Shown here piece by piece: positions 1-64,000 of a stretch of 64,000 nucleotides of DNA. Below the pieces are notes generated by a model. The model had not been told where the DNA came from and did no database searches. It saw only the letters and a list, made by a program, of their open reading frames with translations. This stretch comes from Streptomyces sp. LBL (lineage in GTDB: Bacteria; Actinomycetota; Actinomycetes; Streptomycetales; Streptomycetaceae), in NCBI RefSeq assembly GCF_029893585.1, contig NZ_JARXYX010000046.1:1-64000 (forward strand). The letters are read 5' to 3'. The position numbers and the translations under genes are program-made. Each line of letters opens with the position of its first letter. Within the stretch, counting starts at the first letter, position 1.

Positions 1-38
1 AGCCCGCCAAGCCGTCGGTCAAGTAGACGCCATCGGCG

Positions 39-87
39 CCCGGGGCTGGGGAATTACGTGAACTCAGCCCCGGGGAAATACGTGAAC
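39..87. repeat. Direct repeat inside a hairpin at the window edge
   Basis: A 16-base repeat GGGGAAWTACGTGAAC occurs at 48-63 and 72-87 (period 24). A 10-base inverted repeat (CCCGGGGCTG at 39-48, CAGCCCCGGG at 65-74) encloses the first copy. Closely spaced repeated ends like this are typical of IS21-family termini, so it may be the end of an element lying left of the window. That assignment is inference. The IS5 transposase frame begins immediately to the right. Confidence 0.45.
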
Positions 88-95
88 GTCCACAG

Positions 96-794
96 CTGCA
101 ACTGCTGCGCTTCGGCTGCTCCTACGAGGCGATCGCCGACACGACCTGCTCGGCCACCACGCTCCGCAGCCGCCGCGACGAGTGGATACAACTCGGCGTG
201 TTCGCCCAGATCAAGCAGATCGCGCTGGACTCCTACGACCGAATCGTCGGCCTCGTCCTCGATCAGATCGCCGTGGACGGCTCCATCACCAAGGCGCCCG
301 GAGGCGGCGAGGTGGCCGGTCGCTCACCGGTCGACCGCGGCAAACAGGGCCTGAAACGCTCGGGCATGACGGACGGGTACGGCATTCCCCTGGGTCGTGT
401 CCTGGCCGGTGCCAACCGCCACGACTCCCCGTTGCTCGCCCCGACCCTTGACCGCCTGGACGACCTTGGGCCGTTACCCGACGACATCACCGTGCACCTG
501 GACGCCGGCTACGACTCGGACAAGACCCGCGCGCTGCTCAGCGAACGCGGCCTGCACGGGCGCATCGCGCACAAGGGGGAGAAGGCGCCCATCCAGGCCA
601 ATCAGCGCTGGCATGTCGAACGCACCCACGCCTGGCAGAACGCCTTCTATCGGCTTGCCCGCTGCTACGAGCGGCGCGCCACCGTCATCGACACCTTCTT
701 CGACCTCGCCGACACGATCATCATCGTGCGCAGTCTGATCCGGCAGGCATGGACCACACACCGCTGGGACACCCGTCCTCGACGCCCTCCATGA
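96..794 (+). pseudogene. IS5-family transposase, 5'-truncated
   Basis: The reading frame resembles the IS5-type transposases of actinobacteria from about position 96 (LQLLRFGCSYEAIAD) to the stop at 792-794. The first in-frame GTG, at 198, is an internal codon, so the native start is gone. The DDE core is still visible: an Asp in AVDGSITKAP, HLDAGYDSDKT for the second Asp, and HVERTHAW for the Glu. The C-terminal ending IRQAWTTHRWDTRP is intact. The frame upstream is open to 27 but encodes repeats rather than transposase. The copy cannot start normally and is probably dead. Confidence 0.8.
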
Positions 795-798
795 CTGA

Positions 799-1515
799 TC
801 ACCAGGGCACGGGCGTTCCGTCCCAGGAGAAGAAGCCACCGGTGGGGCCGTCGTCCGGCAGCAGGGCCAGGCGGAGGGCACCCTGCGCGGCCTCGGCCGG
901 ATCGCCGCTGGCAGCGGCGGCCCGGGGGTTGAGATCGGTGGCCCGCAGGCCGGGGGCGAGCGCGTTGACCTTGAAGCCGTCCTCGGCCAGCGTCTGGGCG
1001 TAGAAGACGGTGAGGGCGTTGAGGGCGGCCTTGGACGACCGGTAGGCGGCGCCGGCGCCGCTTCCCGGGGTGAACTGGGGGTTGGGGGTGGTGCTCCAGG
1101 TCAGCGATGCCGTGCCACTGGAGATGTTGACTATGCGCGGGCGCGGGGACCGGCGCAGGGCGGGCAGGAAGGCATTGGTCACCGCCACTACCCCGAACAC
1201 ATTGGTCTCGTATGTGCGCCGGTACTCCTCGACGCCGGTGTCGGTCGGCGGGGCGAGTGACGGCGAGATGCCGGCGTTGTTGACCAGCACGTCCAAGCGG
1301 TCCATCTGAGCCGCGGCCTGTGCGACGCCGTCGGGATCTGTCACGTCGAGGACCAGCAGACGGGCCGCGGCGCCGATCTCCTCGACGGCCCGCTGCCCGC
1401 GCCCGGGGTCACGGGATCCCACGTACACGGTGAGGCCCTCGGCGGCGAGCAGCCGGGCGATATGCTTGCCGATGCCCTTGTTGGCACCGGTAACCAGAGC
1501 TGTGCGTTCGTTCAT
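799..1515 (-). CDS. SDR-family NAD(P)-dependent oxidoreductase
   Basis: A 238-residue short-chain dehydrogenase/reductase. The N-terminal cofactor motif is TGANKGIG (about residues 9-16), followed by NNAG and the catalytic Ser-Tyr-Lys set (SSG, then YRSSK). The ATG at 1515 puts the Rossmann strand ALVTGA at the usual distance from the N-terminus; the open frame continues upstream but without family resemblance. It diverges from the MmyB-type regulator at 1587, a common pairing in Streptomyces in which the regulator controls the reductase. Its substrate cannot be read from sequence. The stop lies only a few bases from the IS5 remnant. Confidence 0.9.
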   Translation of the reverse strand: MNERTALVTGANKGIGKHIARLLAAEGLTVYVGSRDPGRGQRAVEEIGAAARLLVLDVTDPDGVAQAAAQMDRLDVLVNNAGISPSLAPPTDTGVEEYRRTYETNVFGVVAVTNAFLPALRRSPRPRIVNISSGTASLTWSTTPNPQFTPGSGAGAAYRSSKAALNALTVFYAQTLAEDGFKVNALAPGLRATDLNPRAAAASGDPAEAAQGALRLALLPDDGPTGGFFSWDGTPVPW

Positions 1516-1543
1516 GGCAACCACACTTCCCTGGTCGTGGGTG

Positions 1544-1570
1544 CCCTGCCAGGGACAGCCTGTACCAGGC
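1544..1570. promoter_or_regulatory. Paired palindromes between divergent SDR and MmyB genes
   Basis: CCCTGCCAGGG (1544-1554) and GCCTGTACCAGGC (1558-1570) are perfect palindromes with a shared CCTG/CAGG core. They lie in the 71-base gap between the two divergent starts. They are good candidates for the operator of the adjacent regulator. Confidence 0.5.
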
Positions 1571-1586
1571 AGTGGGAGGAGGCGAC

Positions 1587-2402
1587 ATGGCGCGGCAGGA
1601 GCTGGCGCACTACCTGCGGGACCGCCGGGCGGCCCTGCGTCCGCACGAGATCGGCCTGGCGGCGACGGGCACCGACCGCCGCACACCGGGTCTGCGCCGC
1701 GAAGAGGTGGCGGAGCTCGCCCACATGTCGGTCGACTACTACACGCGGCTGGAGCAGGCCCGGGGGCCGCGGCCATCGGCCCGGATCCTGGACGCGCTGG
1801 CCCGCGCGCTGCGGCTCACGCCGGCCGAGCGCAGCCATCTGTTCCGCCTGGCGGGTTCGAGCGCGCCGCCTGGCATCAGCGCCGTGCGGCGGGTGCGCCC
1901 GCACGTGGCCCGGATGCTGGAGAGGCTGCCGGAGACCGGTGCCATCGTCACTGACGCGGCGTACGACGTTGTCGCCTGGAACCCCCTGGCCCGGGCACTG
2001 CTCGGCGCCGACCTCGGAGGCGGGACGACGAACCTGGCCCGACGCCGCTTCCTGGGCCAGGGGCGGATGTACGGGAGCTCCAGCGCCGAGGAATTTGGGC
2101 ACATCGTGGTGGCGCGGCTGCGCCGGGCCGCGGACCGCTACCCGCATGACCCGCAGCTGGCCGCGCTGCTGGCCGAACTGCACGCCAGCAGTGAGGAGTT
2201 CCGGCAGATCTGGGAGGCGCGTCCAGTCCACGCTCCCGGGCATCGCACCAAGACCCTGGACCATCCGGAGGCCGGTACGCTGCGGTTGAACTGCGACGTC
2301 CTGCTCGTGCCCGAGGATGACCAGGAGGTTGTCCTGATGACGGCCGACCCCGGATCACCTGCCGTGCGGGCCCTGCGCAGGCTGGCCACGCAGGCGACCT
2401 GA
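1587..2402 (+). CDS. XRE-family regulator with MmyB-like ligand-binding domain
   Basis: A 271-residue protein. Residues about 5-75 form an XRE helix-turn-helix (GLRREEVAELAHMSVDYYTRLEQ). The rest matches the MmyB-like, PAS-related sensor domain (VAWNPLARALLG, then a YPHDPQLAALLAEL region). This family usually controls a neighbouring dehydrogenase in response to a small ligand. The ATG at 1587 is chosen over an upstream in-frame start at 1572 because GGGAGGAGG at 1574-1582 is an ideal ribosome-binding site. It is transcribed away from the SDR gene. Confidence 0.9.
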   Translation: MARQELAHYLRDRRAALRPHEIGLAATGTDRRTPGLRREEVAELAHMSVDYYTRLEQARGPRPSARILDALARALRLTPAERSHLFRLAGSSAPPGISAVRRVRPHVARMLERLPETGAIVTDAAYDVVAWNPLARALLGADLGGGTTNLARRRFLGQGRMYGSSSAEEFGHIVVARLRRAADRYPHDPQLAALLAELHASSEEFRQIWEARPVHAPGHRTKTLDHPEAGTLRLNCDVLLVPEDDQEVVLMTADPGSPAVRALRRLATQAT

Positions 2403-2645
2403 AACGAAGGATGCGCACAGGTCTCGACAACGGTCACAGAGCGTCGCAACTCAATAGTCACTCGGGCCTGTGCCCACCTTGATGCCGAGGCTTTCCACGC
2501 CGCCTATCCGCGCGGCCTCTTAAGGGCGCCACGTGTCCTCGCCCCTCCGTGGACACGAGCCGGCACGAGGCTCGCGCACACACCGGCTGGACAACGCGGG
2601 GTCTGGCATCCTCCTCAGATGCCCGAAGCCTGACGTGATGCCGGA

Positions 2646-3221
2646 CTACTCCGCCATGAGCCTCCCGATCCGGGTGGCGATCTCCTGCACGTCCGTCGAC
2701 AGGGCCTTCTTCTCGTCGAAGACCATCAGTTCCTCCTCGGTCGCTCCGGCCTCCATCCGGGCCAGCATGTCCTCGAGGTCGATGTCGTAGCCCACGGGGT
2801 TCTGCAGGTACAGCGGCGACTTCATGAACTCGATGGCTTGCTCGGCCGGGAACCGGTCGACGAAGCACTCGGCGTTGCCGCCGTCCGGGTCCCTGTAGTA
2901 CAGCGACATGGTCGGCCCGTGGTCGAGGGCGACGATGGGCTTGTGGCCGAGGTCTCGCATCCGCTCGTACTGCCGGATCAGGGCGTGGATACCGGGGTAG
3001 GTGTAGGCGAGGTGCACCAGACCGGGCCGGGTGCGGTCCTGCTTCTTGTCCTCCGCCAGCTTGCCGAAGCCGATGCGGTGGTGCTCGGAGTCGTAGGTCA
3101 TCGTCTTGAAGCCCGGCGAGTCGTAGGTGACCTCGCCGTCCAGCAGGTCGATGTACCACCGCATGAGCACTTCGGGCCGGTACGAATTGAGAACCGCGTG
3201 GGAGAACGCGCTCGGTTTCAT
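2646..3221 (-). CDS. VOC-family (glyoxalase/extradiol dioxygenase-like) protein
   Basis: A 191-residue vicinal-oxygen-chelate protein. Candidate metal ligands are His8 (FSHAV), the His in LVHLAY and the Glu in AECFVD, the H-H-E set used by extradiol dioxygenases and glyoxalases. The segment MSLYYRDPDGGNAE is the usual VOC C-terminal signature. It lies 33 bases downstream of two fumarylacetoacetate-hydrolase-like genes on the same strand. The three together suggest breakdown of an aromatic or dicarbonyl substrate, which is inference. The C-terminal 40 residues extend beyond the VOC fold. Confidence 0.8.
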   Translation of the reverse strand: MKPSAFSHAVLNSYRPEVLMRWYIDLLDGEVTYDSPGFKTMTYDSEHHRIGFGKLAEDKKQDRTRPGLVHLAYTYPGIHALIRQYERMRDLGHKPIVALDHGPTMSLYYRDPDGGNAECFVDRFPAEQAIEFMKSPLYLQNPVGYDIDLEDMLARMEAGATEEELMVFDEKKALSTDVQEIATRIGRLMAE

Positions 3222-3254
3222 GGTGGGTTCGCTCCTTCTGCTCTGTTGAACGGC

Positions 3255-4127
3255 TTACGGCACCGGGTGGACGGCTGCGTAGGGATTGACGGTCTGGACG
3301 CGGTTGCGCAGGACGCCGAGGCCCTCGATCTCGGCCTCGATGAGGTCTCCGGGCTGGTAGAACCCGTCAGGCACGCCGACGAATCCGCAGGTACCGGTGA
3401 ACACGGCATCCCCGGGCGCCAGGCGGCAGCGCAGGTCGGCCTCACGCAGGACGCGTTCGACCTTCCAGCTCATCGCGCTGGTGCGATCGTGCTGGGTGAC
3501 GGTGCCGTTGACGCGCATCACCATCTCCAGGTCGGGCTGGCCGTTGCCGCCGACCTCGTCCTTGGTGGTGATCCATGGGCCGATACCGGTGGCGTGGAAG
3601 GCCGACTTCGAACCCGGGAGGTCCATGCCGAGAAAGCTGGGACGCATGCCGCGGATGCAGGTGTCGTTGCCGACGGCGTAACCCAGCACCGCGGGCATGG
3701 GGTTGGCGCGGTCATCGACGGGGGCGCCGAGGACGACGACGAGTTCGAGCTCGTAGCAGAGCTGGGTCTGCGGCTGCGCTGCCTCGAGCCGGGCCCACTT
3801 GATCTCCTGCTCGGTGCCGATGATGGACTGCCGGGGCTTGTAGTAGAAGGGCGTGTCGATACCGGGCCAGGGCAGTACCCAGTTCGGGTAGTTGATGCCG
3901 GTGCCCACGATCTCGCTGCGCGGCGAGATCGGTGCGAGCAGCCTCACCGACTCCAGTGGCAGTGGGTCACCGGTGAGGCCGACAGCGGACAGCTCTCCGG
4001 CGGCGATCGCGGCGGCCCACTCCTCGAACGGTCCGCCGATGATCTGGACGGTGCTCGCTTCGGTGTTGACCGAGCCCCAGCGCTCCTGCGAACTGTCCCC
4101 GCGGTCGCAAAAACGTGCGATCTTCAT
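3255..4127 (-). CDS. Fumarylacetoacetate hydrolase family protein
   Basis: A 290-residue protein of the FAH family, which includes C-C hydrolases, decarboxylases and hydratases acting on dioxo acids. Family marks are GINYPNW after the N-terminal domain, a CYELELVVVLG strand carrying the acidic metal ligands, the GYAVGNDTCIR strand, and a C-terminal DAVFTGTCGFVG loop. It overlaps the next FAH gene by four bases (ATGA at 4124-4127), so translation is probably coupled. Two FAH paralogs in tandem may act on successive intermediates or form a heteromer. The exact reaction is unknown. Confidence 0.85.
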   Translation of the reverse strand: MKIARFCDRGDSSQERWGSVNTEASTVQIIGGPFEEWAAAIAAGELSAVGLTGDPLPLESVRLLAPISPRSEIVGTGINYPNWVLPWPGIDTPFYYKPRQSIIGTEQEIKWARLEAAQPQTQLCYELELVVVLGAPVDDRANPMPAVLGYAVGNDTCIRGMRPSFLGMDLPGSKSAFHATGIGPWITTKDEVGGNGQPDLEMVMRVNGTVTQHDRTSAMSWKVERVLREADLRCRLAPGDAVFTGTCGFVGVPDGFYQPGDLIEAEIEGLGVLRNRVQTVNPYAAVHPVP

Positions 4128-5041
4128 GTCTGCGGTCCTCCCACAGGAACGGGCAGTACGCCGGGAAGGGAACCCGCGCCGCCCCAGCGCTGGCTTTCGT
4201 GAACCGGGTACGGGTTGGTGTCCTGGACGTGGTTTCGCAGCACGCCGATGCCACTGATCTCCAGCTCCAGACGGTCGCCCGGCAGGGCGATGCCCTGATA
4301 GGGAGCCAGGTAGCCCGGAGTACCGGTGAGGAGGACGTCTCCGGTGGTCAGGACCATGCGGTGGAAGACCTCGCGGATGGTGTCGTCGAGGCTGAGCCGC
4401 ATCTCCTTGGTGCTGCCCTGCTGGACGACCGTGCCGTTGACTCGTGTCGTGAGGGTGTGGTCGGTCTGCTGCTCGAACTCGCCCCGGGTCACGATCCAGG
4501 GGCCGAGCGAGGAGCCCTGATAGCCCGACTTGGCTCCGAACAGATCCTCGCCGACGAAACTGGAGATGCCGTGTCGCAGCGTTCCGTCGTTGGCGATGGT
4601 GTAGCCGAGTACGGCGCCGAGCGGGTCGGTCTCGTCGATCTCAAGGGTGCCGAAGACCAGGGCCAGCTGGATCTCGTAGCCGTAGCGGGCCTGCGGCTGG
4701 ACGGAGATCAGGTCGGGGAAGCGGAGCGTTTCGCCAGGGTCGGTGATCGAGGACAACGGCTTGTTGTACACGGGGCCGTCCGAGCCTTCGGGCGGCACGA
4801 CGCCGCTGGTCCAGTTCAGACCGACACCGGCGATCTCACTGGTCGGCGCCAGAGGGGCCAGGAGTTTGACGGCACCGAGCGCGACCGGCTCGGCGTCGCT
4901 CTCGATCGCCGTCAGGTCACCCGAGGTGACTGCCGGGGCCCACTGCTCGAAGGCGCCGCGGATGCGGCGCACTGTCCCCGTATCCGGATCGACCACCCCC
5001 CAGCTCTTCTCGCCGGCGTACAGATATCGCGCGAGACGCAT
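4124..5041 (-). CDS. Fumarylacetoacetate hydrolase family protein
   Basis: A 305-residue FAH-family protein clearly paralogous to its downstream neighbour. It has GVGLNWTSG, a YEIQLALVFG strand with acidic ligands, GYTIANDGTLR, and GDVLLTGTPGYLAP near the C-terminus. It is the first gene of the FAH-FAH-VOC run. The start ATG at 5041 gives the standard N-terminus MRLARYLY. A 108-base gap separates it from the HIT-like gene upstream on the same strand. It probably belongs to the same catabolic set. Confidence 0.85.
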   Translation of the reverse strand: MRLARYLYAGEKSWGVVDPDTGTVRRIRGAFEQWAPAVTSGDLTAIESDAEPVALGAVKLLAPLAPTSEIAGVGLNWTSGVVPPEGSDGPVYNKPLSSITDPGETLRFPDLISVQPQARYGYEIQLALVFGTLEIDETDPLGAVLGYTIANDGTLRHGISSFVGEDLFGAKSGYQGSSLGPWIVTRGEFEQQTDHTLTTRVNGTVVQQGSTKEMRLSLDDTIREVFHRMVLTTGDVLLTGTPGYLAPYQGIALPGDRLELEISGIGVLRNHVQDTNPYPVHESQRWGGAGSLPGVLPVPVGGPQT

Positions 5042-5149
5042 GGTGAACTCCTTTGGGTGAACGAGATCCGAGACGTGTGAGGGGCCAGAGAGGCGACAAG
5101 GAAAGAGGAGCGCCAGGAGGCGACCGCTCGGCGCTTTTGCCGGCCGCCG

Positions 5150-5578
5150 TCAGCAGGGCAGGGTTCGGAAGGTCTCCCTTACGGCCTTGGCAACGCGGTT
5201 CGCCTCATCGGCGTCACTGAGTTCGGCCGCCTTGCCGAGGAGTGCCATGGCCCGCCAGTCCTCGGGGATCTGGGCGCCCCGGGCCATGACCAGGGCGTGG
5301 AAGTGTGGCGCGCTCTCACCGGCCGACAGGACGTACACCTTCTCGGCGTCCCCTGCCTGCCTGATCGCGGAGGAAAGCCGTGCGAGCAGCGGCCCGTACA
5401 GCTCGGCCTCGGCTTCGGTGAGCTCCCAGATCCCCTGGTTGTGGCGGTTGGTGCAGAGCAGAAACCAGCCGGGGACGGACATCGCCGCACTGGCCGTCCA
5501 GTGCTTGTCGCGATGAACGAGCTGGGCTTCCGCGGTGCTCTCGACCGTCTGGCAGATGGGACAACCCTCTTCCGGCAC
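5150..5578 (-). CDS. HIT-like hydrolase/transferase family protein
   Basis: A 142-residue protein resembling the HIT superfamily. It has an N-terminal CPIC knuckle and a HFHALVM motif near residue 92, where the usual third histidine of H-x-H-x-H is missing. Catalytic competence is therefore uncertain. The GTG at 5578 is preferred because AGGAGG lies eight bases upstream; longer in-frame extensions overlap the operator region and lack resemblance. It diverges from the TetR gene at 5792, whose two operators lie in the shared promoter, so it is the likely first gene of the repressed unit. Confidence 0.7.
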   Translation of the reverse strand: MPEEGCPICQTVESTAEAQLVHRDKHWTASAAMSVPGWFLLCTNRHNQGIWELTEAEAELYGPLLARLSSAIRQAGDAEKVYVLSAGESAPHFHALVMARGAQIPEDWRAMALLGKAAELSDADEANRVAKAVRETFRTLPC

Positions 5579-5704
5579 GGCGAACCTCCTGATGTGAGAT
5601 GTCGTCCGGGCACGCGGCCATGGCGAAGCCACAGTGGCGTTCCAGACGCACGGCAAGGGCAATCTGTCGGTGTGAAGGGGGCGATCCAACGCGCCGCCAC
5701 AGAG

Positions 5705-5787
5705 CCTTAAATAGAGAGACCAATCGCTCTGTTTAAGGTCTTGCCAAGGCGGCAACTTGTCAAGAGAGAGCACTCCCTCTATTTTGA
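5705..5787. promoter_or_regulatory. Two inverted-repeat operators for the adjacent TetR regulator
   Basis: Site 1 has 12-base arms CCTTAAATAGAG (5705-5716) and CTCTGTTTAAGG (5727-5738), with one mismatch and a 10-base spacer. Site 2 has 11-base arms at 5760-5770 and 5777-5787, with two mismatches. Its right arm, CTCTATTTTGA, repeats the same half-site logic. Both are AT-rich islands between the HIT-like gene and the TetR gene, so dual control of both directions is likely. Confidence 0.7.
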
Positions 5788-5791
5788 TTGC

Positions 5792-6433
5792 ATGGCTCGC
5801 GTATCCCAGGAACACCTCGACGCCCGGCGCCGGCAGATCCTCGACGGGGCCGCCCGCTGCTTCGCCCGCAGCGGCTTCCACGCCACGTCCATGCAGGACG
5901 TGCTGGACGAGGTCGGCCTCTCGAACGGAGCCTTCTACCGCTACTTCCGCAGCAAGGACGAACTGATCGCGGCGATCGCCACGGACGTGTTCACGTTCAC
6001 ACGCCTCACGTTCGAGAACGCCGCCCAGGCCGACCCGCTGCCGCCGGACGTGCTCCTCGGGCGCATTTTGCACGGGGTCTATGACAGTCGGCTGTCGGCG
6101 GCGCACCCGGACCGCCAGGGCCTCCCGCGCCTGGTCGTCCAGGTATGGGCCGAGACGCTGCGCAACCCCAAGCTGTTGGCCCTGCTCGGCGACGGCGACG
6201 ACGGGATGCGGGCCGCCTGGGCAAGGCTGATCCAGGCCTACCAGGAACAAGGGCGGATACACACCGATGTCTCCGCCGATCAGATAGCACGGACACTCAT
6301 CGTCGTGGGGCGCGGGTTCGCCCTGGAGAACGCGATGTTCGGTGATTTCGAAGTCGACGACCTGATCACCGGCCTGCGCGGGCTCATGGCCATGGTCGCC
6401 GTGGAGGACGGACAGGTGGCGCGGCGCGCCTGA
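5792..6433 (+). CDS. TetR/AcrR-family transcriptional regulator
   Basis: A 213-residue repressor. The N-terminal helix-turn-helix is residues about 8-55 (ARRRQILDGAARCFARSGF, then VLDEVGLSNGAFYRYFRSKDEL). The remaining helical part is the ligand-binding and dimerization domain. The ATG at 5792 directly follows operator site 2 and gives the standard family N-terminus; the in-frame start at 5741 would place the operators inside the coding region. It probably represses itself and the divergent HIT-FAH-FAH-VOC genes. An intermediate of that pathway is a plausible inducer. Confidence 0.88.
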   Translation: MARVSQEHLDARRRQILDGAARCFARSGFHATSMQDVLDEVGLSNGAFYRYFRSKDELIAAIATDVFTFTRLTFENAAQADPLPPDVLLGRILHGVYDSRLSAAHPDRQGLPRLVVQVWAETLRNPKLLALLGDGDDGMRAAWARLIQAYQEQGRIHTDVSADQIARTLIVVGRGFALENAMFGDFEVDDLITGLRGLMAMVAVEDGQVARRA

Positions 6434-6490
6434 GGCCGGCCGTGGCTGGAAGCCGGCCGAGTAAGCCGGCATGACGGCGCTGCTCTGCGC

Positions 6491-6598
6491 TTACCTTGTT
6501 GAACTCACCGAAAAGCCGAACGCTTTATCGAATTCCTGGAGCATGGAAGGCCCATCCTCAAGGGCCACGCTTATAGCCTGGGCTTCATCCATCAACAT
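6491..6598 (-). CDS. Possible 35-residue small protein
   Basis: A short frame beginning MLMDEAQAISVALEDG and ending FGFSVSSTR. It is preceded by CAGGAAGG at a workable distance (about 10 bases upstream of the ATG). The local base composition is clearly less GC-rich than in the neighbouring genes. The acidic first half and Ser/Thr-rich tail resemble a small signalling or RiPP precursor only superficially, and no processing enzyme is adjacent. It could equally be the remnant of a truncated gene, since an MFS fragment begins on the opposite strand 30 bases away. Confidence 0.3.
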   Translation of the reverse strand: MLMDEAQAISVALEDGPSMLQEFDKAFGFSVSSTR

Positions 6599-6627
6599 GG
6601 CTGAATACCTTCCTGTGACTCTCGTAG

Positions 6628-6927
6628 GTGAAGGCTGCGATTCCCCCCGCCTGTGAACCGATTCTGCAGGTGGTCTCCGAGCGCGCGCAGGACGCGGTCA
6701 AGGACTCCGTCTTCGGCGGCCTGGCCGTGGCCCGTGCGGCGAAATCCTCCTCGCTCGCCGACTCGGTGCGCTCCGCGTTCGTGCACGGCCTGGACGTGGT
6801 CCTGGTGGTATCCGGCGGCCTCGGCCTGCTCGGCGTACTGCTTGCCGTAGTGTGGCTGCCGCGCCATGTCGGTGCCGACACCGCCGAGCCCGCAGAATCT
6901 GAGCATGAAGCCGCAGACGCAGTCTGA
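6628..6927 (+). pseudogene. C-terminal fragment of an MFS (DHA2-type) drug transporter
   Basis: About 90 residues resembling the last transmembrane segment of EmrB/QacA-type efflux pumps. VRSAFVHGLDVVLVVSGGLG and the following LLGVLLAVVWLPRH form one hydrophobic helix and the usual cytoplasmic edge. An in-frame stop (6625-6627) precedes it, and no other transporter segments exist upstream. The fragment overlaps the start of the following TetR gene, an arrangement usual for a pump and its regulator. The pump has therefore been deleted and its regulator left behind. Confidence 0.7.
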
Positions 6928-7516
6928 CCAGGCCGCACCGGTGCCTGGCCTGAGAGAACGCAAGAAGGCCAGAACCAAGGCCGCAATCCAGCGGGAGGCG
7001 GTGCGGTTGTTCAGAGAACAGGGCTACACGGCCACGACCATCGAGCAGATCGCCGAGGCCGCCGAGGTCGCTCCCAGCACCGTCTTCCGCTACTTCGCGA
7101 CCAAGCAGGACCTGGTCTTCTCGCACGACTACGACCTGCCCTTCGCGATGATGTTCCAGGCACAGTCGCCCGATCTGACGCCGATTCAGGCCGAACGCCA
7201 GACGATCAGGTCGATGCTGAAGAACATCCCCGCGGAGGAACTGGCCCTGCAGCGGGAGCGGTGGGTGCTCATCATCTCCGAGCCGGAGCTGTGGGGCGCC
7301 AGCCTGGGCAACATGAGCCGGACCATGGAAGTCATGTCCGAGCAGGTGGCCAAGCGGGCCGGTCGCGCCCCGAGCGACGCCCCGGTGCGCGCCTACACCG
7401 GCGCGGTGTTCGGCGTGATGCTGCAGGTCTCCCTGGAGTGGGCGAAGGATCCGGAGATGGACTTCGCTGTGGCCTTGGACGAAGCGCTGTTCTGCCTGGA
7501 GGACCTGCGGCCCTGA
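6905..7516 (+). CDS. TetR/AcrR-family regulator (orphaned efflux regulator)
   Basis: A 203-residue TetR-type protein. The HTH is GYTATTIEQIAEAAEVAPST followed by VFRYFATKQDLV. The ligand domain resembles the acyl-CoA/MftR-type C-terminal fold. The ATG at 6905 (MKPQTQSDQ) is preferred, although an in-frame ATG at 6866 is possible; neither has a strong ribosome-binding site, consistent with coupling to the overlapping MFS frame. Its natural target was probably the MFS pump now reduced to a fragment upstream. Confidence 0.82.
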   Translation: MKPQTQSDQAAPVPGLRERKKARTKAAIQREAVRLFREQGYTATTIEQIAEAAEVAPSTVFRYFATKQDLVFSHDYDLPFAMMFQAQSPDLTPIQAERQTIRSMLKNIPAEELALQRERWVLIISEPELWGASLGNMSRTMEVMSEQVAKRAGRAPSDAPVRAYTGAVFGVMLQVSLEWAKDPEMDFAVALDEALFCLEDLRP

Positions 7517-7704
7517 CCGCGGGCCGACACTGATCCGACCCAAGACCGGGCACCGAACAGCCACCGCACAGCCACCGCACGGGGCGGGAGCAGCGACCTC
7601 ACCCCGACCGACAGCCGTACGCGGCGGTGCGCCCCCGCCTGCCGCGTACGGCGTCCTGAGAGTCCGGAACCATCCCCCGGCTGCCGCGCCAGGGACTTGA
7701 ACCA

Positions 7705-8254
7705 TCAGATGCCCGTGCGGGCCGGAGCCGCCGGGCGGTCCGTGCCCAAGGCGTCGGTGACGATGCCCGCTACCTGCTCCTGGCAGGCGTCGAGATAGAA
7801 GTGCCCACCGGGCAACACGCGCAGGTCGAAGGAGCCGCTGGTGCGCTCCCGCCAAGTGGCCGCCTCCTCGGGAGAGGTTCGCTCGTCCGCGTCCCCGATC
7901 AGCGCCGTGATCGGACAGCCGAGCCGCCCGGGACCCGGCGGCTCATAGGCTCCGACGGCCCGGTAGTCGGCCCGCAGCGCGGGCAGGACCAGGGCCTGCA
8001 GTTCCTCGCTGGCGAAGAACCTCTCATCGGTGCCGCCCAACGCCCGCAGGTGTACCAGGATGTCCCCGTCGCCAAAGACCTCCGCCGAGCCCTTCGGCCG
8101 GTAGGGCCGCGCGATCCCCCCGGAGGCGAACAGGCGCACAGAGCGGCCAGGACCGGCCGGACCCTGAAGCCGCCGCGCCACCTCGAAGGCCACGATGGCG
8201 CCCAGGCTGTGCCCAAACAGGGCGAAGGGCTTGCCGTCGGCGGGCAGCTGGTGT
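7705..8254 (-). pseudogene. Type II thioesterase, N-terminally truncated
   Basis: The frame encodes the catalytic part of a GrsT/RifR-like editing thioesterase. GHSLGA carries the nucleophile Ser, SVRLFASGGIAR follows, then GDADERTS with the Asp and LPGGHFYLD with the His. Resemblance begins abruptly near 8254 (LPADGKPFALFGHS); about 80 N-terminal residues and the start codon are missing. Such proteins remove misprimed acyl groups from polyketide or peptide synthases, but no synthase is nearby. The breakpoint abuts a low-complexity stretch without genes. Confidence 0.75.
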
Positions 8255-8553
8255 GATTCCGGGGTTCATAGTTGGTGTGGCAAGGGCGGCTTGAGCTGGG
8301 GTGTTGAGGTTTTTATGAGAATTGGCAGGGCGGGTTCTGGGTGCTGGATGGGGTGATGGTGGGGCTTCTGGCCTGGGGTTATTCGTGGTTGGTCGATAAC
8401 GGTGGCGGGGTGTTGGTGGTGGTCTCTGGAATTTTAAGGGCTGGTGCTGGTTTCCGCTGGTCAGCTGATGAGGCTCTCTGAAATCCCAGGGCTGCTCGTC
8501 GCCTCGGCCGATCCCGCGTTCTACGGAGTGAGGAGCCTCGACGAGCACTGCGC
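8255..8553. other. Gene-free stretch with strong strand asymmetry
   Basis: About 300 bases, markedly G/T-rich on the plus strand (C/A-rich on the minus strand), with no frame that looks coding. It begins exactly where the thioesterase breaks off. It is likely the non-coding end or scar of a lost mobile element, but no terminal repeat could be assigned. Confidence 0.4.
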
Positions 8554-8634
8554 GTGTCTTCGGCCAGCCTCACCGGCATGTCGGACGGACAAAATTCCAT
8601 AGGGGTCCCCGCAGCAGCCCTCTACGCTCTCGGC

Positions 8635-9606
8635 ATGCGGCGCAGGGGTGTCACGCGGGACGACGGCACGTGGGTGGGCCTGTCCCTGGAAGTGCAGGAC
8701 CGCCACCAGCCGGGGCTGTGCGTGTTCACTGCCGGTGCGCAACTGCTGGTCTCCCAGATGTCGCAGCCTGTGCTGCTCGCCGTCGTCGATAAGCAACACG
8801 AGGGCGTGGACTTCTGGCGCACCGACGGGTACCGCTCCTTCGTCCCGCCCTTGCGTGCTGATGCGGGCCGCGCCCTGGCGGGCAGCCCGGAACGGTGGGC
8901 CCACCGTTTTGCGCAGTACCTCATCGACTCGCCGGGCAGTCCGTTGCACGAGGGCCGGTGGCTGCTCTCGTGCGAGAGTCCGCCCCAGCGCTGGCGCCAC
9001 GCCGACGCCTCGCATGCCGAATACTGGAACTCGATGCTCGTCGACGGCCATCCAAACGGCTACATCGACTGGTTCCTCCATACTCATTCGTGGGAGGTCC
9101 TGCCGCTGCGGCCGATGCCCGGTGCCGACGACAGCCGGGTCAAGGCGTACCGCAAGCAAGCCCGTGAAGGGACACTCCCGCTCGAGGCGGTCACCCGGTG
9201 CGAGGGCAGCACGGGCTCGATGACCTCACGGTTCGCCGTGCTCGAAGTCCGGCCGTCGGGCAAGGAAGCGTCCCGCACCGCCCAGCAACAGGCCGGCGGA
9301 CGCAGGCGGGACGGTGTCCTGCCGCTGCGGACCCTGCTGGTCGAACAGTCCGCCGAAGCGGCTCATCCGAACGGCTGCTGGACGACCAACCTACCCACGT
9401 GTCGGCGTCCGGACTTCTCTCCCCAGTTACGTACAGACGAACATCCCCAGCTGTCAGGCCACTTCAGTCTCGCGATTGATGGCCTTGAGCCGGCCGTGAT
9501 CCGGCCGCTGCCGCCGGTGCCGGCCTGGCTGCGCGGGCCGCCGGGCGGCGCGCTCCCTGCCGTACGTCCGGGACGGATGGCAGGGAGCTCAGGATTCAGC
9601 GGGTGA
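8635..9606 (+). CDS. Unrecognised protein, possibly with a read-through C-terminus
   Basis: I do not recognise this gene. From the ATG at 8635 it encodes about 323 residues. The first 240 look globular (WVGLSLEVQDRHQPGLCVF, then HEGVDFWRTDGYRSF, then SHAEYWNSMLVDGHPNGYID). No signal peptide or membrane segment is seen. The last 40 codons run through a terminator hairpin belonging to the opposite-strand gene at 9596 and look non-native, so the original C-terminus was probably replaced by rearrangement near 9370-9480. An in-frame start at 8554 exists but the intervening residues look random. Confidence 0.45.
   Translation: MRRRGVTRDDGTWVGLSLEVQDRHQPGLCVFTAGAQLLVSQMSQPVLLAVVDKQHEGVDFWRTDGYRSFVPPLRADAGRALAGSPERWAHRFAQYLIDSPGSPLHEGRWLLSCESPPQRWRHADASHAEYWNSMLVDGHPNGYIDWFLHTHSWEVLPLRPMPGADDSRVKAYRKQAREGTLPLEAVTRCEGSTGSMTSRFAVLEVRPSGKEASRTAQQQAGGRRRDGVLPLRTLLVEQSAEAAHPNGCWTTNLPTCRRPDFSPQLRTDEHPQLSGHFSLAIDGLEPAVIRPLPPVPAWLRGPPGGALPAVRPGRMAGSSGFSG
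9552..9588 (-). terminator. Terminator hairpin downstream of the S8 peptidase fragment
   Basis: Perfect 10-base arms GCTCCCTGCC (9552-9561) and GGCAGGGAGC (9579-9588) with a 17-base loop. It lies just past the stop of the minus-strand peptidase fragment, as expected for its transcription terminator. Confidence 0.6.
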
Positions 9607-9876
9607 GGTGGGCGTTGAGGATGGTCTGGACGGTGCGGTTGCCGTCGGCGTCGACGGCGGTGGCGCGCAGGGACACGGAGCTGCCGGCGGCCGGGTTGTG
9701 GACCTCCACGCCGGAGACGTCTCCCGGGCCGTCGTGGACGGTGCTCCAGTTCTTTCCGCCGTCGGCGGAGGCCTCGACCTTCAGCGAGGCGGCCGTGCCG
9801 CCCTGGACGGTCACCGGAACCCGGAATCGTTTCCTTCCGGCGGGCGCCGTGTTGTCCGCAGCCAGGAGCGTGGGTC
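9596..9876 (-). pseudogene. C-terminal fragment of a secreted S8 (subtilisin-like) peptidase
   Basis: About 90 residues matching the C-terminal beta-sandwich that many Streptomyces S8 peptidases carry. Features are VEASADGGKNWSTV for the wound-strand motif, SVSLRATAVDADGNRTVQTI, and a short tail before the stop. The catalytic domain is absent. The fragment ends at about 9876, exactly where the left 33-base inverted repeat of the RidA/HxlR element begins. That is consistent with insertion or rearrangement at that point. Confidence 0.7.
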
Positions 9877-9957
9877 AGTAACTGTGACTGAGCACGCTGG
9901 TTGGCCGCTGGGCGCCGTAGTTGGTCATTTCGGCGCTCATGGGCAAAGAGCACCTGT

Positions 9958-10365
9958 TCAGTCGAGGACCGCAGTGGCTTCGATCTCGACCAGATGGTCG
10001 AGGACATCCAGTGCCGCAACGCCGATCAGCGTGGTCGGCGGGGCCGGGGCGATCCCCAGCTTCGCGGCTGCCCGGGAGATCCCTTCCAGGAGCGGGGGCA
10101 TCTTGTCGGGGGTCCAGTCGACGACGTAGAAGGTCAGCTTCGCCACGTCGCCGAAGGAGCCACCGACCTCGGCCAGGGCGGTGCCGACGTTGAGATAGCT
10201 CTGCTCGACCTGGGCGGCGAGGTCGCCTTCGCCGACCGTGACTCCCTCGGCGTCCCAGGCGACCTGCCCGGCGATAAAGACCAGTCTCGACCCGGATGCG
10301 ATCGACACCTGCCGGTAGACGTCGATCTTGGGCAATCCGCTGGGGTTCATAAAGGTGATGGCCAT
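9958..10365 (-). CDS. RidA-family (YjgF/YER057c/UK114) protein
   Basis: A 135-residue RidA-family protein. RidA members are small trimeric enzymes that hydrolyse reactive enamines and imines released by PLP enzymes, or act in degradation pathways. Visible marks are LVFIAGQVAWDAEG, the AQVEQSYLNVGTAL helix and a C-terminal VEIEATAVLD strand with the conserved glutamate. The arginine that anchors imine carboxylates in true RidA is not obvious, so a related subfamily is likely. The ATG at 10365 has GGAGA upstream. It diverges from the HxlR regulator across an operator-bearing gap. Confidence 0.85.
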   Translation of the reverse strand: MAITFMNPSGLPKIDVYRQVSIASGSRLVFIAGQVAWDAEGVTVGEGDLAAQVEQSYLNVGTALAEVGGSFGDVAKLTFYVVDWTPDKMPPLLEGISRAAAKLGIAPAPPTTLIGVAALDVLDHLVEIEATAVLD

Positions 10366-10424
10366 GCTGCCTGTCTCCTCGTCCTGAGCGCCTGTGGGCA
10401 CGCGTCCGCGCCGATCAAGACACT

Positions 10425-10461
10425 CACTCTCTTGTGGTTACTCAGAAACTGTAAGAGAGTG
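10425..10461. promoter_or_regulatory. Inverted repeat between ridA-like and hxlR-like genes
   Basis: CACTCTCTT (10425-10433) and AAGAGAGTG (10453-10461) are perfect 9-base arms around a 19-base AT-richer spacer. The site lies between the divergent starts and is a likely HxlR operator. Confidence 0.55.
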
Positions 10462-10506
10462 GACGCTGACGTGGAAGAACGCACTTTTCAGTGACTGGAG
10501 AACCTT

Positions 10507-10887
10507 ATGGTGACCAAGCAGTTCACAGGCTCGCCCGAGGATGCAGACCTGGCGCGTGCGGGCTCCTTGGCGCGGGAGATCTTCTCCGATGTCGCCAACA
10601 AGTGGGCGTTCCTCATCGTCGAGGGTCTCGGTGATCGCACCCTGCGCTTCAGTGAGCTGCGGAACGAGATCGAGGGCATCAGCCACAAGATGCTCACCCA
10701 GAACCTGCGCATGCTGGAGCGCAACGGCCTGGTCGAGCGCACCGTGTACCCCACCGTCCCACCGCGGGTCGAATACACCCTCACCGAGCCGGGTCAAGCC
10801 CTGCGCGCCACGGTCGACGGAATGTGCGGCTGGACCCACCAGTACTTCGGTCACATCGAGGCCGCCCGCCGCCGCTTCGACGCCTGA
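10507..10887 (+). CDS. HxlR-family winged-helix regulator
   Basis: A 126-residue HxlR-type regulator: IFSDVANKWAFLIVEGLGD, then RFSELRNEIEGISHKMLTQNL (recognition helix), then ERNGLVERTVYPTVPPRVEY (wing). Members often sense reactive electrophiles or redox change through a cysteine. Here the only candidate cysteine is in the C-terminal GMCGWTHQY. The ATG at 10507 has GGAG eight bases upstream. With the divergent ridA-like gene it forms a minimal enzyme-plus-regulator module inside the inverted-repeat element. Confidence 0.9.
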   Translation: MVTKQFTGSPEDADLARAGSLAREIFSDVANKWAFLIVEGLGDRTLRFSELRNEIEGISHKMLTQNLRMLERNGLVERTVYPTVPPRVEYTLTEPGQALRATVDGMCGWTHQYFGHIEAARRRFDA

Positions 10888-11142
10888 CGGCTGGCGCACG
10901 CGCCGCCGTGGGCCTGCCAGCTGCAATGCTCAGAGTGGCCAACCAGCGTGCTCAGTCACAGTAACCGACAACCCGCGTGCGTCTGGTGATCAGTTGTGCG
11001 GGATGATCCCGGTATGCGCGATCAGGAGGGGCTGTTCGAGGTCAAGCCCGAACCGCAGGGTGCCCCTCATCGCCAGCTCCTGACCTGTGGGGCGGCAGCG
11101 CCCTGCGGGCGGCCCGCCGCACTCGTTCGAAGGCACCCCGTC

Positions 11143-11905
11143 ATGCGCTCTCGCCGCTATCCCTCGGACACCACGAACGCCGAATGGACTCTGCTCGAAG
11201 GACTGTTACCCACCCCGGCCTGCGAGACCAGCAAGGGCGGCCGGCCGGAGAAACATCCACGCCGCGAGGTCGTCGACGCGATTCGCTACGTCGTCGATAA
11301 GGGCTGCAAGTGGCGGGCCCTGCCTGCGGATTTCCCGCCCTGGCGCGCGGTCTGGGGGTTCATGGCCTGCTGGGGCAGCCGCCGGGATCATCGGCCAGAT
11401 CCGGGACCATCTCGTCAGACGGATCCGCCGCGACCTGGGCAAAGGCCCCCGCGCGGTCGCCACTGTCATCGACTCCCAGAGGGTGAAAGCCGCCGAGACC
11501 GTCTCCAAGGCAACCTGCAGCTACGACGCGGGCAAGAAAATCAACGGACGCAAGCGCCACCTGGTCGTCGACACCCGCGGACTTCCCCTCATGATCATGG
11601 TCACTCCCGCCGACCTGCACGATGCCGCAGCGGCGAAGCAAGTCCTCTTCCGCCTGCGCCGGATGCACCCTGAGATCACGATTGTCTGGGCCGACTCCGC
11701 CTACGCCGGGAAGTTCGTCGACTGGGCAAAACAGCACCTCAACCTCACGATCAAGCCCGTCAGCCGTCCCGCGAGGGACTACGAACGGCTCATCCAGCAC
11801 TCCGAGACCCTGATCAGCTGGGCCGCCATCACCCTCATGACCAGATGCCTCGCCCGGAAGGGCGCCACCCCCAGCTGGGCAAGAAAGCCGACACAGGCCA
11901 GCTGA
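11143..11905 (+). pseudogene. IS5-family transposase, frameshifted and missing its catalytic Glu
   Basis: The N-terminal part (MRSRRYPSDTTNAEWTLLEG, then KWRALPADFPPWRAVWGF) is in one frame from 11143. The rest continues in the next frame from about 11370 (AAAGIIGQIRDHL). One extra G in TGCTGGGGCAGCC accounts for the shift. DDE residues include TVIDSQRVKA and VWADSAYAGKF. After LTIKPVSRP the sequence jumps straight to RDYERLIQHSETL, whereas the IS5 copy near 61.3 kb has FVVLPRRWVVERTLSW in this place. The segment with the catalytic Glu is therefore deleted and the element is dead. Confidence 0.8.
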
Positions 11906-11948
11906 ACCCTGCTCGTCCATGCCACTGCGATCCACCTGCAACAGGCGG

Positions 11949-12341
11949 TTAAGCGTCAGCCCTGGTGTCGTACGCCCGCTGGCAGCTCTGGATCTCTCCG
12001 CAGTGGTCGACAGTCCAGTCGTAGAGCCAGCCGAACGGCTCGCGCAGGGACTCGCCCAGGGGTGTGAGCGAGTACTCGACGCCGACCGGTGAGGTCGGCA
12101 GCACCGTCCGCTGAATCATGCCGTTGCGCTCAAGACGGCGCAGCGTCTGCGTGAGGACACGTTGCGTGATGCCCTCCAGACCTCGCTTCAGTTCATTGAA
12201 CCGGGTGGGCCGCACCAGCAGCGCCATCACCATCATCGACCACTTGTCCGCTATCTGGTCGAGGATCGGCCGGCTGGGGCAGTCCGCCCGGAAAACCGTC
12301 CGTGCTTCGGCGTCAACGCCGTACAGATCGGTGTCCTTCAT
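11949..12341 (-). CDS. HxlR-family winged-helix regulator
   Basis: A 130-residue HxlR regulator (ILDQIADKWSMMVMALLV, then RFNELKRGLEGITQRVLTQT, then ERNGMIQRTVLPTSPVGVEY). DCPSRPI near the N-terminus supplies the cysteine that family members commonly use for redox or electrophile sensing. The ATG at 12341 is chosen because the longer frame runs through the operator. It diverges from an enoyl-CoA hydratase-like gene, and the 23-base palindrome between them is the probable operator. It is distinct in sequence from the HxlR protein encoded at 10507. Confidence 0.9.
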   Translation of the reverse strand: MKDTDLYGVDAEARTVFRADCPSRPILDQIADKWSMMVMALLVRPTRFNELKRGLEGITQRVLTQTLRRLERNGMIQRTVLPTSPVGVEYSLTPLGESLREPFGWLYDWTVDHCGEIQSCQRAYDTRADA

Positions 12342-12395
12342 GATCCTAGGTGCTCCCAAAGTGCGTTCTTGACCATCTGGGCGCCGTCGTCGACG

Positions 12396-12418
12396 GTAGG
12401 TATGCATTGCAAACCTAC
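12396..12418. promoter_or_regulatory. 23-base near-perfect palindrome, likely HxlR operator
   Basis: GTAGGTATGCA and TGCAAACCTAC are 11-base arms with one mismatch around a central T. The site lies 55 bases upstream of the HxlR start and 30 bases upstream of the hydratase start, so it could repress both directions. Confidence 0.7.
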
Positions 12419-12447
12419 ATGCCCAGCGGTAACCAATGGAGAACCTC

Positions 12448-13281
12448 ATGACGAACGATGCCTACTCGACCCTGCGCGTGAGCAGCGAACACGGCGTCGC
12501 CCGGATCGTCCTCGACCATCCCCCGGTGAACGCGCTCGGAACGACGATGATGCGTGAGCTGCGGACGGTGCTGACGGGCCTCAGGGACGATCCTTCCGTC
12601 CGCGTGATCGTCTTCTCGAGCGCCGACCCTGAATTCTTCATCGCCCACGTGGACATGCACGTCGGCGAGGAGATGGACGTCCTCCAGGAACTCGCCGCAT
12701 CCGCGCCGGCGGACGTCAACGTGTTCCAGGCGATCGGTGAGCTGATCCGCCACCAGCCCCAGGTGACCATCGTGAAGCTCGCCGGGAAGGCCCGCGGAGG
12801 CGGGGCGGAATTCGTGGCCGCAGCGGACATGGCGTTCGCCGCTGTCGAGACCGCTGGACTCGGTCAGATCGAAGCGCTGATGGGCATCATCCCCGGCGGA
12901 GGCGGAACGCAGTACCTCCGGGACCGCGTGGGTCGCAACCGCGCACTGGAGGTGATACTCACCGCCGACCTGTTCGATGCCGAGACCGCAGCGTCCTACG
13001 GTTGGATCAACCGGGCCCTGCCGGCCGACGAGCTCGACGAGTACGTCGACCGTGTCGCTCGTAACATCGCCGCGCTGCCCGACGGTGTCATCGAAGCAGC
13101 CAAGCACTCGCTGCCCGCCGATGACTTCAAGGAAGGGCTCCTGCGTGAGAACGATGCTTGGGCTTCTACGTTCAGTCTGTCGGCCGCTCAGCACCTGATC
13201 AGCAGGGGCCTGCAGGACGGGGCGCAGACACCGGCCGGCGAACGCGACCTTGAGGGACTGATGCGTAGCGTCGCGCGCTGA
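12448..13281 (+). CDS. Enoyl-CoA hydratase/isomerase family protein
   Basis: A 277-residue crotonase-fold protein. Oxyanion-hole elements are visible in SADPEFFIAHVDMHV and KARGGGAEFVAAADMAF, and GIIPGGGGTQYL is the usual second signature. The catalytic glutamates of true hydratases are not clearly in place, so another crotonase reaction is possible. The start ATG at 12448 follows ATGGAGAACC, whose GGAG serves as ribosome-binding site; the upstream in-frame ATG at 12436 is less likely. It is controlled from the palindromic operator shared with the divergent HxlR gene. Confidence 0.85.
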   Translation: MTNDAYSTLRVSSEHGVARIVLDHPPVNALGTTMMRELRTVLTGLRDDPSVRVIVFSSADPEFFIAHVDMHVGEEMDVLQELAASAPADVNVFQAIGELIRHQPQVTIVKLAGKARGGGAEFVAAADMAFAAVETAGLGQIEALMGIIPGGGGTQYLRDRVGRNRALEVILTADLFDAETAASYGWINRALPADELDEYVDRVARNIAALPDGVIEAAKHSLPADDFKEGLLRENDAWASTFSLSAAQHLISRGLQDGAQTPAGERDLEGLMRSVAR

Positions 13282-13343
13282 TTGTCGGGCGGGTACATGA
13301 CACGTCGCTGAACGGCCCCGCAGCCGTCCCGGTCACCACACCG

Positions 13344-13782
13344 GTGGACCCTCACGCTGACGGCCGAGCACCGGCGCAGGCACGGCACCATGTACGACGC
13401 GCTGAACAATGGGAACGTCGACGTGGGCGCGACTGCGGCAGGTGCTGGCCGGGCTGCCGCAGCCCGAGGCCGCCGACGGACGCTGGTCCTGGCGGTGGAC
13501 GTCATCCACTGGCTCCGGCCGGACGCGCCGACCAGTCCGGACCGCTTGTTCTGTCTCGTCTACGGTCGTAGCGGACGCTCGTTGGACCAGTTCGTGCCCG
13601 GCTGGCCGTACTCGTTCGTCGCCGCGCTGGAGTCTGGCCGGACCTCGTGGTGTCAGATCCTGGACGCGCTGCGGCTGGGGCCGGCCGATGATGTCGCCGA
13701 GGTCACCGCGGCCCAGGTCCGCCGCGTGGTCGAGGACCTCATCGACATGGGGTGGTGGCAGCAGGGCGACCGCGACGCCTGA
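13344..13782 (+). pseudogene. IS701-like transposase, N-terminal fragment with frameshifts
   Basis: Pieces in two frames rebuild the N-terminal third of a common Streptomyces transposase: GTMYDALNNGNVDV, then ARLRQVLAGLPQPEAADGR in the next frame, then LVLAVDVIHWLRPDAPTS back in the first. It continues through GRSGRSLDQFVPGWPYSF and ends at VEDLIDMGWW. Everything beyond, including later catalytic residues, is missing. Two compensating indels plus truncation make it non-functional. Confidence 0.7.
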
Positions 13783-13827
13783 GACTCCGGAACGGCCTGT
13801 CAGATCGGAAGCCCGGCCGCGAAGCAC

Positions 13828-14525
13828 CTACTTGCTGTCGGTGCTGAAGGCGCCGGTGCTGTGGCTGGTCTGGTCCTGCAGGTCCTGCAGGGCATGCCAG
13901 CTTCTTGCGTCGGTGCTGAGGACGTCGTGCAGGTAGGCGGAGACGGCGTCGGCGACGAGGACGACGCGGGCGGGGTCCTCGTCGGTGGTGTCCTTGGCGG
14001 CCTCGCCGGAGATTCCGCCGAAGAGGTGCTCGCCCTCGGCGATGGTGAGCAGTTGCTTCGGGGCAGGGCTGAGGTGGTAGGCGTCGGTGAACCAGTCCGG
14101 TCCGCGGGTGGACATGGCCGACTGGTCCTTTCCGCCGGCGATGACCAGGGCGGGAGTGGTCATGCTGGAGAAGTCCGGGCGCGCGAACGGGAGATACTTG
14201 AGTGCGAAGGGAGTCAGGGTGTCGCCGGTACCGGTCGCCGCGATGAGTGCGCCGGCCTTGACGGAGGGGTGGGAGAAGTCCTCGCCCGGGTTGCCCTCGG
14301 TGTCAAAGACGCGGGCACCCAGGAGGGCTCCGGCGGTCTGTGCTCCCCAGGAGTGCCCGACGACAGCGATGCGATCGCGGTCGACGCGGGCGGTCAGGCC
14401 GCTGAGCTGGTCGAGGATGTCGCTGAGGCCATCCAGGACAGCGTGCAGATCGGCTATGCGCACGCGCCAGATGGTGGCGAAACGGGGATCGTCGAAGCCG
14501 ATGCTGTTGCGGCGGGAGTCCAGGT
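13828..14525 (-). pseudogene. Alpha/beta hydrolase, N-terminally truncated
   Basis: About 230 residues of an alpha/beta hydrolase. IAVVGHSWGAQTAGALLG contains the nucleophile Ser, VIAGGKDQSAM fits the acid loop, and IAEGEHLFGGISG supplies the His. The N-terminal strand and helix region before DDPRFATIWRVRIADL is gone: the frame continues upstream only as antisense of the transposition genes at 14.5-15.9 kb. The original family (dienelactone-hydrolase or chlorophyllase-like) cannot be fixed without the missing part. Confidence 0.7.
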
Positions 14526-14692
14526 TGCGTGCGGTTGCTGAGGTGGTGGGTGCTTCGGAGCGTACGGTGTGGCGCTGGCTGGAGCAGGCGAAGGCGACGG
14601 GGCGGGTGGAGGCGCCGGTCCGGCGGGGGTACGCGGTGTCGGACGGGGTGTGGGAGCTGCTGGGTGAGGCGGGGGGAATGTTTCGGAGCTGA
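14522..14692 (+). pseudogene. Transposition-protein HTH fragment with frameshift
   Basis: LRAVAEVVGASERTVWRWLE and VSDGVWELLGEAGG form an N-terminal DNA-binding domain like that of Mu/TniA-type transposases. A G-run at about 14670-14677 shifts the frame: dropping into the next frame gives NVSELRRRLVAAGGEVPVPS and joins the gene at 14704. The same domain order recurs after the ATPase gene (15642 onward). It is therefore a duplicated or recombined transposase N-terminus whose catalytic domain is missing. Confidence 0.5.
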
Positions 14693-14703
14693 GGCGCCGG
14701 CTG

Positions 14704-15645
14704 GTGGCTGCCGGCGGTGAGGTGCCGGTTCCGTCGATGTCGACGTTGAGCCGGGTGATCCGCAGGGACCGTCGGGCGGGGCGGGCTTTGCTGACCGGGC
14801 GGGAGCCTGAGGTTGCCGGGTCGCGTCGGCCGGATCCCCTCAGCGAGCTGGGCCTGGACGTGGTGGCCGAGAAGGGCGGCGGTGGGCAGGTGTTTCTGCG
14901 GGAGCAGAAGCATCTGGCGCAGGTCCCGGTCCTGGTGCCGGGCGCCCAGGTGGTGCACACACCTGCCGTTCGGTCGGTGCTGCGGACAGTCGCGCACGCG
15001 GCCGCGGTCGGGGCGGTGGTGTGTTTGTACGGCGACGCCGGTCAGGGCAAGACCGTCGCGTTGCAGTACGCCTTGTCCCAGTTGCCGCACCCGGCCAGGG
15101 TCCGCCGGGTCCACGTCGGTGTGCACCCGACGGTTCCCGAACTGCGCCGGGTACTCGCGGACGCCCTCGAGCTGGGCAGGCGTCTGCCGCGCGGGGCGGG
15201 GGAGGCCGACCTGATGCTGGTGAACGCGCTCCGACAGCCCCGCGTGCTGGTACTGGACGAGGCGCAGCGCCTTCCGGGACCGGCGCTGGAGTTTCTGCGC
15301 GGGCTGTGGGACCACCCGGACACGGCGCTCGTGCTGGCGGGGGCGGGCAGTGAACGGGCGCTGCGCCGGGTGCCCGCGCTGGCCTCTCGGGTGCTGACCT
15401 GGGAGTTGGTGCCGCGTCTTCGTCCGGGCGAGGTAGCAGCGGCGATGGCGGCCTTCCACTCGCTGTGGGAGGAGGTGGCCGAGGACGATGTCGTGTGGGT
15501 GGACGAGCATGTGTGCCACGGCAATTTCCGGACCTGGGCGAAGCTCACCTCGCACCTGACCGCCGAGATCTACGGCAAGAGCCGTGCGGTAGTGGACCGC
15601 CGGATGCTGGAGCGGGCCTGCGCACGGCTGATGGGGCCGCTGTGA
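14704..15645 (+). CDS. TniB/IstB-like AAA ATPase of a transposition module
   Basis: A 313-residue ATPase. Walker A is CLYGDAGQGKTVALQ (about residue 108), Walker B is RVLVLDEAQRL (about 182), and a sensor-like VLAGAGSERAL follows. This resembles TniB/TnsC/ExeA-type ATPases that direct a DDE transposase to its target. The first 30 residues (STLSRVIRRDRRAGRALLTG) instead match the end of a transposase HTH segment, so a deletion probably fused them. The gene overlaps the next frame by GTGA at 15642-15645. No complete transposase remains. Confidence 0.7.
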   Translation: MAAGGEVPVPSMSTLSRVIRRDRRAGRALLTGREPEVAGSRRPDPLSELGLDVVAEKGGGGQVFLREQKHLAQVPVLVPGAQVVHTPAVRSVLRTVAHAAAVGAVVCLYGDAGQGKTVALQYALSQLPHPARVRRVHVGVHPTVPELRRVLADALELGRRLPRGAGEADLMLVNALRQPRVLVLDEAQRLPGPALEFLRGLWDHPDTALVLAGAGSERALRRVPALASRVLTWELVPRLRPGEVAAAMAAFHSLWEEVAEDDVVWVDEHVCHGNFRTWAKLTSHLTAEIYGKSRAVVDRRMLERACARLMGPL

Positions 15646-16130
15646 CCGGCGCCTTGGGGCTGGGAGGGGGCGCTTCCCGCTCCGGCGTGCACGGGGACGG
15701 TGCGGACGTGCGGGGAGGCCTGCCTTCTTCCTCCCTGTCGGCGCTGCGCGGTCCTGCCGTGCGCCGGCTGCTCGCCCTGCGGCAGGAACAGAAATTGACC
15801 TCCCGTCATGTACGGCTGATGGCGGAGTCGTTGGAGGTGACGGAGCGCACGGTGTGGCGGTGGCTGGCCGCCGCCGAGCATGACGAGTCCGCGGCCGCGG
15901 AGCCTGGGGCACGGGCCCAGAGCAGGGACCGCTTCACCGTCACCTCGGAGGTGCGCCGCCTGCTGGCCTTGTGGAAGGGCAACGTCGCGGCGGTCCATCG
16001 TGAACTGACCGCTCGCGCGGTCAGGGGTGAGGGAGAGCCGCCTCCGTCGATTCCTACGCTGCACCGTGCGATCCAGCGGGACCTGACGCCGGGGGAGCGG
16101 GCCGGACTTTCAGCAGCTCAGAGGCTTGGT
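15642..16130 (+). pseudogene. Transposase (Mu/TniA-like) N-terminal HTH domain, truncated
   Basis: The GTG at 15642 overlaps the ATPase stop. The protein carries RHVRLMAESLEVTERTVWRW, then FTVTSEVRRLLALWKGNVAA, then PPPSIPTLHRAIQRDLTPGE, a two-helix-turn-helix N-terminus of a Mu-type transposase. After about residue 160 the resemblance stops and the frame reads into the direct repeat and antisense SDR sequence. The RNase H-like catalytic core is missing. Its order (ATPase first, transposase second) and the similar HTH before the ATPase point to a rearranged element. Confidence 0.6.
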
Positions 16131-16192
16131 GTTTCTCGCCGATCAGCAAGGAATGCCGGGGTGGTCAACGACTCAGGATCGAAATCAAGTTC

Positions 16193-16945
16193 TCAGATCT
16201 GGTTCTGCCCGCCGTCGACGTAGATGTTCGCGCCGACAATGTAGCTGCTCTGTCCGGAAGCCAGGAACGCCACGGCGGCGGCGACCTCCTCAGGACGCCC
16301 TATGCGGCCCTTGGCCACGGTCGCGGCGACATTCTCCTTGACGGCGGACAGTGTCTCCTCGCCACCGAGAATATTGGCGAGTCCGGGAGTTTCGACCCCG
16401 CCCGGCGACACCGCGTTGACCCTGATGCCCCGGCCCTTGAGTTCGTTGGACCATGTCCGCGCGAACGACCGGACGGCGGCCTTGGACGCCGCGTATGCAC
16501 CGAACGCCTCCATGCCGTTGTCGGCGGCTGTGGAGGAGATCAGGATGACCGAGGCGCCGTCATTGAGCAGCGGGAGCGCCTTCTGCACGGTGAACAGAGT
16601 GCCCCGGACGTTGACTCCGAAGGTTTGGTCGAAGTGGTCTTCGGTGGTCTGCTCCAGCGTGCCAAACGCACCGACCGCCGCGTTCGCGACGAGCACGTCC
16701 AGTCCCTGTCCCCGGGCGCGGACCGCGTCGTAGAGCCGGTCCAGGTCGGCTGCCTCGGAGATGTCGCCGACCACCGCGGTGGCCCTGGATGTTCCGATGG
16801 TCTCGATGGCGGCATCCAACTCGGTCTTGCGCCGGCCTGTGATGAACACGTGCGCGCCCTCGTCTGCCAGACGTGCGGCGGTGGCCAGACCGATTCCGGT
16901 GCTGCCGCCGGTGACCACAGCCGTCCTGCCCTCAAGCTGTCCCAT
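16193..16945 (-). CDS. SDR-family oxidoreductase
   Basis: A 250-residue classical short-chain dehydrogenase. TGGSTGIG cofactor motif near residue 13, [10 protein letters not shown] where the Arg favours NADP(H), VANAAVG, and the catalytic [19 protein letters not shown]. The C-terminus [14 protein letters not shown] is typical of FabG-like members. It diverges from the AraC-type regulator at 17068. The pair forms a regulator-plus-oxidoreductase module like others in this window. The substrate is unknown. Confidence 0.92.
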
Positions 16946-17067
16946 GCGAGTGCCTCCATAGCCCTCTGTGTTGACCTGCTTCGATAGCCATACTCCAGGA
17001 ACACCCCGGTACAGTGCATCACATATAGTCCTTATTTCTTTACGTATCGTCCAGAAGGGAGGAGCGC

Positions 17068-18021
17068 ATGCTCGGCTCCGGCGATCCGATCACCGACGCC
17101 ATCGGTCTTCTGCGCCCTCGCACCGTGATCGACCCCGGTCTCCATGCGGCGGGCCCCTGGGCGCTGCGCTTCGACCAGCCCGCGGATGTCAAGCTTGGCG
17201 TCGTCGCGCGCGGCACGTGCTGGCTGACCCTTGACGGGCACAAGCCCGTACTACTGGAAGAGGGCGACTTCTACCTGCTGGGCAACCCCCCGCCCTACGT
17301 CCTGGCCAGCACGCTCACCGCACCATCGCGCCCCGCGAAGCCGGTGTGGGGGCGCGCCAGGGACGGTGTCGTACGCATCGGCCCGGAGGCCGAGGAAGAC
17401 ACATACCTCTGCGGCGGGCACTTGTCGTTCGAGGACACGAACGCCCCAGCCCTGACCCAAGTCCTACCGCTGCTCGTGCTTGTCCGTGCCGCAGATCCCC
17501 GCGGCAAGCTCCTGGCACACCTCAGCGAGCTCCTGGTCTGCGAGACCAGGACCGCCGCCGCCGGCAGCTCTCTCGTCCTGAACCACCTCGCACAGGTCCT
17601 ATTCGTCCACATGCTGCGCGCCCACGCCGAACAGGCCGATCAGCCCACCGGCTGGCTGGGAGCGCTCAACGACGACGGCATCGGTGCCGCACTTCGCGCC
17701 ATGCACACCGACGCGGCACACCCCTGGACACTCAAAGAGCTTGCCGGCATCAGCCACATGTCACGTTCCGCGTTCGCCTCATCCTTCAAGAGCCGGGTTG
17801 GAACCACCCCGCTGGACTATCTGATCCAGTGGAGAATGAGCCTCGCCCGCGACGCCCTGAGCCGCGGCACACGAACGATCTCCGAACTCGCGTTCACGAT
17901 CGGCTACAAATCCGAAAGCGCGTTCAGCACCGCATTCCGCCGCGTGGTCGGTTCCTCACCCAAACAATTCCGCGAAACATCAACCTGCGCGGTCAACGGC
18001 CGTCCGGATCAGGGCCACTGA
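17068..18021 (+). CDS. AraC-family regulator with N-terminal cupin domain
   Basis: A 317-residue regulator. Residues about 20-190 form an AraC-type cupin ligand domain (GVVARGTCWLTLDG, then LEEGDFYLLGNP). Residues about 210-300 are the double HTH (SHMSRSAFASSFKSRVGTTP, then ISELAFTIGYKSESAFSTAF). The ATG at 17068 is preceded by GGGAGGAG. Members of this cupin-containing group commonly regulate a divergent oxidoreductase, which fits the SDR gene here. The 122-base gap contains an AT-rich stretch near 17020-17045 suitable for promoters. Confidence 0.9.
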   Translation: MLGSGDPITDAIGLLRPRTVIDPGLHAAGPWALRFDQPADVKLGVVARGTCWLTLDGHKPVLLEEGDFYLLGNPPPYVLASTLTAPSRPAKPVWGRARDGVVRIGPEAEEDTYLCGGHLSFEDTNAPALTQVLPLLVLVRAADPRGKLLAHLSELLVCETRTAAAGSSLVLNHLAQVLFVHMLRAHAEQADQPTGWLGALNDDGIGAALRAMHTDAAHPWTLKELAGISHMSRSAFASSFKSRVGTTPLDYLIQWRMSLARDALSRGTRTISELAFTIGYKSESAFSTAFRRVVGSSPKQFRETSTCAVNGRPDQGH

Positions 18022-18437
18022 CCCCGTACCGCGACAAGTACCCGTTCTCGAAGCCCATAGTCAGTGATCGAAATCAGGTTCTCAGGCCCGCCGCCCTGAC
18101 TGTTGGGAGGCGCCGTGCTGCCGGCAGGAGCTCTCCCGCGGATTCAGCGCAGCGGGACCACGACCCGGACTCCGGCGGCAACGCCTTAGCCACACACAGT
18201 GTCGTCCTCCCCGAGCGCCGCTGGCTCCGACCACCATCAGCGGCATGCCGATCAGTAGCGCTGGGATCGACAACCCAAAGGTCGCACAAGCGCACGGGTG
18301 ACCAAAAAGGAGTCGCGCATGTTCGCGAACACACGGCTCGTTCGCACGGCGCTCATCTATCGACCGATTGATGAGCAAGATCGATAAGCGGCGGCGCGCT
18401 GCCGGATCGACGTCGGATCATGCCCATAAAACAGTGT

Positions 18438-18481
18438 CAGAAAGTCGATGTGCTCAAGAACTTGAGGAGCACCGTTTTCTG
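18438..18481. promoter_or_regulatory. Dyad upstream of the serine recombinase
   Basis: CAGAAA (18438-18443) and TTTCTG (18476-18481) are symmetric about the same centre as the 14-base palindrome CTCAAGAACTTGAG (18453-18466). A further GTGCTC/GAGCAC pair flanks it slightly off centre. It could be a recombination (res-like) site or autoregulatory operator for the recombinase. It also argues for the downstream GTG start of that gene. Confidence 0.45.
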
Positions 18482-18494
18482 TACGATCCGGCGG

Positions 18495-19184
18495 GTGCAG
18501 CCACCCCGTGACGACGACATCGCCGATCTCCTCGCCCCCGTTCCGGCCGTACGGACCGGCAGCCTCGTGGGATACGCACGCGTGTCCACGAAGGGGCAGT
18601 TGCTCGACCGGCAGATCCACGCACTCGCCGCAGCAGGGTGCATCCGGATCTTCTCCGACAAGAAGTCCGGCAAGAACGCCGAACGCGAGGAACTGTGGAA
18701 GGCCCTCGACTGCCTGCGCGAGGGCGACACCCTCATCGTCCCGTCGCTGGACCGGCTCGGCCGCTCCATCCAGGACCTCATCGCAATCGTGTCCGGCCTG
18801 CGCAAGCGCGGCGTCGGCTTCACCTCGCTGCACGAGGCGCTCGACACGACCACACCCGGCGGGCGCCTGGTCTTCCACGTGTTCGCGGCCCTGGCGGAGT
18901 TCATCCGCGAACTCATCGTGCAGGGCACCAACGAGGGTCTGGACGCCGCCCGCGCCCGCGGCGCCCGACTCGGCCGCCCGCCGGCGATGACAGAGGAGCA
19001 GGTACGTCACGCCCGCGACCTGCTCGCCCGCCCGGAGAACACCGTCACCTCGATCGCGAAGCTCCTCGGCGTCTCCAGGAACACGATCTATAACTACGTG
19101 CCCGAGTTGAAGGGCGGTCGCCTCGCACTCGCTGAGGCGCCGAGCACGCCGGAACTGCCCCAACCCACCAGGTCCGAGGACTGA
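18495..19184 (+). CDS. Small serine recombinase (resolvase/invertase family)
   Basis: About 229 residues from the GTG at 18495. The catalytic N-terminal domain begins GYARVSTKGQ with the nucleophile Ser, followed by LIVPSLDRLGRS and the arginine-rich active-site helix. AALAEFIRELIVQGTNEGL forms the E-helix, ARGARLGRPPAMT is the linker, and TVTSIAKLLGVSRNTIYNY is the DNA-binding HTH. An alternative ATG at 18420 would place the dyad inside the coding region. It could resolve, invert or excise local DNA. It lies close to a tRNA-Thr remnant typical of an island boundary. Confidence 0.88.
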   Translation: MQPPRDDDIADLLAPVPAVRTGSLVGYARVSTKGQLLDRQIHALAAAGCIRIFSDKKSGKNAEREELWKALDCLREGDTLIVPSLDRLGRSIQDLIAIVSGLRKRGVGFTSLHEALDTTTPGGRLVFHVFAALAEFIRELIVQGTNEGLDAARARGARLGRPPAMTEEQVRHARDLLARPENTVTSIAKLLGVSRNTIYNYVPELKGGRLALAEAPSTPELPQPTRSED

Positions 19185-19442
19185 TCACCGCCGTTTGCGG
19201 CTGGTGACAGCATTCTTACCGGCACCCCAAGCACTCTCATCTGCCCGTCTTGCGCCGTCAGGAGCTACGCTGACAGCCACGCAGTGCCCTCGCTGACCTC
19301 TTCCTGCTGCCTCACCGGTGGGCAGACGCCTTTGGACGGTGCATCACGAAGAAGCACGGGTCAATCTCCAGCATGTGCTCTGACCAGCACAAACGTCACC
19401 GGACAGTACGGCGAAGCACTAAGCAACACGATCACTCATGGT
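19185..19442. other. Non-coding stretch between recombinase and tRNA fragment
   Basis: No frame here shows coding character. It ends at the tRNA-Thr 3' fragment and probably belongs to the right part of an integrated element or its junction. Confidence 0.4.
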
Positions 19443-19487
19443 CTCGTAATGCGTAGGTCTCGGGTTCGAATCCCGAAGGCGGCTCCA
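19443..19487 (+). tRNA. 3' portion of a tRNA-Thr(CGU) gene, likely attachment-site remnant
   Basis: The bases read as the second half of a tRNA: anticodon loop CTCGTAA (anticodon CGU), variable region, a perfect T-arm TCGGGTTCGAATCCCGA, and the 3' acceptor strand AGGCGGCTCCA. The preceding 30-40 bases lack any 5' acceptor strand (GCCGCCT) or D-arm. The 3' anticodon stem TGCGT does not pair with the upstream ATGGT. This is therefore not a functional tRNA but the duplicated 3' end left by integration at a tRNA-Thr gene. Confidence 0.7.
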
Positions 19488-19581
19488 TGGGAAACCGCAG
19501 GTCAGGCCTCTGACCTTGCGATTTCTTTGTTTCCTTGACCTTGGAATGTGCGCACGTAGCGCTTCGGTCGCCTGTGCATGG

Positions 19582-19593
19582 AATGCGTAGGTC
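19582..19593 (+). repeat. Second copy of AATGCGTAGGTC
   Basis: The 12-mer AATGCGTAGGTC occurs in the tRNA fragment (19448-19459) and again at 19582-19593, followed by an imperfect T-arm-like stretch. It could be a second degenerate tRNA remnant or a recombinase-related repeat. Confidence 0.35.
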
Positions 19594-19656
19594 AAAGGTT
19601 TCACTCTCCGGGATCGGGGATGCGTTGTTGGTGCCGGATGTGGCTGCTGACCTGCA

Positions 19657-19695
19657 GTTTCTTTCGATCAGACCGCACTCAAGATCGAAAGAAAC
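19657..19695. repeat. Perfect 13-base inverted repeat
   Basis: GTTTCTTTCGATC (19657-19669) and GATCGAAAGAAAC (19683-19695) are exact inverted copies with a 13-base loop. The arms are unusually AT-rich for this genome. It lies between the tRNA fragment and the end of the TetR gene. A protein-binding or recombination site is as likely as a terminator. Confidence 0.55.
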
Positions 19696-19737
19696 ACAGC
19701 TTCTCAGCTCCACGTCCCGCAGTGGCCCTGAGTCGCA

Positions 19738-20346
19738 TCAGTCGAGGGCGTGGCTGCGGCCGGTCTGCAGGATCTCGTCGGAGAGCTTGGGCTCGACGTG
19801 GCGTACGGCGCGGGCGAGCATCAGCGCGCCGACCATTTCGCTGAGCAGGCGGATGGCCCTGTGGCGGGCCTCGGCCGGGTCGAGCTCGTGGCCCTTCTCC
19901 TCGGCTTCGCGCAGGAACTCGGTGGCGAAGCCGGTGAGGTAACCCTTGACGCCTTCGGCGTACGCGCTCTGCACGGCTTCGCTGTGCCGTCCGGCGTCGG
20001 TGACCAGGGAGGCGGAGGGGCAGCCGCCGTCCTGGGCGTCACGGTGCGCGGTGGACAGGTACCCGGCCAGGACCCGCTCCAGCGGAGAGCCGGCCTGGTC
20101 CGGACCGTCCTCGATCGTCCGGGCCAGGACCCCGAGCGAGGCGGCGAAGGAGGCGCCGCACACCTCCACGGCCAGGTCGTTCTTGGAGGCGAAGTGGTTG
20201 TAGAAGCCGCCGTGGGTGAGTCCGGCCTCCTTCATCAACTCGGCGATGCCGACCGCGTCGATGCCCTGCGAGCGAAACATGCGGCCCGCCGCTTCGAGGA
20301 TGTTCTGCCGGTTGCGGGCCTTGTCCTCCTTGGTGATCCGCGGCAT
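19738..20346 (-). CDS. TetR/AcrR-family regulator
   Basis: A 202-residue repressor. HTH region: NRQNILEAAGRMFRSQGIDA, then IAELMKEAGLTHGGFYNHFASKNDL. The C-terminal domain is of the TetR_C type with CPSASLVTDAGR. The ATG at 20346 gives the family-typical MPRITKED start. It is divergent from three NAD(P)/flavin enzymes. Repeated AATGAC-type half sites in the 68-base gap are candidate operator pieces. By analogy with NemR/QorR-like regulators it may respond to quinones or reactive aldehydes, which is inference from its targets. Confidence 0.88.
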   Translation of the reverse strand: MPRITKEDKARNRQNILEAAGRMFRSQGIDAVGIAELMKEAGLTHGGFYNHFASKNDLAVEVCGASFAASLGVLARTIEDGPDQAGSPLERVLAGYLSTAHRDAQDGGCPSASLVTDAGRHSEAVQSAYAEGVKGYLTGFATEFLREAEEKGHELDPAEARHRAIRLLSEMVGALMLARAVRHVEPKLSDEILQTGRSHALD

Positions 20347-20414
20347 GGCCGTCCTCTCGCGTCGCTCTCGACTTGACCTTTTCAATGACGCCTCTCATCA
20401 TAACAGGAGTTCCA

Positions 20415-21461
20415 ATGACACCCATCATCAAAGACCCGTGGAACGGGAGCGTCATGCGCGCCATCACCTACGACCAGCACGGAGAAGCAAGGCAGGTACT
20501 ACGCCTGGTCGAGCAGCCGCCCCCCACTGCGCCCGCAGCCGGGCAGGTGCAGGTGCGGGTGCTGTCCCGGCCCATCCACCCCGGCGACCTGGCGGGAGTG
20601 CAGGGCTTTCCGGGTGCGCCGCAAGGGCGGTTCGCCACGCCACGCATTCCCGGCCTGGAGGGAATGGGCGTCGTCGAGATAGTCGGCGAGGGGGTGCAGG
20701 ATCTGCGGCCCGGTCAGCGGGTCGCCTTCTTCCCGGTGCCGGGCGCGTGGAGCGTACTTCTCACGGCACCGGCCGATCTGGTGGTGCCGGTGCCCGAGGG
20801 CGTCAGCGACGAGACCGCGGCCCTGATGCTGGTCAACCCGGTCACCCTGCTCACTCTGTTGCGGGCGGTCGAGGACGCCCAGCACGGCCAGGCAGGTCCG
20901 GTGGTGCAGACGGCCGCCGGTTCGTCGGTGGGGAAAATGGTCAGCGCCGCAGCGCTCAAGCACGACATCCCGCTGGTCAACCTGGTACGCAGTGCCGCAG
21001 GGGCACAGGCCTTGCGGCAGCGCTTCCCCGGACTGCCGGCCATCTCGACGGCCGACGCGGACTGGCGCGCTCAGGTCCGGGACGCGACCGGCGGCCGGGG
21101 TGCCCAGGTCGTACTGGACGCGGTGGGCGGATCCCTGACCGGTGAGCTGGCCGGGCTGCTCGACGACGGCGGCACGCTGATCACCTACGGACAGCTCGGT
21201 CCCGGCAGCACGCCGCTGGAGTCGCTCGCGCTGCCACCGCGGGCCCTGACCGTGCGGGGCGTGTCCATCGGCCACTGGATGACCCGCACGCCAGAGGGAC
21301 GGGCCGAGGACGTCGCCTTCGCCGCCCGTCTGGCCGCGACCGCCCCGGAACTCTTCGAGGTCGCAGCCGGCTACGACCTCGCCGACTTCGCGAAGGCCAT
21401 CGACCATGTCCGCCGCCCCGGCAAGAGCGGAACCGTCCTGCTCACCAGCCCCGCATCCTGA
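20415..21461 (+). CDS. MDR-family zinc-type alcohol dehydrogenase/quinone reductase-like protein
   Basis: A 348-residue medium-chain dehydrogenase/reductase. It has a GroES-like N-terminal domain (GQVQVRVLSRPIHPGDL), IPGLEGMGVVEIVGEGV, a Rossmann domain with VQTAAGSSVGKMV in place of the usual AAGGVG, and QVVLDAVGGSLT. No structural zinc cysteines are seen, so it belongs with the enoyl-reductase/quinone-oxidoreductase branch. The ATG at 20415 has ACAGGAG upstream. It is the first gene of a plus-strand run with a dinucleotide-binding protein and an old yellow enzyme. Confidence 0.87.
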   Translation: MTPIIKDPWNGSVMRAITYDQHGEARQVLRLVEQPPPTAPAAGQVQVRVLSRPIHPGDLAGVQGFPGAPQGRFATPRIPGLEGMGVVEIVGEGVQDLRPGQRVAFFPVPGAWSVLLTAPADLVVPVPEGVSDETAALMLVNPVTLLTLLRAVEDAQHGQAGPVVQTAAGSSVGKMVSAAALKHDIPLVNLVRSAAGAQALRQRFPGLPAISTADADWRAQVRDATGGRGAQVVLDAVGGSLTGELAGLLDDGGTLITYGQLGPGSTPLESLALPPRALTVRGVSIGHWMTRTPEGRAEDVAFAARLAATAPELFEVAAGYDLADFAKAIDHVRRPGKSGTVLLTSPAS

Positions 21462-21481
21462 ACCCCTCGGAGGGCACTGCC

Positions 21482-22084
21482 ATGAAGATCGGAACCCTGG
21501 GCTCCGGGACCGTAGCCCAGGCCATCGCCCGTCATGCCGTGGCCCACGGCCACCAGGTCGTACTGAGCAACAGCCGCGGCCCTGCCTCCCTGGCCGGGCT
21601 CGCCGACGAACTCGGACCGCTCGCCCACGCCGGCACCCCGGAGGAAGCCGCCGCGGCGGAACTCGTACTCCTCGCGGTCGGCTGGCCCCAGATCCCGGAC
21701 GCGACAGCCGGCCTGCCGCACTTCGACGGACGCATCGTCATCGACGCCACCAACCAGTTCGCCTCGCCGCCCCCGCATACGAAGATCGCTGACCTGGGCG
21801 AGCTGACCGGCAGCGAACACGTCGCCTCACTGCTGCCCGGAGCCCGCGTCGTCAAGGCGTTCAACACCCTCTACGGCCAGTACATCGCCGCCGACCCGCG
21901 CCACCACGCTGGACGCCAGGTGCTGTTCCTCGCCGGTGACGACGCTGACGCCAAGACGACCGTCAAGGACCTCACCGCCGCCTTCGGGTTCGCCCCCGTC
22001 GATCTCGGCTCCTTGCGCGAGGGCGGACGCCTCATGCAACTCGGCGGCCCACTCTCCGGCCTCCACGCCCTCAAACAGGACTGA
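21482..22084 (+). CDS. NADPH-dependent F420 reductase-like protein
   Basis: A 200-residue Rossmann protein beginning MKIGTLGSGTVAQAIARHAV, a GxGxxA dinucleotide site. VLSNSRGP follows, the Ser-Arg pair that binds the NADP phosphate. VVKAFNTLYGQYI and LFLAGDDADAKTTVKDL match the F420-dependent NADP oxidoreductase/ProC-like fold. It begins 20 bases after the MDR gene and has CGGAGGGCA upstream. It probably supplies or uses reduced nicotinamide in the same detoxification unit. The F420 specificity cannot be read from the sequence alone. Confidence 0.82.
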   Translation: MKIGTLGSGTVAQAIARHAVAHGHQVVLSNSRGPASLAGLADELGPLAHAGTPEEAAAAELVLLAVGWPQIPDATAGLPHFDGRIVIDATNQFASPPPHTKIADLGELTGSEHVASLLPGARVVKAFNTLYGQYIAADPRHHAGRQVLFLAGDDADAKTTVKDLTAAFGFAPVDLGSLREGGRLMQLGGPLSGLHALKQD

Positions 22085-22146
22085 GCCGGCCCTCGCCCGT
22101 TCCTCGCCCTCCTCCTCATCCGCCCCTCGGCACAAGGAAGTTACTC

Positions 22147-23232
22147 ATGACCACCCAGTCCCTGCTGCAGCCCGTCCGCCTCGGCGCGCTGGAGCTCCGC
22201 AACAGCGTCGTCATGGCCCCCATGACCCGCGCCCGCGCTCAAAACGCCGAGCTGGTCCCGACCGACCTGCACGCGACCTACTACGCGCAGCGCGCCGGCG
22301 CCGGGCTGATCGTCACCGAGGGAACCTGGGTCAGCCCCGACGCGATCGGCTTCATCCACGTCCCCGGCATCTACACCGACACGCAGACCGCCGGCTGGGC
22401 GAAGGTCACCGAAGCCGTCCACGAGGCGGGCGGGCGGATCGTCTCCCAGCTCGGCCATGTCGGCGCGGCCTCCCACCCCGACCACCTCGGCGGCCGCCTG
22501 CCCGCCGGACCCTCGGCCATCAACCCCGGCGAGAAGTCCTTCACCCCCTCCGGCCCGAAGGACACCCTCACTCCGCGCGCCTACACCGCCGCTGAGATCG
22601 CCGGCACCATCGCCGACTACCGCCATGCGGCCGAGAACGCCCGCCGAGCCGGTTTCGACGGCGTGGAACTCCACGCCCAGGTGTCCCACCTGATCCCGCA
22701 GTTCCTCAACCCCCGTCTCAACCAACGCACCGACGCCTACGGAGGCAGCAGCGAGAAGCGGGCCAAGTTCCTCCTCGACATCCTCGACGCCGTCACCGAC
22801 GTGTGGGGCAGCGACCGCATCGGCGTGAAACTGTCCCCGGGCTGGACCAGCGGAACCGCGTTCACCGCGGACGAGGAGACACTCGCCGACTACGACCAGC
22901 TGCTCAAGAAGCTCAACGACAGCAGCCTGGCCTACCTGCACCTCCTGGGCACCCCCGGCAGCATCGAGGAGCGCATCGCCCTCTTCTCCCGCTACCGCGC
23001 CCACTACCAGGGCAACATCGTCGCCAACCTCGGCTTCACCCAGGCCCTCGGCAACGAGATCCTCGACCACGGCATCGTCGACGCGGTCTCCTTCGGCGCC
23101 CCCTTCATCGCCAACCCCGACCTGGTCGAGCGCTTCGCGCAGGGCCACCCGCTGGCCGACGGCGACCCGGACACCCACTACGCCGGTCACACCGAGGGCT
23201 ACACCGACTACCCCGCCTTCACCGCCAACTGA
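22147..23232 (+). CDS. Old yellow enzyme-family alkene reductase
   Basis: A 361-residue flavin TIM barrel: LRNSVVMAPMTRARA at the N-terminus, GAGLIVTEGTWVSP, LNPRLNQRTDAYGGS, and the C-terminal phosphate-binding FGAPFIANPDLVERF. These enzymes reduce activated C=C bonds with NAD(P)H. The substrate-binding pair is unusual: canonical H-x-A-N/H is here His176-Ala-Gln-Val179, and QLGHVG replaces QLWHxG. Binding of phenolic or enone substrates may therefore differ. It is the third gene of the TetR-controlled run. Confidence 0.88.
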   Translation: MTTQSLLQPVRLGALELRNSVVMAPMTRARAQNAELVPTDLHATYYAQRAGAGLIVTEGTWVSPDAIGFIHVPGIYTDTQTAGWAKVTEAVHEAGGRIVSQLGHVGAASHPDHLGGRLPAGPSAINPGEKSFTPSGPKDTLTPRAYTAAEIAGTIADYRHAAENARRAGFDGVELHAQVSHLIPQFLNPRLNQRTDAYGGSSEKRAKFLLDILDAVTDVWGSDRIGVKLSPGWTSGTAFTADEETLADYDQLLKKLNDSSLAYLHLLGTPGSIEERIALFSRYRAHYQGNIVANLGFTQALGNEILDHGIVDAVSFGAPFIANPDLVERFAQGHPLADGDPDTHYAGHTEGYTDYPAFTAN

Positions 23233-23329
23233 GCAAGAAGATCTCCGTGAGCAGCAACATCCGAGCAATGATCGCAACGGAACAGACCCTGCCGGTGCCG
23301 GGATCGGTGATGGTGTAGCCGTCCTCAAC

Positions 23330-24168
23330 CCGCTCCAATGGAGCCCCGGGACTGCGGCCAGGACCGGGGCGGGCATGGTGTCCCCGGTGAAGATCGCGTG
23401 CCGGACGGACGGGAGGGTACGGCCCTTGCCGCGGGCGGCGTCGGCCAGCAGCTGGTAGAACACCGGCACCGACTGGACCACCTCGGGCCGCTCCCGTTCG
23501 ACCAGGTCGAGGAGACGGCCGCCGTCGGTGACATGATCCGCGTCGACCAGGACGACCCGGCCGCCGCGGGCGAGCGTCGTCCACACGTCCAGCAGGCACA
23601 CGTCGAAGTTCAGAGGCGCGTAGTTGAGCACGGTCGTGCCGGGGCCGATTCCGAAGGTCGGGCCGGCCCAGGTCGTGAAACGGTCCAGCGCGGGGAGGGC
23701 CAGCGGCACGGTCTTGGGCAGGCCGGTGGAGCCGGAGGTGGTGAGCAGGAGGGCGGTTCCGTCGAGGTCGGCGCGGTCGGCGCGGTCGGCGCGGTCGGGG
23801 CGTCGGTCCGGCCGGGACGTGGCGGGTCTTCCCGGGCTGAGTACGAGACGTACCCCGGCCTGCTCGTACAGGCGGTCCAGGATGTCCTCGCCCAGGGTCG
23901 GCGAGGGCAGCAGCAGCGGGCGCCGTACCAGGAGACAGGCCAGGATCAGGGCGAGAGTCCGGGGCGACTTGACCGCGGGGAGGGCTACCGGCCCGTCCGC
24001 CGGGATCCGGATGAGCCGGTCCCGCTCCCGTTGCGCGCGCCCGAGCAGCGCCCCGTAGCCGACCGTGTGCCCCCGCCAGACCAGGGCGGTCGCCTCCGGG
24101 TTCCGCCGGGCGTGGTCCACGATGTCGTCGACGAACGAACGCGGCCCTGCGGCGATGGTGCCGTCCAC
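23330..24168 (-). pseudogene. AMP-binding (adenylation) enzyme, C-terminally truncated
   Basis: About 280 residues of an acyl/aminoacyl adenylating enzyme. It starts at the GTG at 24168 with GGAGGGAG upstream. FVDDIVDHARRNPEATALVW opens the N-terminal domain, LLTTSGSTGLPKTVPL is the P-loop-like A3 core, and ARGKGRTLPSVRHAIFTGDT follows. Resemblance ends near VLAAVPGL at about 23335; motifs A5-A10 and the C-terminal subdomain with the catalytic Lys are absent. The tail lies antisense to the end of the old yellow enzyme gene. A stand-alone biosynthetic adenylase was probably cut here. Confidence 0.7.
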
Positions 24169-24290
24169 GTTGTCTCCCTCCGGTCCCCGTTCGGCGCATG
24201 TTCGACGAACTCGGTGATCCTCATGGTGGTTTCGGTACCTGGAGGATCGTTGGAGCCTGGCTCGGCGGGCGCCGGATGCCGGACGTGCGA

Positions 24291-24342
24291 AAACGGCGGC
24301 CCGCCCGCGCCCCCGGTGAAGGTGGGGCGGGCCGGCCGCCGT
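24291..24342 (-). terminator. Rho-independent terminator of the SWIM/SNF2 operon
   Basis: Long GC-rich inverted repeat (CGGCGGCCCGCCCGC... with ...GCGGGCCGGCCGCCG). On the minus strand it is followed by TTTT at 24294-24291. It lies 20 bases past the SWIM gene stop, where a terminator is expected. Confidence 0.65.
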
Positions 24343-24362
24343 CGGTGGGGCGGGGAGCTTTC

Positions 24363-25682
24363 TCAGTCGCCGAGGAGCGCGGCGAGCGCAAGGGCCGGGT
24401 CGTGCGTCGGCGGACCGGCGGGCCACCAGGTGCCGGACCGCTCCTGGTACGGGTACCAGCGGCCGTCGCGCCCGTATCTCAGCTGCAGCCCACGGCCGGA
24501 CAGCGTCCAGCGATTGTCACGGACGACAAGGTCGGGCGACTCGTCGTCCTCCCAGCCCGTCGAAAGCGCCGTCCGGGCCCGGGCGACTTCGGACCGCGGG
24601 GGCTCCCACGCCTCTTCGAGCACCTTCAGTCCGGCGCCGCCGCCGAACCGCCAGGCCTCGGCCGCCCGGTCCAGCTCGTCCGGCCTGCCGCAGGAGTCCC
24701 GAAGCCGCCGGGGTACCTGAGGGTCGGGGTGGGTGGCGGCGATCCGTACGGTGTCCTGCCACACGTCGAGCGGCCGGGGCGGCTCGCCGATCAACCCCAG
24801 GGTGTACGAGAGCAGTTCACGCGCGCGTACGGCCGCGTCGGCGACGAGCCGCTCCAGCGGATCCGCCTCGATGCCGGTCACCGGCTCGGTGCTCCCCTCC
24901 GGCGGTTCGGGCAGGGGCGGGAGCCCGGGGAGGGGAACGACGGGGCGGGCGTACGCCTCGGCGACGGGGATCCCCTCGACCGCCCCGGTGGCCCGCGCGC
25001 CAGGGCGCCCCTCGCCGTGCTCGACCGCGTCGTCCTCGGTGTCCTCGATGTCCGCGGTGCTTTCAGGGTCCGCAGGATCGTCGGCCTCGGTCATGGCCCG
25101 TACGAGGAGGACGGACTTCAGCTCCTCCAGCGCCTCCGACCACTCCCGTCCCCGTACCAGCAGCAGGAGCTGCGGCTCCTCGTCGAGCAGCCAGGAGAAC
25201 TGGTAGCCGAGCGCGACCGTGTGCGCGCACGGATGGTCCGGCTCATCGCAGTCGCAGTCCGCTCCGAGCTCCCCATAGCCGGGCAACAGCCCCAGCCGGG
25301 CGTCCTCGGCCGCCTCCAGCAGATCGGGCGGGAGCTCCCCGGCGAGTAGCGCCTCCGCCTCCGCCGGCCGGTCCGCGGTCCGCTCCCAGAGCGCGTCCCA
25401 CTGGTCGTCGTCCAGTTCGGGGAGTTCAAGGCTCACGGTGTACGGCTCGTCCGCACCGCCGTACACCTGCGTGGCGACCCGCCCCGGGCTGACCGAGAGG
25501 GGGCCGAGGCGGCCGGAGCGGGCCAGGGCCCGTCCCTTCTTCAGCACATCCTCCTCGGGCCAGCCGTCCTCCATCGACTCCCCCCACGCCCCGCCCCACC
25601 AGGACTGGCCGCGGGTCCGACCGCCCTTGCGGGGCGGGAAGGCGGTGAAGCCCCGGGCCCGGTCGTCGTATTCCTCGCTCAT
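24363..25682 (-). CDS. SWIM zinc-finger protein
   Basis: A 439-residue protein. The SWIM signature CDCDEPDHPCAHTVAL (C-x-C-x7-C-x-H) lies near residue 145, preceded by the conserved N-terminal FTAFPPRKGGRTRGQSWWG. An acidic, Pro-rich linker (about 215-275) separates it from a C-terminal domain ending WYPYQERSGTWWPAGP. Its start overlaps the end of the upstream SNF2 gene by four bases (ATGA, 25679-25682). SWIM proteins paired with SNF2-type ATPases are widespread in actinobacteria. The SWIM domain probably binds DNA or the helicase, but the role is not established. Confidence 0.88.
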   Translation of the reverse strand: MSEEYDDRARGFTAFPPRKGGRTRGQSWWGGAWGESMEDGWPEEDVLKKGRALARSGRLGPLSVSPGRVATQVYGGADEPYTVSLELPELDDDQWDALWERTADRPAEAEALLAGELPPDLLEAAEDARLGLLPGYGELGADCDCDEPDHPCAHTVALGYQFSWLLDEEPQLLLLVRGREWSEALEELKSVLLVRAMTEADDPADPESTADIEDTEDDAVEHGEGRPGARATGAVEGIPVAEAYARPVVPLPGLPPLPEPPEGSTEPVTGIEADPLERLVADAAVRARELLSYTLGLIGEPPRPLDVWQDTVRIAATHPDPQVPRRLRDSCGRPDELDRAAEAWRFGGGAGLKVLEEAWEPPRSEVARARTALSTGWEDDESPDLVVRDNRWTLSGRGLQLRYGRDGRWYPYQERSGTWWPAGPPTHDPALALAALLGD

Positions 25683-28510
25683 CCCGCGCTCCTCAGCTCG
25701 ACCAGGTTCGCCAACTCGTCGTTCCCGAGCCGGCTCAGAGCCTGCTCACCACTGCCGACGACCGCGTCGGCGAGCTCCCGCTTGGCCTCCATCAGCGTCG
25801 CGATCCGGTCCTCGACCGTGCCCTCCGCGATCATCCTGTGCACCTGCACCGGCCGGGTCTGGCCGATGCGATACGCCCTGTCCGTGGCCTGGGCCTCGAC
25901 GGCCGGATTCCACCAGCGGTCGTAGTGCACGACATGGTCGGCCCGGGTCAGGTTGAGGCCGGTCCCCGCAGCCTTAAGCGACAGCAGGAAGACGGGAACC
26001 TCGCCGTCCTGGAAGCGGCGGACCATCTCCTCCCGCTTGGCCACGGGCGTCCCGCCGTGCAGCAGCTGGGCGGGAATGCCCCGGTCCCGCAGATGCCGTT
26101 CCAGCAGCCGGGCCATCGCAACGTACTGGGTGAAGACCAGCGCCGCGCCGTCCTCCGCCAGGATCGTGTCCAGCAGCTCGTCCAGCAGGGCCAGCTTGCC
26201 GGAGCGGCCGGCCAGCTTCGGCTCGTCCTCCTTGAGGAACTGGGCGGGGTGGTTGCAGATCTGCTTCAGGCCGGTGAGCAACTTGAGGACAAGACCGCTG
26301 CGGGCGATTCCCCCGGTCGACCTGATCTCGTCCATGACGGCGCGCACCTGCTGCTCGTAGAGGGTGGTCTGTTCAGCGGTGAGCGCCACCGGACGGTCCG
26401 TCTCGGTCTTGGGCGGTAGTTCGGGCGCCACCCCCGGGTCGGACTTGCGGCGGCGCAGCAGGAACGGCCGGACGAGACCGGCGAGGCGCCCGGCGGTGGT
26501 GCCGGTGCCGGGATCCGCGGGGCCGGAGGCGGACCGCTCGGCCTCGACCGGGGCGATCCAACGGCGACGGAAGTGGCCATGGGTACCGAGCAGGCCGGGG
26601 GTGGTCCAGTCGAGGATGGCCCACAGTTCGGAGAGGCTGTTCTCCACGGGGGTGCCGGTGAGCGCGATCCTCGCGTCCGCCGGGATCAGCCGCAGCGCCC
26701 TTGCCGTGGAGGAGGAGGCGTTCTTGACGTGTTGGGCCTCGTCCGCGACGACCATGCCCCAGCGGTGATCACCGAGCCGCTCGGTGTCCAGGCGCATCGT
26801 GCCGTAGGTGGTGAGGACGAAGCCGGTGTCCGCTCCGTCGAGGCTGCGGCCGGCGCCGTGGAAACGGCGTACGGCCGTGCCGGGGGCGAACCTGCTGACC
26901 TCCCGCTCCCAGTTGCCGAGCAGCGACGCAGGGCACACCACGAGGGTCGGGGCGCGGCTGCCCTCGTGCTCCTGGCGGAAGAGATGGAGCGCGATGAGCT
27001 GGATCGTCTTGCCCAGGCCCATGTCGTCGGCGAGGCATCCGCCCAGACCGAGCGAGGTCATTCGGGCCAGCCAGTCCAGGCCGTGCAGTTGGTAGTCGCG
27101 CAGGGTCGCGGCGAGCGCAGCCGGCTGCCCGACGGAGGCGTCACCGGCGGGGTCGCAGAGCAGGGCACGCAGGGCGAGCAGCCAGGCGCCGTCGGCGACC
27201 GGTACCTGCTCGCCGCCGATCTCCGCGTACCCGGTGAGGGCGATGGCGAGCGTCTCGACGGCGGTGAGGGGCCGCAGATCGCGTTCCCGGGCCTTGCGGG
27301 TGAGTTCGGGGCCGACGAACGTCCAGTGGCCGCGTATCCGTACCACCGGTCGCCCCGCCTCGGCGACGGCCGCGGTCTCCTCCTCGGTGAGCGGATCGCC
27401 GTCGAGGCAGAGCTGCCAGCGCAGCGCGACGGTGCCCTCGCCGCCGAGGAAGGAACGCAGGTCGGAGGGCGGGACGCGATCCGCGCCGACCGTGGCCCGT
27501 GCGGTCATCCGGTGGTTCGCCTCGTCGGGCCACCGTACGTCGACGCCGTGCGCCCGCAGCCGCGCCGCCGCGCCGCTCAGCAGCAGGGCGAACTCCTCGT
27601 CGTCGAGGTCGAGTTCACGTGGCACGGGGAGTAGCCGCGCGAGCGGCTCCCATATGGTCGCGGCGCGGCGCACGGCGCGGACCGTCTCGGCCTGGGCGAG
27701 CGGTCCTAGTGCGTGCGGGGCGCCGTCGAAGAGGTCCGAGGAGGTCAGTTCCACTGTCGGGTCGGCGAGATCGGAGACCAGGGGCACGACCTGTCCGAAG
27801 GGCACGCCGTTGGCGCCATGGACCAGCCGCACGGTCAGCGAGACCCGTACGCCCGAGTCGACGCCGACCGCGATCTCCTCCGCCCAGGCCCGCAGCTGCG
27901 GTACGTGCTGGGGCTCGGCGGCGGCGAACGCGGCACGGCCGCTGGCGGCTTCGGCGGCCGCGGTGCGCGGCAGGGTGTCGGCGACGGCGTCGAGGAAGGA
28001 GCGCAGTATCCCGTCCGGCCGCGGCAGCAGCGTGCTGCCCGGGACGGGCACGGCGAGTGCCTCGGGTGGCGCGGCGGCGGCCAGTGCGCGCAGCCGCAGC
28101 ACGTCCTCGGGATCGAGGGGGCCGGCCCGCCAGGCGTCGTAGCCGTCGGCGGAGACACCCGGCAACAGCCGTTCGCGGGCGGCGAGATGGAGCGCGAGCG
28201 CGGTGGCGGCACCCCAGAAGGCCGCGGCCGGGTGGACGGCGTCGTCGGCGCCCTCGCGGCCGTACTCGCGGCGGGCCAGGGCCAGGACCGGCAGGGCGTC
28301 GCTCACGGAGAGGCGTAAGACGGGGACTTTACGCAGCCCCTCGGCGGTGGCGAGCTCGGCCTCCCCCGCGACGCCGCAGGGTACGCCGGGCGGGCCCACG
28401 CCCTCCGGGTCCCAGAAGGCCATACGACCCGTACGGGCCGGGTCGCCCGGCTCGAAGGCGACCGCACACCGCGCCAGCCGTCCAGCGTGCTCACGCGCAA
28501 TCCACATCAT
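25679..28510 (-). CDS. SNF2/HepA-type DEAD/DEAH-box helicase-like ATPase
   Basis: A 943-residue protein from the ATG at 28510 (MMWIAREHAGRL). The N-terminal 450 residues resemble the domain found ahead of actinobacterial SNF2 helicases. The ATPase follows: DYQLHGLDWLARM, CLADDMGLGKTIQLIALH (Walker A), VVADEAQHVKN (DEAQ box), ALTGTPVENSL. The helicase C half has VFTQYVAMARLLERHL, LKAAGTGLNLTRADHVVHYD and RAYRIGQTRPVQVH. It is translationally coupled to the SWIM gene and likely remodels protein-DNA complexes. The same frame stays open upstream to 28828; a Tat-like MTTPSRRRFVAGTLTIGAGG from 28714 is discussed in findings. Confidence 0.88.
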   Translation of the reverse strand: MMWIAREHAGRLARCAVAFEPGDPARTGRMAFWDPEGVGPPGVPCGVAGEAELATAEGLRKVPVLRLSVSDALPVLALARREYGREGADDAVHPAAAFWGAATALALHLAARERLLPGVSADGYDAWRAGPLDPEDVLRLRALAAAAPPEALAVPVPGSTLLPRPDGILRSFLDAVADTLPRTAAAEAASGRAAFAAAEPQHVPQLRAWAEEIAVGVDSGVRVSLTVRLVHGANGVPFGQVVPLVSDLADPTVELTSSDLFDGAPHALGPLAQAETVRAVRRAATIWEPLARLLPVPRELDLDDEEFALLLSGAAARLRAHGVDVRWPDEANHRMTARATVGADRVPPSDLRSFLGGEGTVALRWQLCLDGDPLTEEETAAVAEAGRPVVRIRGHWTFVGPELTRKARERDLRPLTAVETLAIALTGYAEIGGEQVPVADGAWLLALRALLCDPAGDASVGQPAALAATLRDYQLHGLDWLARMTSLGLGGCLADDMGLGKTIQLIALHLFRQEHEGSRAPTLVVCPASLLGNWEREVSRFAPGTAVRRFHGAGRSLDGADTGFVLTTYGTMRLDTERLGDHRWGMVVADEAQHVKNASSSTARALRLIPADARIALTGTPVENSLSELWAILDWTTPGLLGTHGHFRRRWIAPVEAERSASGPADPGTGTTAGRLAGLVRPFLLRRRKSDPGVAPELPPKTETDRPVALTAEQTTLYEQQVRAVMDEIRSTGGIARSGLVLKLLTGLKQICNHPAQFLKEDEPKLAGRSGKLALLDELLDTILAEDGAALVFTQYVAMARLLERHLRDRGIPAQLLHGGTPVAKREEMVRRFQDGEVPVFLLSLKAAGTGLNLTRADHVVHYDRWWNPAVEAQATDRAYRIGQTRPVQVHRMIAEGTVEDRIATLMEAKRELADAVVGSGEQALSRLGNDELANLVELRSAG

Positions 28511-28811
28511 TGGTCCCGCTTTCCGCTTTCCCGATCCCGTTTTTCTTGTTCTGCGTTTCTGATCCTGCTTTTCCGATCCCGGTATCGCGGCCCACCCGCG
28601 GTCCACGGCCGCTCGAGCGCTGTCTGCGACGGTGACCGGAAATCCCGGTGTCTCCCCGCCGGCGCCGATCGTGAGCGTGCCGGCGACGAAGCGCCGACGG
28701 CTTGGAGTGGTCATCGTGCCTCTTCTCGATGGGAGGACGCGCCGAGCGGTGTGAGCGTCTCGGCGGCGGTCACGCCGCCTCCCGGGCCGACAGGGCCCGG
28801 TTGACATCATG

Positions 28812-28877
28812 TAGTCAAACTTGACCACTCTTCGCTGGGTGAAGTAAACGCCCCTCTGGCGATTTAGTCAAACTTGA
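28812..28877. repeat. Two copies of TAGTCAAACTTGA upstream of the SNF2 gene
   Basis: TAGTCAAACTTGA occurs at 28812-28824 and 28865-28877 (period 53), each containing the palindromic core TCAAACTTGA. The gap holds AT-rich sequence unlike the surroundings. The sites fall between the PadR gene end and the SNF2/SWIM operon, so they are candidate operators for a regulator of that operon, perhaps the PadR protein. Confidence 0.5.
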
Positions 28878-28944
28878 TTAGAATGCGGGCCACCGCGGGG
28901 CCACCGCGGGGCCGCCATGAGACCGGAAGAGTCCCAGGAATCCC

Positions 28945-29595
28945 TCACCGTTCGTCCCCGGGATGCCGCTTCCCCGTCGCGTACGGGTTCGTCTCCCCCT
29001 CCGCGAGCACGGCGTGCACCCCCATGAACGGTTCGCCCTCGCCCGCGAAGGTGTAAGCTCCGCCCTCGATGCGCCGGATGAGGTCGCGAGTCCACTGGGC
29101 GTCGGCGTCGGCCGAGTGGACCCACAGGTTCATGATCTCGCCGATGTGTCCGAGCTGACCTGGGCCGTCCTGGGGCGTGTAGTACTCGGTGACCGCCTTG
29201 CGCCACTCCTGGATGGCCCGTACCCGATCGTGCAGCAGTCGCAGCGCCTCCTCGCGCTCCAGGTCGACGATGAAGCCGAGCGCCGCGGCGAGCACGTCCG
29301 ACTTCTGGTCGTACGCGGTCAACGAATCGCGTAGCAGCAGGAAGTACTCCTCCGTGCCCTTCCCCGTCACCTCGTACTCGGTCCGCGGCGGGCCGCCGAC
29401 CGTGGACGGGGCGGTTTCGTGCGCGTGCAGCAGGCCCTGTTTCTCCATCTGCTTCAGGGCGTGGTAGATCGAGCCCGGTTTGGCGTTGGACCACTCGTGG
29501 GCGCCCCAGTACTCCAGGTCGTTGCGCACCTGGTAGCCGTGGGCCCGCCCGTGCTGGCGCACAGCGCCCAGCACGAGGAGACGGATCGCTGACAT
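28945..29595 (-). CDS. PadR-family transcriptional regulator
   Basis: A 216-residue PadR-type regulator. The winged helix begins MSAIRLLVLGAVRQHGRAHG, then PGSIYHALKQMEKQGLLHAH and PPRTEYEVTGKGTEEY. The C-terminal Vir-like helical domain supports dimerization (AALGFIVDLEREEALRLLHD). The ATG at 29595 is preceded by TGGAG; the longer open frame upstream has no resemblance. It is transcribed in the same direction as the SNF2/SWIM genes 435 bases downstream. Confidence 0.88.
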   Translation of the reverse strand: MSAIRLLVLGAVRQHGRAHGYQVRNDLEYWGAHEWSNAKPGSIYHALKQMEKQGLLHAHETAPSTVGGPPRTEYEVTGKGTEEYFLLLRDSLTAYDQKSDVLAAALGFIVDLEREEALRLLHDRVRAIQEWRKAVTEYYTPQDGPGQLGHIGEIMNLWVHSADADAQWTRDLIRRIEGGAYTFAGEGEPFMGVHAVLAEGETNPYATGKRHPGDER

Positions 29596-30095
29596 GCGCT
29601 CCAGGTTATGACGTCGGCGGCGCACGACTGCGGCGGAGGACCGGTGGACGTCAGGTCCTGGCTTTTCGGCCGCGACGTGGCTGTTCTGCCCACAGCAACT
29701 GCCTGCCCTGCCGGCGCCGGTGCACCACCGGACCAGGCGACAGGGGCGGCCGTGCACGCTGGTGCTGACGAAGACCCAGGATCTGTTCACCGGTGAGCAG
29801 ACGGTCCGCCGTCAGGCCGCGGCCGACCTGGCATGGCTGATGTCGCTGCGGAACCGATGACCACCGAGCGGGTACGACGCCGGCTCCTCGCCATGCGTGC
29901 ACCCGCAGAGCGCAGTGATCTGGGCTATGCGGTCACCGGTCGGCGCTGCCGGGCGGGATCGGCCACCATCAGGCGTCTCTTGCTGGACATGCCTTGTTCC
30001 CTGTCCGCTGATGTCCCAAAAAAAGACGGTCAGCGTACCTCCCACCCGCTTCTCCTCGTCCCTGGTCGGCATTGACAACCACCCTCGCACCCCTT
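29596..30095. other. 500 bases without a confident gene
   Basis: Divergent promoter region of the PadR and GntR genes. On the plus strand a frame reading TLVLTKTQDLFTGEQTVRRQ up to a stop near 29859 looks like the tail of a lost protein but has no start. Otherwise nothing is supported until the GntR operator at 30096. Confidence 0.35.
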
Positions 30096-30133
30096 CACCA
30101 TCATTCCACTAATCAAGTAGTGGAATGATGGTG
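30096..30133. promoter_or_regulatory. Perfect 16-base inverted repeat at the GntR start
   Basis: CACCATCATTCCACTA (30096-30111) and TAGTGGAATGATGGTG (30118-30133) are exact inverted copies around ATCAAG. The right arm contains the ATG start codons at 30125 and 30128. This is a very strong autoregulatory operator for the GntR gene and its downstream transporter genes. Confidence 0.85.
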
Positions 30134-30607
30134 GTGATCGTGGAGTACCGCATCGACAGGCGGAGCGGGGTCCCTGCCTTCCAGCAGATCGTGCAGCAGA
30201 CCAAGCAGGCCCTCCGGCTGGGCGTACTCGTGCCGGGTGACCGGCTGCCCACCGCCAAGGAGGTCGCCGCGACCAGCACGGTCAACCCGAACACCACCCT
30301 CAAGGCGTATCGCGAGCTGGAGCGCGAGGGTCTGGTCGAACCGCGACCGGGCCAGGGCACCTTCGTACGCCGCACGCTGGGCCGCCCCGAGACGGGCACC
30401 GACTCGCCGCTGTACGCGGAGCTGGTGGCGTGGATGTCGAAGGCGGCCGGGGCCGGTCTGGAGCAGGAGGACGTGGCCGCGCTGGTCGCGTCGGCGATGG
30501 AGAAGCAGTACGCCGCCGGGAACGTGGCGGCAACGGGGTCCGCGGCAACGGGGTCCGCGACAACGGGGTCCATGGGGGCCACGACAACTAGGAGCACAGG
30601 TGAGTGA
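30125..30607 (+). CDS. GntR-family (YtrA-type) regulator
   Basis: A 160-residue one-domain GntR regulator. The winged HTH starts VEYRIDRRSGVPAFQQIVQQ, then LPTAKEVAATSTVNPNTTLK and EREGLVEPRPGQGTFVRR. The short tail contains a repeated AATGSATTGS-like run and ends at 30607, overlapping the ABC gene start. Short YtrA-type GntR proteins typically sit first in ABC transporter operons and repress them. The start could be ATG 30125 or 30128 or GTG 30140; all are covered or abutted by the operator. Confidence 0.88.
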   Translation: MMVVIVEYRIDRRSGVPAFQQIVQQTKQALRLGVLVPGDRLPTAKEVAATSTVNPNTTLKAYRELEREGLVEPRPGQGTFVRRTLGRPETGTDSPLYAELVAWMSKAAGAGLEQEDVAALVASAMEKQYAAGNVAATGSAATGSATTGSMGATTTRSTGE

Positions 30608-31550
30608 AGGTATGTACGCGGGGGAACCGGCGATCGAGGCGTACGGGCTGGGGATGCGCTACCGGCGGGGCTGGGCGTTGCGGGACTGCTCCTTCCGGCT
30701 CCCGGCGGGACGGATCTGCGGCCTGGTGGGACCCAACGGGGCGGGCAAGACCACGCTGCTGAGCATCGCGGCCCATGTCCTGCAGCCGACGAACGGATCG
30801 ATCAGCCTGTTCGGTGAGGCTCCGGGCTCGGTGGAGTCCGGTCGGCGCACAGCGTTCCTCGCCCAGGAGAAGCCCCTGTTCCGCCGCTTCACCGTGGCGG
30901 AGACCCTGCGTCTGGGCCGGGAGCTGAACCCCGGCTGGGACCAGCGCGCCGCCGAGGACATCATCCGCGCGGGCAACGTGCCCTTCGACGCGAAGATCAG
31001 CACCCTCTCCGGAGGCCAGCGCACCCGCGTCGCCATCGCCCTCGCCTTCGGAAAGCGCCCCGACCTGCTGCTGCTCGACGAGCCGATGTCGGACCTCGAC
31101 CCGGTCGTGCGCCACGAGATCATGGGCACCCTCCTCGCCGAGGCCGCCGAGCGCGGAACCACCGTGCTGATGTCCACCCACGTCCTCGCCGAACTGGAGA
31201 ACGTGTGCGACTACCTCGTCGTCGTCTCCGGCGGCGGAGTGCGCCTCGCCGGTGACGTGGACGAGCTGATGTCCGTGCACACCCTGGTCACGGGCGCCAA
31301 GGAGGGTGACGGCATGCCTCCCGCCCCCGCCTTCGGGCACCACACCCTCGTCGAGTCCCGGACCAGCGGACGGCAGTTCACCGCGCTCATCCGCCCCGAG
31401 GGCCCGGTCACCGGCCCCTGGGACATGAACGCCCCGAACATGGAGGAACTCCTGCTCGCCTATCTCCGCTCACCCGACGCACCACCGCTGATCACCCCCA
31501 CCGCCCAGGTCCACGGCCAGGGGTTCGGCACCGGGGCGGTGGCGGCATGA
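30600..31550 (+). CDS. ABC transporter ATP-binding protein
   Basis: A 316-residue nucleotide-binding domain. Walker A is GLVGPNGAGKTTLLS, the Q-loop is AFLAQEKPLF, the signature STLSGGQRTRVAIALAFG, Walker B DLLLLDEPMSDLDP, and the H-loop VLMSTHVLAELE. The GTG at 30600 has TAGGAG upstream and overlaps the GntR stop. It pairs with the permease that follows through an ATGA overlap. The operon resembles YtrBC-like exporters linked to cell-envelope stress. The cargo is unknown. Confidence 0.93.
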   Translation: MSEGMYAGEPAIEAYGLGMRYRRGWALRDCSFRLPAGRICGLVGPNGAGKTTLLSIAAHVLQPTNGSISLFGEAPGSVESGRRTAFLAQEKPLFRRFTVAETLRLGRELNPGWDQRAAEDIIRAGNVPFDAKISTLSGGQRTRVAIALAFGKRPDLLLLDEPMSDLDPVVRHEIMGTLLAEAAERGTTVLMSTHVLAELENVCDYLVVVSGGGVRLAGDVDELMSVHTLVTGAKEGDGMPPAPAFGHHTLVESRTSGRQFTALIRPEGPVTGPWDMNAPNMEELLLAYLRSPDAPPLITPTAQVHGQGFGTGAVAA

Positions 31551-32626
31551 GCACCTTCACCCGCAGCTCGACCAGCACCTCGACCGGCTCCACGAGCGAC
31601 GGCAAGAACGGGACCATGAACGGGACCACCGACGGGACCTTGAACGCGACCACCACGGAGGCCAACCGGCGCCCCCGACTCAGCGGTATGACCTGGCTGG
31701 TCTGGCGCCAGCACCGGGCCGCGTTCTGGACGATCCTCGCCGCCACCGCGCTCTCCGTGGCCTGGATCGTCTACCAGCGCGGCCAGCTGGTCGACTTCCT
31801 CGACGGCTACGGCTATCCCGGCAAGAGCCTCGACGAGGCGGGCGGCAAGTTCCAGCAGTACGACGACGCGTTCTCCTTCGTCTCCATGGGTCTCCAGGCG
31901 ATACCCATCCTGCTCGGTGTCTTCCTCGGCGCCCCGCTCATCGCGGGCGACCTGGAGAACGGCACCGCCAAGCTGGTCGCCGCCCAGTCCATGAGCCGGA
32001 CCCGCTGGCTCGCCATGAAGCTGGCGCTGGCCGGACTGGTGGTCGTGGTGAGCACGGGCGTGTTGTCGGCGGTGTTCGGCTGGTGGTGGAACCCCGTCAA
32101 GTCCGAGGTCACGCTCATGGACTGGACCTCGGGCGCCGCGTTCAACACGACGGGCCCGGTGCCTGTCGCCCTCACCCTCTTCTCCGTCTTCGGCGGGGTG
32201 GCGATCGGTGTGGTGCTGCGGCGCACGCTGACGGCCATGGTGGTCACCTTCGGTTTCACCGTCGTCCTCCAGCTCGTCTGGGGCTACTTCCTGCTGTCGC
32301 TCGGCAACGTCGTCACGGTCACGACGAACAAGGGTGTCACGGGCGATAACGTGTCCCCGTCGCTCCCCCACGGCGCCTACGAAATCGACCAGTCGTATGT
32401 CACCGGCAGCGGGGATCTGGTGGGCTGGAGCACCTGTTCGGGGTCGCACACCGACGCGGCTCGGCAGGTGTGCTTGGACAAGGCCGATGTCGTGGGCTGG
32501 TCGGTGCAGTACCTCCCGATGTCGCAGATGAACGCCATGCAGTGGTTCGGGGCGTCGATTCTGCTCGCCCTGACCGCCGGTGTCGTGGCGTTCCTCTTCT
32601 TCTGGGGTCGTAAGCGGCTCGTCTGA
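31547..32626 (+). CDS. ABC transporter permease (ABC-2-like)
   Basis: A 359-residue membrane protein with about six transmembrane segments. They include AAFWTILAATALSVAWIVY, SMGLQAIPILLGVFLGAPLI, ALAGLVVVVSTGVLSAVFGW, a segment ending VFGGVAIGVVL, VTFGFTVVLQLVWGYFLLSL and ILLALTAGVVAFLFFW. The first 40 residues are a Ser/Thr-rich low-complexity leader with TSTSTGSTS-type repeats. It overlaps the ATPase gene by four bases. A large extracytoplasmic loop precedes the last segment. Confidence 0.88.
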   Translation: MSTFTRSSTSTSTGSTSDGKNGTMNGTTDGTLNATTTEANRRPRLSGMTWLVWRQHRAAFWTILAATALSVAWIVYQRGQLVDFLDGYGYPGKSLDEAGGKFQQYDDAFSFVSMGLQAIPILLGVFLGAPLIAGDLENGTAKLVAAQSMSRTRWLAMKLALAGLVVVVSTGVLSAVFGWWWNPVKSEVTLMDWTSGAAFNTTGPVPVALTLFSVFGGVAIGVVLRRTLTAMVVTFGFTVVLQLVWGYFLLSLGNVVTVTTNKGVTGDNVSPSLPHGAYEIDQSYVTGSGDLVGWSTCSGSHTDAARQVCLDKADVVGWSVQYLPMSQMNAMQWFGASILLALTAGVVAFLFFWGRKRLV

Positions 32627-32699
32627 GTCCCGTCCCCCGCGCGCCTTTCGGAGGGGCGCCTCTTCCCACCCTTTGATTCCTTGTCCCGTCGGACGGGCT

Positions 32700-33030
32700 G
32701 CTTTGCTGCCCGGAAATCCGGAGCCGGCCGGTCTGGAACCGTACCGGCGATCTGTCGTCCACGGAGAGCACGGCCAAGGCGGGTACGCGTTTCTCTGTCC
32801 CGTTCACGGTCGAGGGCGCGGCCACCGCGCGCACCGCCCGCAAGTCGGCCTTCTCCGTCTCGTACGACGACGGCCGGACCTGGCACCCGGCGAAGGCGGT
32901 CGACGGCAAGCGCCTCGACCTGCGCCACCCGGCGAAGGCGGGCACGGTCTCTCTGCGCGTGACGCTCGCGGACAGGGCCGGCAACACCCTGAAGCAGACG
33001 ATCCACCGGGCCTACCGGACCGTCAAGTAG
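32700..33030 (+). pseudogene. C-terminal fragment of an S8 peptidase
   Basis: A frame without a plausible start encodes STESTAKAGTRFSVPFTVEG, SAFSVSYDDGRTWHPAKAVD, TVSLRVTLADRAGNTLKQTI and HRAYRTVK before the stop at 33028-33030. This is the same C-terminal beta-domain seen at 9596-9876 and belongs to secreted S8 peptidases. No catalytic triad is present. The two fragments differ in sequence and lie on opposite strands, so they come from different genes. Confidence 0.65.
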
Positions 33031-33213
33031 GCGTCTGTACACGTGTGTTGGTTGGACGCCCGGGTCGGCTTCGGCCGGCTCGGGCGCTCTTGCCGTGAAC
33101 GGGACCCTCTGACCGTCGGAAAGTGGGAGGGGTCGGAGGGGAGTGTGCGACATCCCGCGAGTTCCCCTGAGCCCCCATCCCCGGCCCCCGATCGAGCGCG
33201 GCTGGGTGTGGTG

Positions 33214-33260
33214 TTGACCTTCTTAGTTAATGAGACTAGCCTACAGCTAATCGCATTAGC
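33214..33260 (+). promoter_or_regulatory. Promoter and TetR-type operator upstream of the hydrolase gene
   Basis: TTGACC (33214-33219) and TAGCCT (33237-33242), 17 bases apart, form a good housekeeping promoter. A perfect palindrome GCTAATCGCATTAGC follows at 33246-33260. A related 15-mer (GTTAATGAGACTAGC) overlaps the spacer at 33226-33240. The sites suit repression by the TetR protein encoded downstream in the same unit. Confidence 0.65.
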
Positions 33261-33278
33261 CATTTGGTGGAGGACGGC

Positions 33279-34115
33279 ATGACCGAGCACCTGAGAATCG
33301 GCAAGAACACCATCGCCTTCGACGTGACCGGGGAAGGTCCCCTGGTCGTGCTGGCGCACGGTATCGGCGACAGCCGGCACTCCTACCGCTTCCTCGTTCC
33401 CGGCCTGGTGGCCGCCGGTTACCGGGTCGCGAACGTCGACATCCGCGGGTGCGGTGAGTCCAGCCTCGGCTGGGACGGTTACAGCCGCACCGACATCGCC
33501 GGAGATCTGGTCGCCGTCGTGCGTCACCTCGGCGGCCCGGCCGTGATCATCGGGCAGTCGATCAGCGGCGGCGCCGCGACCATCGCGGCCGCCACTGCGC
33601 CCGACGTGATCAGCGGAGTGATCGAGCTGGCTCCGTTCACCCGTGCGCAGCCGGTCGACCTGGGCGGGCTGATCCGGGTCAAGCGCTTCCGGACCGGGTA
33701 CACGCGGATGGCGCAGGTCATCGTCCGGGGACGCCTGACGGACTGGAAGAAGTACCTCGACGTGGCCTACCCGGCCAAGCCCGCCGACTGGAACAGCGAA
33801 CTGGCCCGCATTGAGGCCACGCTGAGTGAGCCCGGCCGGATGAAGGCCCTGCAGGACATGTGCAAGTCCAAGCCCACCGACGCCGGCACCCAGCTCGCCC
33901 ACGTCACCTGCCCGGTCCTGATCGTCGAAGGCAGCCTGGACCCCGACTGGGCCGACCCCCGCGCCGAAGGGGCGAAGATCATCGCCGACCTGCCCGCCGG
34001 CCTCGGCGAGCTGGCCGTGATCGACGGCGCCGGCCACTACCCGCACGCCCAGACCCCCGACCAGGTCCTCGCGCTGGCCCTGCCGTTCCTGGCCAAGGCG
34101 GCTGCCGGTGCCTAG
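33279..34115 (+). CDS. Alpha/beta hydrolase
   Basis: A 278-residue alpha/beta-fold hydrolase. LVVLAHGIGDSRHSYRFLVP is the oxyanion region, VDIRGCGESS follows, GQSISGGAA contains the nucleophile Ser, and VEGSLDPDWADP and IDGAGHYPHAQ supply the acid and His. The nucleophile elbow G-Q-S-I-S is slightly unusual. The ATG at 33279 has GGTGGAGGA upstream. It overlaps the start of the TetR gene by eight bases, so enzyme and regulator are co-transcribed from the operator-bearing promoter. Confidence 0.88.
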   Translation: MTEHLRIGKNTIAFDVTGEGPLVVLAHGIGDSRHSYRFLVPGLVAAGYRVANVDIRGCGESSLGWDGYSRTDIAGDLVAVVRHLGGPAVIIGQSISGGAATIAAATAPDVISGVIELAPFTRAQPVDLGGLIRVKRFRTGYTRMAQVIVRGRLTDWKKYLDVAYPAKPADWNSELARIEATLSEPGRMKALQDMCKSKPTDAGTQLAHVTCPVLIVEGSLDPDWADPRAEGAKIIADLPAGLGELAVIDGAGHYPHAQTPDQVLALALPFLAKAAAGA

Positions 34116-34728
34116 GGCCGGACTCACCGCCGCAACGGTCACCGAAGCCGCCGCCGCCCTGGTCGACGAGGTCGGGTTCGACCAGCTCGGCATGGGCCTG
34201 GTCGCCGAACGGCTCGGGGTCAAGACCCCCTCGCTGTACAAGCACGTCACCGGCCAGACCGACCTCGCCCACCGGATCGCCATCCTGGCCATGAACCAGT
34301 GCGCCGACGCCATCCGCGACGCCATCCAGGGCCGGTCCGGCACCGAAGCTCTGGCCCGCGGCGCACAGGCGATGCGAACGTTCGTCAAGGACCACCACGG
34401 CCGATACGCCGCAGCCAACGCCGCCCGCCCGACCGGACCCGACGACCCCCTCATCGACGCCCTCAACCGGGTGGTCGACTCCTGGGCGGCCATGCTGCAT
34501 GGCTACCGGATCGACCCCGACCAGCAGATCCACGCGCTGCGGATGCTGCGCACCGTCCTGCACGGATACGCATCCCTGGAAGCAGCCGGCGGGTTCCAGT
34601 TTGCGACCGACATCGACGACAGCTTCAACTGGATGATCGACTTCATCGACCACGGCCTGCAGGAGACCACGGCCACCAGCACCAACAGCGCCCCCTCCCG
34701 CGGGGCCGCGCCGGGCGTGACGCTCTGA
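34108..34728 (+). CDS. TetR-family regulator with WHG-type C-terminal domain
   Basis: A 206-residue regulator. HTH: TVTEAAAALVDEVGFDQLGM, then VAERLGVKTPSLYKHVTGQT. The C-terminal domain (MLRTVLHGYASLEAAGGFQF) matches the TetR_C_33/WHG group. It starts with GTG at 34108 inside the end of the hydrolase gene. It probably autoregulates the hydrolase-TetR unit through the palindrome at 33246. The last 15 residues are low complexity. Confidence 0.86.
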   Translation: MPRAGLTAATVTEAAAALVDEVGFDQLGMGLVAERLGVKTPSLYKHVTGQTDLAHRIAILAMNQCADAIRDAIQGRSGTEALARGAQAMRTFVKDHHGRYAAANAARPTGPDDPLIDALNRVVDSWAAMLHGYRIDPDQQIHALRMLRTVLHGYASLEAAGGFQFATDIDDSFNWMIDFIDHGLQETTATSTNSAPSRGAAPGVTL

Positions 34729-34840
34729 CCGCCGTGGACTGCGCTCCACGCCAGTCCCCGGCCCCACCGGCCAGCGGTGGACCACCCGCTCGCCGAACCC
34801 CCGTCCCTCCCTCCCGCGCCAGCCAGAAGTGGAAACCACC

Positions 34841-35281
34841 ATGAAGCCGGTCCTCACCGCCGTTATTGACATCGACGCCACCCCGCAAGCGGTGTGGGAC
34901 GTCCTCACCGACTTCGCCGCCTACGGCGAGTGGAGCACCTTCTCCGCAGCCGAGGGAACCGCTCAAGTGGGAAGCCGGCTCACGATGCGCATGCCGGGCA
35001 TGACCTTCAGGCCCACGGTCACCGTCGCGACGCCTGGCCAGGAACTGCGGTGGGTCGGCACGCTCGGCATCAAGCAGCTGTTCCACGGCCAGCACTCCTT
35101 CGTCCTTTCCCCCAACCACGACGGCACCACCCGCCTGACCAACCACGAGGAATTCTCCGGCGCCCTGGTCACCCTGATCCGGCCCTTCCTCAGAACACCC
35201 AAAAGAGACGGGTACGCCACCTTCAACACCGGCCTCAAGCAGCGGGTGGAACTCCGCACCGAGCTCGGGCCGGGTGCGTGA
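34841..35281 (+). CDS. SRPBCC-family protein
   Basis: A 146-residue START-like fold protein: LTAVIDIDATPQAVWDVLTD, then YGEWSTFSAAEGTAQVGSRL, then LRWVGTLGIKQLFHGQHSFV and TRLTNHEEFSGALVTLIRPF. This matches the polyketide-cyclase/AHSA1-like SRPBCC group, which binds hydrophobic ligands. The ATG at 34841 is preferred to the GTG at 34829. It follows the TetR gene after 112 bases and may be part of the same regulated group. Confidence 0.82.
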   Translation: MKPVLTAVIDIDATPQAVWDVLTDFAAYGEWSTFSAAEGTAQVGSRLTMRMPGMTFRPTVTVATPGQELRWVGTLGIKQLFHGQHSFVLSPNHDGTTRLTNHEEFSGALVTLIRPFLRTPKRDGYATFNTGLKQRVELRTELGPGA

Positions 35282-35375
35282 GGTGCCGGTGACCGGGGTG
35301 GTCGCGGGGATCGGGATGGCCGCCGCGATTCCCTGCCCCAGACCCTCCCGGCTCTGTCCACAGCCGGTCCGGGGG

Positions 35376-36296
35376 TCAGATCGCGCTGGTCTCGGCCTGT
35401 GCGCATTCGACGGTCCGGGAACTGTGCCCTGCCTGCCGGGGGAGCGGGGCGCCGGCTCGGGCGAGAAGGTGCAGGGCTGCCTGGGAGCCCGAACCGCCCT
35501 CGGCTGTCGCCACGACGACGCGCTGCCCCGGCTCCTGAGGGATCGTCAGAGTCTGCAGGTTGAGGTCCAGCTGGCCGACGAGAGGATGACGCAGACGATA
35601 GGCCGCGATATCCCAGTTCCTGACCCGGTTCTCGGCCCAGAGGGCGGCGAATTCCGCACTCTTCATGGCCAGTTCGCCGATCAGCGCGGCCAGCGCCGGA
35701 TCATCCGGATACTGACCGACGGCAAGTCGCAGCTTCCCCACCACCGCCCTGGCCTTCTTCCGCCAGTCCACGAACAGGTCCCGGGTGTGGGCGTCCAGGA
35801 AGACCAGCCGCGCCATGTTCGGGCGGCGGCCCGGCTGATCGGGTATGCGCCGGTCCAGATGCCCGGCGAACAAGGAGTGTCCCGTACGGTTCCACGCCAG
35901 TACGTCACTGCGGCGCCCCAGCACGATCGCGGGTGCGTCACCGAACGCTTCGAGCAACTGCGTGGTCGTCTCACCCAGGTGCTCGGGCATCAGCCTGCGG
36001 CGCTTGCCGCTGCGACGCGTGGCGCGAGCCAGATCGTGCAGGTGAGTTCGCTCCACCTCGTCCAGACCGAGGGCCCGGGCAAGGGCGTCCAGCACCTCCG
36101 GTGAAGCGTTGAGCGACACCCCCTGCTCCAGCCGGGTGTAATAGGAAAGGCCGATCCCCGCCAACTGGGCCAGTTCATCCCGTCGCAGCCCCGGCACGCG
36201 CCGCCGTTCTCCGAAATCGGGCAGCCCCACGTCAGCCGGCCGCAACTGCGCCCGGCGCGTCTGCAGGAAGTCGCCCAGGCCCGGTTTCTTGTTCAT
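35376..36296 (-). CDS. XRE-family regulator with MmyB-like ligand-binding domain
   Basis: A 306-residue relative of the protein encoded at 1587. The HTH is GLRRDELAQLAGIGLSYYTR followed by LEQGVSLNASPEVLDALARA, then the MmyB-like sensor (VLAWNRTGHSLFAGHLDRR, then YPDDPALAALIGELAMKSAE). It is convergent with the SRPBCC gene and begins next to the right end of the IS607 element. Its target gene may have been displaced, because the usual divergent reductase is absent and the element occupies that position. Confidence 0.88.
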   Translation of the reverse strand: MNKKPGLGDFLQTRRAQLRPADVGLPDFGERRRVPGLRRDELAQLAGIGLSYYTRLEQGVSLNASPEVLDALARALGLDEVERTHLHDLARATRRSGKRRRLMPEHLGETTTQLLEAFGDAPAIVLGRRSDVLAWNRTGHSLFAGHLDRRIPDQPGRRPNMARLVFLDAHTRDLFVDWRKKARAVVGKLRLAVGQYPDDPALAALIGELAMKSAEFAALWAENRVRNWDIAAYRLRHPLVGQLDLNLQTLTIPQEPGQRVVVATAEGGSGSQAALHLLARAGAPLPRQAGHSSRTVECAQAETSAI

Positions 36297-36539
36297 GCGG
36301 CCGAGTATGGACGCCCCGGTGCCGCGTAGCGTCTCTAACGAGCCTTGGTTTTCCTTGGTGTAGCTGGGTTTTCGGCCCTGGTGGAAAACGGTCTCGGTTG
36401 CCCGGGTCGCCGTCCTGCCGCCCGTGGTCGGGTGGTGGGGGTGGCGTGGGCGTGCAGGTGGAAGCCTGTGCCGAGGTGTGTCCCGCGTGGCCGGTGCGGC
36501 CTGCGGGGTGGGCTCATCGTGTGCGGTGCCTGCCGCCGC

Positions 36540-38408
36540 TCACGCCGCTGGCTGCGGCGTAGGGGTGGCTGGACGCTTTCCACCCGCTCCCGACGCCGCT
36601 GATGCGGTGCTCGGGGGTGTGGGTGGGGCGGAGACCCCGCGTCGCCTGTTGGGCGCGGGGCGGTTTCTCGTGGGCACGCTCTTCGTCCGGTCCACGGAAC
36701 GTGTCTGCGGGCCGGACGAAGAGCGGGCGGGGTGGGGAACATGCTGGACCGGCTGGTCCAACTCCTCGACCGTGCTGCGCAGCAGGTAGCTGCCGTGGGC
36801 GCGGTTGAGGATGCATTGGTGTTGGTGCGTGAGGCCGCGGGCGCCGATTCGCTGCCAGGCCGCCACGTCGCGATCCGCGCTGTAGCCGCAGGCCGTGTTC
36901 GGGCAGGTGGCCCATTTCCAGCCCGTTTTGGGGTTGTCGGGGGCCGTGTGATGGCGGAAGTCTGTGAGGCAGCGCGGGCAGTACTTCGAGGTGCCGCGGG
37001 CCGGGACGATGACCACCGCGATGCCGTAGCGGGCGGCGTGGTGGATGGTGTCGGTGACGATCTGGCCGCGCACTGATGTGGACAGGCGAGTGTTGAGGGT
37101 GCGGCCCTTGCCACGTGCCTCCATGTCGCGGAGGTCTTCGAGATAGATCACCGACGCGTCCGCGGCACGGGCGTGCTCGACCATGAACCGGGCCGCTGTG
37201 CGGGCGATCGCCCGGTTCAGGTGCTCACGGCGGCGGGAGATGCGACGGTGCTCTTCGCGTAGCACGGTGAGTTTCGCCACGACCAGGGGGGCGGGTCGGA
37301 TTCCGGCCGCCCTGCGGCCCTCGGCCAGGCGCTGAAGGTGAGCGACCTTGGTCCACAACTGCTCGGCCTGGATACGGAGTCGGTCGGCCTTGGCCAGGAT
37401 GCCGTTGATGCGCAGGAACGCGGGGCGTGCGTCGGTGTGTACGACCGGTTCGGGGCCGCCTTCGAGGGTGAGGGTGCCGCCGGTGAGCAGGGTGTTCAGT
37501 CCGTAGTCGAAGGCCACGGCCCGCACATGCCCGGCCCGCTGCGCCTTGGGCACGGCCGTGCTGTGGGCGACATCCAGCCGGAGGCGTCCGTTACGCACGC
37601 GCAGGGTGGGGGTGTGCAGCGCGGCGGTGGCCTCGATGGTGGGCGGGAGCCTGAACCGCACCACGGCCACATGCCAGTCGGCCCGCGAGCAGGGGCCGGG
37701 GCACACCGGCAGCCGTACCGTGAGGACCGCGAACCGGGCCGGATCGTCCTCGCAGCGCTCCAGGGTGGCCAGTTGCCTGTCGGCGGCGGCCAGCACCACC
37801 TGACCACCTGCCCCCGGCGCGGCCTCCAGCTCGCACACATCGGCCGGCAACCGGTGATGGGCGGCAGCAAAGGTGAGGATCTGCCGGGTCCGGGCGCGCA
37901 GTACCGAGGCCGCGGTCCTCGCCCCGTCCGGCACGGCGGCCCGCAGCGCCTCCCACTCCCCGGGCGTGCGCCGCATCGGGTCGAGGTTCTGGGCCGGCCA
38001 GGAAGCCAGGACGCCCTGAACCACCTCGGCTCGCCAGTGCGCGGAGCGCAGGACGCGTCCTGCCTGTTCCTCGGCGATCCGCCGCACCCGGTCCGACACA
38101 TACACACCGGACGGGGCCGTAGCCGTCCAGCCCAGGGTACGCAGCGCCATCCACGCGTTCGGGGGCAGCTTCTCCCCCGACGGGGCCTTCCCCGAGGCCA
38201 GCAGGTCCAGATCCTCCCGGCTCCAGTGCGCGGCGATCACCTCAGTGGCCATCGCCTCCACCAGATCCGTCAACCACCCCACCCGCACAGCCAGCACCCC
38301 GGCATCGAGGACTTCACCACTGACCGTGTCCAGAGCCCGGAACCCCGACGCGGAGGCACACGCCACCCGCACCGTCTCCCCTGCCCCCACCGCGATCTTC
38401 CGCCGCAC
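36540..38408 (-). CDS. TnpB-type RNA-guided nuclease of an IS607 element
   Basis: From the GTG at 38408 the protein has 622 residues, longer than the usual 400 or so of TnpB. RuvC residues are Asp301 (AVAFDYGLN), Glu424 (VIYLEDLRD) and Asp512 or Asp514 (YSADRDVAAW). The zinc ribbon uses C477-x2-C480 and C502/C507 (YCPRC, TCPNTACGY). Residues 1-295 form an unusually large N-terminal region, and a Pro/Ser-rich tail follows residue 550. It starts seven bases after the tnpA stop. All catalytic residues look intact, so nuclease activity is plausible. Confidence 0.8.
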   Translation of the reverse strand: MRRKIAVGAGETVRVACASASGFRALDTVSGEVLDAGVLAVRVGWLTDLVEAMATEVIAAHWSREDLDLLASGKAPSGEKLPPNAWMALRTLGWTATAPSGVYVSDRVRRIAEEQAGRVLRSAHWRAEVVQGVLASWPAQNLDPMRRTPGEWEALRAAVPDGARTAASVLRARTRQILTFAAAHHRLPADVCELEAAPGAGGQVVLAAADRQLATLERCEDDPARFAVLTVRLPVCPGPCSRADWHVAVVRFRLPPTIEATAALHTPTLRVRNGRLRLDVAHSTAVPKAQRAGHVRAVAFDYGLNTLLTGGTLTLEGGPEPVVHTDARPAFLRINGILAKADRLRIQAEQLWTKVAHLQRLAEGRRAAGIRPAPLVVAKLTVLREEHRRISRRREHLNRAIARTAARFMVEHARAADASVIYLEDLRDMEARGKGRTLNTRLSTSVRGQIVTDTIHHAARYGIAVVIVPARGTSKYCPRCLTDFRHHTAPDNPKTGWKWATCPNTACGYSADRDVAAWQRIGARGLTHQHQCILNRAHGSYLLRSTVEELDQPVQHVPHPARSSSGPQTRSVDRTKSVPTRNRPAPNRRRGVSAPPTPPSTASAASGAGGKRPATPTPQPAA

Positions 38409-38412
38409 CGAC

Positions 38413-39072
<660 letters not shown>

Positions 39073-39110
39073 GACCCAAGACGCTAAACACCCACAACAC
39101 CCGGCATCCA

Positions 39111-39701
39111 CACATGAGTTGATTCACCACTCGAAACCATGAACCGAACCTCATCGCCCCGCCCGCAGCCACGATCTGTGATACACAGCGAAACCCAGGA
39201 ACGCCAAGCTACTCAGTGCACTGTTAAGGACCCTGCCCCTGCCACGGTTACCCGGGCGGCGGTCACGGACCCGCCAGGTGGCGACGAGGGCGGTGGACAT
39301 GGCCACCGACGACAGCCGGGTACGCGTCATGAAGGCTGCGAACGCAGGGACAGCGACATGGCCGCGACGTGGCCGCGACGAAGCCGAAGACCATGGGACG
39401 CCACTGCTCAGGCGCAGGATGCCGCGCTCACAACGGACCACGCGCCAACTCAGCACGGCACGCGGGGGAGTATTCGCGTGCCGTCGCTGTGCAGCGTGCC
39501 CCTGACGGGGGCAGGCTGCCCGCGGGCCGCGGAGGCAGACTCGGATCCACGAACGGCAAGCACCACCCGCACCCTCACCGAGGGGAGCCGGCCGTCTGAC
39601 CGTTCAGTAGCCGCCGCACGACACTGCCGCTCACGTCGCAAGCGTGGCGCTTCAACAGCACTTCGCCATGGCCGTGTTGAGAAAGAAAGACACTGATACC
39701 G
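39111..39701. other. 590 bases without a confident gene
   Basis: The stretch between the IS607 left end and the secreted beta-propeller gene. A minus-strand frame contains a hydrophobic segment (ALVATWRVRD, then ALSSLAFLGFAVYH) that may be the remnant of a membrane protein, but it lacks a convincing start and family match. The promoter of the downstream gene should lie at the right edge. Confidence 0.35.
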
Positions 39702-40760
39702 ATGAGACTGAGGCTTTCCGCAGCCGCCGTGGTCCTTGCCGCGCTGGCGACAGCCGGCACGACGCTGACCACCACCGCCGCCCACGCCACCCCCGGCCAA
39801 CACATCAGTGCCGCTGCCTACAGCCGGCCGCACCAGGCGCAGGCCATCGACGCCGGTGGGCCGAGGGTCTTCCCCCACTCGGTGGACTACGACCCGCACT
39901 CGCGGAGGTTCGTGGTGGGTTCGCTGGCGCACAGCACCATCTCCACCGTCAGCCCGGACGGTACGGTGCGTACCCTCGTCGACGACAAGCGGCTGGTGTC
40001 CGTCCAGGGAGTCCGCGTCGACTCCAGGCGGAACCGGGTGCTGGCCACGAATGTGGACTACGGACTCGCCGACCGCTCGTCGCCCACCACGAAACTGAGC
40101 GTCGCCGGTGTCGCGAGCTACGACGCGACCAGCGGGCGCCGGCAGTGGTACGCCGATCTCAACAAGGTCGCGGGCGACGGCAAGCAACACCTGCTGGCCG
40201 ACGTGACGGTGGCTCCGGACGGCACGGCATACGCCGTCGACCAGCTGACCCCGACGGTGTTCCGGATCGACCGCTACGGGCGGGCCTCCGTCCTTCTCGA
40301 CGACGATCTCCTGGCCGGCACGGTGGACATCCCGGACTTCCTGACCGGTGTGGGTGCGACCGCCGTGGCGTGGATGCCAGGGGACTTCCTGATCGTCGCC
40401 AAGGCCGACGGCAGCCTGGTGCGTGTGCCGACCCGCCACCCCGAACAGGCCGGTGCGGTACGGCTTTCCGCTCGGCTCTCCGCCCTCACCGCGGGCATCC
40501 GGGTCCTGCCGGACGGCTCGATCGCCGCGGTCAGCAGCGGCCTGCTCACCGGAAAGGCCGCCGTAGTGCAACGGGTGCGCCCCTGCGACCACTGGAAGGC
40601 TGCCACCGTGACCGTTACCGACAGCGTCGCCGACCCGGTCACCAGCGCCGTCACGGCCGGCCCCCGAGGCTCGACGTATGCCCTCAGCGGTGGGCTGGCC
40701 GCCCTGCTGATGGGCATGCCCAACGACGGATTCACCCTGCGCCCCGTCGACGTCGGGTGA
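39702..40760 (+). CDS. Secreted SMP-30/NHL-type beta-propeller protein
   Basis: A 352-residue exported protein. The signal peptide is MRLRLSAAAVVLAALATAGT followed by TLTTTAAHA with an AHA-type cleavage site near residue 28. The mature part has repeated propeller blades: PHSVDYDPHSRRFVVGSLAH, STISTVSPDGTVRTLVDD, VQGVRVDSRRNRVLATNVDY, DVTVAPDGTAYAVDQLTPTV. This resembles gluconolactonase/SMP-30-like propellers. Catalytic metal ligands are not obvious, so enzymatic function is uncertain. Confidence 0.8.
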   Translation: MRLRLSAAAVVLAALATAGTTLTTTAAHATPGQHISAAAYSRPHQAQAIDAGGPRVFPHSVDYDPHSRRFVVGSLAHSTISTVSPDGTVRTLVDDKRLVSVQGVRVDSRRNRVLATNVDYGLADRSSPTTKLSVAGVASYDATSGRRQWYADLNKVAGDGKQHLLADVTVAPDGTAYAVDQLTPTVFRIDRYGRASVLLDDDLLAGTVDIPDFLTGVGATAVAWMPGDFLIVAKADGSLVRVPTRHPEQAGAVRLSARLSALTAGIRVLPDGSIAAVSSGLLTGKAAVVQRVRPCDHWKAATVTVTDSVADPVTSAVTAGPRGSTYALSGGLAALLMGMPNDGFTLRPVDVG

Positions 40761-40878
40761 TCTCTGCGGCGGCCCCCACTCCACCGTGCTGACTACTCGT
40801 CATTCCACTCGTCATTTCCGAACCCTTGCCTGCCCACGAACTGTGGCACCCACGAATACGAAACGAAAAGGACACACC

Positions 40879-41301
40879 ATGTCTGCGCTCTACACCACTG
40901 AGGCCCTCTCGACCGGTGACGGCCGAAACGGGGAGGTCCGTTCCCTCGACGGCGTACTCGACGAGGTGCTCGCGGTCCCGAAGGAGATGGGCGGCCCCGG
41001 CGGCGACAGGACGAACCCCGAGCAGCTGTTCGCCGCCGGGTACGCCGCGTGCTTCCACAACGGACTTCGGCTGATCGCGGGGCAGCAGAAACTCAAGCTG
41101 GGCGAGTCGACGGTCCGGTCCGCGGTGAGCCTGCTCGCTCTCGACAACGGCGGATTCACCCTGGCTGTCACGCTGACGGCGTACCTGCCCGGCCTGGAGC
41201 AGTCCACCGCCGATCAGCTGGTGAAGACCACGCACGAGGTGTGCCCCTACTCCAACGCCACCCGGGGGAACATCGAAGTGACCCTCAAGACCACGGTCTG
41301 A
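40879..41301 (+). CDS. ohr: Organic hydroperoxide resistance protein (Ohr/OsmC family)
   Basis: A 140-residue Ohr-type thiol peroxidase. MSALYTTEALSTGDGRNGEV is the typical N-terminus, NPEQLFAAGYAACFHNGL contains the peroxidatic Cys, and HEVCPYSNATRGNIEV contains the resolving Cys. It reduces organic hydroperoxides in the cytoplasm using lipoylated partners. The ATG at 40879 has AAAAGGA upstream. The usual MarR-type OhrR gene is not adjacent, so its regulation here is unclear. A small hairpin terminator follows. Confidence 0.93.
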   Translation: MSALYTTEALSTGDGRNGEVRSLDGVLDEVLAVPKEMGGPGGDRTNPEQLFAAGYAACFHNGLRLIAGQQKLKLGESTVRSAVSLLALDNGGFTLAVTLTAYLPGLEQSTADQLVKTTHEVCPYSNATRGNIEVTLKTTV

Positions 41302-41308
41302 GGTTCTC

Positions 41309-41328
41309 CGGGCCGCCCAGGCCCGTTT
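41309..41328 (+). terminator. Short terminator hairpin after ohr
   Basis: CGGGCC (41309-41314) and GGCCCG (41320-41325) pair around GCCCA and are followed by TTT. The site lies eight bases past the ohr stop codon. Confidence 0.5.
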
Positions 41329-41630
41329 CATGACGGAGGCTCCCGCTCGGTGAGAGAGCTCATCGGGCACCGGGAGCCGATCCCACCGCGGTTGCGTGGA
41401 CTCCTCGGCCGCCCGCACGGCCGCCTCTGTCAGCGCCCCTGCCTCCTCCGGACCGTCCAGGTGGTGAGGGGCGCGTGAGTGCATACGTGCGAAGGGCCGT
41501 CGTCCTTTCGGCCAGGGCCCGGGGGTCACAACCGGCCGTTGTGCCGAGGCGGCGGGGGCGGGTGGAAGAGGAAGCTCTACGGAGAACGGCCGGTAGGGAT
41601 CGGCCGTCGCGGGAATCGAAGGAGCACCTC

Positions 41631-41969
41631 ATGAAGCGCATTGTCGTTGCCCTGGCCGTGGCTGCCGTGTTGGCGGGAGGTGTGGTGACCGCGTGGAACG
41701 TGTTCGACAACTCGTCGGTCGCCACCGTGGGCGGAGCTGATCACACGGTTTCCCGCACGGAGGTCGAGAAGCTGGCCAAGGAGAACTACGGGATCCCCTT
41801 CGTCCAGGACGGCCCGCAGTCCGTGAGCTGCCCGAGCGGGCTGCACGCGAAGATGGACGACACCGTGGCGTGCACCGCCGTCTTCAAGGGCGAGAAGAAG
41901 ACGATGCTGATCTCCGTGACCGGGGTGGACGGCGACCGGGTGAGCTTCGACTACGGCCTGTCGAAGTAG
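41631..41969 (+). CDS. DUF4333 small exported protein
   Basis: A 112-residue protein. The N-terminus MKRIVVALAVAAVLAGGVVT is a single hydrophobic signal or anchor segment. The mature domain has the two cysteines typical of DUF4333 (SVSCPSGLHAKMDDTVACTA) and a terminal VSFDYGLSK. The cysteines probably form a disulphide outside the cell. The ATG at 41631 follows GAAGGAGCACCTC. It sits between ohr and a lipoprotein gene without obvious coupling. Function unknown. Confidence 0.82.
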   Translation: MKRIVVALAVAAVLAGGVVTAWNVFDNSSVATVGGADHTVSRTEVEKLAKENYGIPFVQDGPQSVSCPSGLHAKMDDTVACTAVFKGEKKTMLISVTGVDGDRVSFDYGLSK

Positions 41970-42183
41970 GGCGAGGCCTTCAGGGCCCGGCAGCCGGCGC
42001 AACGGGCCCGGTCTGTCCCAGTTTCTCCGCTTTCCCGTAACGGCGCGTCAACGCGCCTGTCACAGGGGTGCCTTGGTGCAACTCCTACGCAACGCATCGC
42101 CCGGCAACAGGCCTCCTATGAAACAACCGTGCCCGCTCAGCCGGAGCGAACGACCGATACGACACCGCTTCCCAGGAGTACCG

Positions 42184-42882
42184 ATGCGCGTCAAGAAGAT
42201 GCCCGCCCTCGCCCTCGGCCTCGCTGCTGCCGTCCTCTCGTTGACCGCGTGCGGCAGCAGCGACGGATCGAGCGCTTCCGCCGACACCAGCGCGTCCACC
42301 GCTGCGAGCAGCTCGACCGGCGGCCAGGGCTCGACCTCAGGTTCCTCCTCGTCCGACTCCTCCGTCGGCGGCAAGGGCTCGACTTCGGCTTCGTCCTCGT
42401 CCGACTCCTCCGCCGGCTCCAGCAAGGGCAGCGAGCTCGCTGCCCAGTCCTCGACGTCGGCCTCCAGGTGCAAGACCGACCATCTCGCCCCCAGCGCCAC
42501 CGCCACGGGGACCAAGAACGAGATAGTCGTCAACCTGAAGAACACCGGTTCCAGCGCATGCAGCATGCACGGCTTCCCGGGCGTCCAACTCGTAGGCCCC
42601 GATGGCCTGGGCGACACCGGGCCCGACGCCGCCCGCACCGACGTCTCCGCGTCCACCGTCACCATCGGGCCCGGCGAGGAGACACGCTTCCTGCTGCACT
42701 TCATCCCGGACACCAGCGGCTCCGGCAGGACCTACACCCGGCTCTCCGTCACCCCGCCCAACGAGAAGGTCTCGGAGATCGTGGATCTCAACGATCTGGC
42801 CTTCACCATCTCCGCCTCCAGCGGCAACGCTCCGGACGTCTACGTCGACCCCGTCGGCTACCACGTCGGCTCCGGCAAGTGA
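42184..42882 (+). CDS. DUF4232 lipoprotein
   Basis: A 232-residue lipoprotein. The signal peptide ends in the lipobox LTAC (LGLAAAVLSLTACGSS), so the mature protein starts at a lipidated Cys. A long Ser/Gly/Thr-rich linker (about residues 25-85) with SSSSDSSAGS-type repeats follows, then a DUF4232 domain (RCKTDHLAPSATATGTKNEI, then NTGSSACSMHGFPGVQLVGP). The domain has a beta-sandwich look with a conserved Cys pair. CAGGAG lies upstream of the ATG at 42184. Role unknown, at the cell surface. Confidence 0.88.
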   Translation: MRVKKMPALALGLAAAVLSLTACGSSDGSSASADTSASTAASSSTGGQGSTSGSSSSDSSVGGKGSTSASSSSDSSAGSSKGSELAAQSSTSASRCKTDHLAPSATATGTKNEIVVNLKNTGSSACSMHGFPGVQLVGPDGLGDTGPDAARTDVSASTVTIGPGEETRFLLHFIPDTSGSGRTYTRLSVTPPNEKVSEIVDLNDLAFTISASSGNAPDVYVDPVGYHVGSGK

Positions 42883-43027
42883 GCCCAGCAGCAACGCCCT
42901 CGCAAGCCGCCCGGCCAGTCCGAGCTCGGACGAGCCGGGCGGGATTGCCGGGCCCGTGTTCAAAGGCGTTGGGTCCGCACGTCGCCGGGCTCCATGTCGG
43001 CGCCGACTGTCGGCTCAGGGTCGTGTG

Positions 43028-43900
43028 TCAGTCGGCGTAGACCTCGAACTCTCTGAGTGCCCAGCCGTACCCGCTCGTCGGCGCGCCCGTCTTGGCGGAG
43101 GCCCAGTCGTCGACGCTCAGCAGTACATAGCGGGCCTTCGTCGGCGTGAAGTTGTACGTGTGCAGTTGACCGCACGTCGTCACGCCGTAGGCAGAGCAGG
43201 TGGCGGTGCCGCCGGCGGCGGTTTCCGTGGCCACTGTGGTCCAGGTGCTGCCGTCGTCGGAAACCTTGACGGCGTAGTTCACCGGGTAGTTCTCCCAGTC
43301 GGGGTTGACCACCACGCGTCCCACGGTGGTGGCGGTGCCCAGGTCCACCCGTAGGCTCCACGGCGCGCCGCTGGTCGACTGCGCCTGTGTGGAGGGGTCG
43401 CCGTCAACGCCGTTCTCGCTGGGCTTGCCCCAGTCGATCGCCGGAGTTCCGTTGATCATGTCGACTGGCTTGGACCGGGCGACGTTCGACGCCGACGGGG
43501 GCGGTGTCGTCGACGCGCTCCAGGCCTGCGGTGCGGCGTTCATGGTGAAGTCGAGGCGGCCGCCGCCCGTCAGGTTTGCCTGGCTGAGGAACGGCTTCGT
43601 GATGTTCTTGCCGTTGAGTCTGAGTGCCTGCACGTACGGGCGGGACGCCGCGTGCGGGGACGAGATGACGAGCGGGCGGTGTGTCCCGGGGAGGTCGAGG
43701 GTGACCTTGTCGAAGAAGGGACTGCCCACGGCGTACTGGCCCGAGGCCGGGTTCACCGGATAGAAGCCCATGGCGGACAACAGATACCAGGCCGACATCT
43801 GGCCGGCGTCCTCGTTGCCGGTGAGTCCGTCCGGGGTGTTGTGGTAGTTGGCGTCGGCGATCTGCCGTACCAGCTGCTGGGTCCGCCACGGCCGGCCGGT
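43028..43900 (-). pseudogene. GH92 alpha-mannosidase C-terminal part with F5/8-type carbohydrate-binding domain
   Basis: About 290 residues. TPDGLTGNEDAGQMSAWYLL followed by SAMGFYPVNPASGQYAVGSP is the hallmark of GH92 exo-mannosidases and contains the general-base region. A C-terminal discoidin-like domain follows (PSENGVDGDPSTQAQSTSGA, then RVDLGTATTVGRVVVNPDWE). The N-terminal two thirds and the secretion signal are missing. The break at about 43900 is shared with the truncated AbiEii-like gene, so one recombination event removed the ends of both. Confidence 0.75.
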
Positions 43901-44655
43901 CCCGGCAGCTGGAATGCCTGGGGGAGCTCAAGATCAACCCCAGGGGTGGCGGTGAGCCGCCGACGGCGGGCCTCGGTGCGCAGGGCGAGCTGGGCGTAGC
44001 GGCCGTCGAAGGCTTCGCGCTGGCTGATGAGGAGGATGTCCGCCAGATCGCGGTAGCGGCTGGAGGGAGATCCCTTGTGCCGCTCGTACATCGCGCAGAC
44101 CTTGTCCGCCAGGTGGTTGACGATCGGGTAGAGTTTCGCCTCGGGCCAGTCGGCGGGCCAGGCGAGGTCGATCAGGGGCGTGATGCGGCGTACGTCGGGG
44201 GTCGCGCTGGGAGCGTGCCCGGTGACCACGTCCACTTTCACCACGCCGACCTCGTGGGTACCCATGTGCACGCGGAAGACCTGCTTCGCGCCGGCGGCCC
44301 CGTTCTCGTGCATCGACGTCCGGGCGGGCGTGAAGCTCAGGTAGTCGTCCAGGTCGTGCGCGGCAGCCTTGAGCAAGTCGGTGACTGCTTCGCCGATTCC
44401 GCCCCCGGTGTTGCTCTGGATGTCGATGTCCTGGCTGAGCCGGGCCGCCGCGGCGTACCGCATGAGCAGCGCGTGACCGCCCTTGACGATCCAGGCATCG
44501 GGCTGAGCATGGAACACCCGGGCCACCAGGCGGCTGAAGAAGTAGGAGCTGAGCACGTCGGCCACGGGCAGGCCCTCGCTGCGCGCCAGGAGCTGTGCTT
44601 TGTGCTTGAGCGCGCCGTAGAACGCGGTGGGGCTCGTATAGGTCTCTCGTGCCAT
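43893..44655 (-). pseudogene. AbiEii-type nucleotidyltransferase toxin, C-terminally truncated
   Basis: From the ATG at 44655 (AGGAGCAAG upstream) the frame encodes about 254 native residues. The nucleotidyltransferase core is WIVKGGHALLMRY followed by LSQDIDIQSN, the GG and D-x-D motifs of AbiEii toxins. VVKVDVVTGHAPS and HLADKVCAMYERH are also typical. After QAFQLPGPAG the frame enters antisense-out-of-frame GH92 sequence, so the last helices are lost. In type IV toxin-antitoxin pairs this protein blocks growth; whether the shortened form is active is unknown. Confidence 0.75.
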
Positions 44656-44776
44656 CTTGCTCCTGTAGCGCGCGGACACAGACATTCAGCCTATGTCCGC
44701 ACGCGTGAGCGAGTAAGCCGGATAACCGCCCTGCGCGGGCAAAGCGTTGAGGGCCGGACGCCCCGTGCCTGGCCCT

Positions 44777-45445
44777 TCAGCCCCCCACCGGTACAGGTTC
44801 CGACTCGCCGGCGTCGGCCAGCAGACGGCTGAGCAGGTCATGACCTGACGCGGACGCGGGCAGGCCGTATGCCGAAACGAACCCGGTAACCTGCTGCGCC
44901 ACAGTCCGCAGATCGACGAGCCCGAGGCGTGCGGCATCGGCCACCACGCCCCCGATATGGCCGCCGTCCAGACCGGCGTGCAGCAGATCCGTGATGGTTC
45001 GTCCGGGGGCAGTGACCGGCAGGCCGTCAACGACCGTGATCTGTGCGGGTTCCGGTCCGGGACCGGGGTGCAGGCGCACCCCCGCCTCGGACGGCCCACG
45101 GTCGTCGGCGAACATCTCCACGGTGCCGACGGGCAGATCGCCCAGCCCGTGCAGGCGGCAGGCTGAATTATGGGAGATGACACCGGAGTTGCCGGTCAGA
45201 CGCTGCCAGGCAAGCCTTTCCGGTTCCAACTGGAGCCAGGCCACCTTGATGTCCAGATGCGGGGGCAGAGGCGCTCCGGCGAGCTGGAACACGCCTACTC
45301 CTGCAACCGTCAGAACGTCCGAATGAGCCAGAGCGTCGAGGGATGCCGCCTCCACGCCCACCTGTTCGGCCTGCTCGGCCGTGATCAGGCCCCACTGCTC
45401 AGCCGTCACACGGCCGAGCTTCACCAGCGCATCGACGTTGTCCAC
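44777..45445 (-). CDS. AbiEi-type antitoxin/regulator
   Basis: A 222-residue protein starting at the GTG at 45445. The N-terminal HTH-like region (GRVTAEQWGLITAEQAEQVG) and the body (VISHNSACRLHGLGDLPVGT, then TAPGRTITDLLHAGLDGGHI) match AbiEi antitoxins, which repress the operon and counteract the AbiEii nucleotidyltransferase. The toxin gene starts 122 bases downstream. The antitoxin looks full length while its toxin is broken. That is the safe direction of decay for such a pair. Confidence 0.8.
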   Translation of the reverse strand: MDNVDALVKLGRVTAEQWGLITAEQAEQVGVEAASLDALAHSDVLTVAGVGVFQLAGAPLPPHLDIKVAWLQLEPERLAWQRLTGNSGVISHNSACRLHGLGDLPVGTVEMFADDRGPSEAGVRLHPGPGPEPAQITVVDGLPVTAPGRTITDLLHAGLDGGHIGGVVADAARLGLVDLRTVAQQVTGFVSAYGLPASASGHDLLSRLLADAGESEPVPVGG

Positions 45446-45489
45446 CTGTCCATCATCGCAGCCCGGAACCCGGCCGCTACGCTGACGTC

Positions 45490-45715
45490 ATGCGTATCGG
45501 GGAGGTGCTGAACCGCTGGGGCGTTTCCCTCACCGTAACCGTCATGATCACCGCGCAGGCCCTCACCACAGCAGTAGCGTTCATCGACGAGTACCGCCAG
45601 GTGTTCGGGGCCGAGCCGATCTGCCGGGTCCCGACCGACCACGGACTGAAGATCGCAACGAGCACCTACTACGCCGCCAGGAACCGCGAGCTGAGCGCCC
45701 AGTCGGGTTCCTGCC
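45490..45715 (+). pseudogene. IS3-family transposase OrfB fragment
   Basis: VAFIDEYRQVFGAEPICRVP followed by TDHGLKIATSTYYAARNREL is the N-terminal signature of IS3-group OrfB proteins. Only about 50 recognisable residues remain. At about 45715 the sequence switches to the inverted IS256 fragment. No OrfA or terminal repeat is visible. Confidence 0.65.
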
Positions 45716-46004
45716 GGCCGCGTCGTGCTTGTCGTAGCCGACGTGATCGGTGATCTCGCCTTCCAGGGCGGACTCCAGCACCCGCTTCGTCAGCTGCTGC
45801 AGCAGCCCGCCCTGCCCGGTCAGCTGCAGCCCCTCCGACCGGGCACGCTCCACCAGCATCGCGACGAGCTGCTCGTCGGGCACGGGCACAGGCTGCCCAA
45901 TCTGGGCACTCTCGACAGGCTCCACGGTCTGCAACTCCAGGGCGGTATCAGCCATTTGATATCTCTCCCATGATCGTCGGGCCCGCCATTAGATTTACAC
46001 TCCC
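45716..46004 (-). pseudogene. IS256-family transposase, N-terminal fragment with right terminus
   Basis: Encodes the first 80 residues of a transposase (EQLVAMLVERARSEGLQLTG, then LLQQLTKRVLESALEGEITD). These are nearly identical in this part to the complete IS256 copy at 50678-51970. The terminal sequence ending ACACTCCC at 46004 matches that copy's terminus (GACACTCCC). Everything beyond residue 80 is gone, replaced by the IS3 fragment. It is a separate, older copy of a related element. Confidence 0.75.
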
Positions 46005-46005
46005 G

Positions 46006-46098
46006 AACCTGGCCGTCGACGAGACCGAACGCACCGCCCTGGTCCGGCTTGCCGACGTTTGCGACGGCTGGGAGGTCATCTACGAGCCCGCGTCCTGA
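46006..46098 (+). pseudogene. Orphan C-terminal coding fragment
   Basis: Immediately outside the IS256 terminus, NLAVDETERTALVRLADVCD and GWEVIYEPAS precede a stop at 46096-46098. Codon use is native-looking. It is probably the tail of a gene cut by the IS256 fragment. The rest is not in the window. Confidence 0.5.
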
Positions 46099-46166
46099 TC
46101 CACCGCTGGGCCCCGGTGCGGCGGCTGTGAGCGCACGCCTCGTTGCCTGTGCGGCCGGACCAGTGC

Positions 46167-47642
46167 TCAGCTGCTTGGCGTTGTGGCTGTTGTGGGCTGG
46201 TTGTTGATCCAGGACAGGCCGCCGAGGTCGAGGTGGTGGCGGGCGCGGGTGACGGCGACGTAGGCGAGGCGTGCGTCGGTGTCGCTGACGGGTTCCGGGA
46301 TGGGGTGTCCCTGGTCATCTAGGTGGTCGGTGTCTTTCGGGGGTGGGAAGTCGTTGCCGATTTGGACGGTGGGCCAGTCGCGGCCTTTGGCGGTGTGGGC
46401 GGTGGAGACGGTCACGTCGGCGTGGGTCTCGTCGGAGAGCTGGTCGACTGCGGTGAGGATGGCATCGGTGCCGTGGGTGTCGATGAGGTCGACGAAGGGC
46501 TGCAGGTCGCGTCCGGCGGGGTCATAGGCGGCGTAGTCCTGCAGCTCTCCCCAGGAGGGAAACAAGACGAGTTCGGGGTGGGTGGTGCGCCGGCCGTCTT
46601 TGAGGTCGCGGGCGGCGAGGGCGAGGGCGGCCAGTTGCCGTCCGCCGCGGGTGAGGGCGACGCAGTGGCCGGCGGCGAGCAGGCGCATGACTTCGGCCAT
46701 GGCGCCGATGTTGGTGCGGCACAGCACCGCATCCGGCCGCTCCAGGCCACCGACACCAGTCGTGATCGTGTTGGTGCCGGTGAGGCGGATGGGGGCGTCG
46801 GTGAGGGTGAGCCACCGGTTGGCCTCTTCGGCGATCAGGGGGCCGAAACGGAAGGAGCGGGTCAAAGTGAGGGCGGTGGCGTCGAAGCCGGTCATGACGT
46901 CCCGGGCGCCGCGCCAGCCGTAGATGGCCTGGGCGGAGTCGCCGACCATGACGAGCTGGGTGTGGGGGCGCTGGGCGGTGAAGACTGCCTCGAGGACCGG
47001 GTTGGTGTCCTGGGCCTCGTCCAGGAGGAGGAAGTCGGCCTCGAGCCGCGGCTCGGTCAGGGCCCACATCTTCAGGTAGTGGTCGTGTTCGAAGCGGACC
47101 ATCCCGTGGTCGGAGTGGTGCAGGTCCGCCCACGCCTTGTGGGCGAACGGCAAGACCTGCTCGGCGAGATGGGCATGCTCGCCGGATGCCGTCAGGCCGC
47201 GCAGATGCGGCACATGGTGGTGGGCCAGGGTGCGGTCGGCTGATTGGCAGTAACGGGTCACGGTGCGCAGCACGGTGTGGGAGAGCACGCGAGCACTGAT
47301 CTCATGATCGCCGATGCGCAGCGGCCGGGTGATGCCGAGGGCCTGGCCGGTCTTCCAGGCGGGCTGGCGGGGGCTGTTGAGCCGGCTGGTGTAGCGATGG
47401 CCGACGGCGGCGTAGGCCGTGGCGTGGGCGGTCTTGCACGCCACGGTGCGGGGGAAGCGGGTGGCGGCATCTTGTGCGATGGCCTTGTTGAAGGCGAGGT
47501 AGCGGCCCCGGCGGCGAGTGTCGGCCGCGAGCAGGCCGAGGGTGCTGGTCTTGCCGGTCCCGGCGCCGGCCTGCAGGACGAGATGGTGACCGGCCCGGAA
47601 GGCGTCCACGGCATGGACCTGTTCGTCGGTGGGCGTGTGCAA
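46167..47642 (-). CDS. UvrD/PcrA-like superfamily 1 helicase
   Basis: A 491-residue SF1 helicase-like protein. Motif I is VLQAGAGTGKTSTLGLLAAD, motif Ia-like TVACKTAHATAYA, motif II DFLLLDEAQDTNP, motif III MVGDSAQAIYGWRG, motif IV near TRSFRFGPLIAEEANR, motif V VSTAHTAKGRDWPTVQI and motif VI LAYVAVTRARHHLD. It is shorter than UvrD and lacks the 2B subdomain. A TTG at 47642 with GGAG upstream is the likely start. It follows two conserved hypothetical genes on the same strand, a grouping seen on actinobacterial plasmids and islands. Confidence 0.87.
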   Translation of the reverse strand: MHTPTDEQVHAVDAFRAGHHLVLQAGAGTGKTSTLGLLAADTRRRGRYLAFNKAIAQDAATRFPRTVACKTAHATAYAAVGHRYTSRLNSPRQPAWKTGQALGITRPLRIGDHEISARVLSHTVLRTVTRYCQSADRTLAHHHVPHLRGLTASGEHAHLAEQVLPFAHKAWADLHHSDHGMVRFEHDHYLKMWALTEPRLEADFLLLDEAQDTNPVLEAVFTAQRPHTQLVMVGDSAQAIYGWRGARDVMTGFDATALTLTRSFRFGPLIAEEANRWLTLTDAPIRLTGTNTITTGVGGLERPDAVLCRTNIGAMAEVMRLLAAGHCVALTRGGRQLAALALAARDLKDGRRTTHPELVLFPSWGELQDYAAYDPAGRDLQPFVDLIDTHGTDAILTAVDQLSDETHADVTVSTAHTAKGRDWPTVQIGNDFPPPKDTDHLDDQGHPIPEPVSDTDARLAYVAVTRARHHLDLGGLSWINNQPTTATTPSS

Positions 47643-47727
47643 CAGGAGCTCCGCGATAGAGAAGAGAGACCGAAAGGGCAGGGGCGGCTGCAGCGGCCTG
47701 CGTCGGTGTGCTGCAAGGGCGCCGGTG

Positions 47728-48210
47728 TTACGGCGCCGGTGTGTGGCGGTACGGACGGCTGTGCAGGAGGCTGGCCACGCTGGTCAGGACTTTTTCGGGC
47801 GTGTGGTGCGCGAGCAGACCCTCGAGCCGGGTCGTCAGGAGTCGGGCGCGGTCCTGTTCGTCCCGGGCAAGAGCCTCGCTCACACGGCGTCGCAGCACGT
47901 CCTGGGGCCGCTGCCCAGTGGCGGCCGCGGCCTGGCGCAGGGCCTGGTCGGCGGTGTGGGGGAGTGCCACGTTGAGCATCACCCGACCGCGCCGGTCCGG
48001 GTAGTGCGTGGTCAGGACGTCGATGGGCAGCAGCGCATCCAGTCGGCGCCGCAGCGTGTGGAGGGCGCCGCCGCGGCTGCGTGCGCCGTGGACTGCCATC
48101 AGCCGGGTGCGGTCCGCGTTCGTCGCCACCGGCACACTGCGGCACGCGCGCCGGAGCTCACCGGGCGTGATGGGCCTGGTCAGAATGATCTCGACGGCAT
48201 GGTGCGCCAT
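47728..48210 (-). CDS. Conserved hypothetical protein of a plasmid-like operon
   Basis: I do not recognise a family. The 160-residue protein is Arg-rich and mainly helical: TPGELRRACRSVPVATNADR, then GGALHTLRRRLDALLPIDVL, HTADQALRQAAAATGQRPQD, and a C-terminal LEGLLAHHTPEKVLTSVASL. Its start (ATG 48210 or GTG 48213) overlaps the stop of the DUF6083 gene, so translation is coupled. The UvrD-like helicase gene begins 85 bases downstream. The middle of the protein resembles a ribbon-helix-helix-like DNA-binding segment, weakly. Confidence 0.6.
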   Translation of the reverse strand: MAHHAVEIILTRPITPGELRRACRSVPVATNADRTRLMAVHGARSRGGALHTLRRRLDALLPIDVLTTHYPDRRGRVMLNVALPHTADQALRQAAAATGQRPQDVLRRRVSEALARDEQDRARLLTTRLEGLLAHHTPEKVLTSVASLLHSRPYRHTPAP

Positions 48211-49094
48211 CACGGCCGCACCCCGTGCCGTGCGGCAGGCCCGGGACGGCGGCGGGCAGCGGCAGGCAGACGGCTGTGGATGTGGTCATGGTGGCGCAAC
48301 GGGTCGAAAGGCTCCCACTCGGACACCGCCAGGTCGGCGGCCGTGGACGAAGTGGCGTGCTGCGCACAGCGCTGGGCGCGCCAGCGCAGTTGCTCGGCGT
48401 AGGGGAGGGGGCCGAGGTCGTAGACGGCCATGACGTCAGCGGGCAGAGCCAGTTGACCGCTTTGGGCGGTGGCTGGCATGAGCGTCCAGACGCCGCCCGG
48501 GGCGTCGGAGGTGAGTACGGGGCTGGTGCAGCGGTGGCGGTGTCGGGTCTGGGCGACGCACTGGATCTCGTCCACCGGCCGGGATGCGAGGTAGCGGACG
48601 TACAGCAGTTGCACGATGGGCCGGGCCGGGCGGCAGAGGACCGGTTCAGGCGTCTGGCCGGGCGGTGAGGCCGGGGGAGGGGCGAAGAGGCCGGCGTCGA
48701 TCAGGCGGCGGGAGCGCACGGCCAGCGACCGGCGCAGCCCGGCCAGCTTGGGTGGAGGCGGGGGTGTCTCGCGGGCGGGGCAGAGGATGGCGTGCGGCAG
48801 ACGGCACCAGCGGCTGCCGTCTCCGGCCGGGTGCGCCACACCACAGCTGACGTGCCAGCGGCAGGCTTCGGGCACTTGGGCGGCGGGCAGTTCGTGCGGG
48901 TGCAGAGGGACCGGGTGCTGATCGCTGCGGTGGTACCACTCGATCGGGTTGCCGCAGTCGCGGCACTGGCCGCTTTGGCCGCAACGCAGCAACCGGGTCG
49001 GGCTGCCGGGGGTGATCTGCAAGGAGCGGCGCATGCGGTGAGCAGGGACCGGGCTGGTGTCCCGATGACGGGGGGCGGGAGATGGGCAGTGCAT
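48210..49094 (-). CDS. DUF6083-type zinc-ribbon protein
   Basis: About 294 residues from the ATG at 49094. RCGQSGQCRDCGNPIEWYHR is a Cys-rich knuckle, followed by HPHELPAAQVPEACRWHVSC and DGSRWCRLPHAILCPAR. This is the pattern of the Streptomyces DUF6083 family. The C-terminal half (YVRYLASRPVDEIQCVAQTR, then YDLGPLPYAEQLRWRAQRCA) holds further Cys/His. It heads a run with the 160-residue protein and the helicase. An upstream TTG at 49169 and a downstream ATG at 49034 are alternative starts. Confidence 0.72.
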   Translation of the reverse strand: MHCPSPAPRHRDTSPVPAHRMRRSLQITPGSPTRLLRCGQSGQCRDCGNPIEWYHRSDQHPVPLHPHELPAAQVPEACRWHVSCGVAHPAGDGSRWCRLPHAILCPARETPPPPPKLAGLRRSLAVRSRRLIDAGLFAPPPASPPGQTPEPVLCRPARPIVQLLYVRYLASRPVDEIQCVAQTRHRHRCTSPVLTSDAPGGVWTLMPATAQSGQLALPADVMAVYDLGPLPYAEQLRWRAQRCAQHATSSTAADLAVSEWEPFDPLRHHDHIHSRLPAAARRRPGPAARHGVRP

Positions 49095-49254
49095 GCGCGC
49101 GAACCTGCCAGCCGACACGCCGAACCTGTGGCAGCGCTGCCGCCGGATCGCCCACTCGGCCTCACCCAATAAGACGGAAGTGCGAGTAGCCGACCGCGTG
49201 TTCGGGATGGTCTCGCCGGTTTGGGTGATCTACGGCAGCCGCCCGGGCGGGCTG

Positions 49255-49518
49255 TCAGTCCCCGCTCGGCCCGGGCAGGTCATGCCCGCGGCACAGCGTC
49301 GCGAAGAGCTCGTCGAACGGGGTGCCCAGGGTGTGGGCAAGGGCGTGCCAGGTCTTCAACGTGCCGATCGTGCGGCCCTGCTCGATCTCGATGACGGTGC
49401 GTCTGGCCAGGCCGCTGCGGGCGGCGAGCTCGTCGTAGCTCCACCCGCGCGCGGCTCGCAGACGCGCGAGCTCCAACCGCAGCGCGTCGAGGTCCGGATC
49501 GGGCGGCAAGATCGTCAC
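49255..49518 (-). CDS. Small XRE-family regulator
   Basis: An 87-residue single-domain HTH protein starting at the GTG at 49518. DALRLELARLRAARGWSYDE, then LAARSGLARRTVIEIEQGRT and LKTWHALAHTLGTPFDELFA are the full Cro/C1 fold. Three copies of an 18-base site lie directly upstream, in the gap shared with the divergent Cys-rich gene. It is probably the repressor of both and acts like a plasmid or phage copy-control or entry regulator. Confidence 0.85.
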   Translation of the reverse strand: MTILPPDPDLDALRLELARLRAARGWSYDELAARSGLARRTVIEIEQGRTIGTLKTWHALAHTLGTPFDELFATLCRGHDLPGPSGD

Positions 49519-49531
49519 CCGTCCATCCGAC

Positions 49532-49615
49532 GGTGCAGACCCCTGCCCTGTCAGTGCAGACCTCTGCCCTATTTTCCCAGGTGACGGCAGCCGCGAGAGG
49601 GCAGAGGTCTGCACT
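49532..49615. promoter_or_regulatory. Array of three GTGCAGACCTCTGCCCT sites
   Basis: Site 1 GGTGCAGACCCCTGCCCTG (49532-49550), site 2 AGTGCAGACCTCTGCCCT (49553-49570), and site 3 the exact inverted copy AGGGCAGAGGTCTGCACT (49598-49615). Sites 1 and 2 are 21 bases apart, two helical turns. The array sits between the XRE start and the divergent Cys-rich gene, so it is a likely operator set for the XRE protein. Confidence 0.75.
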
Positions 49616-49682
49616 ACGGTGGCGGCCGCCCCCACACCCCAGAGCGGGACCAGCGCGGACACAACCGGAGGAACACGCGCCC

Positions 49683-50640
49683 ATGAGGCTGCGCACAGCA
49701 TGTCCGGCGACACCACGCGCCTGGACCGTGGAACTGCGCTCGCATGCCGGCGGCCTCGTCCTCATCTGCCGGCACTGCCCGCACTCCATCACACCGATCA
49801 CCGCGGTCTCCGCTCGTTCGACTGCCCTGGCCCACCTCGCCCGGCACGTACGCGGTGACCTGCGTCCCCCGCACCTGCGGATCTGCCAGTGCCACGAATG
49901 CGGCTGCCGCTGGCACCCACGGCACCGCGGCTGCGCCGGCCCTATCCGCCTTCTCCTCGCATGCGAACGCGGCGGACGGCTGTGGCGGCTCACCGACGCC
50001 TGCAGCGCCTGCGCCGCTGTGACGGCACGGGCCGCCGTCGTACCGGACACCGCCCTCGCCCGGGCGCCGCAGCCACCGGCGGCCGCTCGGCAGCGCAGAC
50101 GTCCCAAGGGGCCGGGGGAGCGGATCCGGGTCCGCGAAATGCTCAGCTACCTCGCCGCTGCACTCCCAGAGAGCACCTCGGCTGCCGCACGCCTGCTGGC
50201 ACTGCAGTGCGCACTGCGGATGAACACCCACATGCGAGTCCGGCTGTCCAAGGGCGTGCTGCGCAGCCTCCGCCTCGACACCGCCGAGGGCCCGTGGAAC
50301 GAGCTGGAGCACGCACGATGGCTGCGTATGGCTCCCGGAGGTGCAGCCAACGAGATTGCCGCTGAACTTCTTGATCTCACGCTGCTCGGCCAAGCTCCAG
50401 CCCGCCCCGACCGAAGACGTGCCGCGGACTGGGCCCTGCGCGCCAGTTCCTCAGCAGCACGGGCTATCGGGCCGCTGCCCCGACTGGCCAGCGTGTACCT
50501 CGCGGCGAACACGGACCCGGAACTCGGCACTGGCCCGGGCGACCTCGAGCAGATGGCGCGCGCCTGCGGTACCCGGCCCGCGGAACTGGCCAGCCCGCTC
50601 GATCAGCTGGCGAGAACAAGATTGCTGGGGTCATGGCAGG
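49683..50640 (+). pseudogene. Cys-rich conserved protein gene, split by IS256
   Basis: The ATG at 49683 has CCGGAGGAA upstream. The encoded protein has Cys clusters CRHCPHS, CQCHECGCRW and CSACAA, suggesting a zinc ribbon. A long helical region (RVREMLSYLAAALPESTSAA, then LLALQCALRMNTHMRVRLSK) and a winged-helix-like end follow. At 50640 it runs into the IS256 left end. The frame resumes exactly after the element's right copy of TCATGGCAGG and continues to a stop at 52124-52126, adding about 33 residues. The unsplit protein would have about 352 residues. Confidence 0.75.
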
Positions 50641-52018
50641 GTGTGTCAATTTAACGGCTGATCTTGGTTGTTGAAGGTCAGCTGTTGCTAGGCGTGAGGC
50701 GGCCCTCGAAGGCGATCTGGAAGGCGTTCAGGGGTGCCTTCCAGCGCATGGTCCACCGCTTGCGGCCCTTGCCGGTCGGGTCCAGGCTCATCAGCGCCAT
50801 GTAGATGCACTTCAAAGCGGCGGCCTCGTTGGGGAAGTGCCCGCGGGCGCGGACGGCCCTGCGGATGCGGGCATTGACGCTCTCGATCGCGTTCGTGCTG
50901 CAGATGACCTTGCGTATCTCGACGTCGAAGGAAAGGAAGGGCACGAACTCGGCCCAGGCGTCCGACCACAGCTTCACGATCGCCGGATACTTCACTCCCC
51001 AGGACTCCTGGAACTCCAGGAACCGCTCCGTCGCCGCGTCCTCGCTGGGTGCGGTGTAGACGGGCTTGAGTGCCTTGGCAACCTTGTCCCAGTCCTGGCG
51101 GGCCGCGTAACGGAACGAATTGCGCAGAAGATGAACCACGCACGTCTGGACAATCGTGCGAGGCCAGACGGTTTCCACGGCCTCGGGTAGGCCCTTGAGC
51201 CCGTCGCAGACCAGCATCAACACGTCGTCCAGGCCGCGGTTCTTCAGCTCAGTGAACACATGCAGCCAGTACTTGGCGCCCTCGCCGCCGTCGCCGGCCC
51301 AGATGCCGACGATGTCGCGGGTGCCGTCCACGGTCACCGACATCACCACGTAGATCGGACGGTTCGCGACCTTCCCGTCCCTGATCTTCACGTTGATGGC
51401 GTCCACGAACAGGACGGGGTAGACGCGGTCGAGGGGCCGGTTCTGCCATTCGGCCATGCCGTCCATGACCTTGTCGGTGATGGTGGAGATGGTCTGTTTG
51501 GACACCTCCGCTCCGTAGACCTCGGCGAGATGAGCGGCGATCTCCCCGTGAGTGAGGCCCTTCGCGGACAAGGAGAGCACCATCTCGTCGACGCCGGTCA
51601 GACGCCGCTGCCGCTTCTTGACGATCTGCGGCTCGAAGCTGCCGGCGGTATCGCGCGGCACCCTCACCTCCACCGGGCCGACATCGGTCAGCACGGTCTT
51701 CGCCCGGGTCCCGTTGCGGCTGTTGCCGTTGTTCTTCCCGGCCGGATCGTGCTTCTCGTAGCCGACGTGGTCAGTGATCTCGCCCTCCAGGGCGGACTCC
51801 AGCACCCGCTTGGTCAGCTGCTGCAACAGCCCGCCCTCGCCGGTCAGTTGCAGACCCTCGTTACGGGCACGGTCAACCAGCATCGCAACGAGCTGCTCGT
51901 CCGACACCACACTCGTCGGTGCCTGAACCACCTGCTCGGCCTGCTCGTTCTCCACGGCGGTCTCCGTCATCAGACGCATCTCCTTGATCATCAGATCCGC
52001 CGTTGATTAGACACTCCC
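50641..52018 (-). mobile_element. Intact IS256-family insertion sequence
   Basis: Imperfect terminal inverted repeats begin GTGTGTCAATTTAACGGCTG at 50641; the other end, read on the minus strand from 52018, begins GGGAGTGTCTAATCAACGGC. Both sides carry TCATGGCAGG (50631-50640 and 52019-52028), a 10-base target duplication or an 8-9-base one extended by chance. The clean duplication and complete transposase indicate recent insertion. It splits the plus-strand gene that starts at 49683. Confidence 0.85.
50678..51970 (-). CDS. IS256-family (mutator-type) transposase
   Basis: A 430-residue transposase with all DDE residues: VLFVDAINVKIRDG (first Asp), LMLVCDGLKGLPEAVE (second Asp) and CSTNAIESVNARIRRAVRAR (Glu). 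The CVVHLLRNSFRY segment is the family-typical C-x2-H box between them. The start MTETAVENEQ at 51970 is chosen. The N-terminal 80 residues closely match the fragment at 45716-45955. The element looks functional. Confidence 0.95.
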   Translation of the reverse strand: MTETAVENEQAEQVVQAPTSVVSDEQLVAMLVDRARNEGLQLTGEGGLLQQLTKRVLESALEGEITDHVGYEKHDPAGKNNGNSRNGTRAKTVLTDVGPVEVRVPRDTAGSFEPQIVKKRQRRLTGVDEMVLSLSAKGLTHGEIAAHLAEVYGAEVSKQTISTITDKVMDGMAEWQNRPLDRVYPVLFVDAINVKIRDGKVANRPIYVVMSVTVDGTRDIVGIWAGDGGEGAKYWLHVFTELKNRGLDDVLMLVCDGLKGLPEAVETVWPRTIVQTCVVHLLRNSFRYAARQDWDKVAKALKPVYTAPSEDAATERFLEFQESWGVKYPAIVKLWSDAWAEFVPFLSFDVEIRKVICSTNAIESVNARIRRAVRARGHFPNEAAALKCIYMALMSLDPTGKGRKRWTMRWKAPLNAFQIAFEGRLTPSNS

Positions 52019-52166
52019 TCATGGCAGGCCTGCCCGGACTCGGGAGACCTTCAGTGGACCCTCGCATGCGGCACGGGAATCCGTGTAGACGATCACGGAC
52101 AGGAACCCGCCCGAGGGAACCCGTGAACCGCTCCGGGTCTGATGGAGGCTTGGTCTCTGTGGTGGT

Positions 52167-52610
52167 TCAGTTTTGTGGCGGGTTGGGGTGGTGGGCGTGG
52201 ATGGTGAGTCCGGTGATCTGGCCGGATTGGATGACTGGGCCGTGCTGTACTCCGCCGTTGATGTTGTTGTGTACGGTGCCCGGCCGCGCCGCTTCGCTCT
52301 GTAGGCGCTGTAACGATGTGAGCAGTTCGCGTAGTTCGGTGCCGGAGACGGCGCGGGCCTCCAGTAGATGGCGTAGGTATGCGTTCCACTGTTCGACGGT
52401 CGCGCGGGCTCCGTGTGGGTGGCCTGTGGATTGGGAGGCGAGGAGTCGGGCCCGGGTGGCGTCCAGGTCGGTGATCGTGGAGTTGCTTGGATCGTTGCGT
52501 GTGAGGAACCGCCGCAGGAGTTCGCGGGCGTGCGTCCAGGAATCGGTGACCATGAGTGAGACCAGGGTGGTCGCTCCCGAAGCGGTCAATGCGGCCAACT
52601 CGTTGTCCAT
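52167..52610 (-). CDS. Small helical protein with C-terminal GGVxHGPVIQSG motif (putative conflict-system component)
   Basis: A 147-residue protein with AAGGAGAACC before the ATG at 52610. The N-terminal 110 residues are helical (MDNELAALTASGATTLVSLM, then WTHARELLRRFLTRNDPSNS, then LREL LTSL-type helices). Residues 113-138 form a Gly/Asn/His-rich tail, VHNNINGGVQHGPVIQSGQI followed by TGLTIHAHH. The tail resembles the Gly/His motifs in the TIR and P-loop proteins of the same operon and bacterial amyloid-type signalling motifs. It is the last gene of the run, 48 bases after the membrane protein gene. It may recruit or template assembly of the other components; that is inference. Confidence 0.7.
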   Translation of the reverse strand: MDNELAALTASGATTLVSLMVTDSWTHARELLRRFLTRNDPSNSTITDLDATRARLLASQSTGHPHGARATVEQWNAYLRHLLEARAVSGTELRELLTSLQRLQSEAARPGTVHNNINGGVQHGPVIQSGQITGLTIHAHHPNPPQN

Positions 52611-52658
52611 GGTTCTCCTTCAAGTAGGGCTCGGACTCCGGGTCTTCGGCCGTCTGCG

Positions 52659-53693
52659 TCATCTGGGCTGTTCTGGTTCTTCCGGCTGGTCGTCCGGGTG
52701 GGCGGCGAAGGCTGCTGGCGGGTCGTAGCGGCGCAGCAGTTCATCGGCCGTCTCGTGTTTGTCCTGCGTTCTGATGACGTCGGCGATCTGCTTGGTGAGC
52801 ATTCCTCGTCGGTCATCTCCGCTGGTGAAGCCCATGCCGGTGAGGAAGGCCTCGAAGTGGTCAGCGGCTGTTGGTTCCCGTTCGGCAGGAGCGGAGGGCC
52901 CGTTGGCCGTGGGGATGAGGCCCTGAAGCCGCTCGGGGATGTCGGTGTCGTTGGCTGCGGCGGTGAGCTGGGCAAGGAGACCGAGGTCTGCCACGGTCTT
53001 CTCTATGTGGTTGTCGTTCTTGGCCAGCCACCAGACCACCGCGCTGCCGGTGTCCTTGAGTACGTCGTCGCCCAGGTACTCGCGCTTGCTCTGCTCGTAC
53101 TTGCGCTGGTGTTCCCAGACCGCCTTGTCCTTGCGGACCTCAGCGAGTTTGGTCAGCCGTTTCTGATCGGATTCGTGCAAGGTGAGCGTGATGTTTTCTG
53201 CCATGACTTGGAGGTGTCCGGTGTGGTCCGGGCGCATTCTGCTGAGGGCACCGCTCAGTTCGTGCTGGACGAGTGAGGCTCGGCCGGGCTCCCGTTGTTC
53301 GGTGAGTGTGCGGGCGCGGTCCAGCACCGCTTCGACGGCGAGGCCGGCCGGGTTGAGGACGGGGTCGTCGCCGTGGGTTTCGAGGGGGTGCCACCGTACG
53401 GTGGCGGAGAAAACGAAGTCGTAGTCGGCCCACCTGCTGGGCAGTGCGACGCGGCTGACGTGGTGTTCCCTGCGCTCGATCGGGGTGGCGGGGAGGAAGT
53501 TCGTGAAGTCGGCGGGTAGAGAACCGCGGCGCTTCGCGGCGATCTTGAAGGCTGCAGCGGGAGCTCCGGCGACGGCAAGGGCCAGGGCGGCCCACGCCCA
53601 TGTGGGCCACCCCTGCACCAGGCCGAGGATGGTCAGCAACAGGGCACACAGGACGGTGAGGAAAATGGTCGTCGTCTTGCGGCCGGTGGTCAT
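52659..53693 (-). CDS. Two-TM membrane protein resembling SPFH/prohibitin-type proteins
   Basis: A 344-residue protein. Transmembrane helices lie at about residues 9-27 (TIFLTVLCALLLTILGLVQ) and 32-49 (WAWAALALAVAGAPAAAF). The cytoplasmic part begins with a beta-rich segment (YDFVFSATVRWHPLE). It continues with LAVEAVLDRARTLTEQREPG and a long charged coiled coil (KRLTKLAEVRKDKAVWEHQR, then KYEQSKREYLGDDVLKDTGS). This order resembles SPFH-domain scaffold proteins, though I cannot confirm the match. Its start overlaps the stop of the P-loop gene by ATGA. It could anchor the TIR/P-loop complex at the membrane. Confidence 0.7.
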   Translation of the reverse strand: MTTGRKTTTIFLTVLCALLLTILGLVQGWPTWAWAALALAVAGAPAAAFKIAAKRRGSLPADFTNFLPATPIERREHHVSRVALPSRWADYDFVFSATVRWHPLETHGDDPVLNPAGLAVEAVLDRARTLTEQREPGRASLVQHELSGALSRMRPDHTGHLQVMAENITLTLHESDQKRLTKLAEVRKDKAVWEHQRKYEQSKREYLGDDVLKDTGSAVVWWLAKNDNHIEKTVADLGLLAQLTAAANDTDIPERLQGLIPTANGPSAPAEREPTAADHFEAFLTGMGFTSGDDRRGMLTKQIADVIRTQDKHETADELLRRYDPPAAFAAHPDDQPEEPEQPR

Positions 53694-55687
53694 CGTGTAG
53701 TCCCCCTGGGCGGTGCGGGCGGAGTCGGTGGGGCCGGCGGGCGTAGGCCCTGGGCCGCGGAGATCTTCTGGATCAGGCGTTCGGTGGTTGCGGCGCCGGA
53801 TGCCCGTCCTCCTGGGGCGGTGGGCTCTGCGGCGCGGGCGACCGAGTACAGCGCTGCGAGGGTGCTGCCGTTTCGGCCTGCGGCATCGACCAGCAGACCG
53901 AGCATCCGGTCGCGATGGTTGTCGGCGGTGCAGGCCGTGTGCAGCCACCGTTCGGCATACGGCTGCCAGTGCGGCTGCGGCAGTCGGGCGAGCGCCTCCG
54001 CCCAGCCTGCTACCACGCAGTCCTGGACGCCCTTTTCGTCGATCAGCGGGCGCGGTGCGCCTGCTGGGTCCGTGAGTGCCTCGGGGTCGCAGATCCGCAG
54101 GAAGAGGCGGGCGTCGACGGTCGGTGCGGTTGAATGACAGGTGAGACGGTCGAGTATGCGGCGGCGAAGTCGCGCACTGGTCACGGCAAGGCGGCACAAG
54201 GCATCGAGAGCGGGGGTGGCGCCGCGCTCCCGGCGGGCCAGGTGATGCAGGCGGGTCACAGCCTGGTCGGGGTGGGCGGGCGCGATCACGTCGGTGCAGA
54301 CGCGTAGGAGAACATGCGCGAGGCTCCCCGTCAGATGCTTGTCCCTACACCAGTAGTAGACGAGCATCCGCAGACTTCGGCCGTAGCGCGGGTCGCTCAG
54401 ACCGCAGGCCAATGCATCTACAGCAGCCTCCAGCCGGGCACGGCTTGTGGGCGCAGCGCTCCACTCCTCCGCCAGGAATGCCAAATCGTTTCCCCGTCCG
54501 GTGCGCAAGTACTGGTCGGCGAGCCGGCTCACCAGTCTCTTGCGCAGGTCCTGCCTGATGTGCGGATCGTCCAGCTCCGCACTCTGGACGGTCCAGGTGC
54601 TGAACAGGTGCCGAAGGTCAGGCATGTGGTCCCAGAAGTGGGCGCGGACTGCGGCGTCGTAGTCCAGCCTGTCGAACCGCACGCGGCTGTCCGGCCCGGC
54701 TGCTGCACCGATCTCCTTCAAGCGCTCGGCCAGATCTTTGCCTTCGAGGAGAGGCGTCTCGTCCCGCGGCGTGTTGAGGGTGCTGAGCAGGAGTGCGGCG
54801 CCTCGGTGGATGACGTCAGCGTGCGCGCCGTGGAGCATGGCGGTGGCAAACTGCAGCGCCCGCTGGGCAGCCGTGCACCGTGTCGCGACGAGTTCGGAGA
54901 CTTCCTTGCGCCACTGCGTGCGCGCGTCGCGGGACTGCTCGCACCAGGTGGCGAACCCGTCACGAACCGGAAACGCCGCACGGGCTCGGCGCACGCGGTC
55001 GGCGAAGTGCGCGATCTCCTCCATCGACGGCTCTTCTGCCAGGAATTCATCAAGCGCCGGGGCAGGAAGCCCGTACTCCTCATACGGAATCCGGTGGAGT
55101 CGCAGATGCCGCCGGAAGACCTCCATGGCCGGCGGGCGCGCGATATCGGCCCGGTAGGGCTGGAGGCGAGACTCCAAGGCGCCGTCATGCGGCATGACGA
55201 CCACCAGATGCGCCTGCTGTTCCTGCACCGCCTTGCGCAGCGCAGACAGGTCCCTGCGCGTCTGCGCCCATTGGGAGACGTCCGCCTCGGCAAGGTTCAG
55301 CAGAAGCCGGTCACCGACGCCGACCAGGCCGGGATCGGTGAGGACCCCCTCCTCCTCGCCGGGCAGAAGCTCGCGGAAGATACCGGTGCTCTGGTGAACC
55401 TCGTACAGCAGGACGCATGCTGCAGCGGTTCTGCCGCTGCCAGGAGCGCCGTGCAGGATCACGGTACTGCTGGCGTCGAGGACACGGCGTGCCATGCCCA
55501 TCCCGGCGGGGTCGACGAACTGCTGCCGGACAAGGCGGAGCTGGTCATCTGCGATGCTGCGCGGACTTCGGCCGGGCGCCTCCTGGTCCCCAGCGCCCAT
55601 ATTGACGGTGTAGCTGTAGAGGTCGCCCGAGCCCGCGTGCACCGGGCCTCCGGGCTGCTCGACGCGCGCGGTGAATGTATCGCTCAC
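53690..55687 (-). CDS. NLR-like P-loop protein of the TIR operon
   Basis: A 665-residue protein from the GTG at 55687, overlapping the TIR gene by GTGA. Residues 14-24 are GPVHAGSGDLY, matching GPVHSGQGNLY in the TIR protein. A P-loop follows at residues 80-87: GAPGSGRT, with Arg in place of the usual Lys. RLLLNLAEAD and HLVVVMPHDG fit Walker B and sensor strands. From about 200 on the protein is helical throughout (EEIAHFADRVRRARAAFPVR, then RALQFATAMLHGAHADVIHR), without recognisable LRR, WD40 or TPR signatures. The C-terminus is Pro-rich. It is probably a STAND-type sensor or switch. Confidence 0.7.
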   Translation of the reverse strand: MSDTFTARVEQPGGPVHAGSGDLYSYTVNMGAGDQEAPGRSPRSIADDQLRLVRQQFVDPAGMGMARRVLDASSTVILHGAPGSGRTAAACVLLYEVHQSTGIFRELLPGEEEGVLTDPGLVGVGDRLLLNLAEADVSQWAQTRRDLSALRKAVQEQQAHLVVVMPHDGALESRLQPYRADIARPPAMEVFRRHLRLHRIPYEEYGLPAPALDEFLAEEPSMEEIAHFADRVRRARAAFPVRDGFATWCEQSRDARTQWRKEVSELVATRCTAAQRALQFATAMLHGAHADVIHRGAALLLSTLNTPRDETPLLEGKDLAERLKEIGAAAGPDSRVRFDRLDYDAAVRAHFWDHMPDLRHLFSTWTVQSAELDDPHIRQDLRKRLVSRLADQYLRTGRGNDLAFLAEEWSAAPTSRARLEAAVDALACGLSDPRYGRSLRMLVYYWCRDKHLTGSLAHVLLRVCTDVIAPAHPDQAVTRLHHLARRERGATPALDALCRLAVTSARLRRRILDRLTCHSTAPTVDARLFLRICDPEALTDPAGAPRPLIDEKGVQDCVVAGWAEALARLPQPHWQPYAERWLHTACTADNHRDRMLGLLVDAAGRNGSTLAALYSVARAAEPTAPGGRASGAATTERLIQKISAAQGLRPPAPPTPPAPPRGTTR

Positions 55688-56439
55688 CGCTCGTTGTCCT
55701 CGGGCTGGCCCGATTCACCGAAGCGGTGGTGGATGTCACCACGTTGATCACCCTCGATGTTCGTCATGCCGTCGCCCGAGTAGTGCCGGTCACCCGAAAT
55801 GTGGCGCGAGTTCTGGTAGAGGTTTCCTTGGCCGGAGTGCACGGGACCGGTCGATCCTTTGATCACGGTGTTGCCGACGTCTCCGGTGAAGTCCCGGCTC
55901 TGCACTGCCGTTCCGCTGACGGCGCCGGCCGAGTTGGACACGGAGCCTGGACCAGCCGCCGGTACTTCGGCGTGCTCGAGGTCGTACAGCTCGGGAACCA
56001 TCTCGGCTACCAGGTCACCCAGGCGCTTCAAGTCCGCTTCTGCGTTCTGCGTGTCCAGCCGCACGGACTGCAGCTCGGCCAGCCTCGCCAGCTCCTGCGG
56101 CAGTCTCTCCTTGCGCAGGCGTTCCGTCCCCCTGCCTGCGAGGACGGGCACCACCGGCACTCCGCAGTTGAACGCCTCCACAATCTCCTTGCGGACCCAG
56201 TCCTCCGGGTCACGCAACCGGGACTGGAAGTTGAGCCAATCGGCCCCGATGACCGCCAGCACCAGAGCACTGCGGCGCACGCTCGCCAGGAGCGCCTCGG
56301 GGTAGGCGGAGCCCGGAGAAATGGACCGCGAGGCGCGAAACGTCCGGTCCTTGCCGAAACGGTTGGCAAGCTCGTTGTCGATCAGGGCGGCGATGTCATT
56401 GCCGTCGCCTGTCCGGTAGTTGATGAACACGTCGGGCAT
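55684..56439 (-). CDS. TIR-domain effector with C-terminal Gly/His motif tail
   Basis: A 251-residue protein. Residues 1-155 form a TIR domain: VFINYRTGDGNDIAALIDNE (strand A and helix A), the BB-loop region SISPGSAYPEALLASVRRSA, VLAVIGADWLN (strand C), and DPEDWVRKEIVEAFNCGVPV. In the last of these Glu85 aligns with the catalytic Glu of TIR NADases. The tail (about 160-251) is Gly/Ser/His-rich with TVIKGSTGPVHSGQGNLYQN and ISGDRHYSGDGMTNIEGDQR. Such TIRs cleave NAD+ or make cyclic ADP-ribose signals on activation. GAGAGGAAC precedes the ATG, 12 bases after the XRE/TPR gene. Confidence 0.8.
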   Translation of the reverse strand: MPDVFINYRTGDGNDIAALIDNELANRFGKDRTFRASRSISPGSAYPEALLASVRRSALVLAVIGADWLNFQSRLRDPEDWVRKEIVEAFNCGVPVVPVLAGRGTERLRKERLPQELARLAELQSVRLDTQNAEADLKRLGDLVAEMVPELYDLEHAEVPAAGPGSVSNSAGAVSGTAVQSRDFTGDVGNTVIKGSTGPVHSGQGNLYQNSRHISGDRHYSGDGMTNIEGDQRGDIHHRFGESGQPEDNER

Positions 56440-56451
56440 GCCAGGTTCCTC

Positions 56452-57744
56452 TCAGGAGACCGGAAGTCGGGACAGCACTGCCAAGCGTGGCTCCAGCCGG
56501 CGCACCACGGCGTGACCGGAATGCCGGGCCAGGACCCGGGAGAGGCGACGGAGGTCGATCGTCACGGTCGCGGACCGAACGGCCACCACCCCATCGAGCA
56601 GCGGCGCCACCAGTGCGCAGGCGTGGTCGATCTCACCGTGCGACGCATAAGCCAGCGCCCGACGTATGCCGTAGCGCACCTGCGTGCGCACCGCCTCAGG
56701 CGAGACCAGTGCGAGTTGGCGGTCCAATTCCTCGGCTGCCTTCCGCACTTGGCCGAGGTCGAACAGACACCACCCGGTGATCATGCCAACCGAGTCAGGC
56801 AGATGCATGCTGCCGATCACCGGAGCCTCACCCTCGCCTTCCTGGACGGCCAGCAGTGTCCGGGCCCGGTCCAGAGCACGCATGCACGCATCACCATCGC
56901 CGGCCAGAGCGTGCCCCTGAGCCTCACGCTGCGCGGCAAGACCCCGGATCCGCGGCGGGAGCGTGCCACTCTGCGCCCGACGCGCCAGAGCAACGGTCTG
57001 CTCGGCATCGTCCTGATACAGCGTGACCAGGGCCCGCCGGACCAGCGCATACCCGGCCAGTGCCCGGTCGCCACCGGCTGCAGCAAGGTCCACCGCACGC
57101 TGCGTCCACCACAGCGCCGCCTGCTCGTCACCCGTCTCCTGCACCAGCCAGCCGACGTACTCGGCGTACCGGGAGCCCAGCGCCAGCAACTCCTGGCGTG
57201 TGCCGGAATCCACATGCGCGGACAACTCCCGCAACGTATGGGTCTGCGCTATCAGCCCGGGCAGCAGGAAGCCGGGCTCAACGCTCTGGCCGAGCCGCCG
57301 GTAGTGCGTGAACAGCGAACGGGATGCATCCAGCATCCCCACGCCCCCGGTCGGCGATACGCGGCCCTGGCCGCCCGTACGCCAGCTCATCAACGAGGCT
57401 GCCCCGGCGCCTACGACCTGCCGCCGACCCACTGGCTGAAACCCACTCGAACCATCCGGTGACAGCCGCATCACCCACTCCTCCTCATTGACCCCATATG
57501 GAGCCGGTTCCTTCGGCACGTCAGTAACGGGCGGGGCGACCAAAGCGATCAACGCTCCGCCGGCGTGGAGGGCGGCGTCGCACAACCGAGCCAGATCACG
57601 GCTGGGCGCTGCAATGCCTCGTTCGACCTTGCTCAACTGCGCCTTGCTGTAGTGCACGACGGCCGACAACGCTGTGAGACTCAATCCGGCGCCCAAGCGC
57701 CGCTTCCTCAGCTCTTCGCCGAACTCGCTGGACGGCAGAAGCAC
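56452..57744 (-). CDS. XRE-TPR regulator heading the TIR operon
   Basis: A 430-residue protein starting at the GTG at 57744 with GGAGG eight bases upstream. Residues 8-60 are an XRE HTH (FGEELRKRRLGAGLSLTALS, then VVHYSKAQLSKVERGIAAPS). Residues about 170-420 are TPR-like helical repeats (ALGSRYAEYVGWLVQETGDE, then AALWWTQRAVDLAAAGGDRA, LRRLSRVLARHSGHAVVRRL). Streptomyces has many such regulators, some responding to peptides or small ligands. As the first gene, 12 bases before the TIR gene, it probably controls the operon and could sense the trigger directly. Confidence 0.8.
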   Translation of the reverse strand: MLLPSSEFGEELRKRRLGAGLSLTALSAVVHYSKAQLSKVERGIAAPSRDLARLCDAALHAGGALIALVAPPVTDVPKEPAPYGVNEEEWVMRLSPDGSSGFQPVGRRQVVGAGAASLMSWRTGGQGRVSPTGGVGMLDASRSLFTHYRRLGQSVEPGFLLPGLIAQTHTLRELSAHVDSGTRQELLALGSRYAEYVGWLVQETGDEQAALWWTQRAVDLAAAGGDRALAGYALVRRALVTLYQDDAEQTVALARRAQSGTLPPRIRGLAAQREAQGHALAGDGDACMRALDRARTLLAVQEGEGEAPVIGSMHLPDSVGMITGWCLFDLGQVRKAAEELDRQLALVSPEAVRTQVRYGIRRALAYASHGEIDHACALVAPLLDGVVAVRSATVTIDLRRLSRVLARHSGHAVVRRLEPRLAVLSRLPVS

Positions 57745-58164
57745 GGAAAACCTCCAGGACCGTCCACCCAGGTGCACGAGGGGTGCTGCACGAAAGAGTG
57801 CGGCACCCCTGACTGGACGGACAAGGCAAATGGCACTGTTTCCCGTTTCCTCTCCGCAGACGGGAGGCACTACTCGCGACCAGAGGGACCCGCCGCCTGC
57901 CTTCACAAGGAGGCGCGACGACGCCCCACCGCGGCCGGCCGGATGCCTCTCTCGCTGCGGATGCGGGCGTTGGCATTGCGCCAGTGCAGGCGCGAGTGTG
58001 AGCCGACGGACGGTTGGACGTGGCTTGGGGGGAACGGCTGCTGCCGCGCTGGAGTGCGGGCGGTCCGCCAGCGATCGCAGGGACCCCTACGGCAGCCGTA
58101 TTGATCATCAGCACCCGTGCGCTGGGGGTCCGCTACGGTACGAGCGAGTCTCCGCACAGACCAG
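57745..58164. other. 420-base divergent promoter region
   Basis: The gap between the XRE-TPR operon and the murG-like gene. No convincing gene or strong inverted repeat is seen. It should contain the promoters of both directions. Confidence 0.4.
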
Positions 58165-59389
58165 ATGGGATCTCCGTTGGTGAACAGCACTCATGAGGGT
58201 GCGCTGCCTGCTTTCCGGTTGACTGTGACGGGTGGTGGGACCGGTGGGCATACCTACCCGGCGCTGACCGCCATCCGGGCGCTTCGGGACCGGCTCGCGG
58301 GGTCCGGGCGGGTGCTGGAGGTGCTGTGGATCGGTGCAAAGAGCGGGCTGGAGGCCCGGGTTGCTCCCGCCGAAGGGATCCCGTTCACCCCGGTCGCCAC
58401 GGGCAAGATCCGCCGGTCGTCGAATCCGCTGAAGATGCTGTCGGCCGCCAACGTGCGGGACATGGCGCGGGTGCCGTTGGGCGTGGCGCAGGCACGCAAG
58501 GCGATCGCGGCATTCCGTCCGGACGTGGTGCTGGCGACCGGGGGCTATGTAGCCGTTCCGGCCGGACTCGCGGCGGATGTGCGGGCGGCCGCTGGTGCTG
58601 CACGAGCAGACGGTGCGGCTGGGCCTGGCCAATCGCAAGCTGGCCGGGTCGGCGACGCGGATCGCGGTCTCCTCGGAATCGACGTTGGAGCTGCTGTCCG
58701 AGGAAGCACGCTCCATCGCCGTGGTGACCGGGAATCCGGTACGGCCCGAGGTGCTGAGCGGGCACGGGCAGAAGGCGGTCGAGGCACTGGGGCTGCGGGG
58801 TTTCGACGGCCGGCGGCCCACCGTGTACGTCACCGGTGGCGCCCAGGGGGCTCAGCAGATCAACACGGTCGTCTCCGAGGTCCTGCCGTGGTTGCTGGAG
58901 CACGCCAACGTCATCCACCAGTGCGGGCCCGACCACGTCGAAGGTCTGCGGCAGCGGGCAGCCTCCCTCCCGGCCCAGAGCTCGGGCCGCTACTGCGTAA
59001 GCGGATTCATCGGACAGGAGCTGCCGGACGTCCTGGCCCTCGCGGACGTGGTGATCTCGCGCAGCGGGGCGGGCACGCTCGCCGAGCTGACCGCACTCGG
59101 CAAGGCGGCCGTGTTCATCCCGCTGGCCACCTCGGCAGGCAACGAGCAGGCCTACAATGCGCGCCACTTGCAAGAGGCCGGGGCCGCGGTCGCGCTGGAG
59201 GGTGAGGTGACGGCGCAGCGGATGCAGGACGCGTTGGGCCCGCTCCTTGCCGATGCCCGCCTGCGGCAGGCGATGGCGGAGCGGGCCCGAGCGTACGGCC
59301 GTCCGGATGCGGCCGAGCGGCTCGTGGACGTGATCCTGTCGGCCGCTGAGGACGCAACGGCAGGTGCCGGGAAGCACCGCGCTCGATGA
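58165..59389 (+). pseudogene. murG: murG-like UDP-GlcNAc transferase gene with a frameshift
   Basis: Two overlapping frames rebuild a MurG homologue (UDP-N-acetylglucosamine: lipid I GlcNAc transferase). The N-terminal half has RLTVTGGGTGGHTYPALTAI and RPDVVLATGGYVAVPAGLAA. The C-terminal half has RPLVLHEQTVRLGLANRKLA, VYVTGGAQGAQQINTVVSEV and VISRSGAGTLAELTALGKAA. The switch is at about 58575-58600 (GCGGATGTGCGGGCGGCCGC), needing a +1 shift. Start could be ATG 58165 or GTG 58180. A housekeeping copy should exist in the dcw cluster, so this is an extra, probably decayed paralogue unless the shift is a sequencing error. Confidence 0.75.
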
Positions 59390-59413
59390 CCTCGTGACCG
59401 CGCTCGAGTAGGT

Positions 59414-59608
59414 CTAGACCGAGGTAGCGATCCAGTGCGTGGCGACTGTGACCACGCCCGTGCCTATTGTGTATGCGGCACCAAGCGCTGCACGCCACAG
59501 CAATACCTTGGCTCGGCGTCGGTACCGCCGATGGCGATCTTCGCGGCCCTCCGATTGACGCGGACGTGCGTTTAGTTCATGGTGCTGCGGGATGGGTGCG
59601 GTAGACAT
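59414..59608 (-). CDS. 64-residue single-pass membrane protein
   Basis: Begins MSTAPIPQHHELNARPRQSE with GAGAGGAGCCCACG upstream of the ATG at 59608. A basic stretch (REDRHRRYRRRAK) precedes one C-terminal transmembrane helix (VLLWRAALGAAYTIGTGVVT, then VATHWIATS). The charge pattern predicts an N-in, tail-anchored topology. It is divergent from the XRE/coiled-coil gene at 59740, an arrangement that would suit a small membrane toxin and regulator, or simply an unrelated small protein. Confidence 0.55.
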   Translation of the reverse strand: MSTAPIPQHHELNARPRQSEGREDRHRRYRRRAKVLLWRAALGAAYTIGTGVVTVATHWIATSV

Positions 59609-59739
59609 CGTGGGCTCCTCTCCGCCGGACGGTCCGGCTACCCGTCAACTCCACATCTCCGCAGGTACGTTGCGGCAGAGAGCAAGACCAACTTGCGGTG
59701 TCTCGCGCATCTTGCGGGCCGCGCAACGGGGAAGGAACA

Positions 59740-60525
59740 GTGACCGAGGAGCAGTCAAAACAAAGCGTCGTGCCGGTGCCAGGGAGGCCTCTGCCACTGT
59801 TGTCACCGCTCAGAGACGATCTCGGAGAAGAGCAGAGATCCCTTGCTGAACATCTGCGGAGCCTGCGCGAACGCATCGGACTTGCATCCTCGGAGCTGGC
59901 CACGGCGCTCGGTGTGGATGCCACCCGGCTGTCGCGCTACCTGTCGGGTGAGGATCTGCCACAACCGCAACTTCTCACCAGCCTTCATCAGCTACTCGCC
60001 AGCCGGAACGGCGAGTACTCGACTGACGAGACAAGCAGGAGAAGCCGGGCCCTGCTGTATGCCGCCGCTCGGTCGAAGGGCCCGCTGTCCGCCCGCGCGT
60101 ACGAGATTGCGGGACTGCAAGAGAAGCTCCACGAACAGCAGGCAGAAACGGCCCGTTCTCTTGCCGAGCTGCAGGCAGAGATGCAAGACGAACGTGATCA
60201 TCGACGCCGTGACGAGGAGGAGATTGCCCGCCTTCGACAAGCTGGTGTGGCAGACCGCGATGAGCAGATACGCCGGCTGGAGGTGGAGCGAGACAGTGCA
60301 CTGAAGAGGGTTGCCGAGCTGGAAGACCTGGTCGCTCAGACCGGTGCCCTACTGCAACTCCAGCAGCACGATGCCCAGCATGCGGAGGAGATGGCTGCCG
60401 AAACTCAGCGCGCACTGGACTGGTGGGAGCACGGTGAAAAGCTTCCGTATCAGCGCCAGAAGTTTGACCTAAGACGCCATCCGCTTATCGATCACGGGGC
60501 TGGCCTGGTCGAACAGGGTTCCTGA
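59740..60525 (+). CDS. XRE-type HTH protein with long coiled coil, 3' end altered by IS
   Basis: About 261 residues from the GTG at 59740 with GGGAAGGAA upstream. Residues about 28-80 form an XRE HTH (LAEHLRSLRERIGLASSELA, then LGVDATRLSRYLSGEDLPQP). Residues about 130-225 are a long coiled coil rich in Glu, Arg and Gln (LQEKLHEQQAETARSLAELQ, then RLEVERDSALKRVAELEDLV). The last 20 residues read into the left end of the IS5 element at about 60485, so the native C-terminus is likely missing. Similar HTH-coiled-coil proteins in Streptomyces are uncharacterised. Confidence 0.72.
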   Translation: MTEEQSKQSVVPVPGRPLPLLSPLRDDLGEEQRSLAEHLRSLRERIGLASSELATALGVDATRLSRYLSGEDLPQPQLLTSLHQLLASRNGEYSTDETSRRSRALLYAAARSKGPLSARAYEIAGLQEKLHEQQAETARSLAELQAEMQDERDHRRRDEEEIARLRQAGVADRDEQIRRLEVERDSALKRVAELEDLVAQTGALLQLQQHDAQHAEEMAAETQRALDWWEHGEKLPYQRQKFDLRRHPLIDHGAGLVEQGS

Positions 60526-60613
60526 TCGGGTGATCGCGGGAGAGCCGACGCATGACAGCAGGGCCTCTTGGTAGTTCGGGGGTGCGAACCAAACCGATCA
60601 CCAGGAGGCCCTG

Positions 60614-61549
60614 TTGCCGCAGTCTTTCGCGCTTGCGTGCGTGGAGTCCAACTCGCCGTCCCTGTCGTGTGACTGCCTCGCGCACAGGTTCGGCAACGCG
60701 GCAGACCGGCCGGACCGCACCCGGTGCTATGGCTCCGACATGACGGAGGCAGAGTGGCAGGTCATCCGGGCCGTACTACCGGTTCCGGCCTGGCTGGAGG
60801 GGAGGGGCGGGCGGCCGGAGGGCTACTGCCACCGCGTGATGATCGACGCAGTCCGCTATGTGGCCGACAACGGGGTCAAGTGGGCCAACCTGCCCGTGGA
60901 CTTCCCACCGTATCGACGCGTCCACGCCTTCGCCCGCCGCTGGCAGGTGATGGGTCTACTCGCCGAGTTCCACGACCGGCTGCGCGACCGCGTGCGGGAC
61001 AAGGAGGGCCGCTTGCCGGACCCGACGGCCGCGATCGTGGACTCGCAGTCCGTGCGGGCAGCGGCGAACATCCCGCGCTCCACCTCGGGGTGGGACGGCG
61101 GGAAGAAGGTGGGCGGCCGCAAGCGGCACCTGGTGGTGGACTGCCTCGGCCTGGTCCTGGCCGTTGCCGTGACTGCGGCGAGCGTGCAGGACCGCGACGC
61201 CGCTGTCCCGCTGCTCGAGCAACTGCGCAAGGTGTACTTCTCCATCCGCCTGGTGTGGGCGGACGGCGGCTATGCCGGGCGGCTGGTCGACTGGGCGGCC
61301 GAGAACCTCCGCCTCACCCTGGAGATCGTCAGACGCACCGACGACACCGCGGGCTTCGTGGTGCTGCCGCGCAGGTGGGTGGTGGAAAGAACGCTCAGCT
61401 GGCTGATAGGGAGAGCAGTGCGGGTTCGGGGATGTGCGCCTCTTGGATCGGTTTCATGTCTATCGGTACGTGCTCGGCTACGGCGAGGCTCTGCGCACGC
61501 CCGCTTTCTCCGATCGAGTCGGCTCCACGATACCGATAATGCGATATGA
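60614..61549 (+). pseudogene. IS5-family transposase, C-terminally truncated
   Basis: The transposase proper starts near 60740 (MTEAEWQVIRAVLPVPAWLE; an in-frame TTG at 60614 extends it). DDE residues are visible: AAIVDSQSVRAAANI, LVWADGGYAGRLVDW and VVLPRRWVVERTLSW. The family-typical tail after the Glu helix is lost: from about 61405 the frame enters unrelated DNA (IGRAVRVRGCAPLG). The element cut the XRE/coiled-coil gene on its left and lost its own right end, so a deletion followed insertion. Confidence 0.78.
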
Positions 61550-61562
61550 GTATAGAAAATGA
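61406..61562 (+). pseudogene. Orphan C-terminal coding fragment ahead of the xre-tap-tpg run
   Basis: In a frame different from the transposase, VRLLDRFHVYRYVLGYGEAL followed by RTPAFSDRVGSTIPIMRYEY ends at a stop at 61560-61562. The sequence looks native but I do not recognise the family. It is probably the end of the gene that originally preceded the telomere-protein operon, truncated by the IS5-associated deletion. Confidence 0.45.
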
Positions 61563-61586
61563 GTTTTGAGTGCTAGAATCTGCTCT

Positions 61587-61895
61587 ATGGGTATGAGCCT
61601 GGAAGAGCGGGTGCGGTCGGCGGTGGCAGCGCTCCTGCATGCGGCCGGCGAGTCGCAGACCGATCTCGCCGCCGCTCTTGGCGTGAGTCAGGCCCAGGTG
61701 AGCCGTCGTCAGTCCGGTACCGCGGCCTGGAGTCTGACCGACTGTGAGGCAGTCGCCGCGCACTATGGCATCGACGTCCTCGAACTCCTGGCGGGCCCCA
61801 CTCGGGCCACTGAGGCGCTGCCTGCCGCGCGCCGCCGCGTCCCCGGCCGCCAAGCCGCCATTCAGCGTCCTGCTGCCGTCGAGGGAGGCGTGTGA
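61587..61895 (+). CDS. Small XRE-family regulator upstream of tap
   Basis: A 102-residue protein. LLHAAGESQTDLAAALGVSQ followed by AQVSRRQSGTAAWSLTDCEA is the HTH. The tail is basic and probably disordered. It starts at ATG 61587 (or 61593) after an AT-rich stretch (61545-61575) suitable for a promoter. Its stop overlaps the tap start (TGATG), so it is co-translated with tap and may regulate the telomere-protein genes. Confidence 0.75.
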   Translation: MGMSLEERVRSAVAALLHAAGESQTDLAAALGVSQAQVSRRQSGTAAWSLTDCEAVAAHYGIDVLELLAGPTRATEALPAARRRVPGRQAAIQRPAAVEGGV

Positions 61896-63436
61896 TGACG
61901 GACTTCGGTGCGATCGACGCACTGCTCTCCGGCGCCAGGCAGGAGGTGGCGCTGCCGCCCGTCGAGGAGCGGCGCCGACTGCGGGAGGGGCTGAACGTCT
62001 CGCGCGCTCAGCTCGCGCAGGTGTTGGGCGTCGGCGCGTCCACGGTCGGGGGCTGGGAAGCCGGCCGGGAGCCGAGCGGCGAGGTGCGGGAGAAGTACGC
62101 GTACTTCCTCGAGGGAGCACGCACCAAGCTGGACGCCTCCGCGGCCGCGGAAGTATCCGCCGGAGCTCCCGGCCCGGGAGACGACGGCCCGGCGGAGACG
62201 GACGAGGCCGTCGCTACGGATGACGCCGACGGCGATGTGCTGCCTGCGCCTCAGCCGTGTGTGCTGTGTGGGCAGCCGGCCCGGCACCAGGTCGAAGGGT
62301 TCCCGCAGCACCTGGACCCTGCCGAGTGCGGCACAGCCGGGTCCGCGCAGCCGCACGAGCCGGCGCCCCGGAAGGAGTCGCGGCAGCCGGCGCCCGCCGC
62401 ACGGCAGAACCGGGCGGCCTCCGGCGTCAAGGTGGTGCCGGTCGGCCGCCGGGTGCAGGCGGCTTCCGACACCCCGGACCTGATCGGCTCCGCGGTCGCG
62501 GCCGCGCTCGCCGAGCACGCTGGCGATGTGGAGGCGGTGACCGCGGCGCTGGTGAAGCGGGCGATCCCGGACGCGATGGCGCTGCTGGACCACACCCGCA
62601 AGGGCGGCCGCTACGACGTCGTCGCCCACCCGTGGCTGCCTGACATCCTGCGCAAGCAGACCGCCCGCGGCGCCGACCAGATCTGGGAGGCCCGCCCCAA
62701 ATGGACCCGCCCAGAGCTGCCTGCCGGCGTACACGAGGTCACGGCCCTCGACATCAACGGCGCCTACCTGTCCGCGCTCAAGACGCACCTGCCGCTCGGG
62801 CAGCTGGAGCACTCCACCGGTGATCACCACGACCGGCGCCGCGCCGGCGTCCACCTGATCACCCCGTCGGTGTGGGAGCACGATGCGGTGCTGCCCAACC
62901 CGCTCGGCAACCGGGACGAGCCCGGCCCGCTGTGGGTGACCGAGCCGACCCTGCGCCTGCTGCTGCGCCTGTCGGGCCCGAAGTACGGCCTGTGTGAGCC
63001 GCCGGAGATCCATGAGTCGTGGACCTCGGGGGCCACCGAGAGCCTGCTGGAGAAGTTCCGCATCGCTCTCAAGGACGCCCGCGACCGGGCGATTGCCGAG
63101 GACGACGAAGTGACGCTGGAGTACGTGAAGGCCATGTACTCCAAGTTCGTCTCCACGATGGGGGAGTCGAACTACAACCGGGAGCTGTACCGCGCCGACT
63201 GGATGCACCTCATCCGCTCCCAGGCCTTCGTGAACCTGTGGTGGAAGGCGCACCGGGCCTACGACGAGGGCCTGATGGTCGTCCGCGCGATGGGCACCGA
63301 CGAACTGCACCTCACCGGTGACTGGCGGGCGGTGTTCCCCGAAGGCCGCGGTGTCACCGAAGTGAAGGTCAAGGACGTCTACACCGTCGGCACCGACCAG
63401 AACCCGGCCCCCGAAGCCCATGACAGCACCTCCTAG
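61895..63436 (+). CDS. tap: Telomere-associated protein Tap-like
   Basis: A 513-residue protein with GAGGGAGG before the ATG at 61895. Residues about 22-75 are an HTH (LREGLNVSRAQLAQVLGVGA). A CVLCG knuckle and Pro-rich linker follow. The C-terminal 250 residues match Streptomyces Tap proteins: EVTALDINGAYLSALKTHLP (Asp286), EPGPLWVTEPTLRLLLRLSG, EYVKAMYSKFVSTMGESNYN, VVRAMGTDELHLTGDW. Tap binds the telomere 3' overhang and recruits the terminal protein. These blocks also resemble degenerate motifs A, B and C of family-B DNA polymerases. It is shorter than the Tap of pSLA2. Confidence 0.78.
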   Translation: MTDFGAIDALLSGARQEVALPPVEERRRLREGLNVSRAQLAQVLGVGASTVGGWEAGREPSGEVREKYAYFLEGARTKLDASAAAEVSAGAPGPGDDGPAETDEAVATDDADGDVLPAPQPCVLCGQPARHQVEGFPQHLDPAECGTAGSAQPHEPAPRKESRQPAPAARQNRAASGVKVVPVGRRVQAASDTPDLIGSAVAAALAEHAGDVEAVTAALVKRAIPDAMALLDHTRKGGRYDVVAHPWLPDILRKQTARGADQIWEARPKWTRPELPAGVHEVTALDINGAYLSALKTHLPLGQLEHSTGDHHDRRRAGVHLITPSVWEHDAVLPNPLGNRDEPGPLWVTEPTLRLLLRLSGPKYGLCEPPEIHESWTSGATESLLEKFRIALKDARDRAIAEDDEVTLEYVKAMYSKFVSTMGESNYNRELYRADWMHLIRSQAFVNLWWKAHRAYDEGLMVVRAMGTDELHLTGDWRAVFPEGRGVTEVKVKDVYTVGTDQNPAPEAHDSTS

Positions 63437-63535
63437 CGCCGCTCACTCGCCCTGCGCCATTCCCCTCGCCGGGGCGGGTGATTGGCCCTCACCAGCCCGT
63501 ACAGTGATCCACCGACCGAGAACCCGGAAGAGACG

Positions 63536-64000
63536 ATGCCTGAGCGGAACATCGAGTTCGGCAAATACGGCGCCCGCGGCATCAAGGGCCACGAAGCCGT
63601 CGCCCGCCAGCTGGACGCCCTCGCCGGCTACATCGCGACCCCCATCACCGCCCGGCGAGGCCTGCAAGCGCGCCTGCACTACCTCACCCGAACTCCTCAC
63701 GCCCGCACGGCTGCCCGGGCGGCCGGACTGACCGTCACCGACCGCACCCTGCGCGCCTGGACGGCCGGGACCCGCACCCCCTCGAGGAAGAACCTGGAGG
63801 CGATCGAGCGGGTCTACCGCACCGTGCGCCGCGAGAACGTCGCCCGCTACCTGGCCGCCCGCCTCAACCGCGACGGCCGCGGCACCCGCGTGGAGATCCA
63901 CCCCCTCAACCAGTCCCACGTCTCGCGGCCGCGCCAGCGGCCGGTTGAGTTCCGCGCGCTCAATGTCCGCCGCTGGGACCGGATCGTCGCCGCCTGGGCG
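63536..64000 (+). CDS. tpg: Telomere terminal protein Tpg-like (runs off the window)
   Basis: The first 155 residues are present; the frame is open at the window edge. ARLHYLTRTPHARTAARAAG and LTVTDRTLRAWTAGTRTPSR form an HTH, followed by a basic helix (RVYRTVRRENVARYLAARLN) and GRGTRVEIHPLNQSHVSRPR. Tpg proteins cap linear Streptomyces replicons and prime end-patching from a Thr. Thr117 in GRGTRVEI is a candidate by position, which is inference. GGAAGAGACG precedes the ATG. It follows tap by 99 bases, the order expected for a tap-tpg operon. Confidence 0.65.
   Translation, partial: MPERNIEFGKYGARGIKGHEAVARQLDALAGYIATPITARRGLQARLHYLTRTPHARTAARAAGLTVTDRTLRAWTAGTRTPSRKNLEAIERVYRTVRRENVARYLAARLNRDGRGTRVEIHPLNQSHVSRPRQRPVEFRALNVRRWDRIVAAWA

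Follow-up and report, generated by a model that had tools for sequence, protein, structure and literature searches.

The window analyzed here, a stretch of 64,000 nucleotides from Streptomyces sp. LBL, contains a divergent ridA-hxlR gene pair enclosed in a small cassette that is very probably a non-autonomous Tn7-like element, a natural mini-Tn7, which would have been moved in trans and then carried onward by an insertion sequence (IS) of the IS1182 family. Judged by its ends, the transposon family is Tn7-like, an assignment that the preliminary description of this DNA had not made. Transposition in trans, the identity of the helper and the role of the enzyme are the parts of this explanation that we infer from the sequences.

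The cassette spans 9883-10960 (1,078 bp), and its outer edges were fixed exactly by comparison with other genomes; since all cassette copies agree inward from TGTGACTGAGC and vary outward, the edge of the element was set there. The inverted repeats (9874-9909 and 10934-10969) are 92% complementary across 36 nt and contain a 24-nt core that is identical at 24 of 24 positions between the two ends (Table 1). This core forms the sole such pair in the window, shuffled sequences gave no match in 100 trials even with 3 mismatches allowed, and the end pair at 9883/10960 is unique in the 9.35-Mb host genome. The inverted repeats of the preliminary description were thus borne out, as was its statement that a single divergent enzyme-regulator pair stands alone between them: the ends enclose a Rid-family gene and an HxlR gene and nothing else. 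The 33-bp repeat that it had taken as the exact boundary overshoots, the outer bases being GTAAC and IS1182 sequence; because GTAAC is nearly palindromic, the repeat seemed longer than the real element. The ends have the form TGT...ACA with two TnsB-type sites each, spaced by 20 and 22, and the 5-bp target duplication of Tn7-like elements is present, as GTAAC in the window and as TTTGA, CGATG and many more elsewhere. The window cassette encodes no transposase and is thus not an autonomous insertion sequence. None of TnsA, TnsB, TnsC and TniQ is encoded inside it, ridA and hxlR being its only genes, and it was therefore classed as a non-autonomous Tn7-like member.

Table 1. Features of the window, and other cassettes with ends of the same consensus, named by locus
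Feature	Position	Strand	Evidence or remark
Outer part of left inverted repeat of host IS1182-type element (GAGCGTGGGTCAGTAAC)	9866..9882	+	shared by six cassette copies, flanks then diverge
Target-site duplication GTAAC, left copy	9878..9882	.	same 5 bp on either side
Left terminal inverted repeat TGTGACTGAGCACGCTGGTTGGCC	9883..9906	+	24/24 against right end; shuffles 0; recurs at other sites of relatives
Subterminal second TnsB-type site, left, CTGGGCGCCGTAGTTGGTC	9908..9926	+	+20 from first; putative transposase-binding site
Rid-family (YjgF/UK114) protein, 135 aa, cargo enzyme	9958..10365	-	PF01042, 66.9 bits
Imperfect palindrome between divergent genes, candidate HxlR operator	10425..10461	.	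inverted repeat, arms 78% complementary
HxlR-family winged-helix regulator, 126 aa	10507..10887	+	PF01638, 101.8 bits vs gathering score 20.8
Subterminal second TnsB-type site, right, CTGAGCATTGCAGCTGGCA	10915..10933	-	+22; family-wide second-TGAGC count
Right terminal inverted repeat	10937..10960	-	matches left end
Target-site duplication GTAAC, right copy	10961..10965	.	same 5 bp on either side
IS1182-type continuation (leader and truncated transposase start)	10966..11048	+	93% identical to L024 IS, lost past 11048
Degraded IS5-family transposase, neighbor outside cassette	11087..11905	+	PF01609; IS5_3 under cut-off
Isochorismatase-like hydrolase	L135		faint TnsA-like stretch outside its gene
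4.5-kb multi-gene unit	L136		
Complete EF-Tu gene as sole cargo	L139:3948-5572 (G256)		1.6 kb; perfect CCGGC duplication
SnoaL-like protein	L144		
Cargo without assigned identity	L145, L047		
No called gene	L153		
Methyltransferase	L146		
Esterase	L147		
M20 peptidase and Lrp regulator	L148		
Arsenic operon: ArsC-type reductase, aquaporin, ArsN1-like acetyltransferase, ArsI/CadI	L157:1280-4139 (G244)		2.9 kb; duplication ACTAT
TetR and SDR	L127		
Barstar	L036		
5.3-kb unit	L037		additionally encodes a transposase of another family
3.5-kb unit	L038		

The same cassette was found in other genomes. Streptomyces sp. MMG1533 (L032) has the same layout and ends in 1,080 bp with TTTGA on both sides, Parafrankia soli (L023), a member of a different family, has the same layout in 1,115 bp with CGATG on both sides and ends that are 2-4 mismatches off, and a further copy (L024, S. 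hokutonensis) has the GTAAC duplication in common with the window. The target duplications that the preliminary description had proposed looking for were therefore present, perfect and different from site to site, and, as one cassette lies at unrelated sites with differing perfect duplications, it has moved. DNA matches to the cassette occurred in 240 of 393 Streptomyces genomes, and most of the full-length matches in these 393 genomes span only query positions ~76-1005, i.e., from stop codon to stop codon. Since the ordinary homology is usually confined to this interval, the terminal 75 bp and 73 bp belong to the element itself as its transposon ends; as read from these matches, ridA-hxlR is an ordinary Streptomyces gene pair, to which the mobile form adds the two ends. 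Plasmid-borne pairs among the matches listed were all end-less. In the tree, nine Streptomyces mobile copies fell into one fully supported clade together with one end-less entry, while the Parafrankia copy stood outside this clade. Because the Streptomyces mobile copies are mostly one clade, with six at the same IS1182 site, the independent Tn7-type moves of the ridA-hxlR cassette number only about three.

The preliminary description had also suggested looking for cassettes with other cargo, and at least 14 further tns-less cassettes with ends of the same consensus and differing cargo were found. Those listed in Table 1 are end pairs that are flanked by perfect 5-bp duplications and lack tnsA, tnsB and tnsC. 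Ends of the window type were present in 187 of the 393 Streptomyces genomes (reversed-pattern control, 0), and 24 of the 28 opposite-end pairs counted had no tnsB. Single ends identical or nearly identical to those of the window adjoin other cargo (L040, L029 and L030), the L147 esterase is also carried by a complete transposon (L142), and one element (L143) keeps, of the tns genes, a broken tnsA alone. In genome G276, a derivative without tnsB and tnsC stands at two sites, the copies being 99% identical over aligned stretches, which is the best argument from sequence for movement in trans. The G276 derivative also bears on the alternative that survives best, namely that the cassettes are fossils, autonomous Tn7-like transposons that decayed by loss of tnsABC once they had inserted. 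We consider such decay improbable. This derivative is a deletion product that retains a broken tnsA, and several elements have lost one end or have imperfect duplications, as decay would predict; it nevertheless stands at two sites, and the tns-less ridA-hxlR layout, with its short ends, recurs at three sites that are unrelated and differ in their duplications, one of them in another family. Identical deletions at each site are unlikely. One tns-less structure at several sites already largely refutes decay.

Several further arrangements were seen among these elements. Some are arranged back to back, their ends separated by exactly 5 bp (L142:10192/10198, L139:5572/5578, L141:9916/9922, L155:4251/4257 and L050:18562/18568) and share one 5-bp duplication, as if one target position had been reused. 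Target immunity is expected of Tn7, and back-to-back elements are at odds with it. A 245-bp element without genes, nested in a larger cassette at L038:18317-18561, has related ends (TGTGACTGGTCGAGATAGTTGTCA) and is flanked by a perfect CCGGC duplication; it is a Tn7-like MITE. A nearly identical end with the same outer flank, gctACCTC, occurs at L020:4948 (Actinoallomurus) and L030:5232 (Streptomyces sp. Ag109_O5-1), and the L030 copy encloses, by reading only, a dehydrogenase-like enzyme and a divergent TetR-like regulator. The EF-Tu gene of L139 may be an extra one, serving, e.g., in elfamycin self-resistance.

The genus was searched with the TnsA family model. TnsA was called by NF033179 (L035, L142 and L158), TnsB by match to solved TnsB, TnsC by TniB/AAA models and TniQ by PF06527. 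As the preliminary description had proposed for its repeat, ends of the same consensus were found to bound complete transposons that have perfect duplications and carry tnsA, tnsB, tnsC and tniQ: L115 (G124; 17,189 bp, GGTGC duplication, all four genes intact, with cargo), L149 (10,001 bp, TCCCG), L142 (7,925 bp, GCCAC), L158 (13,828 bp, GTGGA) and L035 (14,121 bp, CCTCC), the last with a TnsC that looks frame-shifted. The consensus over 48 family ends is TGTGACTGAGC-C---(A/G)GTTGGC, and 24 of the 48 ends have a further TGAGC at +19 to +22, vs 1.4% in the background. Tn7-like ends are in general marked by arrays of transposase sites (PMC8649781). None of the complete transposons found had ends identical to the 24-nt ends of the window; the closest, L035 and L149, have other bases near positions 22-24 and at one or two further positions (TTGTCA in place of TTGGCC). 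Nor was an exact-end helper found near the single-end copies, in flanking stretches of up to ~20 kb.

TGT...ACA ends with 5-bp duplications also occur in the Tn402/Tn5053 group, and TnsC also matches the TniB model, so the repeats could in principle come from another DDE element of Tn402/Tn5053, IS481 or Tn3 type. We regard this origin as very unlikely, because in every complete element that was closed TnsB is accompanied by a TnsA-type endonuclease, the signature of Tn7-like elements that move by cut-and-paste, and no resolvase-type gene was noticed. Tn3, IS481 and IS1182 were each considered as the source of the inner ends and rejected.

At L035:17728-18306 and L115:669-1448, two complete elements with different cargo (type I restriction; CBASS-like, by reading only) stand beside the same HTH gene in two species. 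The HTH gene is likely their attachment site, and the shared neighbor suggests that the complete elements use TnsD-like homing. The insertion sites of the small cassettes were varied.

The window copy is nested in the remains of a second element. Six GTAAC copies share the left flank GGAGCGTGGGTCAGTAAC (with one base different in L066) and diverge completely beyond it, while the right flank of most GTAAC copies runs into the leader and transposase of an IS. This IS is complete in S. hokutonensis (L024:4935-7688, with CTAG on each side), and its transposase belongs to the IS1182 family (NF033551, 291 bits vs a cut-off of 270). In genomes G167 and G022, IS1182 copies without the cassette are unbroken across the insertion point; these are the empty sites that the preliminary description had called for. 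The shared IS flanks and the empty IS copies indicate that the cassette inserted in the left inverted repeat of IS1182 and later spread with the IS. The full arrangement of an IS1182 with a passenger (both ends, transposase and duplication) is present in L024 but not in the window, where the IS breaks off at 11048. That ridA-hxlR spread solely as an IS1182-type passenger with incidental inner repeats is hardly credible: six copies at one IS1182 insertion point with unrelated outer flanks, and an IS in L024 and G040 that has kept its two ends and is bordered by CTAG left and right, speak for it, but L032 and L023 have perfect 5-bp duplications at the inner repeats without IS1182 sequence, and empty IS1182 copies exist.

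The IS1182 remains also account for the left side of the window copy. The preliminary description had taken the left repeat as the truncation point of an S8 peptidase gene; the cut in the neighboring gene instead lies at the IS1182-type left end (~9865), 17 bp outside the cassette, and the identity of that gene could not be confirmed, the fragment (9596-9862) matching no Pfam family. An empty S8 peptidase site, sought by joining the L024 flanks, was rejected, since these flanks are IS1182 and the real empty site is IS1182 without the cassette. Shortly to the right of the cassette (window 11949-13281), another HxlR gene forms a divergent pair with an enoyl-CoA hydratase gene, and there are no Tn7-like ends around this pair.

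The host genome contains a Tn7-like relic (G000:C31:86831-92338; L058) with an intact-looking TnsB of 768 aa, 61% identical to the TnsB of L035, together with a TnsA fragment and end-like sequence; no tnsC or tniQ adjoins it. A search of the genome found no TnsC of the L035 TnsB subfamily. With a truncated IS1182 and no matching TnsC in the genome, the window copy is probably stranded and immobile unless a helper arrives.

The Rid protein of the cassette scored 34.1 bits against TIGR00004 (cut-off, 106.25) and is thus not a canonical RidA, which leaves the earlier label of a resistance cassette unsupported. The catalytic arginine of Escherichia coli RidA is R105; across ten copies, the motif region of the cargo protein reads PPTTLIGV or near variants, with no Arg. 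Solved (PDB) relatives of the regulator include HxlR, YodB and QsrR. Each of the 10 copies checked has both open reading frames intact, and dN/dS is 0.23 and 0.19, from which we infer that the cargo has been kept functional; on these ratios, both genes are under purifying selection. A plausible function for the pair is that of an autoregulated, inducible detoxification module. Among the open-access papers searched, none relevant to a RidA-HxlR pair was found.

Overall, the preliminary idea of a non-autonomous element mobilized in trans appears well supported by the multiple sites, the related complete transposons, the sister cassettes and the empty sites. In the mechanism that we propose, a divergent Rid-family/HxlR pair with its own promoter region lies between two TnsB-type ends, and TnsA and TnsB, activated by TnsC and a TniQ selector, would be supplied by another element in the cell. 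This helper transposase would recognize the ends in trans, excise the cassette and reinsert it with a 5-bp duplication. One such insertion would have hit an IS1182-family element within its left inverted repeat but spared the outer ends of the IS, so that the IS could afterwards have taken the cassette to further sites as a passenger. The copies at other sites and the sister cassettes point to Tn7 machinery as a means by which Streptomyces move single genes or small operons around. If helpers move cassettes in trans, an actinobacterial genome could gain a regulated single-gene trait with no transposase imported. The cassettes, the helpers and the tandem stacks on one 5-bp target raise questions about end recognition, target immunity and cargo capture, and the arsenic resistance and EF-Tu cargo makes relevance to resistance or to producer self-protection plausible. 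More tentatively, and a little short of an even chance, Streptomyces may keep a large pool of self-contained cassettes, such as an enzyme plus regulator or a resistance operon, that have nothing but Tn7-like ends and would be moved about in trans by a small number of TnsABC-TniQ transposons, at times as tandem stacks on one target position; such an integron-like economy would go unseen in tnsB-anchored surveys.

What this analysis adds to the preliminary description is the Tn7-like family assignment, the nested IS1182 carriage and the size of the cassette class; within the open-access scope given above, we found no description of natural tns-less Tn7-like cassettes, which is weak evidence that none exists. 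Mobile insertion cassettes are defined by inverted repeats, a passenger gene, no transposase, a target duplication and trans mobilization by a related element (PMC3913671). The window cassette has the layout of this definition (repeats, passenger, no transposase and duplication), as have MIC231 of Bacillus cereus and the qnrD/qnrS2 mic elements. Unlike MIC231, which has ends of IS231 (IS4 family), it has Tn7-like ends with repeated subterminal sites, its helper would be a multi-protein TnsABC-TniQ system, and its class looks more varied and common. With the actinobacterial Tn7-like transposons of clade 2 in the TnsB tree of Benler et al. 2021, it shares end site arrays and the 5-bp duplication (PMC8649781); the complete members found in this analysis carry TnsA-TnsB-TnsC-TniQ, whereas the cassette has no tns genes. 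The host phylum points to membership in this clade, the members of which were then without experimental characterization, and since the survey was anchored on tnsB, tns-less units were invisible to it (PMC8649781). In laboratory mini-Tn7 vectors, too, Tn7 ends flank the cargo and the transposase is provided in trans; the cassette, by contrast, occurs naturally in a genome, is apparently under selection and has different end sequences. TIMEs, the Tn3-derived miniature elements, are also non-autonomous elements that have transposon ends and are mobilized in trans, but their ends are of the Tn3 family (PMC4133298), whereas the cassettes hold an intact gene or small operon between Tn7-like ends. 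Like integron gene cassettes, they are small one- or two-gene units that pass from one genome to another and can be arrayed in tandem, and in contrast to these, which use attC sites and a tyrosine recombinase, they have DDE-type ends and 5-bp duplications.
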